A DNA stretch of 34,784 bases from the NCBI GenBank assembly GCA_019310125.1, contig JAFDEW010000008.1:1-34784 (forward strand). The letters run 5' to 3'. A program made the translations under genes and the position numbers. Origin of the DNA: Deltaproteobacteria bacterium. GTDB lineage: Bacteria > Desulfobacterota > Desulfobacteria > Desulfobacterales > UBA11574. The first letter of the stretch is position 1. The number at the start of each line of letters is the position of its first letter. The notes under the pieces were generated by a model, which did not search any database, was not told where the DNA came from, and saw nothing but the letters and a program-made list of their open reading frames with translations. Below are positions 1-34,784 of this stretch, piece after piece.

Positions 1-75
1 AGTCTAAATATATGGGTTAATGATGCGATATCTAAGGCACTGAAGGATATCACCCAACAAGGGCATGCACGCTGA
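1..75 (+). CDS. 3' end of a HicB-like antitoxin (partial, truncated by window edge)
   Basis: Frame 1 reads SLNIWVNDAISKALKDITQQGHAR*, resembling the C-terminal 'SLN.WV..AI...L' segment of HicB-family antitoxins. The stop lies inside the attC-like site. Confidence 0.6.
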   Translation, partial: SLNIWVNDAISKALKDITQQGHAR

Positions 76-123
76 CCCCAAAAGCCTGGCGGCTTTTGGT
101 CCAGGTGATGCCCGGCGTTATAT
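52..123 (+). other. attC-like integron recombination site 1
   Basis: R''-like ACCCAAC (52-58) and R'-like GTTATAT (117-123). Arm GGGCATgCAC pairs with GTGATGCCC leaving one unpaired G. Central hairpin CCAAAAGCC/GGCTTTTGG. Confidence 0.65.
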
Positions 124-164
124 TTTTTATTGACAAACATCTCAATATGAGATAGATTCCTTTC

Positions 165-452
165 ATGCACATAATCTCCCGAAAGTGCTTACTTGAACTT
201 GCAAAAAAGCATCATGATTATTCTGCCGCGCTTGAATCTTGGTATCGGATCGTTAAACGTACTGATTTCAATTCATTTGACGAACTCCGCCAGACTTTTC
301 CGGGTGCCGATAAAGTCGGCAATTTAACGGTTTTTAATATTGGCGGCAATAAGGCTCGTTTGATTGCAGCCATACACTACAATATTCATCGGGTTTATAT
401 TCGGCATGTTCTTACCCATAAAGAATATGATCGAGGATCTTGGAGGAAATAA
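165..452 (+). CDS. higB: HigB-like type II toxin (RelE-superfamily mRNA interferase)
   Basis: 95 aa; motifs SWYRIVKRTDFNSFDELRQTFPGADKV...NIGGNKARLIAAIHYN...VYIRHVLTHKEYDRGSWRK typical of HigB. Overlaps a downstream HTH antitoxin ORF. Confidence 0.88.
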   Translation: MHIISRKCLLELAKKHHDYSAALESWYRIVKRTDFNSFDELRQTFPGADKVGNLTVFNIGGNKARLIAAIHYNIHRVYIRHVLTHKEYDRGSWRK

Positions 453-853
453 TGAATATCCAACTTAAAGAAATTGCGAAAGTTTGGCCAGACATCCAGC
501 CCATATTTTCTGTGCCGCACAATGAAAAAGACTACAATAAATTGGTCAATCTCCTTGATAACCTTATTGATGAAGTGGGCAATAATGAGAACCATCCGTT
601 ATCTTCGCTGATGGAGACGATTGGGAGCCTAATTGAAACATATGAATCCCAATATATTCCCGAATTAGAGGGTAATCCGATGGATACTCTGAATGCTTTG
701 ATGAAAGAACATGGGCTTAAACAATCGGATTTGTCTGAAATCGGGAGCCAGGGGGTAGTATCGGAAATTATATCCGGGAAACGTCAGCTAAATGTGCGTC
801 AAATAAAATTATTATGCAAACGTTTCAAAGTATCTCCAGCAGTCTTTATTTAA
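440..853 (+). CDS. higA: HigA-like antitoxin (HTH/Xre)
   Basis: 137 aa; C-terminal HTH (LMKEHGLKQSDLSEIGSQGVVSEIISGKRQLNVRQIKLLCKRFKVSPAVFI). Start overlaps the end of higB. Confidence 0.88.
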   Translation: MEEIMNIQLKEIAKVWPDIQPIFSVPHNEKDYNKLVNLLDNLIDEVGNNENHPLSSLMETIGSLIETYESQYIPELEGNPMDTLNALMKEHGLKQSDLSEIGSQGVVSEIISGKRQLNVRQIKLLCKRFKVSPAVFI

Positions 854-867
854 ATCAAATTTCAAGA

Positions 868-930
868 ATATAACCTTGCTGCTTCAAGGGACGGCTCGTA
901 CCTCGCCGCCTCTGAGCAGCCCGGTTATGT
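868..930 (+). other. attC-like integron recombination site 2
   Basis: R''-like ATATAAC (868-874), R'-like GTTATGT (924-930). Arm AACCttGCTGCT versus AGCAGCccGGTT. Confidence 0.6.
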
Positions 931-948
931 GTCTTTAGAGGTGGAGCA

Positions 949-1818
949 ATGATTCTTAATAAAAAAACATTAGAAAAACTTAGACAGCTTATAAACGAAG
1001 AAACGGAATATCGTTCCGGTCCTAAGCTTGTACAATTTTTTAATGATTTAGGTTTCAATGATTCTTACGGTCATGCTTTCCCTTCGCGCTGGCTTTATAC
1101 GGATCAAAAATTGGATGAAATAAACGGCGCCCCAGAATTGGAAAAATGCATAAAGAATGTTTTCGCACCAGTCAACTTTCTTGGCCGATATCAAGAGCTT
1201 GATTCATACATAAAAGATTTTAACCAATTATTGGCTTTCGATGGGTGGAAAATTGTTCGAAACGGGTCAGATATAACATTTCAAAAAATGGATAAAGTTG
1301 AAATAGATAGCGACAGTTCTGAAGCTGCTGAAAATGAGTTTCTCAATCGAGAATTCACGAATGTAAATCTACAAGGGCTAGGATTAGAGAGTGTTGTATC
1401 AGATGTGCTGCAATACAGGATCAAAGAGATTGAAAAGTGTTTTTCTTCAAACTCACCGTTAGCAGTAATCCTTCTTGCAGGCAGTACCCTTGAAGGGATA
1501 TTTTTAGGGCTTGCGATTAAATATCCGCGACAATTTAATACAGCAAAATCTTCACCCAAAGATAGCAACGGAAAGGTACGACAGTTTCATGAGTGGAATC
1601 TTAGTGGTTTTATTGATGTAGCGACGGATATTGGCCTTATACAGCATGATACTCAAAAATTTAGTCATTCCTTAAGAGATTTCAGGAACTACATACACCC
1701 TTTTGAACAAATGAGTTCTGGATTTAATCCAAGAGAGCATACAGCTAAGATTTGCTTACAAGTACTTAAAGCAGCAATTTCTGAAATTAATGAAAACCTT
1801 AGTAAAATTGGCACATAA
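949..1818 (+). CDS. AbiJ-NTD-like / HEPN-motif protein, candidate abortive-infection type effector
   Basis: 289 aa; N-terminal segment YRSGPKLVQFFNDLGFNDSYG resembles AbiJ N-terminal domains (recalled, not searched). C-terminal SLRDFRNYIHP contains an R-x6-H HEPN-type motif. Stop lies in attC-like site 3. Confidence 0.55.
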   Translation: MILNKKTLEKLRQLINEETEYRSGPKLVQFFNDLGFNDSYGHAFPSRWLYTDQKLDEINGAPELEKCIKNVFAPVNFLGRYQELDSYIKDFNQLLAFDGWKIVRNGSDITFQKMDKVEIDSDSSEAAENEFLNREFTNVNLQGLGLESVVSDVLQYRIKEIEKCFSSNSPLAVILLAGSTLEGIFLGLAIKYPRQFNTAKSSPKDSNGKVRQFHEWNLSGFIDVATDIGLIQHDTQKFSHSLRDFRNYIHPFEQMSSGFNPREHTAKICLQVLKAAISEINENLSKIGT

Positions 1819-1871
1819 CAAGTGGCTGTTGGCGGACTCGGTTCCCTCGCCGCAAAGCCGTCGCGTTCAGC
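1813..1871 (+). other. attC-like integron recombination site 3 (59 bp)
   Basis: R''-like ACATAAC (1813-1819), R'-like GTTCAGC (1865-1871). Nested pairing GGCT/AGCC and GGCG/CGCC. Overlaps the stop codon of the preceding ORF. Confidence 0.55.
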
Positions 1872-1896
1872 ATGCAAAAAAAGGAATCAATCAAAT

Positions 1897-2697
1897 ATGA
1901 AATATGTTCATGGCTATGACCCAAGGGAAAACATTCGTTTACAAGATCAAGCTTCCACCCTTGTTCAATTGCTTCACTCCGACACCATCTATCCAGCCGG
2001 AAGTAAAGTTCTCGAGGCTGGATGCGGTGTTGGCGCACAAACCATAACTTTGGCAAAAAATAGTCCTCATGCCAGCTTCACATCAGTTGATATTTCAGAG
2101 AATTCTATTCGTGAAGCCATGGGAAAAATTAAGGAAGCGGGTTTCTCAAATGTAAGCTTCCAACAAGGCGACATCTTTAAGCTGCCATTTGAACCCGAAT
2201 CTTTTGATCACCTCTTTATTTGTTTCGTGCTTGAACACTTAGCACAGCCTGTGGAGGCAATAAATTGCCTCAAAGATCTTCTTAAAGTCGGTGGCACAAT
2301 TACTGTTATAGAGGGAGATCACGGATCAACTTATTTCTACCCAGACAGCGAGGCAGCGCACAAAGCAATCCAATGTCAAGTCGAACTGCAAAGGCGAGCA
2401 GGAGGCGATGCCAATATTGGCAGGGAGCTTTATCCCATTCTAAAAAAAGCAGGTTTCAGTTCCATCCAAGTATCTCCCCGAATGGTTTATGTTGATTCAA
2501 GCAAGCCACGATTAGTCGAAGGATTCACAAAAAACACTTTTACGGCAATGATTGAGGGTGTTCGCGAATCCTCCATTGAATCTGGGCTAATTAATGGAGA
2601 GAGCTTTGATGAAGGAATCAAAGGCCTTTATAGAACGACCGAAGATGACGGAGTCTTTTGCTACACATTTTTTAAGGCAGTTTCAACAAAAGAATAA
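1897..2697 (+). CDS. Class I SAM-dependent methyltransferase
   Basis: Motif I VLEAGCGVGAQTITLA, SVDISENSI, and FDHLFICFVLEHLAQPVEAI. The longer ORF starts at 1822, but ATG 1897 (MKYVHGYDPREN) lies just after attC-like site 3 and is the likely start. Confidence 0.88.
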   Translation: MKYVHGYDPRENIRLQDQASTLVQLLHSDTIYPAGSKVLEAGCGVGAQTITLAKNSPHASFTSVDISENSIREAMGKIKEAGFSNVSFQQGDIFKLPFEPESFDHLFICFVLEHLAQPVEAINCLKDLLKVGGTITVIEGDHGSTYFYPDSEAAHKAIQCQVELQRRAGGDANIGRELYPILKKAGFSSIQVSPRMVYVDSSKPRLVEGFTKNTFTAMIEGVRESSIESGLINGESFDEGIKGLYRTTEDDGVFCYTFFKAVSTKE

Positions 2698-2788
2698 CTT
2701 GCCGAACCAGGCGCTTCACTTGACGCCGAGATCGTCTGCGGCGATGGGTAACCTTTTTAGGCGGTGCAAGTGAGCTTGATCGTTATGC
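2692..2788 (+). other. attC-like integron recombination site 4 (97 bp)
   Basis: GAATAAC (2692-2698) and GTTATGC (2782-2788). Arm GCTtCACTTG versus CAAGTGAGC with one unpaired base. Overlaps the methyltransferase stop codon. Confidence 0.72.
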
Positions 2789-2854
2789 CCCCATTTTCTT
2801 CTCTATTCATAGTCAGAACAAGTCGTTGAGCCGTTTGAAGAGTCCAATTTTTTT

Positions 2855-3244
2855 TCATGTTGTAAATTCCTTGGCAGGCGATGCGATGCGAAGAGAGATA
2901 GTTTCTCCATCGCCCCATGGCCACCAGGCACCACAAATAAAAACATTTTGGCTCGGATCTGTGGTAAAAAGCAACTGGCCTGACCGAAGGCCACCAAAAT
3001 TCTTGTTGCACATCTGTACAATATCAGGTGCTTCACGGATGTTTAAATTATCCCATACCTTGCTGAAATCGCGTTCCAATATCGCGCGAAATTTATCTGC
3101 ATTATCTGCAGAAAATTCGGCCAGGAAAGCTTCAAAACGGTGGTCCCACTCCCACGAAAAAACTCCCCAGGAAGCGCTTAGCAATTCTCTGGAAACCTTC
3201 TCAAGGTCTGACTTTTTAAGATGCATGACAGTTTTCCTCTTCAA
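2855..3244 (-). CDS. Conserved-looking hypothetical protein (129 aa)
   Basis: Acidic/aromatic soluble protein (ASWGVFSWEWDHRFEAFLAEFSADNADKFRAILERDF...GAWWPWGDGE). Opposite in orientation to the other cassette genes. Family not recognised. Confidence 0.6.
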   Translation of the reverse strand: MKRKTVMHLKKSDLEKVSRELLSASWGVFSWEWDHRFEAFLAEFSADNADKFRAILERDFSKVWDNLNIREAPDIVQMCNKNFGGLRSGQLLFTTDPSQNVFICGAWWPWGDGETISLRIASPAKEFTT

Positions 3245-3530
3245 AAAGTATCTTTTTTCAAATTGCGCCTTTTTTAATCAAAAGCTCATTCATCCAGAAT
3301 TGAAGTCCATTAAGGAACCTATCCGGAAAAATCCAATAATTCAAATATTCAATTATCAACGGCTCTTAAAATACCCCGATTAACATGGAGGTAGATTTTT
3401 GGATACCTTTTTTATCAATTATATATTCCAAAATCCACCTACAGATTTAGTCTGCCTGTTCTCCAGAGTGAAACCGCGCCGTAGGTTCTTGCCCAGAAGT
3501 TGGCTTTTTCTTCTGCGGGGTACTTATGCC

Positions 3531-3600
3531 TTGTGCTACATTTCGCAATCATTCAACGTACGATAAGTACGCCTCATGATTACAAAATTTGCGACGCCTT
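3531..3600. repeat. Dispersed palindromic repeat, copy 1
   Basis: ttgtgctacatttcgcaatcattcaacgtacgataagtacgcctcatgattacaaaatttgcgacgcctt. Near-identical to 31273-31341; internal symmetry around CGTACgataaGTACG. Confidence 0.8.
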
Positions 3601-3772
3601 TTTATCCAGAGAGATTTATTCGGGGGAATTTGAACTTTTTACGAAACCGTATAAATCAGACTTTTTACGAGTTCATCAATCTTAATTTAAAATATTACCA
3701 AATCATCTTCATCTAACGACAAAACAATTTTTATTTGCTATTCTTTATTCGACAAATAACTGCACAATTGTT

Positions 3773-4723
3773 ATGAATAAACAGGGCCTCCTCATTGCCT
3801 TTAAAGATGGAATCGGACTCACTAAATCAGAAGCAAAAGCGGCAGTGAATCCATTCTTTAATAAAATGTCCAATGCATTTGCTAATGGTGACAGAGTTAA
3901 AATTCGAGGCTTATGTTCGTTTTATGTCAAGAAATACAAGGTATACACCGGCCGAAATCCGAAAACCGGAGAACAGGTCAAGATAAAGCCGAAGAAGGAG
4001 AAATATATGCAGGAAGGAAATTATAAAAGTGCGTTAATTCTAGGTGTCTGTATTTTATTGGGCCTGGCTTTTTTGGGTTTTTTTTTAGGGTCCAGTGCCA
4101 TTAAGTTTAAGGAGTATGAACGGACAGTAACCGTAAAAGGGCTTTCAGAAAAAGAATATCCTGCTGATGTTGCGTTATGGCCGATCCATTTTTCATCCGC
4201 AAACAATGAGTTAGCCAAGTTGTACGAATCCATTGAAAAAGATACACATGAAATCATTGATTTTTTAAAAGACAATGGATTTGAAAAACAAGAAATAACC
4301 GTATCTCCTCCCGGTATTATCGATAAACTTTCCCAAGGCTATGAAAAATCAAAAATTGAATTTAGATATACCGCCACACAAACCATTACGGTGTATTCGA
4401 AGAAGATTAAAGATGTCAGGGCTACAATGAATAAATTGGCAGCGCTTGGAAAAAAAGGAATTGCCTTTACCGGTGATAGCTACCAAAATTCCACTGAATA
4501 CTTATTCACGAGATTGAATGAAATTAAACCCGTCATGGTGGAGGAGGCCACAACCAAAGCAAGAGAAGTTGCCGAGAAATTCGCAAAGGATTCTAACAGT
4601 AAATTAGGAAAAATAAAAAAGGCAAGACAAGGGCAATTTTCAATTAATAATAGAGACAAAAATAATCCCCACATTAAAAAAATCAGAGTTGTTTCAACTG
4701 TAGAGTACTATCTGTCTGATTAA
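3773..4723 (+). CDS. HU/IHF-like domain fused in frame to a membrane-anchored SIMPL (DUF541) domain protein
   Basis: Residues 1-76 match HU/IHF (NKQGLLIAFKDGIGLTKSEAKAAVNPFF...GRNPKTGEQVKIKPKK). From M79: TM segment ALILGVCILLGLAFLGFFLG, then SIMPL-like TVTVKGLSEKEYPADVALWPI. A second possible start with AAGGAG at ATG 4007. Confidence 0.82.
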   Translation: MNKQGLLIAFKDGIGLTKSEAKAAVNPFFNKMSNAFANGDRVKIRGLCSFYVKKYKVYTGRNPKTGEQVKIKPKKEKYMQEGNYKSALILGVCILLGLAFLGFFLGSSAIKFKEYERTVTVKGLSEKEYPADVALWPIHFSSANNELAKLYESIEKDTHEIIDFLKDNGFEKQEITVSPPGIIDKLSQGYEKSKIEFRYTATQTITVYSKKIKDVRATMNKLAALGKKGIAFTGDSYQNSTEYLFTRLNEIKPVMVEEATTKAREVAEKFAKDSNSKLGKIKKARQGQFSINNRDKNNPHIKKIRVVSTVEYYLSD

Positions 4724-4773
4724 TGGGTATAACAACACAAGAAGCACTTAAACATTCACTTTATTCAGTAGTG

Positions 4774-4915
4774 GAGACCTTTGAAAAACGTTCAATTTTG
4801 TTCAAGGCCAAGGAAGGCGAAAATTTTAACCACAGGAATACATTGAGTATTTTGAGGATTAAAATTTGAGCCTGACACAGGGATTGGGCAAAAGAGGACG
4901 TTTTTCAAAGGTCTC
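4774..4915. mobile_element. MITE-like hairpin element, copy A (142 bp)
   Basis: 18-bp perfect terminal inverted repeats GAGACCTTTGAAAAACGT/ACGTTTTTCAAAGGTCTC. Flanked by 5-bp direct repeats TAGTG (4769-4773, 4916-4920). Interior matches the reverse complement of 22548-22688. Confidence 0.8.
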
Positions 4916-4944
4916 TAGTGGTTAATTAGTTGGAGGGTACTTAC

Positions 4945-5328
4945 ATGTCATCGAAGAAGACGCGCACAAAGACCCACAAGATGAATCAGATTGTATCCGA
5001 GGCCCGGCAGGACCGGGCGCGTCTGGAGAAGACCTATCGAGAGCGAGCGCTCAAAATGTTTCCGAAACTATGTGCAAGGTGCGGGCGTGAATTCTCAGGC
5101 AAGAAAATTCGTGAGCTCACGGTTCATCATAAGGATCACAACCACGATAACAACCCACCTGACGGCAGCAATTGGGAGTTGTTGTGTATCTACTGTCACG
5201 ACAATGAGCACTCGCGACATGAGGTCGCAGAAGCGTATGGCGAGGCAACGCCGGACCACGAGCGGGAGCCATCCTCTAGCCACAGGCCGTTCGCTGATCT
5301 CGAGGCCTTGCTGAAGAATAAAAAGTAA
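4945..5328 (+). CDS. HNH endonuclease domain protein, YajD-like
   Basis: CARCGREF...ELTVHHKDHNHDNNPPDGSNWELLCIYCHDNEHSR is an HNH zinc/metal motif. ORF opens at 4930; MSSKKTRTKTHKMN at 4945 is the likely start. Confidence 0.88.
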   Translation: MSSKKTRTKTHKMNQIVSEARQDRARLEKTYRERALKMFPKLCARCGREFSGKKIRELTVHHKDHNHDNNPPDGSNWELLCIYCHDNEHSRHEVAEAYGEATPDHEREPSSSHRPFADLEALLKNKK

Positions 5329-5330
5329 TT

Positions 5331-5465
5331 GAAGCAGGATATTTTAATAATAAACTTAATATTGTGACCGGAATTGACGGAGTTTCAGATTATATTGTCT
5401 CATCCGGCAAGGAATTCTTGTCTTTGGCCGTTCTTATTGAAAACAAAGCAAAATTAAACGCATAA
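5331..5465 (+). pseudogene. C-terminal remnant of a PBP4/D-Ala-D-Ala carboxypeptidase-like gene
   Basis: Frame reads EAGYFNNKLNIVTGIDGVSDYIVSSGKEFLSLAVLIENKAKLNA*, resembling the DacB/PBP4 C-terminal 'GVSGYI...G..LAFSILIN'. No upstream domain present. Confidence 0.5.
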
Positions 5466-5467
5466 GA

Positions 5468-5860
5468 TCATTTTGAGTATTTTATTGCCAGCGCTGTGAC
5501 AATTCCCCATGTCATGTTAAAAAAAACAACAAATACAGGTGTGTACATGCCGAGGTCCATGCCAAAATAACCTTTGCCTGCTTTTAGCGGAAACACAACC
5601 AAGAGTTGTACAAGGGTGGGAAAGATGCTGATCAAAGCGCCCTTTGTAATGAGCCTGCTATTTAAAAAGGGAAAAACAAATACCAATCCCCAAAGCCCTC
5701 CACACACGATCCTCGGGTATAACCAGGAAAGCTTCAGGGCCGGCGCAATGGCCACCCCAAATTGTTTTGTGATTCCGTATTCACCAAACGCCCACACCGT
5801 CAGGCTGTTTGCCAGAGCCCCCAGGCATCCGGCCGCAAAGCAGATGAGTAGTTTTTTCAT
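5468..5860 (-). CDS. Small integral membrane protein of unknown function (130 aa)
   Basis: Several hydrophobic segments (LLICFAAGCLGALANSLTVWAFG, VCGGLWGLVFVFPFL, VFVVFFNMTWGIVTALAI). Confidence 0.7.
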   Translation of the reverse strand: MKKLLICFAAGCLGALANSLTVWAFGEYGITKQFGVAIAPALKLSWLYPRIVCGGLWGLVFVFPFLNSRLITKGALISIFPTLVQLLVVFPLKAGKGYFGMDLGMYTPVFVVFFNMTWGIVTALAIKYSK

Positions 5861-5924
5861 ATCTCCCCCTGATGTTATTGGTTGCCAGGCAATACAGAGA
5901 ACTTATTGCTCTAATTCGCTAATT

Positions 5925-6270
5925 TTATGCCTCTGATTTTCTCCGCTGCCCCATCCGTTTTCCGGACAGGTTTTCATCCTTATGGACGTCGTTGATATAA
6001 ATGCAGTCATCATCCCACAGGGTCGGAAGGTCGGGAAGCTCCAGTCCTGTGGGATGCACCGCACCTCCGCCGACCAGCATGGATCCGCCCCCCCCCTTTG
6101 GCCCGTGCAACAAAATATTCGATCAACTGTTCAGTGACATGTCCTTTAGCATCGACATCGAAATTGATGCTCATTGCGGACATCAGCATTCGGTTTTTTG
6201 CGGTCATGGTTCCGATCCGAACCGGTGAAAACAAATGGCTCAATGGGGTCATTTTCAGGTTTCCTTTTTG
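5925..6270 (-). pseudogene. Truncated, frameshifted OYE-family NADH:flavin oxidoreductase N-terminus
   Basis: Frame 1: MTPLSHLFSPVRIGTMTAKNRMLMSAMSINFDVDAKGHVTEQLIEYFVARAKGG. It continues in another frame as GGGGSMLVGGGAVHPTGLELPDLPTLWDDDCI. The frame change falls at a C9 tract (6088-6096). The rest of the enzyme is missing. Confidence 0.8.
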
Positions 6271-6647
6271 TTTCACATGTTTTTTAAAATCGCATACGGT
6301 TATGGTTTGTGGAACTATAGAAAAATACCGCCGGGGTGTCAATTGGAGGTTCTCCTCCACCGAGGTTCATCGGAATATGGGTTTACAACGGATTAGAATT
6401 ATTTTATAGAAATCCCATCCTATATTAAACCGGCTGGGCCTGGTATTCACCCATACCCAATTCTATATACCTAACCCGGATAAGCCGGAAAAAAACAAAT
6501 AACAAACAAATCACAATGACCGAAATTCAAAATTCTAAACAAGCTTTGGTCTTTGGAATTTGGAATTTAATTGATATTTGGTACTTGAATATTGATTTTT
6601 TGGCATACAACTAAGAAACTAAAAAAAACAGAGAACAAGGTTGGACA

Positions 6648-8393
6648 ATGACGCTAAGCGATTTAATCATCAATTATTTGGAACAATTTGGCGTGGAATA
6701 TGTTTTCAGCGTACCGGGCGGTCCTATCGGCTCCCTGTATGATGCACTTGCACGCAGCGAAAAAAGGGGCGGTCCCCGTAGCATTCTCGCTCGTCATGAA
6801 GCGGGCGGGGTGTTTATGGCTGACGGCTATGCCCGTGAAACCGGAAAAATTGGCGTATGCTGTGCAACCACCGGTCCCGGGGCAACCAATCTGATTACCG
6901 GTGTTGCTTCAGCGTATACGGATCATATTCCCTTGCTCGTCATCACGGCACAAACCCGGTTGTCCGATTTCAGCATGGGCGCTTTTCAGGAATCCTCTGC
7001 GGATGTCACGGATATACTGGGAATGTTTGAACACTGTACCCGCTATAACACCATGGTTACCCATGCCGACCAATTGGAGAAGAAACTTGCTGCTGCATTG
7101 ACGACGGCTTTGCGCCCCCCAAAAGGCCCCGCACATTTAAGTGTGCCGTTTGATCTCTTGCGTTCTGAAAAAAGTGGTCAAATGGCGTTTCCAAATTTAT
7201 ACGGCCTGTTGACCCAACCCGCTTCGGAGGTGGATGTTGCGGCACTGGAAACACTCTGTCAAGAAGTATACACGGTATTAAACCAAAACCGCCAAGTGGT
7301 GTTGGTTATCGGCCATGATTGTGCAGGCGCCGGGCAAGAGATCATTGAATTTGCCGAACTTATCGGCGCACCCATTGTCACCACACAGCGTGGAAAATCC
7401 TGGATTAATCCATATCATCCTCTGGCGCGTGGTGTATTTGGCTTTGCCGGACATAAAACGGCCCGTAAGGCGCTGACGGATGAATCCGTTGGTCTGATAC
7501 TGGCGGTTGGCACCAATCTAAACGAATGGTCAACCAGCGGGTGGGATTCCTTATTAATGAATGACATGCTGGTTCATATTCATCATGAAAAGGCCTGTTT
7601 TGACCGTTCTCCCATGGCGCGTCTGCATGTTTATGGAACCATCCGCACGATATTCAAGGAACTATGTTCACGGGTTGAACCCCTAAAGCCGGAGGGCAAA
7701 CTCCCTCTGACCGGCAAGGGGAAAGAACAAGATATGCCCCCGCAATCGTATTCGGATCATCTAAAAGAATCCCCATATGTGCCCCATCAAATTGAAGTCC
7801 AAGCACCGGACAGTTGCCGGCGGGACAACACCTCGCCATTGATCAAGCCCCAGCGACTGATTTGTGAAATCATACAGCGGTTTCCGCCTGAAACCCGTTT
7901 TCTCATCGATAACAGTAACAGCGTGCCGTGGTCCATCCATTATTTTTTTCATCGCCGTCCCGAAAACTACCATCTATCGTTGGGGTTTGCTTCTATGGGA
8001 TGGGCGATCGGCGCGTCGGTGGGTATGGCTTTGGGTTCGCGAAATACCCCCGTAGTTTGTTTCACGGGTGACGGATGCTATTTAATGAGCGGCCAGGAAA
8101 TTACCGTAGCCGTAGCAGAACGGCTGCCGGTAATTTTTGTGTTATTAAATGACCATGCATATGGAATGATCCGGCACGGCCATCGCCTGGCAGGTAAGGA
8201 ATCTGTTGATTTTGCGATTCCGCCGGTTGATTTTTGCATGATGGCGGAGGCAACCGGGGCAAATGCTCACAAAATTCGAGACCCTAAAGATTTTGAACAC
8301 ATCGACTTTCAAGCGCTGTGTCGGCGTAATGGCCCGACTTTATTGGAAGTCACTATTGATCCGGAGGAAGCGCCGCCGATCGGTATGTTTTAA
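6648..8393 (+). CDS. Thiamine-pyrophosphate-dependent enzyme, acetolactate synthase large-subunit-like
   Basis: GVEYVFSVPGGPIGSLYDAL, RHEAGGVFMADGYARETGKIGVCCATTGPGATNLITG; TPP motif CFTGDGCYLMSGQEITVAVAERLPVIFVLLND. Confidence 0.9.
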   Translation: MTLSDLIINYLEQFGVEYVFSVPGGPIGSLYDALARSEKRGGPRSILARHEAGGVFMADGYARETGKIGVCCATTGPGATNLITGVASAYTDHIPLLVITAQTRLSDFSMGAFQESSADVTDILGMFEHCTRYNTMVTHADQLEKKLAAALTTALRPPKGPAHLSVPFDLLRSEKSGQMAFPNLYGLLTQPASEVDVAALETLCQEVYTVLNQNRQVVLVIGHDCAGAGQEIIEFAELIGAPIVTTQRGKSWINPYHPLARGVFGFAGHKTARKALTDESVGLILAVGTNLNEWSTSGWDSLLMNDMLVHIHHEKACFDRSPMARLHVYGTIRTIFKELCSRVEPLKPEGKLPLTGKGKEQDMPPQSYSDHLKESPYVPHQIEVQAPDSCRRDNTSPLIKPQRLICEIIQRFPPETRFLIDNSNSVPWSIHYFFHRRPENYHLSLGFASMGWAIGASVGMALGSRNTPVVCFTGDGCYLMSGQEITVAVAERLPVIFVLLNDHAYGMIRHGHRLAGKESVDFAIPPVDFCMMAEATGANAHKIRDPKDFEHIDFQALCRRNGPTLLEVTIDPEEAPPIGMF

Positions 8394-8600
8394 GAGTTCC
8401 ATGTTGTAAAGGTCTCAGTATCCATCCCAAGGTGATTTTCGAGACATTAATCTTGTTTGGTTTATTTTCAATTCTTTCTGAGTTTTGACTTTTTGTTTCG
8501 TAAGAGATATATCTCAAACTCCATTCTATCCCGAAAATTTTCATAAAATATCAGGGCTGACAGTTCCTTAATTGTAAATTTTGTGCTTTTTGTGACAACC

Positions 8601-10430
8601 ATGATTGATCAGGCGAGAAAAATCCTTAAAACGGTATTCGGATATGACGGGTTCATCTTTTTGCAGGAAGATGTGATTGAAAACATTTTGCGAAAAAATG
8701 ATACCCTGGTTATCATGCCGACGGGCGGTGGAAAATCGCTTTGCTACCAGATTCCGGCCCTTATGTTTAAAGGATTGACCATTGTTGTTTCGCCGCTGAT
8801 TTCATTGATGAAGGATCAGGTGGAGCAGTTAATGGAGTCAGGGGTTTCCGTGGCACTGTTAAACAGCTCGCTGACGCCTCACGAGTATCGCCGGAATGTA
8901 GAGCTCATTAAACACGGCAACGTGAAATTACTTTACCTGGCTCCGGAATCCTTGTTGAAATCCAGTGTATTAGAAATGCTTTCATCTGTGCCCGTGGATT
9001 GTCTTGCCATTGACGAGGCCCATTGCATTTCCGCATGGGGACATGATTTTCGTCCGGAGTACCGGCGGTTGGTGGATGTGAGGCTGCGTTTTCCCAAAGC
9101 GGTTTGTATCGCACTGACGGCCACGGCAACCCCGAGGGTGCGAAAAGACATTAAATCCAGTCTCGGTTTTGAAGACTCCGGCGAATATGTTGCCGGTTTC
9201 AATAGAGAAAATCTGTTTCTCCAAGTGGTTCCCAAAGATAACCCCTTGGATCAAGCCATCGGGTTTATCCGCAAATTTGCGGGTCAATCCGGGATCATAT
9301 ATTGTTTTACCCGCCGGCAGGTAGATGATCTTTATACGGTTCTAAAAGATGAAGGGTTTTCAGTACGCCCGTATCATGCCGGTCTGACCGAAATCCATCG
9401 AAAACAAAACCAGAATCTGTTTATCCGGGACGATGTGCAGATTATTGTGGCGACCATCGCTTTCGGCATGGGAATCAACAAGCCCAATGTTCGATTTGTT
9501 GTTCATTTCGATATGCCCAAGAATATGGAAAGTTATTACCAGGAAATCGGCAGAGCCGGACGAGACGGATTGCCGGCCCATTGTATGCTGCTGTTCAGTT
9601 ATGCGGATATTCATAAAATAACGCATTTTATCAACAAGAAAAACGCTTCTGAAAAACGGGTGGCGCACATCCATTTCAATGCATTTTTGCGTTTTGTTGA
9701 AACCGATGACTGTCGTCGCATCCCGCTGCTCAATTATTTTGGTGAAGAGTATTCTATTGAAAATTGCAATATGTGCGACAACTGTCTGGCCGGAGAAAAA
9801 GAGTTGACCGACCTTACCATACCGGCCCAGAAATTCTTGTCCTGTGTTAAGCGGACCGGTGAGCTGTTTGGAATGGGCCATATCATTGATGTGTTGCACG
9901 GCTCAAGTGCACGGAAAGTTTTAAGATTCGGTCATGATAAATTATCTACTTACGGCATTGGAAAGGAATTTTCAAAAAAACAATGGATGATTCTGGCGCG
10001 TCAGTTTCTTTACAAAAAGCTCCTGATTCAGGATATGGAATATGGAAGTTTGAAGCTTACAGATGACGCATGGGATGTTTTTCAAGGGGAAAAAACGGTT
10101 CTGGGCCATTTAAAAAAACAAGATGATGATAAAGGAGCTGAAAAAAAATCAAAGATAAAAACCATACCGGACCACGACAAAAATCTGTTTGAAATCCTGC
10201 GGAAAAAAAGAAAAAATCTCGCTGATCACGCAGAAGTTCCCCCTTATGTCATTTTTTCAGACAGAACCTTGATTGAACTGGCCGCGTATTTTCCTCAAAC
10301 CATGGAAAGTTTCCTGGATATTCATGGCGTGGGCATTGTAAAACTCGAAAAATACGGATCCATTTTTCTTGGCCTTATTCAGAAATATTGCAGGGAGCGT
10401 GAAATTAAAGAACGACCCAAAAACTTTTAA
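8601..10430 (+). CDS. recQ: ATP-dependent DNA helicase RecQ
   Basis: TLVIMPTGGGKSLCYQIPAL, AIDEAHCISAWGHDFRPEYR, IVATIAFGMGINKPNVRFVVHFDMPKNMESYYQEIGRAGRDG, zinc motif CRRIPLLNYFGE...CNMCDNC, C-terminal HRDC-like region. ORF opens at 8583; ATG 8601 is an alternative start. Confidence 0.93.
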   Translation: MIDQARKILKTVFGYDGFIFLQEDVIENILRKNDTLVIMPTGGGKSLCYQIPALMFKGLTIVVSPLISLMKDQVEQLMESGVSVALLNSSLTPHEYRRNVELIKHGNVKLLYLAPESLLKSSVLEMLSSVPVDCLAIDEAHCISAWGHDFRPEYRRLVDVRLRFPKAVCIALTATATPRVRKDIKSSLGFEDSGEYVAGFNRENLFLQVVPKDNPLDQAIGFIRKFAGQSGIIYCFTRRQVDDLYTVLKDEGFSVRPYHAGLTEIHRKQNQNLFIRDDVQIIVATIAFGMGINKPNVRFVVHFDMPKNMESYYQEIGRAGRDGLPAHCMLLFSYADIHKITHFINKKNASEKRVAHIHFNAFLRFVETDDCRRIPLLNYFGEEYSIENCNMCDNCLAGEKELTDLTIPAQKFLSCVKRTGELFGMGHIIDVLHGSSARKVLRFGHDKLSTYGIGKEFSKKQWMILARQFLYKKLLIQDMEYGSLKLTDDAWDVFQGEKTVLGHLKKQDDDKGAEKKSKIKTIPDHDKNLFEILRKKRKNLADHAEVPPYVIFSDRTLIELAAYFPQTMESFLDIHGVGIVKLEKYGSIFLGLIQKYCREREIKERPKNF

Positions 10431-10463
10431 AAGACACAGATAATATTATTAATTAAGGAGACG

Positions 10464-10814
10464 ATGATGGTTAGTGAAAAAGAATTCAATGATGTGGATT
10501 TATCGGTAAAGCAAAACAATCTGTATCTGGAAGAGTCGTTTACGGACTTGGACATGGCCGCCATCCGGCGCCTGACACCGGTCAAGCCCAACGGTTTGAA
10601 AGATAAAACTCGCAAACAGATTTTTGTGGGGCACCTTAATTTAATGACCCCTGAAGGGCCGCTCCCGATCCAGACCCCCCTTGAGGCCAGAAACCTTAAA
10701 GAAGCCATGGAAATATACCCGGAGGCTATGAAAACAGTTCTGGCAAAAATGCAGGAAGAAATCAAAAAGTTACAGCAAAAAAAAGATTCCCGTATTATCG
10801 TCCCCGGAACTTGA
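10464..10814 (+). CDS. Hypothetical cytoplasmic protein (116 aa)
   Basis: Hydrophilic ORF with a charged C-terminus, preceded by AAGGAG. Confidence 0.65.
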   Translation: MMVSEKEFNDVDLSVKQNNLYLEESFTDLDMAAIRRLTPVKPNGLKDKTRKQIFVGHLNLMTPEGPLPIQTPLEARNLKEAMEIYPEAMKTVLAKMQEEIKKLQQKKDSRIIVPGT

Positions 10815-11083
10815 TAGTATAGGAATTTCCTTTTTTTTAGAGCGGCGAAGCCGCGTTATATAGAATCGCGAAGTGATTGTATAACTTGACATAAATCATT
10901 TTCTAAACAAACGCTGTGCCCTGGTTTTCTTTTTGTGGGGCCTCTTGTTTTGAAATATGTATTAAACCGTTGGATTTTATTTAATATCATAATTACAAGA
11001 AACACAATATGTGGTAACTTATGTTAATAAAATACAATATATTCTAATTCAATGGAATTATATATAATTTATATATAATTTTA

Positions 11084-11113
11084 CTTGACAATATCAAGTG
11101 ACAAGTTTATGAT
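11084..11113 (+). promoter_or_regulatory. Sigma70-type promoter overlapped by a palindromic candidate operator
   Basis: TTGACA (11085-11090), 17-bp spacer, TATGAT (11108-11113). Palindromic arms CTTGAcaataTCAAG (11084-11098) cover the -35 box. Confidence 0.65.
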
Positions 11114-11153
11114 ATAACTAAAAAATCGAGTAGGTTATAACTAATTATATCAA

Positions 11154-11351
11154 ATGAATAAAAATTCACTAAAAGAGATTAGAGAATCTCTTATGATGAG
11201 CAAGGCCGAGCTCGCCAGAAAGGCTAGGATATCACCGATTACCATTACACGTATCGAACAGGGTATGCCCTGCAGAATGGAAACAAGACGTAAGATTATT
11301 CTGGCATTAGGGTATAAGATTTCGGATAGGAAAAAAGTGTTTGGTGACTGA
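11154..11351 (+). CDS. Small Xre-family HTH regulator
   Basis: LKEIRESLMMSKAELARKARISPITITRIEQGMPCRMETRRKIILALGYK is a canonical Xre HTH, 65 aa. Confidence 0.88.
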   Translation: MNKNSLKEIRESLMMSKAELARKARISPITITRIEQGMPCRMETRRKIILALGYKISDRKKVFGD

Positions 11352-11432
11352 GAAGATATCTGCCTGCTTTCCCTATAGGTGAGATATAGTCCGGCGAATT
11401 AAAAAATAATTAATAGTAAATCATCCAATAAC

Positions 11433-11467
11433 AACGGCAGGGTCGTTTGACTCTGCCGTTATTATTT
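11433..11467 (+). terminator. Rho-independent-type terminator hairpin
   Basis: AACGGCAG...CTGCCGTT stem followed by ATTATTT. Lies between the Xre gene and the convergent LysM gene. Confidence 0.7.
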
Positions 11468-11536
11468 CATGATATGTTGAAACTCGTCCGCCCGGGCACT
11501 AAATAAAAAATCGTCAGGGGGGCTGAGCTGCCCGTG

Positions 11537-12172
11537 TTACGGACCCACTATTAATTTCTGCCCGGGATGGATGACAGCTCTGTCAGACAATTTATTCAGG
11601 GCCCGTATTTTTTTCACCGTTACCCCATACTTTCGAGCGATGTTGTAAAGCGTGTCACCGGGTCGGACCGTGTGATACCGTTTTTTCGGGGTTTTTTTAA
11701 CAACCGCCGCCGGTTTTACGGCCTGGGTTTTTTGGGCCTTGACTTGGGCGATGTCCTTTTGCAAATTATTCATGCCGGTTACGAGGTGATCCATTCTTAA
11801 TGACATGGAAGCTTCCAATCGGTCAAAACGATCCTTGAATTGTTCTAACGCTTGGGGCTGTTCTAAGGCCAGTGTTAGTTTGTCGTCGATATCTTGAAAT
11901 CTGACGATTTGTTCTTCAAGCTTTATTAGCCGGTTTTCAAAGCCTGAAAGTTTTCCCAGAATTCCTCCCAACGCCAGAATTAGCATGACAATGAAAATCA
12001 AAAAAAATACCCCAACCCATGATAAGGGAATTGTTTCAGGAAGGTTGAACACCCCGGAACCGAATTTTTTCTTTTTTTTCTTATCCCACTGCAAATATTC
12101 TTGTTCATAAAAATCATTCTGTTCCGGTTCTGAATTTTCTTGACCCGTAAGGTCGGAGTTTTTATGATCCAT
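11537..12172 (-). CDS. Membrane-anchored LysM-domain protein
   Basis: TM helix IPLSWVGVFFLIFIVMLILALGGIL, coiled-coil region, C-terminal LysM YHTVRPGDTLYNIARKYGVTVKKIRALNKLSDRAVIHPGQKLIV. Confidence 0.92.
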   Translation of the reverse strand: MDHKNSDLTGQENSEPEQNDFYEQEYLQWDKKKKKKFGSGVFNLPETIPLSWVGVFFLIFIVMLILALGGILGKLSGFENRLIKLEEQIVRFQDIDDKLTLALEQPQALEQFKDRFDRLEASMSLRMDHLVTGMNNLQKDIAQVKAQKTQAVKPAAVVKKTPKKRYHTVRPGDTLYNIARKYGVTVKKIRALNKLSDRAVIHPGQKLIVGP

Positions 12173-12413
12173 AGCTGCCCTCCAGGAAATTATTTACTAT
12201 CTTCTTCTAATATCTCCAAAGTTAACCGTATCAAATTTTTTCAAGAATTTAAAGAAGAAACACCTTTATTTGAAAAGGCTAAGCCGGTTGGCTTGGCCAC
12301 GCCTGCCACTGTAATATCGCCCGGCATTCGCCTCGGGCGCAGCCTGGGATGATTAAAATTGCCCATAATATGGCTTTAAAAATTATCCCAAATTTATTCC
12401 TTCCCGTATGCCT

Positions 12414-12475
12414 GGTTTCAGGTGTCAGGTGCCAGCGCTTCTGTTCATCATTCCTGACACCTGACACCTGAAACC
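12414..12475. repeat. 18-bp perfect inverted repeat, dispersed-repeat style
   Basis: GGTTTCAGGTGTCAGGTG (12414-12431) and CACCTGACACCTGAAACC (12458-12475). Confidence 0.8.
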
Positions 12476-12783
12476 TGAAGATGTGGAACAAAAATGGGAT
12501 TAAAATTCCATCTGTATACACGGCGATTTTCACCACCCCAGGCGCAGCCCATGGCGGACGGGCACGAGTTAGTCCCGACGGGGAATTGAATAACATTGCG
12601 AATCGCTTTTATGAGTTGATATTGATGATATAAATGTAATAGAGTTTTTACTAAATAATGATTTATATTGTCAGTTCAAATTTTGAAATTGTTTTTTCTG
12701 AAAATTTATATAAAATAGAATACACTCAAAACCCATAGGGTCCAATAGGGTAAATATCAGACAAGGAGCTATTCAAGAAAAAA

Positions 12784-14088
12784 ATGACCATGCATAATTT
12801 AAGCACCTGGGACTGGGAAACCGGTAAAAAGTTAATTGTGGATACCACAAAGTGGAAGGATATGTTCGACCGGGTAGAAGAACCTTATGCCAGCCCGGAC
12901 GGAGAAAGAATAGTGGCAGTCGTAAAAACCGGTGATATGGAATTTACTGTCTGTGAAAATGATGCTCCCTGGGAACGCACGTTTGACAAAATATGGTATT
13001 TAAAATTTGGACCTGACAATCGATTGACGGCATTGGTGTCGGATATGGGAACGTGGACTGTGGCGGTGGATGGTGCTGCTTGGGAAAACACCTTTGACTT
13101 TATATGGAATACCAAGTTCGGGGTTGACGGCAAAAACATCACGGTAGCCGCACAGAAAGACACAAAATACTTTGCAGTGACAAACGATATACCATGGGAG
13201 ACGAGATTTTCAGACCTGAGCAATCTCACTGTCAGCCATGATGGGAAAAGAGTTGCCGGTGTCGTCCCCACGGTCCCGATTAAACAAGGGGATATTTTTC
13301 AATTTCAGAAAGGTTGTTATTCCGCAGTAGTGGACGGCAAGCCATGGGATGCAAATTTCGTTAACGTCTGGGGCCTGGCCTTTTCCAATGATGCCGAGCA
13401 CGTGGCCGCAGAAGTGAGAACCTCCCTTTATGATTACACAATTGCTGTGGACGGAGTTCTTTGGGATAAGGTATATACTTCCGTTTGGACGCCGCAATTT
13501 AGCCCGGCAAACGGTTCGGTGACTGCGCCGGTAAGGATAGAAGGAAAATGGACGCTTGCTCAAGATGGAAAACCGTTTTGGGATCGCTTTTTTTATCAGC
13601 TCTGGCATCATATGTACAGCCCGGACGGAAAAAAGATAGCCGCCATCGTGGCAAGCAAATATGGCCGCTGGACCATCGCAGTTGACGGCATACCCTGGTC
13701 TCTCACCTTTGGTGATCTGGTCACCGATGCGGTTTTCAGCCCGGACGGAAACCGGATTGCCTGCATCGGAAAACAAGACGGAAAGTGGACCATTGCTGTG
13801 GACGGTAGGGCTTGGGGTGAAACATATGACATGGTCTGGCAGCCTGTTTTCAGTCCTGACAGCAGAACGGTCGCTGCAAAAGCAGAAAAAAATGGGCGGT
13901 ATACCATTGTGATAGACGGCAAACCTCTTAAAGAATCGTATCAAGCACTGTGGAATCCTGTTTTCAGCCCTGACTCCGAAAAGATTCTAATAAAAGGAAT
14001 CACGGGCGATTCACATGGCGGCAAGTATTTTCGACAGGTTTTGCCGGTAACCCATATCACCGGCGATCCCGGATCTCTCTCGAGCTAA
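12784..14088 (+). CDS. tmcD: TmcD-like tryptophan-rich beta-propeller/WD40-like protein
   Basis: Repeated unit FSPDGxxIAAxV..xGxWTIAVDGxPWxxxFxxxW across the protein. First gene upstream of tmcC/B/A homologues. Confidence 0.8.
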   Translation: MTMHNLSTWDWETGKKLIVDTTKWKDMFDRVEEPYASPDGERIVAVVKTGDMEFTVCENDAPWERTFDKIWYLKFGPDNRLTALVSDMGTWTVAVDGAAWENTFDFIWNTKFGVDGKNITVAAQKDTKYFAVTNDIPWETRFSDLSNLTVSHDGKRVAGVVPTVPIKQGDIFQFQKGCYSAVVDGKPWDANFVNVWGLAFSNDAEHVAAEVRTSLYDYTIAVDGVLWDKVYTSVWTPQFSPANGSVTAPVRIEGKWTLAQDGKPFWDRFFYQLWHHMYSPDGKKIAAIVASKYGRWTIAVDGIPWSLTFGDLVTDAVFSPDGNRIACIGKQDGKWTIAVDGRAWGETYDMVWQPVFSPDSRTVAAKAEKNGRYTIVIDGKPLKESYQALWNPVFSPDSEKILIKGITGDSHGGKYFRQVLPVTHITGDPGSLSS

Positions 14089-14104
14089 AAGGAAAAAAAG
14101 AGCC

Positions 14105-14764
14105 ATGCATGATATCTATAATTTTGTCAGCGGCCCGTTGGTCTGGGTCTCTTTTATCATTTTTTTCGCGGGGTGTTTGTACCGGCTGATCTCCATGGCC
14201 GTTTTGGCCAGGAAGAAAGATATATTCGTATATGAGTATATGAGCTTAAAATATGGGCTTCGGTCAATCCTGCATTGGATCATTCCCTTTGGAACGGTAA
14301 AATGGAGGAAAAATCCGTTTTTTACTATCGTCACATTTACATTTCATATCTGCATTATTTTGATTCCGATTTTTCTTAGTGCACATATCATTCTCTGGAA
14401 GGAATCGTGGAATATTAGCTGGTGGTATATTTCAGACACGGCTGCCGATGTAATGACGATCGTTGTTATTGCTTCATGTATTTTTTTTCTTATGAGAAGA
14501 ATCGTTCTGCCGGAGGTCAAGTACTTAACCTCTATTTCTGATTACGTCATACTTGCTATGGTTTCCGCACCCTTTATCACGGGTTTTTGGACATATCATC
14601 AGTGGCCTGGTTTTAGACTCATGGGAATTTTCCACATCATCTCCGGAGAGATCATGCTGGCGGCAATTCCTTTTACCCGCTTGATACATATGGTTTTCTT
14701 CCCGTTTACAAGAGGGTACATGGGGTCTGAATTCGGCGCCGTCAGGAATGCAAAAGATTGGTAG
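14105..14764 (+). CDS. tmcC: TmcC-like membrane cytochrome b subunit
   Basis: Multiple TM segments with His residues (FTFHICIILIPIFLSAHII, FHIISGEIMLAAIPFTRLIHMVFFPFTRGYMGSEFG), resembling the NarI/DsrM-like TmcC. Confidence 0.83.
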   Translation: MHDIYNFVSGPLVWVSFIIFFAGCLYRLISMAVLARKKDIFVYEYMSLKYGLRSILHWIIPFGTVKWRKNPFFTIVTFTFHICIILIPIFLSAHIILWKESWNISWWYISDTAADVMTIVVIASCIFFLMRRIVLPEVKYLTSISDYVILAMVSAPFITGFWTYHQWPGFRLMGIFHIISGEIMLAAIPFTRLIHMVFFPFTRGYMGSEFGAVRNAKDW

Positions 14765-14856
14765 GAAACGTAAGATAAAATCGTAACACTTGAATATGAA
14801 AGCCTCCGACTCGTGCAAAATTCAGGTCAAACGATTTTATAAAAGGAGAACACAAC

Positions 14857-16200
14857 ATGGCTGAACCTGCCGTTACTAATAAAGATGAAAGCAATAAAGT
14901 TGTTGATAAGGGAATTGATAAGGGAATTGAACGCTTAACTCCTGAAAAAATCAAGCGGGTTATCAACAAGGTTTTATCGTCGGAAACCGGCGCCCGGCTA
15001 AAGGCATATGTTGAAACCTGCGTCCACTGTGGACTTTGCTCTGAAGCTTGCCACTATTATCTTTCCCATGATAATGATCCGAAATTTTCTCCTGCGGGTA
15101 AGGTTAAACAAACCCTATGGGAAATATTAAAAAAAAAGGGCAACGTTGATCCTGAGTTTATAAGAAATGCCGCCCGCATCGCCTACACGGAATGCAACCT
15201 GTGCCGACGCTGCGCAATGTATTGCCCATTTGGTATAGACATTGCCTACTTAATATCCGTTGTGCGAAGGTTCTGCCATATGCTTGGGGTTACCCCGCTG
15301 TATATACAGGACACCGCACACAGCCATTCAGCCACCTTAAACCAGATGTGGGTAAAGGAAGATGAATGGATTGACAGTCTTTTTTGGCAAGAAGAAGAAG
15401 CACAGGATGAAATGCCGTCGTTAAGGATACCCATGGAAAAGGAAGGGGCTGAAATTCTTTACTGCGTGATTGCTCCTGAACCGAAATTTCGTGCACAGCT
15501 CATATATCAGGCTGCAGTTATCATGAATGTAGCCGGAGTTGATTTTACAATGCCGGCAACACCCGGATGGGACAACAGCGATCAATGTATGTTTACCGGG
15601 GACTACGAAATGATGGGCCGGCTAAAAAAGGCACATTTTGAAATGGCCATGCGGCTCAAGGTCAAACGGATTGTAATGGGAGAGTGCGGACACGCATTCC
15701 GATCCGTATATGATACGGGAAACCGATGGCTGGCATGGAAGATGCCGCCAATACCGGTTACACATGCCGTGGAATTCTATTACGAATTGTTAAAACAAGG
15801 AAAGATAAAAGTCGCTAAAAAGTATGATAAGCCGGTCACCTTTCAGGATCCCTGCAATATTGTCCGGGGAAGCGGCCTTCATGAAAAGGCACGTTATGTG
15901 GTTAATGCGATTTGTGAAGATTTTATCGAGATGCATCCCAATCGGGAACACAATTATTGTTGTTGTGCAGGAGGCGGTGTAGTAAATACCGGTCCTCCAC
16001 ACAAAATGGCACGCATTACAGGGAACAGGATTAAGGCAGAGCAGTTATCTGAGACAAAGCGCAAGGGTGCAAAGGTTGTCATCGCCCCTTGCCATAACTG
16101 TCATGGCGGAATAGAAGATATTCTTCATCACTACGGAATTGATATGGAACTGCATTTTCTGGGGGACATAATATACAACGTCATTGAAAAACCGGTATAA
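14857..16200 (+). CDS. tmcB: TmcB-like iron-sulfur protein with CCG domain
   Basis: CVHCGLCSEACHYYLSHDNDPKFSPAGKVKQ, CNLCRRCAMYCPFGIDIAYLI; C-terminal CCG-type EHNYCCCAGGGVV and IAPCHNCHGGI. Confidence 0.87.
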   Translation: MAEPAVTNKDESNKVVDKGIDKGIERLTPEKIKRVINKVLSSETGARLKAYVETCVHCGLCSEACHYYLSHDNDPKFSPAGKVKQTLWEILKKKGNVDPEFIRNAARIAYTECNLCRRCAMYCPFGIDIAYLISVVRRFCHMLGVTPLYIQDTAHSHSATLNQMWVKEDEWIDSLFWQEEEAQDEMPSLRIPMEKEGAEILYCVIAPEPKFRAQLIYQAAVIMNVAGVDFTMPATPGWDNSDQCMFTGDYEMMGRLKKAHFEMAMRLKVKRIVMGECGHAFRSVYDTGNRWLAWKMPPIPVTHAVEFYYELLKQGKIKVAKKYDKPVTFQDPCNIVRGSGLHEKARYVVNAICEDFIEMHPNREHNYCCCAGGGVVNTGPPHKMARITGNRIKAEQLSETKRKGAKVVIAPCHNCHGGIEDILHHYGIDMELHFLGDIIYNVIEKPV

Positions 16201-16246
16201 TTAGTAAAATCAGTTGGGCCGGGCGCATAAAATTGGGAGAATCCTG

Positions 16247-16633
16247 ATGAAAAAAAGGACAATGATAATATATGCGGTAATACTTCTGACAGGTTGCATG
16301 ATTGCGGTCATGTCCGGTTATTCACAGGAAGATGTGACAACTGTTGAAGACAGCGCATTTGAAAACAAGATGAGACCAGCGGTTCCGTTTCTGCATGATC
16401 AGCACAATGAAACGGCAGATCTTGACGAATGCAATACGTGTCATCATGTATATGAGGATGGAAAACCAGTTGAAGATGATTCTTCCGAGGGCCAGGAATG
16501 TTCAGAATGCCATACCTTTAATAAGGGCGATACCCCCATGTCCCTTGTAAACATTTACCATTTGCAATGCAAGGGGTGCCACCAGAAAAAAAAGGCCGGA
16601 CCGATCATGTGCAGCGAATGTCATCCAAGATAA
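16247..16633 (+). CDS. tmcA: TmcA-like tetraheme cytochrome c3 (type II)
   Basis: Signal peptide plus four CxxCH motifs: CNTCHH, CSECH, CKGCH, CSECH. ORF opens at 16214; ATG 16247 ([17 protein letters not shown]) starts the signal peptide. Confidence 0.87.
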
Positions 16634-16716
16634 ACGAACAACTCGGATACACAAGAGATTGAGAAGAAAATTTAACCCGAAAATTTACAGACATCCCACA
16701 AGGAGAGAAGCACACC

Positions 16717-18984
16717 ATGATTGATAAAGAGACGAAACGGCTTGCTTCTATTTTTGATGCCATGGGGCGGGGTGTTTATGTCATTGGGGATGATTACGTT
16801 ATAAAATTTATGAACAAGGCCAGTATTAACGCCTTTGGGGAAGGCGTTGGAAAAAAATGCTATCAGGTGATTGCCAATTGTGACAACGTCTGTTCCTGGT
16901 GCCGGGCAAAAGAAGTCTTTAAGGGAGAAACCCTTCGTTGGGAAAACTATTTTCCGCACATCAACAAAACTTTCGAGATTTTCGAATTGCCTTTGCAAAC
17001 CGATGAAGGAACCATATCGCATTTTTGTATATATCAAGACATTACAGAAATAAAAGAGCGCGAGAAAATGCTTCGCGCTTCCATAGAAGACTACAAAAAA
17101 TTGTTTGAACATGTGCGTGTGGGTGTGCACATGAGCAGCAAAGAAGGAAAATTTATTGATGCCAATCAGGCGCTTATGGAGATGTTGGGATACACGAGCA
17201 AAGAGGAGTTTTTTAAGGTAGATATAACCAGAGACCTTTATCTGGAACCTGAAGATCGCCGAAAATACATGGATCTGATTGAACGAGACGGTCACGTCAT
17301 TGACTATGAAGTTGATTTGAAGCGCAAGGATGGAAAAGTGATCTCGGTATTGCGAACCGCTCACGCACGATATGATCAAGAGGGGAATGTTATCGGGTTT
17401 GAAGGGATCTGTGTGGATCAAACCCAGAGAAAGGAGATGGAACGAAAGCTTAAAAAAGCGCATGACTTTCAAACAAACCTCATCCAGACCTCGATAGACG
17501 CAATCATTGCCAATGACCGTAAAGGCAACATTATCATTTTTAATCAAAGCGCTGAAAACATTTTCGGCTACACCCAGGAGGAAATTTCCAAAGTTCACGT
17601 CACCCAATTTTACAAAGACGGCGAGGCTAAAAAGATTAAGCAAATGATTTACGGGCCTGATCACGGCGGTCCCGGCCGTTTGGTTAACTTTAAAGTCGAA
17701 ATTGTCGATAAGGATGGGCAGATAGTCCCCATCCTGCTCTCTGCGACATTACTGTATGAAGAGGATCAGGAAGTTGCCACGGTGGGGTATTTTAAAGATA
17801 TGCGCGAGGTCAAGCGGCTGAAACAGGAGATCCATACGCTTTTTGAGTTTGAACACAACCTCATTCAGAGTTCCATAGATGCCATCATCGCCTCGGACAG
17901 GGATGGATGCATTATCGTTTTTAATCAGCAAGCCGAGAAACTGCTGGGGTATTCCGCATATGAAATGATCATGAAAATGTCTTTTAACGAGCTTTTCCCG
18001 CCGGCGATGTTGGAAGAGCTCAGGAACGAACTGGCTTCCGATGAATACGGAGGGGAAAACCGGCTCCTTCTTTTTGAGACATATATGATCAATAAAACCG
18101 GCGATAAGATCCCAGTCCAGCTTTCCGCAACGGTGATGTTTGATCAAGGCGAAGAGATCGGCATGGTTGGGTTTTTCAGGGATTTAAGAGAAATCAGGAG
18201 AATGGAACAGCAGTTTACCAATCAGGCCCGACTGCTTCACGAGCACAAAATGATTTCCCTGGGCAGGCTGTCCGCCAGCATTGTCCATGAGCTCAACAAC
18301 CCTCTTTCAGGCATATTAAACTATATTCGCCTGATGCTCAAGATTATCAAGAGGGGTGATTTGGAAACGAAAAATATAGAAAAGTTTCAACGGTATCTTA
18401 CCCTTGTTGAGAGTGAGACCAGCCGCTGCTCCAAGATCGTTTCCAATTTGCTGGCTTTCTCACGAAAATCCGAATTAGAACTTAAGGCAATGAGTATTAA
18501 CGAGCTTCTGGAAAAATGTATTCTGCTCGCCCAGCACAAACTCATGCTTCAGAATATCCAGATTAAAACCGATCTTGATCCGGGTATTCCAAAGGTTTTG
18601 GGGGACTTTAATCAAACCCAGCAATGCGTTATCAATCTAATTTTTAATGCGATTGACGCCATGCCGGATGGCGGCACCCTGACCCTGGCGGGTTCATTTG
18701 ATCCGGAAACACAGATGGTCGAGATAAAAATAGAAGATACCGGATGCGGTATTGCTGACCAAGACCTTCACCAGATTTTTGATCCTTTCTATTCCACAAA
18801 AACAGAGGGGAAGGGGCTTGGACTCGGACTTTCCATGGTTTACGGCATCATCGACCGTCATAATGGATCTGTCACCGTTGACAGCGAGCTGGACAAAGGG
18901 ACAGTTTTTACTATTCGCCTTCCCTCACTGAAGAGGGTGGATTACCCCAATGGCAATACAGAAGAACTTAGGGCTTCGCCCTAA
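16717..18984 (+). CDS. Multi-PAS sensor histidine kinase (no receiver domain of its own)
   Basis: Several PAS repeats, HisKA LGRLSASIVHELNNPLSGILNYI, HATPase N-box NLIFNAIDAMPDGG and G-boxes EDTGCGI...GKGLGLGLSMVYGI. Confidence 0.92.
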   Translation: MIDKETKRLASIFDAMGRGVYVIGDDYVIKFMNKASINAFGEGVGKKCYQVIANCDNVCSWCRAKEVFKGETLRWENYFPHINKTFEIFELPLQTDEGTISHFCIYQDITEIKEREKMLRASIEDYKKLFEHVRVGVHMSSKEGKFIDANQALMEMLGYTSKEEFFKVDITRDLYLEPEDRRKYMDLIERDGHVIDYEVDLKRKDGKVISVLRTAHARYDQEGNVIGFEGICVDQTQRKEMERKLKKAHDFQTNLIQTSIDAIIANDRKGNIIIFNQSAENIFGYTQEEISKVHVTQFYKDGEAKKIKQMIYGPDHGGPGRLVNFKVEIVDKDGQIVPILLSATLLYEEDQEVATVGYFKDMREVKRLKQEIHTLFEFEHNLIQSSIDAIIASDRDGCIIVFNQQAEKLLGYSAYEMIMKMSFNELFPPAMLEELRNELASDEYGGENRLLLFETYMINKTGDKIPVQLSATVMFDQGEEIGMVGFFRDLREIRRMEQQFTNQARLLHEHKMISLGRLSASIVHELNNPLSGILNYIRLMLKIIKRGDLETKNIEKFQRYLTLVESETSRCSKIVSNLLAFSRKSELELKAMSINELLEKCILLAQHKLMLQNIQIKTDLDPGIPKVLGDFNQTQQCVINLIFNAIDAMPDGGTLTLAGSFDPETQMVEIKIEDTGCGIADQDLHQIFDPFYSTKTEGKGLGLGLSMVYGIIDRHNGSVTVDSELDKGTVFTIRLPSLKRVDYPNGNTEELRASP

Positions 18985-19099
18985 TTGGAGTAATGGAGTA
19001 ATGGAATAATGGGTTTGAAGGAGTTTTTTACAATTATACTGTTTTACTTCCGCCTTTATCCCCAATATTCCAACATTCCAGCATTCCATTCTTCCATTC
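18983..19099. repeat. Imperfect inverted repeat built from GGAGTAATGG/CCATTCC units
   Basis: Left attggagtaatggagtaatggaataatggg; right ccccaatattccaacattccagcattccattcttccattcc. Confidence 0.6.
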
Positions 19100-19291
19100 C
19101 GATGAAATAAACAGGTTGCCATTAATAAACCTGTATTTTCGAGATGTTGTAGAATTGCCGAGTGGTTAACTCAGGGATGAAAGCAGACCCGGTGGTTATC
19201 GCTTTAGCAAAGGAAACATTTAAGTTTTATTTAACGTGATACACTTATCATATTTTTTGAGTTAAATCGCTCCTATATTTAAGGAGGAAGT

Positions 19292-20611
19292 ATGTTTAAA
19301 AAAGTTCTTTTCGCCGCATCTCCCACAAAGGCCAGTGAACGTGCTGCGGACATGGCTTTTGCTCTGGCCAAGCAAAGTAACGCCAGGTTGTATATTTTCC
19401 ATGCCTACGGTGTGGACTCAAACGGGTGGGGGGGGATAAGACATGTTGTGCCTTCCGGGAAGGTAGAAGAAATAAAAGGGGAAATAGCTCATTACTATCA
19501 GGAAAAGATCGAGAAATTCGGGGTTCAAAATTATATCATCGAAGTTGTCGCAGGAATGCCCCATAGCGAAATCCTGCGTTTTGCCAGAAATAAAACCGTT
19601 GACCTGATTGTTATGGGTTCCCATGAAAGAGAAACCGATGCGGATCTGCCGACAAGATGGGGAATGGGCGGCAGCAGCCTCGAAAAAGTGAGTCAAAGGG
19701 CGCGCTGTCCCGTGATGGTCGTTTCCAAGCAAGTTCCTAAGATCTGGACGAAAGATGCCATTGGTGAGCGCCGGGATTTCCGGATATTGGTGGTGGATGA
19801 TGAACTCATCGTTCGCGATTCCATCAAGGAGTGGCTTGTAGATGAAGGTTTTGACGTGGATATGGCCGCGTCAGGTCCGGAGGCTCTGGATAAACTGGCA
19901 ACCCAACCGTTTCACCTGATGCTTACGGATATCAAGATGCCGGGGATGGACGGTGTTGAACTCCTTAAAAAGGCCCATAAACGCTTCCCGGATCTTACCG
20001 TAATAATGATGACCGCCTACGCAACCGTAGAGACCGCCATAGAAGCTTTGAAGATAGGCGCCCTTGACTATCTCCTCAAACCATTTGACCCTGAGATCCT
20101 TGTTGATAAGGTCTTTCAGGTATACCAGGATTTTGAGGCGACCCGATCGGTAAAGGTGACCTTTTCTAACATTGTCCTGGCTACGGATTTCTCTGAGCGG
20201 GGTCATCGTGCCTTCGATTTTGCCTTCAGGATGACCCGCCAATACCAAGCCAAACTCCACATCTTTCACGTGGTGCCCGTTATCCATGATGAGAAAGTTT
20301 TAATATTAGATCAAGCGAATATAGAAAAACGTATTCATGATGCTCAGGAAAAAATGAAAAACAAATATGGCTCGGAATTAGAAGGCGTTGTAGAATATTC
20401 TTTTGAATCGTGGGAAGGAAGGCCATATGTCGAGATCCTCAAACTTGCCCGGTGGAGGAATGCCGATTTGATCATTATGGCCCATCATTCCAAAGAAATT
20501 GATCCGGAAAAAGCGTTGCTCGGTTCAAATGTGGTCCGGGTTGCCCTTTCTGCTGCATGTCCAACCATTAGTATAAACCGGCTTCCGATTTCCCTTCGAG
20601 CACCGGTGTAA
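19292..20611 (+). CDS. UspA-REC-UspA fusion protein
   Basis: N-terminal Usp KKVLFAASPTKASERAADMAFALAKQ...DLIVMGSHER; REC RILVVDDE...LMLTDIKMPGMDG...MTAYATVE...DYLLKPF (19772-20137); C-terminal Usp NIVLATDFSERGHRAFDFAFRMTRQY...DLIIMAHHSKE. Confidence 0.92.
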   Translation: MFKKVLFAASPTKASERAADMAFALAKQSNARLYIFHAYGVDSNGWGGIRHVVPSGKVEEIKGEIAHYYQEKIEKFGVQNYIIEVVAGMPHSEILRFARNKTVDLIVMGSHERETDADLPTRWGMGGSSLEKVSQRARCPVMVVSKQVPKIWTKDAIGERRDFRILVVDDELIVRDSIKEWLVDEGFDVDMAASGPEALDKLATQPFHLMLTDIKMPGMDGVELLKKAHKRFPDLTVIMMTAYATVETAIEALKIGALDYLLKPFDPEILVDKVFQVYQDFEATRSVKVTFSNIVLATDFSERGHRAFDFAFRMTRQYQAKLHIFHVVPVIHDEKVLILDQANIEKRIHDAQEKMKNKYGSELEGVVEYSFESWEGRPYVEILKLARWRNADLIIMAHHSKEIDPEKALLGSNVVRVALSAACPTISINRLPISLRAPV

Positions 20612-20655
20612 CGTTTTTTCTAAAGAGGGGATATACGAGTTCATCAAGATTCAGG

Positions 20656-21525
20656 TCATGACAGTAATTTGTCCCGGAACGATTTGGTAATGGAAAGATT
20701 TAAGTCCAATCGCACATCCTGTTCCGAGAGGCCGATGGCCAGCCCCAGAAACTGAGGAAGATAAAGGATGGATATGCTCAGATCCTCTTGGCATATCCCT
20801 GATATTTTTTTCTGGTACGCCTCCAGGTTCATCTGGCACATGGGACATACCGTGATGATGGCATCTGCTCCCCTGGCTGCCTTCAATATAGCGGCCACGA
20901 GTTCCAGAGCCACCTCTGGCTTGGTGGTCATATGAGAGGCTCCGCAGCATCTGCCCCCCATGTTCCACTGATGGATCTTTGACCCCGCGGCTTTAATAAC
21001 CCCTTCCATGGAGCGGGGGTCCTCGGGATCGTCAAAAATAGAGTACGGACGAAGGCACTGGCATCCATAATAGGGAGCGACAGTAAGATTTGTAAACGGC
21101 TTTTTCACGCGGGCAAAGATCTTTTTAGACCCCACGTCATTTGCCACTACGTCAAGGAGATGCCGGACCCCCAGCCGACCGCGCAAGTTAAGTTTTTCCT
21201 CAGCTAATATGATGTTGATTTTATCAAGGAGCTCCGAATCCTTTCGTATCTTTTCTTCAACCTTTTTCAGATTCAGATAGCACGCGCTGCACGGAACAAG
21301 AATTTCCTTGAATCCATCCATGTTCTCGGCCTTTGCGAGAACCAATGCCGGTAACGCTAAAGAAAGAAGGTGGCTTGTGGCCTCGGCAGCACTGGCGCCG
21401 CAACACGTCCAGTCTTCAAGTTCAATGAGTTCTGCTCCAAGTTCCTGCATAAAAGCCTTGGTGGAGGCGTTGTATTCTAAAGCTGTTCCCTCGAGAGAAC
21501 AGCCTGGGTAATATAGGTATTTCAT
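20656..21525 (-). CDS. hdrB: Heterodisulfide reductase subunit B-like protein
   Basis: MKYLYYPGCSLEGTALEYNASTKAF; CCG motifs DWTCCGASAAEATSHLLSLALPALVLA and GGRCCGASHMTTKPEVAL. ORF opens at 21540; the internal Met is the likely start. Confidence 0.9.
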   Translation of the reverse strand: MKYLYYPGCSLEGTALEYNASTKAFMQELGAELIELEDWTCCGASAAEATSHLLSLALPALVLAKAENMDGFKEILVPCSACYLNLKKVEEKIRKDSELLDKINIILAEEKLNLRGRLGVRHLLDVVANDVGSKKIFARVKKPFTNLTVAPYYGCQCLRPYSIFDDPEDPRSMEGVIKAAGSKIHQWNMGGRCCGASHMTTKPEVALELVAAILKAARGADAIITVCPMCQMNLEAYQKKISGICQEDLSISILYLPQFLGLAIGLSEQDVRLDLNLSITKSFRDKLLS

Positions 21526-21560
21526 ATATACTCTCTTCAATCTTAAACTGAATAAAACAG

Positions 21561-21787
21561 AAAGGTTTAAAGTGATCTAAAGTTTGAAGTGACCTAAAGC
21601 CCGCCCTGGTGCTAATCGTTTATATATTGATTTGACTGATGCACCATTACAAACATGACCTTTTGAGTATAGAGTATTGGTGATCGGTCTGGGCCAGGGT
21701 TAAGGAGTCGTTACGCTCCGGCTTTTGTAAAAAATGGCAGTATTCCTTACCTTTAGTCACTTTAGATCACTTTAGTCACTTCACACT
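21561..21787. repeat. Inverted repeat pair (TAAAGTGATCTAAAGT family) in the hdrC-hdrB gap
   Basis: Left aaaggtttaaagtgatctaaagtttgaagtgacctaaagc (21561-21600); right accttta gtcactttagatcactttagtcacttcacact (21748-21787), reverse-complementary. Confidence 0.65.
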
Positions 21788-21845
21788 TATTAATAGAATT
21801 TTTTGTGGCAAAAAGCACATAAATTACAATTAAAGAACTAAATTT

Positions 21846-22394
21846 CTATTTTTCTTCCTTTTTTTCTAACTCTTCCACCTTACGAAAGATCGCTTTTAAC
21901 GCACCGTTCCCTTTTGAAGGGATCTCGAAAGAAACCTTTCCTTTGCCCATGAGTTTTATCCCCAAGGGGGCAAACTGAAGGGCCAGAAAGGGGTTTTTCA
22001 TGGAAATACAATAGAGGGTCATCAATTCCATCTCCCTGACCCGGCCATGACGGTATACGCTCTCCATAAAACTTTTATAAAAACGGATGCTCTTCTTATA
22101 GGGCGCCAGATTCTCCTTTGCAGCGATCTGCTTGAGTGAACTCATCGCCTCGGTAAGCGGAAGACCCCGTGGGCATCGCAGGGTACAGTAATAGCAGACA
22201 GAACATAGGGAGAAGGTCTTGGAATGAAAAATGGTTTCTTTTTCTCCTCTAAGGACATTGTACCATAGCTGACGGGGCGTAAGATCCATGGCAAAGGCAT
22301 TGGGACAAGAACCCGTACACGTGCCGCACTGGATGCAGGTGCTTACCATATCCCGGACAGGTGCCACGAGTTCTAATTTTTCCAAAGGGTTCAT
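21846..22394 (-). CDS. hdrC: Heterodisulfide reductase subunit C-like ferredoxin
   Basis: CIQCGTCTGSCPNAFAMDLTPRQLWYNVLRGEKETIFHSKTFSLCSVCYYCTLRCPRGLPLTEAMSSLK. Confidence 0.9.
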   Translation of the reverse strand: MNPLEKLELVAPVRDMVSTCIQCGTCTGSCPNAFAMDLTPRQLWYNVLRGEKETIFHSKTFSLCSVCYYCTLRCPRGLPLTEAMSSLKQIAAKENLAPYKKSIRFYKSFMESVYRHGRVREMELMTLYCISMKNPFLALQFAPLGIKLMGKGKVSFEIPSKGNGALKAIFRKVEELEKKEEK

Positions 22395-22547
22395 GTGCGC
22401 ACCATTTTTAATTGACGATTGACGATTGAAAATTTTTTATTGAGTATTGTCCATCGACTATTTCAATTTTAACCGTGTAATTTATTAATAAATTAAGAAA
22501 GAAGCAGTAGTTATTTTTATTAAGATTGACCAGTTAGTCGCTAACTA

Positions 22548-22688
22548 GTGCCTGAACGAAAACTGTCTTTTTCGCCAATATCTGCGTCAGACTCAAATTT
22601 TAATCCTCGAAATACTACCTGTATTACTGTGGTTAAAATTCTCGCCTTCCTTGATCTTAACAAAAAATCCTAGTTTTCGTTCGGGCAC
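22548..22688. mobile_element. MITE-like hairpin element, copy B (141 bp)
   Basis: Terminal inverted repeats GTGCCTGAACGAAAACT/AGTTTTCGTTCGGGCAC (one mismatch). Flanked by TAACTA on both sides. Interior is the reverse complement of copy A. Confidence 0.8.
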
Positions 22689-22729
22689 TAACTAATTGAT
22701 CAAATATTCAATCGTCAATCCAAAGCCGT

Positions 22730-25700
22730 TTATTCAAACGCAAAATCAATGACATCGAGCATTTGCCGGTCTGAATACCCAACAAGTACTGCCGCGCTGT
22801 TGGGACACACCGTGGCGCATGATCCACACCCCTGGCACATGAAGGTACGGGCGCCATAGGGGCAGGCGTCGATGCACTGCTCACATAAACTGCAAAGGCT
22901 GTGATGGACCTCCGCCACGACTTTCCCGGAAGGCATCTGCTTGTGGCAAAGAATTCTTAAGGCACGCTGGGACGCAGCCCTGGCAGTGGCTATGGATTCC
23001 GCAATGTTGCGGGGAGAATGAGCCAGGCCACAGGCAAAAACACCTTCCTTGATCGAATCCACAGGTCTCCATTTCGACTCTGCCTCCTGGAAGAAACCGT
23101 CCTGATCAACGGTCACGCCAAAGGCTTCTGCCAGGTCCTTGGGAAGTGTGGGAACAATGCCGGTGGCAAGGACAACAAGATCAGCATCTATCCGGATCTT
23201 TTGCCCGATAATCGGTTCAAGAGCGGTTATCTGAACAGATCCGTCGGTGACCGTCACCCGGGGTTTTTCAGCCACATCATACGGGATAAAGATTACACCC
23301 GTCTTGCGGGCTTGAGTGTAATAGGACTCGACAAATCCATAGGCCATAATATCCCGATAAAAAATGTAGATGTCAATATCAGGATTTTGCCCCTTGAGAC
23401 ATAGAGCATCTTTTAAAGATGTATTACAGCATATTCGGCTGCAGTAATTCCTCGGCTCCTCTCTGGAATCCACACACTGAATCATGACCACGGATTTGAG
23501 TTGGCTCGGATCGAGAGTATTGTTATTTATTTTTTGCTCCAGCTCTTTTTGGGTGATGATTGCTTCGCTGTTGCCGTAGTTATATGAGGTGGTTGTCGCT
23601 TCCATTCCTCCGGTGGCAAGAATGGTTACCCCATGTTCCAAGGTTTCCGTTCCTTTTGCGTTGTCCTCAATCGTGGTATAGAAACACCCCACCTGACCAT
23701 AGGAAGCGAGTACCCGGCTTCGGGTGTGAACCCGGATCAAGGGATGTTTTTCCAGAGTATGCCGAGTTTTCTCCAAAATAATCTCTGTTATGTTTCCTTC
23801 CAGGTCTCGCTCCAACCAGTTAAGATTACCCCCCAAGGTCTCCTTTTTTTCCACCAGATCTACTTGAAAGCCGTGATCTGCGATGGCAAGGGCGGCGGTC
23901 ATTCCGGCGATTCCCCCGCCTACCACCAGAGCCTGCTGAAAAATCTTCACCCTGGGTGCAGGCGCAGGGTCAGCCCATTTAAGTCTGGCAAGGCCCATTC
24001 CCAAGATAGACGAAAGCTCATTGATGATCGCTGTTATTTCATCTGCTGACGGGGTGTCATCTTTGAGTTTTGACAGTTGATCCATGAGCCTTAGATTGAC
24101 CACATGAATGAGGCCGGGCACCAACCCCACACGTTGTCCCAGTTCCATGGTTTTTCGAGAATACACATAGGGAATGCAGGCCCCGATCAGAACCCGGTTG
24201 GGTTTGTATTTTTCCACCAATTCAACAAGGTTCTCCCAGCCCGCAGCGGTACAGGTCTGTTCAAGAAACAAAACCTGGTCCACAGACGGGTTGGTCTCAA
24301 GGCGCCGGACAAGTTGCTGCGAATCGAAAAGCTTGGAAAGGGTGTCGCCGCAGGTACAGACAATTACCATGACTCTGGGCGGTTCCTGGGAAATGTCGAG
24401 AAAAGGCTCATTGGATTTAGGTTCTAGAGCAAGGCTGCCACCGGTGTTATGAATCACAAGAGATGCAGCCAAAGCAGCAGCAGAAGCCTGGATTACAGAA
24501 TCATTGATGTCCTTGAGACCTGAAAAAGAACCTCCCAACAGGACTCCTTCCTTACTTGTCAGGGCCTCTGAAAAAGGTTCGGCCTGACAGAATCCCCACT
24601 GATTGAGAGAAATTCCAACCATTTCGGCCAATTCAGCCGTACCCGGTGCCGGCCTTTGGCCCACGGAGAGGACCACCATATCAAAGCGCTCTTCCTTGCG
24701 GATGCCGGTATAATCAACATGACCGACAATAAGATCGCCGCTGGATTCATCCTGGATTAAGGAATGAACACGCCCCCTTTCAAATCGAACCCCGTGCTGG
24801 GTTTCCGCCTGGGATCGATAGCGCTGGAACGACTTTCCAAACGTGCGCATATCCATGTAAAAAATGGCCGCTTCCAGGTCCTCTTCAGCTTTTTCCTTGG
24901 CCACCAGGGCTTCCTTAATGGCATGCATGCAGCAGACGAAGGAGCAAAAATCGGCGTCGATCTGAATGTCTCTGGATCCCACACACTGAAACCAGGCCAC
25001 CTTGCGAAGGGGTTTGCCGTCGGAAGGTCGCGCCAGGTGACCCTGTTGCATGGCGGCACTGCTTAAAATTCTTTCAAAATCAAGACTCGTTACCACATTC
25101 GGATAAACCCCATACCCGAAAGTGTTCTCGCCTTCGGAAGGATCGAAATAGGCCGTACCTCCACAAAGGACCAGAGCTCCGACTTCAATGGGGGGTTCAC
25201 TGGCGGTTTCATGTTCCTGGTATTTCTGAAAAACCATTTGAATAAGATTATCCGGCTCAAATGGTTTTATAAGATAGTCGGATGCCCCTATCTTCATGGC
25301 TTCCACAGCAGTTTCTACCGTGGCATAGGCGGTCATCATAATTACGGTAAGATCGGGAAAATTCTCTTTGGCTTTTTGAAGGAGTTCAACACCGTCCATT
25401 CCCGGCATTTTAATGTCCGTGAGCAGAAGTTGATAGGTTTGTTTTGACAAAAGTTCCAGGGCTTCCGGTCCGGATGCGGCCATATTCACGGAAAACCCTT
25501 CATCTTCAAGCCACTCCTTGATCGAATCGCGAACGATCAATTCGTCGTCCACCACCAGGATACGAAAGTCTCTGTGTATGTGCTCTGAAACCTTGATGGC
25601 GTCCGTGGGACAAACCGCTTCACAGTCCCCACACCGGGTACAGACGTCCATATCTATTACATAGGGATTGGGAATCGCATGGGGAACCGGAAGGTAGATC

Positions 25701-26134
25701 GCCTTTCGAGTGGTCATGCCGGCGTGGAAAGAATCCGGAACTTCCACCGGGCAGACTTTCACACACTCACCGCATCCCACACACAGAACAGGATCAACAA
25801 GTCTCGGCTTCTGACGCAGCGTCACCTGAAAATGGCCCGGTTCGCCTTCCACAGAGGCAAGTTCTGTGGAAAGGCGGATTTCGATGTTTTCGTGGAAAAG
25901 TCCTTTGCGAAGACAATACTGGGAGGAGGTATCTCGATCCACCAGAGGAAGCATTTTGCACATGCCGCAGCGATTGGTGGGAAACTGATAATCGAGTTGG
26001 CTCAGAATTCCTCCAATGTGAGGTAAACGGTCGATGAGGATGACCCCATAGCCGAATTCCGCCAGATCTAGGGCAGCCCGAATACCGCTGATTCCCGATC
26101 CCACCACCAGTGCTTTGCCGATTTTTTTATTCAT
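22730..26134 (-). CDS. Tandem HdrA-type flavin/iron-sulfur protein with an embedded REC receiver domain
   Basis: GKALVVGSGISGIRAALDLAEFGYGVILID; ferredoxin clusters CVGCGECVKVCP, CTRCGDCEAVCP; REC at residues 188-309 (25208-25573); second FAD module QQALVVGGGIAGMTAALAIADHGF; C-terminal CSLCEQCIDACPYGARTFMCQGCGSCATVCPNSA. Confidence 0.92.
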   Translation of the reverse strand: MNKKIGKALVVGSGISGIRAALDLAEFGYGVILIDRLPHIGGILSQLDYQFPTNRCGMCKMLPLVDRDTSSQYCLRKGLFHENIEIRLSTELASVEGEPGHFQVTLRQKPRLVDPVLCVGCGECVKVCPVEVPDSFHAGMTTRKAIYLPVPHAIPNPYVIDMDVCTRCGDCEAVCPTDAIKVSEHIHRDFRILVVDDELIVRDSIKEWLEDEGFSVNMAASGPEALELLSKQTYQLLLTDIKMPGMDGVELLQKAKENFPDLTVIMMTAYATVETAVEAMKIGASDYLIKPFEPDNLIQMVFQKYQEHETASEPPIEVGALVLCGGTAYFDPSEGENTFGYGVYPNVVTSLDFERILSSAAMQQGHLARPSDGKPLRKVAWFQCVGSRDIQIDADFCSFVCCMHAIKEALVAKEKAEEDLEAAIFYMDMRTFGKSFQRYRSQAETQHGVRFERGRVHSLIQDESSGDLIVGHVDYTGIRKEERFDMVVLSVGQRPAPGTAELAEMVGISLNQWGFCQAEPFSEALTSKEGVLLGGSFSGLKDINDSVIQASAAALAASLVIHNTGGSLALEPKSNEPFLDISQEPPRVMVIVCTCGDTLSKLFDSQQLVRRLETNPSVDQVLFLEQTCTAAGWENLVELVEKYKPNRVLIGACIPYVYSRKTMELGQRVGLVPGLIHVVNLRLMDQLSKLKDDTPSADEITAIINELSSILGMGLARLKWADPAPAPRVKIFQQALVVGGGIAGMTAALAIADHGFQVDLVEKKETLGGNLNWLERDLEGNITEIILEKTRHTLEKHPLIRVHTRSRVLASYGQVGCFYTTIEDNAKGTETLEHGVTILATGGMEATTTSYNYGNSEAIITQKELEQKINNNTLDPSQLKSVVMIQCVDSREEPRNYCSRICCNTSLKDALCLKGQNPDIDIYIFYRDIMAYGFVESYYTQARKTGVIFIPYDVAEKPRVTVTDGSVQITALEPIIGQKIRIDADLVVLATGIVPTLPKDLAEAFGVTVDQDGFFQEAESKWRPVDSIKEGVFACGLAHSPRNIAESIATARAASQRALRILCHKQMPSGKVVAEVHHSLCSLCEQCIDACPYGARTFMCQGCGSCATVCPNSAAVLVGYSDRQMLDVIDFAFE

Positions 26135-26152
26135 AAAAAAACTATCCTTAAC

Positions 26153-27295
26153 CTACTTTCCGATTCCGACAACATCACTGAGTTCATCCTCCCGGAATAC
26201 CGACAGAGGAGGATCATCCTCAATACTTTTCCCGGGTTCGTACTCGAACCCTTTTTGTGTGCGAAATGAAACGGTTCGAAACAACTCCATCACCGGAATA
26301 TTGTTGGGGCAGGCATTGGAACACTGTCCGCACCCGATACATGCGGTACTCATGTGTGCCAGTCGGGTAATATGATAAAACACGGTATCGGTGGGCATCT
26401 TGATGACACCCTTTCGATTGGCCCATCGAAGGTACTGTATCGGTTCATGGTTAAAAACATCTGTGACAAAGACACATTCCTTACAATAGCAAACCGGACA
26501 GGCCACCCTGCAGTTGTAACAGTTTATGCAGTTGGCGAGATAGATGTTCAGCTTCTCCACGCTGTTGGTGACCGCAGTCGTTTCTTCAAACATGTTATCA
26601 CGATAAGCCGTTCTTTCAGCGATCAGCGATTCAACAACCGTAGCGCGTTCCGGTGGTTCCTCTGCATGAGAAAGATTAAGGTTTCTATAGAGATCCTCTC
26701 CTTTTGAAGTCCGGGCCTGGATCAAAAGGTTGTTGTTGGTATCCATCCCGAAAAGTCCGATTAAAATGTCCGCACCATTGGGGACAGGGTGCTCGCATGC
26801 TTTGCAGGCCGGATTCAAGTCAACCCCTTGCTCGGACATTTTTTTTCCGGATAAGACATTCCGGTAAAATCTTGAAGTGAATTCTGCTTCTTGTCCTCCG
26901 ACAATTTGAGTATAATCGACATTCTTGTATGTTCCCATGCAGTCGATTCCCACCAGCACCACTTCTTCAATCCGGCCTTGCTTGAGCTTCACCAATTCGA
27001 TAAATGCGCGTATTTCACAGGGACGCAATACAACCGCCACTCTTTGTCCCATGGGTTTACGAGTGAGCCGGGAAACAATTTTGGCTGCATTTATGGGAAA
27101 TGCCGGTGCCAGAGGATCGGCACCATTAAGTTGTTCGGGATCGGTCACAAGCGTCGGCATCACTGCATTCTTCATGGGGAGGTGTTGTGGAACCAGAATT
27201 GCACTGATATCATCCAACCGGAGGATGGATCGAAAAAACTCTCGCAGAGTTGCCAAAAGGTCTCCGTCTTTTACTTTGATCTTCGCTGTTTTCAC
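26153..27295 (-). CDS. FrhB/FdhB-like (F420 hydrogenase/formate dehydrogenase beta-type) iron-sulfur protein
   Basis: VAVVLRPCEIRAFIELVKLKQG...VLVGIDCMGT; CINCYNCRVACPVCYCKECVF; CIGCGQCSNACPNNIPVMELF. Confidence 0.78.
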   Translation of the reverse strand: MKTAKIKVKDGDLLATLREFFRSILRLDDISAILVPQHLPMKNAVMPTLVTDPEQLNGADPLAPAFPINAAKIVSRLTRKPMGQRVAVVLRPCEIRAFIELVKLKQGRIEEVVLVGIDCMGTYKNVDYTQIVGGQEAEFTSRFYRNVLSGKKMSEQGVDLNPACKACEHPVPNGADILIGLFGMDTNNNLLIQARTSKGEDLYRNLNLSHAEEPPERATVVESLIAERTAYRDNMFEETTAVTNSVEKLNIYLANCINCYNCRVACPVCYCKECVFVTDVFNHEPIQYLRWANRKGVIKMPTDTVFYHITRLAHMSTACIGCGQCSNACPNNIPVMELFRTVSFRTQKGFEYEPGKSIEDDPPLSVFREDELSDVVGIGK

Positions 27296-27353
27296 CTTAA
27301 AATCTCTCCGAAATAGGGTATGGTTACTGAGTATCTACTACTGGATATTAAAA

Positions 27354-27776
27354 TTATAATACCATCTTTGATTTGGCCTCGTTGGGTCCCAGTCTCTTAA
27401 TTTGTGTTACCATTTTACGAATGGTCTCGGCAAACTGGATTCCGTCGCTGGCGCCAATCCAGGTCAACCGGAGCCGTTCATCGTCAAAGCCGAATTGGGG
27501 AAGGATCTCTTTGAGAAGCTTGATCCGTCTTCGCGCTTTGTAATTTCCGTTGATGTAATGGCAATCTCCGGGGTGACATCCACTGACAAGGACCGCATCT
27601 GCCCCCTCAAGAAAGGCCTTTATCACATATTTGGGGTCAACCATGCCGGTGCACATAACCCGGATCAATCTCACGTTGGCAGGATACCCCAATCTTGAAG
27701 TTCCGGCCAGATCTGCGGCGGTATATGTACACCAGTTACATACAAAAGCGATGATTGTCGGTTCAAAGTCAGCCAT
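27354..27776 (-). CDS. mvhD: MvhD-like hydrogenase iron-sulfur subunit
   Basis: PTIIAFVCNWCTYTAADLAGTSRLGYPANVRLIRVMCTGMVDPKYVIKAFLEGADAVLVSGCHPGDCHYINGNYKARRR. Confidence 0.92.
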   Translation of the reverse strand: MADFEPTIIAFVCNWCTYTAADLAGTSRLGYPANVRLIRVMCTGMVDPKYVIKAFLEGADAVLVSGCHPGDCHYINGNYKARRRIKLLKEILPQFGFDDERLRLTWIGASDGIQFAETIRKMVTQIKRLGPNEAKSKMVL

Positions 27777-27791
27777 GATCCCCCTCCCATT

Positions 27792-30700
27792 TTACATTCC
27801 CACTGAATTCAGTGAATCAATGATTCCTTCGAGTTCTGCAAAAATCTGTTTTTCATTGAAATGTTTGACCTGTGCAGCACCGCTGGGACAAAATCCCGCA
27901 CAACTCCCACATCCTTTGCAAAGGGCTTCATTTACCATGGAGATGCCCGTACGCACGTTATATTCTATGGCGGAATACGGACAGAGCTCAATGCAGGTTT
28001 GGCATCCCGCGCACACGTCCGGATCGATCCATGATATGATCGGAGCAATCTGCACCTTTCCCAGAGTAGCTAATGCCAGGGCTTTGACAGCTGCGCCGGA
28101 TGCCTGGCAAACCGAATCCGGAATATCTTTAGGACCCTGACAGACCCCGGCCAGAAACACCCCGTCCGTAGCAGTATTCAGAGGACCCAGTTTGGGGTGT
28201 TCTTCCAGAAAAAAACCGTCCGCACCCTGGTTGACACCAAAAATTCTGCCAACCTCTTGAGCATCGCTACGGGCCTGAATCGCATTACAGAGGATCACCA
28301 TATCCACGGGAACCCGTATCCTTCGTCCCAAAAGGGTGTCTTCCGCAATGGCAATGAGTTTGCCTTGCTCTTGCGGTTTGATCGCCTGATCGGTAATCTC
28401 CGCCACCTTGCCCCTGATGAAATTGGTTCCTTCTTTCTGACACCTTTCGTAAAACTCTTCGTACCCTTTGCCAAAGCACCGCATGTCAATGTAAAAATTA
28501 AAAATTTGAGCATCGTGGCCTACTTTTTCATGGATGAGATGGGCATACTTGAGGGCGTACATACAGCAAACCCGGGAGCAGTATTTATGATAATTCACAT
28601 CCCGGCTGCCAATGCAGTGAAGAATGGCCACGCTTTTCGGAATTTGGGTGAACTCCCCGGTTTTGTCTCTGATAAGGATCTCGCCGCCGGTGGGTCCCGT
28701 AGCATTGCTGAGACGCTCGAACTCAAGGGCGGTAAAAACATTTGGGTATTTGCCGTAGCCAAACTGCTTCATGGGCGTGGGATCCATGGCGTCGTATCCT
28801 GTGGCGATGATAATGCTCCCAACCTTTACCTCTAATTCTTCTTCTTTCATAGTATGGTCTATGGCGTTTGCCTCACAAACCCGAACGCATTCCATACATT
28901 CACAGCACAGACCGCAATTCAGGCAACGCCGGGCTTCTCGTTGTGCCTCGCTTTCTGAAAAACCAAGGTCCACTTCGTCAAAGGAAATTGCACTGATCTT
29001 TGGGTCCAGGTGCTGTGGATGTGCCCGGGATTTCCGGTAAAGCCCATCCGGAATTTCCTGCCAATCTCGGCCCGGTTGTTCCCGGACCTGAAGCTGTTTT
29101 GCATAAAGGTCCAGATCTTGGCCATTGATATAGCGATGCATTGCTTCGACGGCCTTGTGACCGGCGGCCACCGCCTCTATTACCGTCGCCGGACCCGTGA
29201 CCGTATCGCCTCCGGCAAACACGTCGGGAATGTTTGTTTGCATGGTTTGGGGGTTTACCTTCAAAGTGTTTCGCGGAGACCATTTAAGATCCGGCTCCCG
29301 GTTGGCCCAGGGTGCATGGATTTTCTGACCAATGGCCGGAATCACCGCATCACAGGGGATTACGAATTCGGAGCCGGCCACCGGCACCGGGCGACGGCGT
29401 CCGCTGGCATCCGGCGGCCCCAGTTCGGTTTGGATGCATTCAAAGCCGTGGACTTTTCCTTGTTTTTCAAGAATCTTGACCGGAGCGGTGAGAAACGAAA
29501 AGCGAATTTCTTCCTTTTTAGCGCCTTCAACCTCTTCAGCATAGGCCGGCATTTCGTGCTCCGAGCGACGATAGACCACAGTAATTTCCCGGGCGCCCAG
29601 GCGCTTTGCAACCCGTGCCGCATCAATGGCCACGTTCCCGCCGCCGATGACGACAACTTGTCTGCCGGGGCATGTTTTATCCCCCAAATTTGCTTGTCTT
29701 AAAAAACGAACCGCATCCATAACGCCCCGGGTTTCCTGCTCACCGGGAATGTGCAACTCCAGGGAATCATGAGCGCCAATTCCGAGAAACACAGCGGAGA
29801 ACCCCTGTTCTTTCAAATCGTTGAGTGTAAAATCAGACCCGAACCGGACTCCGGTTTGCGTCTTGACACCCAGGCGAAGAATATAGTCGATCTCCTGATC
29901 AAGAACGTTTTGAGGCAGCCGAAAATCCGGAATTCCCACCCGGAGCATCCCGCCCAAGACGTCAAGGGCCTCAAAAATGGTTACCTGATAGCCCTTTAAC
30001 CGAAGGTAGTATGCTACGGTAAGACCGGAAGGCCCTGACCCGACCACTGCCACTTTTTCCGAACGTTCCTGGATTTCCGGTGGTTCGAGTTCTTTCAGGT
30101 TTGCATGATCGGCGGCAAAGCGCTTCAAATTCCTGATGGCAATGGCCTCATCCATCTCCAACCTTCGGCACTGAGATTCACAAGGATGCGGACAGACTCG
30201 TCCAAGCACTCCCGGCAGCGGCAATCGCTCCATAATTAGCCGGATAGCTTCCCGGTACTTGCCCTGGCTGATGAGCTGGACATAGCCTTGGACATTGATG
30301 CCCGCCGGACAAGCGATCATACAAGGGGCCCGATCTTTTTTATCTATACAAAAGGTAATGGGTACGGCCTGTGGAAATGCTCTGTAAATGGCCGCGCGAT
30401 GGCCCAGCCCCTCATCCCATTCACTCGGGACCGACACCGGACAGACATTCGCACATTCACCACATCCCGTACAAATCCCCTCCTTCACATAACGCGGCTT
30501 ACGACGGATCCTCACCGTGTAGCTGCCAATGAATCCCGACACTTCCGTTACTTCGCTGTATGAGATCAACTCGATGTTTGGGTTCTGGGCCACTTCAACC
30601 ATCTTTGGGGTTCCAATACAGGCGGCACAGTCGAGCGTGGGAAAGGTCTTATCGAATTGAAGCATATGCCCGCCAATGGTAGTGGATTTTTCCACCAGAT

Positions 30701-31202
30701 ATACTTTATGCCCGGCATTGCCGATATCTAACGCGGCTTGCATGCCTGAAATACCGGCACCCACGACCATGATATCAGGATGTACGACGGCCTCACGATC
30801 ATAAAGGCTTTCATGGTAATTGACCCGGTTGATCGCCGCCGCCGCCAGGGTTTTCGCTTTCCGGGTGGCTTCATCTTTGTCCTCGGTGACCCAGGAAACT
30901 TGTTCGCGAACAGAGGCCATCTGGAAAAAATAAGGATTGAGACCGGCCCGCCGGCAAGCCCCTTGAAAGGTCTTTTCATGGAGTCTGGGTGAGCAAGAGG
31001 CTACGACCACCCGGTTAAGGTCAAGTTCCTTAATGTCTTTTTCGATCATCTCCTGGCCCGGGTCCGAACACATAAACTTGTAATCCCGGGCGATCACCAC
31101 ATTTTTCAGCGTTCGGGCAAAGGCCGCCACTTCCTCAACTCGAACCTTGCCGGCGATATTGATCCCGCAATGGCAGACATAAAAACCTAACCTGATGGAC
31201 AT
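27792..31202 (-). CDS. HdrA with an inserted GltD-like (NAD(P)H-dependent glutamate synthase small-subunit type) flavoprotein module
   Basis: HdrA N-terminus MSIRLGFYVCHCGINIAGKVRVEEV...VASCSPRLHEKTF; GltD-type CMIACPAGINVQGYVQLISQGKYREAIRLI...CPHPCESQCRR...VAVVGSGPSGLTVAYYL...VVVIGGGNVAIDAARVAKRLGA; HdrA C-terminus with CAGCQTCIELCPYSAI and CKGCGSCAGFCPSGA. ORF opens at 31319; ATG 31202 with GGGAG upstream is the likely start. Confidence 0.92.
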   Translation of the reverse strand: MSIRLGFYVCHCGINIAGKVRVEEVAAFARTLKNVVIARDYKFMCSDPGQEMIEKDIKELDLNRVVVASCSPRLHEKTFQGACRRAGLNPYFFQMASVREQVSWVTEDKDEATRKAKTLAAAAINRVNYHESLYDREAVVHPDIMVVGAGISGMQAALDIGNAGHKVYLVEKSTTIGGHMLQFDKTFPTLDCAACIGTPKMVEVAQNPNIELISYSEVTEVSGFIGSYTVRIRRKPRYVKEGICTGCGECANVCPVSVPSEWDEGLGHRAAIYRAFPQAVPITFCIDKKDRAPCMIACPAGINVQGYVQLISQGKYREAIRLIMERLPLPGVLGRVCPHPCESQCRRLEMDEAIAIRNLKRFAADHANLKELEPPEIQERSEKVAVVGSGPSGLTVAYYLRLKGYQVTIFEALDVLGGMLRVGIPDFRLPQNVLDQEIDYILRLGVKTQTGVRFGSDFTLNDLKEQGFSAVFLGIGAHDSLELHIPGEQETRGVMDAVRFLRQANLGDKTCPGRQVVVIGGGNVAIDAARVAKRLGAREITVVYRRSEHEMPAYAEEVEGAKKEEIRFSFLTAPVKILEKQGKVHGFECIQTELGPPDASGRRRPVPVAGSEFVIPCDAVIPAIGQKIHAPWANREPDLKWSPRNTLKVNPQTMQTNIPDVFAGGDTVTGPATVIEAVAAGHKAVEAMHRYINGQDLDLYAKQLQVREQPGRDWQEIPDGLYRKSRAHPQHLDPKISAISFDEVDLGFSESEAQREARRCLNCGLCCECMECVRVCEANAIDHTMKEEELEVKVGSIIIATGYDAMDPTPMKQFGYGKYPNVFTALEFERLSNATGPTGGEILIRDKTGEFTQIPKSVAILHCIGSRDVNYHKYCSRVCCMYALKYAHLIHEKVGHDAQIFNFYIDMRCFGKGYEEFYERCQKEGTNFIRGKVAEITDQAIKPQEQGKLIAIAEDTLLGRRIRVPVDMVILCNAIQARSDAQEVGRIFGVNQGADGFFLEEHPKLGPLNTATDGVFLAGVCQGPKDIPDSVCQASGAAVKALALATLGKVQIAPIISWIDPDVCAGCQTCIELCPYSAIEYNVRTGISMVNEALCKGCGSCAGFCPSGAAQVKHFNEKQIFAELEGIIDSLNSVGM

Positions 31203-31272
31203 GACCGCTCCCTTTGTTAGGAAATATAGAAAAGAAAATATTGACGGTCTCGTAAAAAGTCCAACTTCTGCG

Positions 31273-31341
31273 TTGTGCCGCATTTCGAAATCATTCAACG
31301 TACGACAAGTACGCCTCATGATTGCAAAATTTGCACGCCTT
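31273..31341. repeat. Dispersed palindromic repeat, copy 2
   Basis: ttgtgccgcatttcgaaatcattcaacgtacgacaagtacgcctcatgattgcaaaatttgcacgcctt, near-identical to 3531-3600. Confidence 0.8.
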
Positions 31342-31554
31342 GAATTTGAACTTTAGACGATGTTTAATTTTAAAACCAATAGCCGACTGGTGTTTATGAC
31401 GAACTATCTGATTTGGGCAAAAATTTAAAATAGTTTTTCAAACTATAAAAAGATATAAAAAAAATCAACACATTTTACCGGGCGGGATAATGAAGATGGT
31501 TGAATAACGGTGTGACAGACTTTCTTATTTAGGGTTCCATCGATGTTTACCATG

Positions 31555-32583
31555 TCAATAAAAGTCGTTTATTATATCTTCCAGTTCTTTTATGGAAATC
31601 TGATCCACAAAAGACTTGCCCATATCTTCGAGAAACACAAAATATATCCGGTCTCCTTTGCGCTTTTTATCCTTTTGCAACGCATCAAACACTGTTTTTT
31701 TGTCTGCCGGAAGACGGGTAGGAAGTTTTAGATCGCGGAGCAAACTTTTGATCCTTTGGGCATTTTTGGCTTGCAAATGTCCTTTTTTAACGGAAAGCTC
31801 CGAAGCCATAACCATACCGGCACTGACCGCCTCCCCGTGGCGGACACCGGATGTTTTTTCAATAGCATGGCCAAATGTATGCCCGAAATTGAGCTTGCGG
31901 CGTTCTCCTTTTTCTTTTTCATCCCTGTTTACAATGGCTGACTTGATGACAACAGAATCATAAACAAGTCTTTCTATGACTGCGGAGTCAAGTGCTAACG
32001 CTTTTTGATACTGTTCTTCAAGGTACTCAAACAGATCCCCATCTGCTATGGCCGCATGTTTGACAATCTCCGCCAGTCCGCATAAAATTTCTTTTTCAGG
32101 CAAGGTGCTTAGAAGATTAAGATCGCAGATAACAAATTCGGGCTGGCTGAAAACCCCGATCATATTTTTATACCCCTGGAAATTGACACCGTTTTTCCCC
32201 CCCACACTGGCATCCACCTGTGAAAGCAGGGTGGTGGAAACAAAACCGAATTTCACGCCGCGCAGAAAGGTTGATGCGACAAACCCGGTAATATCACAGA
32301 CAATGCCTCCGCCTATTCCCACGATAACGGTTGAACGATCAACCCCGAATTCTACAAGTTTCCCGTAAATATTGCGGACCGTATCGAGGGTTTTTATCTT
32401 CTCGCCGGTTTGGATGGTTATGACGGGATGCGGCGGAAACTTATTTTGATAAAAACGTTTTACATTAACATCCGTGATAATAATAACATTTTCCGAAGGG
32501 ATGTAGTTACCCAAATTCTGCAATTTTTCGCCGACCCTTATGGTTGAACCTGTTGTGCTTCCCTGAATTTCAAGGGTTTTCAT
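31555..32583 (-). CDS. aroB: 3-dehydroquinate synthase
   Basis: VIVGIGGGIVCDITGFVASTFLRGVKFGFVSTTLLSQVDASVGGKNGVNFQGYKNMIG...LNFGHTFGHAIEKTSGVRHGEAVSAGM. Confidence 0.95.
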   Translation of the reverse strand: MKTLEIQGSTTGSTIRVGEKLQNLGNYIPSENVIIITDVNVKRFYQNKFPPHPVITIQTGEKIKTLDTVRNIYGKLVEFGVDRSTVIVGIGGGIVCDITGFVASTFLRGVKFGFVSTTLLSQVDASVGGKNGVNFQGYKNMIGVFSQPEFVICDLNLLSTLPEKEILCGLAEIVKHAAIADGDLFEYLEEQYQKALALDSAVIERLVYDSVVIKSAIVNRDEKEKGERRKLNFGHTFGHAIEKTSGVRHGEAVSAGMVMASELSVKKGHLQAKNAQRIKSLLRDLKLPTRLPADKKTVFDALQKDKKRKGDRIYFVFLEDMGKSFVDQISIKELEDIINDFY

Positions 32584-32777
32584 TATATGCCCTCGCTTTT
32601 TTAGTATTTTTTATTTATTCATTTTGACAAAAACATGGAGAAACCGCAACAATAAATCAACAGAGCACTTGGTCTAATATATAGAATGCGTTAGTAAGGG
32701 TTTTCGGTTCAAAGGTTAAGGTGTTGATTTTAACAGGGCAAACGTACTTGAATCCCAATACAGGGAGAACGCTCCAC

Positions 32778-32973
32778 GACGGCGTATTTCTCTTTCCAAC
32801 CGACTGAAACTTGTGCTTAAGCACCCGTAAGCCCGAGCCGAGCCGGGGTTATTAAGAAAAATTTGTCTCTAAATTATTCCATTGATTTTTTTGTCATAAT
32901 TTCATTTGACTCGGGCTAACGCGTGCTAAAGCCCTTCAAACAGTCAGTCGGTATCCAAGAGAAACACGCCGTC
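32778..32973. repeat. Large imperfect inverted repeat (about 65-bp arms)
   Basis: Left GACGGCGTaTTTCTCTT..ACCGACTGA...TAAGCACccgTAAGCCCGAG; right CTCGGGCTaacGCGTGCTaAAGC...CAGTCAGTCGGT..AAGAGAAAcACGCCGTC. Confidence 0.75.
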
Positions 32974-33027
32974 GCTACGCTACGCCGAAATTAAATGTGG
33001 TTACTCTGTGAATTTTAAAAACAGTTC

Positions 33028-33056
33028 TTGACAGCCGTAAAACAATTGAGTAATAA
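33028..33056 (+). promoter_or_regulatory. Candidate sigma70 promoter for the leader/aroF-pheA transcript
   Basis: TTGACA (33028-33033), 17-bp spacer, TAATAA (33051-33056). Confidence 0.6.
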
Positions 33057-33090
33057 ATTATAAAAATACTGATCATTAGGAATATAATTA

Positions 33091-33174
33091 ATGGCACGAC
33101 GTTATCGCAACAGTTTTACATACGATTTTGGACGTTTCTTTTTTAGTTTTAGGAACGTCCGTCCGGTTGCGTAA
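33091..33174 (+). CDS. Phe/Tyr-rich leader peptide (27 aa) of a transcription attenuator
   Basis: ATG...TAA encodes MARRYRNSFTYDFGRFFFSFRNVRPVA with 6 Phe (three consecutive) and 2 Tyr. Directly precedes alternative hairpins and a U-tract terminator upstream of an aromatic biosynthesis gene. Too short for the supplied ORF track. Confidence 0.82.
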   Translation: MARRYRNSFTYDFGRFFFSFRNVRPVA

Positions 33175-33191
33175 CGACTAAAGTTACAACG

Positions 33192-33233
33192 CCCCGGATG
33201 GACCGAGCCGGTCTGTCCGGGGTTTATTTTTTT
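33192..33233 (+). terminator. Attenuator terminator hairpin
   Basis: CCCCGGAtgGACCgagccGGTCtgTCCGGGG (33192-33222) followed by TTTATTTTTTT. Confidence 0.85.
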
Positions 33234-33236
33234 AAA

Positions 33237-33270
33237 GCCCCGGGAAATAGAATCTCGGGGCTTTTTTTTT
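33237..33270 (+). terminator. Second tandem terminator-like hairpin
   Basis: GCCCCGgga...tctCGGGGC followed by nine T residues. Confidence 0.75.
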
Positions 33271-33300
33271 GGAATTCATTTAAATCAAAGGAGGGTTACC

Positions 33301-34784
33301 ATGATTCTGGTACTGGAAAAAGGGATCACACAGGATCAAAAAAGCAATATCCGGAGCATACTGTTCGGCGAGGGCTATATTGTTCGTGAAATGTCTGAAG
33401 CCGGACAGAATATACTGGGGGCTGTGGGCAAGGGGGGTAAAGACACCGATTTTTTCGAACAGCTTCCCGGCATCGCCAAAGTAATCCCGATATCCACATC
33501 GTTTAAACTGGTAAGCAGACAGTTGCATACCGAAGATACCCTTGTTCAGGTGGGGAATGTGGTTGTGGGTGGAGAACGCATTACAATTATCGCCGGGCCT
33601 TGTGCGGTTGAAAGCAGAAACCAGGCCCTGACCATTGCCAGGGAGGTAAAAAGATACGGGGCGGTCCTGTTTCGCGGCGGCGCCTTCAAACCCAGAACGT
33701 CCCCTTATTCCTTCCAGGGGTTGCAGGAAGAAGGGTTAAAGATACTGGCCGAAGTCCGGGAAGTTACCGGTCTGGGTGTTGTCACCGAAATAACGTCGAT
33801 CGCACAGGCGGACATGATGATGAAGTATGTAGATGTCGTGCAGGTCGGGGCACGCAACATGCAGAATTTTGAACTGTTAAAGTGCGTGGGTCGTATCGGA
33901 AAACCCGTGGTTCTAAAGAGAGGACTTTCGTCCACCATTGAGGAATGGCTGATGTCCGCCGAATATATCCTTTCGGAGGGAAATGAAAACGTTATTTTAT
34001 GTGAACGCGGCATTCGCACCTTTGAACCCTATACCCGTAACACCCTTGATCTTTCTGCAATTCCTGTGCTCAAAACTCTGACGCATTTGCCGGTAATCAT
34101 CGATCCCAGCCACGCAACCGGTATCCGTGAAAAAGTCAGTCCCATGTCACGGGCCGCAATTGCTGCAGGTGCAGACGGATTGATGATAGAGGTGCATCAT
34201 GACCCGGACCGGGCGCTTTCCGACGGCCCCCAAAGTCTTTACCCAAAACAGTTCGGCCAATTAATGCGAGACCTTTATGTGATCGCACCGGTTGTGGGCA
34301 AACAGCTTGATTTTGACTATCTGGATAAGGCTAAAGCCGTTGACCATTTAACGAAAACCAATGGGACAGGAACGCAGAGAGCCGCTTTTTTGGGTGAAAT
34401 GGGAACGTTCAGCCATAAGGCCTGTACGCAGTATTTTGGGGCCCAGGTTACCGCCGTGCCTGCACCTTCATTCAGATCGATATTTGAAGCCGTTAAGAAC
34501 GGCGAGGTTGATTTTGGTGTGGTGCCTTTGGAGAATTCCCTCATGGGCAGCATCCATGAAAACTACGATCTTCTACTGGAATATGATTTGAGGATTGTGG
34601 GCGAAATCACACTGCGTATCATACACTACCTGATCGGCCATCCTGGAGCCGGTACGGATACCATCAAACGGGTTTTTTCTCTCCCCATGGTTTTTCAGCA
34701 ATGCCGACAGTTTCTCGATCGCCATGAAAACTGGGACCTGGTTCCCGACAAGGACACTGCCGGCGCTGTCAGGAAGATCAGCCA
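33301..34784 (+). CDS. DAHP synthase (AroF/KdsA-like class) fused to prephenate dehydratase (partial, runs off window)
   Basis: ATG 33301 after [61 protein letters not shown]...[11 protein letters not shown]. Then [24 protein letters not shown]...[23 protein letters not shown]. Open at the window end, so absent from the ORF track. Confidence 0.92.

Follow-up and report, generated by a model that had tools for sequence, protein, structure and literature searches.

A receiver domain within the HdrA-type flavoprotein of a conserved Hdr operon in Desulfobacterales

Gene order at the locus and architecture of HdrA

The window, by which we mean the whole 34,784-nucleotide stretch of DNA analysed here (contig JAFDEW010000008.1 of a Deltaproteobacteria bacterium), harbors on its minus strand an operon with the conserved order HdrL-MvhD-FrhB-HdrA(REC)-HdrC-HdrB. 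HdrL (27792..31319) is recognized from profiles and from described homologs as an HdrA with a GltD/NfnB-like insertion in its ferredoxin domain (PMC2702500, PMC9012536). It is followed by an MvhD/FlpD subunit (27354..27776), an FrhB/FdhB-like iron-sulfur protein (26153..27295), the HdrA-type flavoprotein with which this report is concerned (22730..26134), HdrC (21846..22394) and HdrB with its two CCG domains (20656..21540). Convergent to the operon, on the plus strand, are the Tmc complex genes TmcD, TmcC, TmcB and TmcA (12784..16633), a soluble PAS-PAS-PAS-HisKA-HATPase histidine kinase (16717..18984) and a USP-REC-USP protein (19292..20611), assigned from profiles and, for the kinase and the Tmc genes, from neighbourhood. 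The same set is found in the nearest relative, L207. Elsewhere in the window, an ORF at 3773-4723 appears by eye to encode an HU-like DNA-binding domain, a membrane segment and a SIMPL/DUF541-like domain.

The HdrA ORF is open over 1134 amino acids and encodes a single chain with two TrxR-like halves. The first of these begins with the N-terminal part of a FAD domain (residues 1-108; 25811..26134), delimited by alignment with 5ODC and by published comparison (PMC9012536) and containing the motif C56-x2-C59. An inserted ferredoxin domain with 8 cluster cysteines follows (residues 109-183; 25586..25810), identified by Pfam, conservation and the 5ODC alignment, and the FAD domain resumes after the REC domain (residues 316-570; 24425..25189). 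The second half consists of a homologue of the HdrA N-terminal domain (residues 584-725; 23960..24385), a second TrxR-like FAD domain assigned by Pfam and AlphaFold2 (residues 731-1062; 22949..23944) and a C-terminal ferredoxin domain assigned by Pfam and the 5ODC alignment (residues 1073-1119; 22778..22918). The first half thus has the equivalent of canonical Cys197 (C59) and the ferredoxin insert and is without the N-terminal domain, while the second half has the N-terminal-domain homologue in front and is without the ferredoxin insert. Pfam places ferredoxin repeats on both sides of the REC domain and assigns the second half a pyridine-nucleotide-disulfide-reductase-like flavoprotein domain.

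Every segment of the protein other than the receiver can be aligned with the Methanothermococcus HdrA of 5ODC (phmmer E=2.7e-112). Residues 7-182 correspond to 145-310 of 5ODC and residues 316-509 to 319-511; in the second half, residues 584-763 correspond to 2-174 and residues 966-1115, including the C-terminal ferredoxin, to 468-632. C59 is aligned with Cys197 of the canonical protein. Among the fusions C56 and C59 are invariant, and C593, C595, C628 and C653 are conserved in at least 90%. Foldseek searches with the model of the protein return HdrA chains as the top matches. The equivalog cut-offs of the NCBIfam HdrA models are not reached (best HdrA2 model, 662 bits against 1100); since those models represent methanogen proteins fused to MvhD, we call this an HdrA-type protein outside the NCBIfam named subfamilies. 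Compared with its nearest relatives, the window HdrA is 12 residues shorter, in frame, at approximately position 22846 (residue ~1096). This gap lies in the C-terminal ferredoxin, in the stretch separating its two cluster motifs, and may be a real deletion or an assembly error.

The REC domain occupies residues 188-309 (25208..25573, minus strand). Pfam Response_reg (PF00072) matches residues 192-301 (window 25232-25561; E=1.5e-33) and scores 115.7 bits where the cut-off is 30.2, covering positions 1-110 of the 111 in the profile; this is the second-best of approximately 100 receiver matches in the genome. The AlphaFold2 model of the whole HdrA (pLDDT 88, pTM 0.87) has a regular (beta-alpha)5 receiver fold at residues 191-311. 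The active-site residues are retained, namely the acidic pair Asp196-Asp197 (codons at 25544..25549), the phospho-acceptor Asp240 (25415..25417), Thr268 (25331..25333) and Lys290 (25265..25267). About 15 residues separate the end of the second ferredoxin motif (C165-C175) from the REC domain, and HdrA homology restarts at residue 316. The initial annotation, which had described a complete receiver with all catalytic residues, in an unbroken frame between the second ferredoxin motif and the next HdrA segment, is therefore borne out by both the profile scan and the structure model. From the break in the 5ODC alignment at this point, the REC domain takes the place of about 8 canonical HdrA residues (5ODC ~311-318). 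In G000:C499, a REC-less paralogue from this genome, approximately 7 residues span the site. The ferredoxin region looks like a repeated insertion site, since the neighbouring HdrL has its GltD/NfnB-like block there too.

Conservation, distribution and origin of the fusion

D196, D197, E198, D240, T268 and K290 are identical in all 100 distinct fusions compared, which excludes a degenerate receiver. Mean column entropy across the same 100 fusions is 1.08 bits in the REC domain, compared with 1.05 in the most conserved FAD segment and 1.3-2.4 in the rest of the protein; the linkers flanking the REC domain are free to vary (2.6). Nei-Gojobori values against near relatives give a dN/dS of roughly 0.1 for the receiver. 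By these sequence measures, the REC domain is under purifying selection.

One genus (L197, L198, L215 and L218) has lost both the ferredoxin insert and the middle, N-terminal-like domain at 571-730, and the REC domain is kept with all of its residues. The receiver is thus not tied to the ferredoxin arm only, and the proposal that it gates that arm alone is weakened. The short ORFs of this genus are complete genes minus a domain, and selenocysteine is not supported as the cause of short or broken copies. In L143 (CP070697.1) an in-frame TGA interrupts the REC-HdrA gene outside any cysteine motif, with a run of N nearby.

The REC-HdrA fusion is found in approximately 145 of 389 Desulfobacterales genomes, using a query that crosses both junctions and a threshold of E < ~1e-70. 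Most of these matches extend over the full query and lie in open frames of 1100-1200 amino acids, and a few end at contig edges. A phylum-wide sample of 395 genomes yielded 15 matches, 8 of them from other orders. Carriers include Desulfosarcina widdelii PP31, Desulfonema magnum 4be13 and Candidatus Desulfatibia vada, and finished isolate genomes are among them. At 76 anchored REC-HdrA loci, the neighbours are MvhD (74), an FrhB-like protein (72), HdrL (71), HdrB (67) and HdrC (66), some of the misses being contig ends. The window genome itself consists of 535 contigs, which might raise the suspicion of a chimeric assembly or mis-join, a possibility that the initial annotation had also flagged. 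The same architecture is present, however, in dozens of independent assemblies and in finished isolates, within a conserved operon, and we regard the probability of such an artifact as negligible.

A search with the HdrA core alone, which makes no demand on the receiver, revealed no REC-less orthologue at or above 51% identity among the genes that could be judged: those found were the same fused genes or were cut by contig ends, and clearly REC-less proteins appeared from 50% down. In a FastTree phylogeny of the core without the REC domain, 24 REC-HdrAs form a single clade against 22 REC-less HdrAs (support 100). As far as these trees show, a single insertion with no observed loss is the simplest account. 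Searches for viral relatives returned unrelated receivers only, and searches for plasmid relatives returned one distant HdrA. NtrC-type regulators adjoin the operon in L148 (12340-13776) and L162 (12267-13712), and their receivers are the closest to the HdrA receivers. This similarity is a hint as to the source of the inserted domain.

Kinases linked to the operon

Downstream of HdrB, most loci contain a membrane kinase of approximately 770 amino acids and a soluble REC-HATPase protein (REC-kinase hybrid). The usual membrane kinase has the architecture HAMP-PAS-PAS-HisKA-HATPase with a predicted periplasmic PAS domain, and the soluble protein has an SHGxKG-type box whose His is invariant. At 70 of 75 REC-HdrA loci, but at only 4 of 19 REC-less HdrA loci, the latter all from one family, there is a kinase ORF no more than 5 kb away (Fisher P=5e-10, ignoring kinship). 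The linkage is not absolute, as no kinase is nearby at several loci (L139, L140, L144, L192 and L203).

The predicted periplasmic PAS-like domain contains CxxCH and CX3-4CH motifs in 53 of 63 membrane kinases (for example, L154:7231-9576); the remaining ten lack them and are truncated or otherwise shorter ORFs (507-702 amino acids). An AlphaFold2 model of the membrane kinase (pLDDT 82) resembles periplasmic PAS sensors including GSU0935 and GSU0582 of Geobacter (PDB 3B42 and 3B47), which bind c-type heme. The match of the sensor model to these structures is partial, with TM-scores by target length of 0.50 (3B42) and 0.37 (3B47). From motifs and model together, the linked membrane kinases look like periplasmic heme sensors in most species. 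One kinase with heme motifs is also found near a REC-less HdrA (G005:C654), and such kinases may therefore act on transcription too.

A profile search of the window's own genome did not reveal a heme sensor kinase, and its genus is without one. The initial annotation had proposed the soluble kinase at 16717-18984 as a phosphodonor. This kinase is conserved next to the operon within the genus, and the adjacent USP-REC-USP protein has a receiver that shares 70% identity with the HdrA REC and groups among the HdrA receivers in the tree. In two lineages the USP receivers nest within the HdrA receivers, each beside its local HdrA partner (SH-aLRT 90 and 85, from few columns), a pattern that points to duplication of one gene into the other, or conversion between them, and to a kinase serving both. 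A DHp motif, SLGxLxASxVHExNNP, is common to the window kinase and to kinases adjoining the operon in several lineages. The assignment is plausible for the window genus. It does not extend to most relatives, which have the heme-motif membrane kinase and the REC-kinase hybrid instead. Four clustered cysteines (C48, C55, C59 and C62; 16858-16902) are found in the first PAS region of the window kinase and could bind a metal or an Fe-S cluster.

Proposed control of the Hdr complex and comparison with known systems

A complete receiver in HdrA, adjoined by sensor kinases, suggests that the enzyme is adjusted directly by a signalling relay. We consider it likely that the linked histidine kinases phosphorylate the HdrA REC and thereby tune the Hdr complex post-translationally. 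The tandem HdrA would belong to a soluble HdrABC-MvhD-FrhB-HdrL electron-transfer complex and presumably acquired its phosphorylatable REC domain through a single insertion, in an ancestor of the Desulfobacterales and their close relatives. Asp240 would receive its phosphoryl group from the linked kinases, which in most relatives would be the soluble REC-kinase hybrid together with the membrane kinase, whose PAS sensor in the periplasm would be of the heme-c type, and in the window genus the soluble PAS kinase. Phosphorylation could then alter either the working of the FAD half or the way in which this half docks with partners. These are likelier targets than the ferredoxin arm alone, because the REC domain emerges from the FAD domain at the foot of the ferredoxin insert and outlasts the loss of that insert. 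In this way, the flow of electrons between NAD(P)H, ferredoxin and the disulfide partner of HdrBC might follow the redox state that the kinase senses. Phosphotransfer is inferred here, as are its effect, which could be to switch the complex on or off, and the electron-transfer step under control. A more specific version of the proposal can be offered tentatively: the heme-c sensor kinase and the hybrid kinase may form a phosphorelay ending in the HdrA REC. Under this version, flavin-based electron bifurcation or confurcation in the cytoplasm of a large group of sulfate reducers would be set directly by the periplasmic redox state, the window genus having been rewired to a cytoplasmic PAS kinase.

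Other roles for the receiver can be envisaged. Receivers commonly work through switchable protein-protein contacts, and the REC domain could, once phosphorylated, mediate docking or dimerization and so bring the complex to a partner such as Tmc or to the membrane, while catalysis stays unchanged. Its retention where the inserted ferredoxin domain was lost would fit such a role, as would the Tmc genes adjoining the locus in the window and several relatives; Tmc is next to only a minority of loci, however, and we think this unlikely as the explanation. The direction of information could also be reversed, with HdrA doing the sensing: its FAD and Fe-S centers, according to their redox state, would alter REC phosphorylation or phosphatase behaviour, and this would be reported to the linked kinases and on to transcription via NtrC-type or USP-REC proteins. 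The close relationship among the receivers of HdrA, the USP-REC proteins and the NtrC-type regulators of L148 and L162, the kinases linked to them in common and the REC-kinase hybrids adjoining HdrA are consistent with this arrangement, but most loci already have a dedicated heme-motif sensor kinase and have no transcription factor next to the kinases, making it quite improbable. It is very unlikely that the receiver leaves the enzyme unaffected and serves only to absorb phosphate or to space the flanking domains: a spacer would not need the D/D/D/T/K invariance seen in 100 of 100 sequences, and the REC-less HdrAs of the same genomes manage with some 7 residues at the site.

To our knowledge, the control of flavin-based electron bifurcation in anaerobes is largely open. 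If the receiver in HdrA acts as expected, sulfate reducers abundant in marine sediments would adjust bifurcation within seconds by phosphorelay rather than by transcription. The linked kinases would reveal the signal, and cultured isolates such as Desulfosarcina widdelii and Desulfonema magnum make the question testable.

HdrA complexes, tandem HdrAs, HdrA-NfnB insertions and receivers with enzymatic outputs are already known; we found no description of a receiver inside HdrA in the open-licence literature. The response regulators CheB and RpfG have enzymatic outputs, but they are signalling enzymes with an N-terminal REC domain. As in the window HdrA, their receiver is covalently joined to an enzyme, whereas the receiver of HdrA sits within a central electron-transfer enzyme. 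The Geobacter proteins GSU0582 and GSU0935 share the periplasmic fold and the heme-c-type motifs of the usual linked kinase but are chemotaxis receptors.

The HdrA of the methanogen HdrABC-MvhADG complex (5ODC, 8RVY) has, like the window protein, a TrxR-like FAD domain, an inserted ferredoxin with eight cysteines, the N-terminal domain to which the window homologue corresponds and a C-terminal ferredoxin. In contrast, it has no REC domain and a single TrxR half, where the window HdrA has a receiver and two fused halves. In Desulfobacterium autotrophicum HRM2, the HdrL2/HdrA4 locus (locus VIII) contains tandem hdrL/hdrA, mvhD, an fdhB-like gene and hdrB/hdrC, and HdrL has a GltD/NfnB-like block in its ferredoxin region; a figure legend also names kinase and regulator genes near hdr loci (PMC2702500). 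Locus VIII resembles the window operon, and the text of that paper, which is the basis of our comparison, makes no mention of a receiver in HdrA4 (PMC2702500). Among the ANME archaea, HdrA3, HdrA4 and HdrA9-11 are tandem HdrA fusions and HdrA-NfnB proteins with complementary distribution of Cys197 and the N-terminal domain, and in HdrA9-11 of ANME-1 an NfnB domain is inserted in the ferredoxin region (PMC9012536). These fused pairs have complementary halves like those of the window HdrA but in reversed order, and their insert is a redox domain, whereas that of the window HdrA is a signalling domain (PMC9012536).
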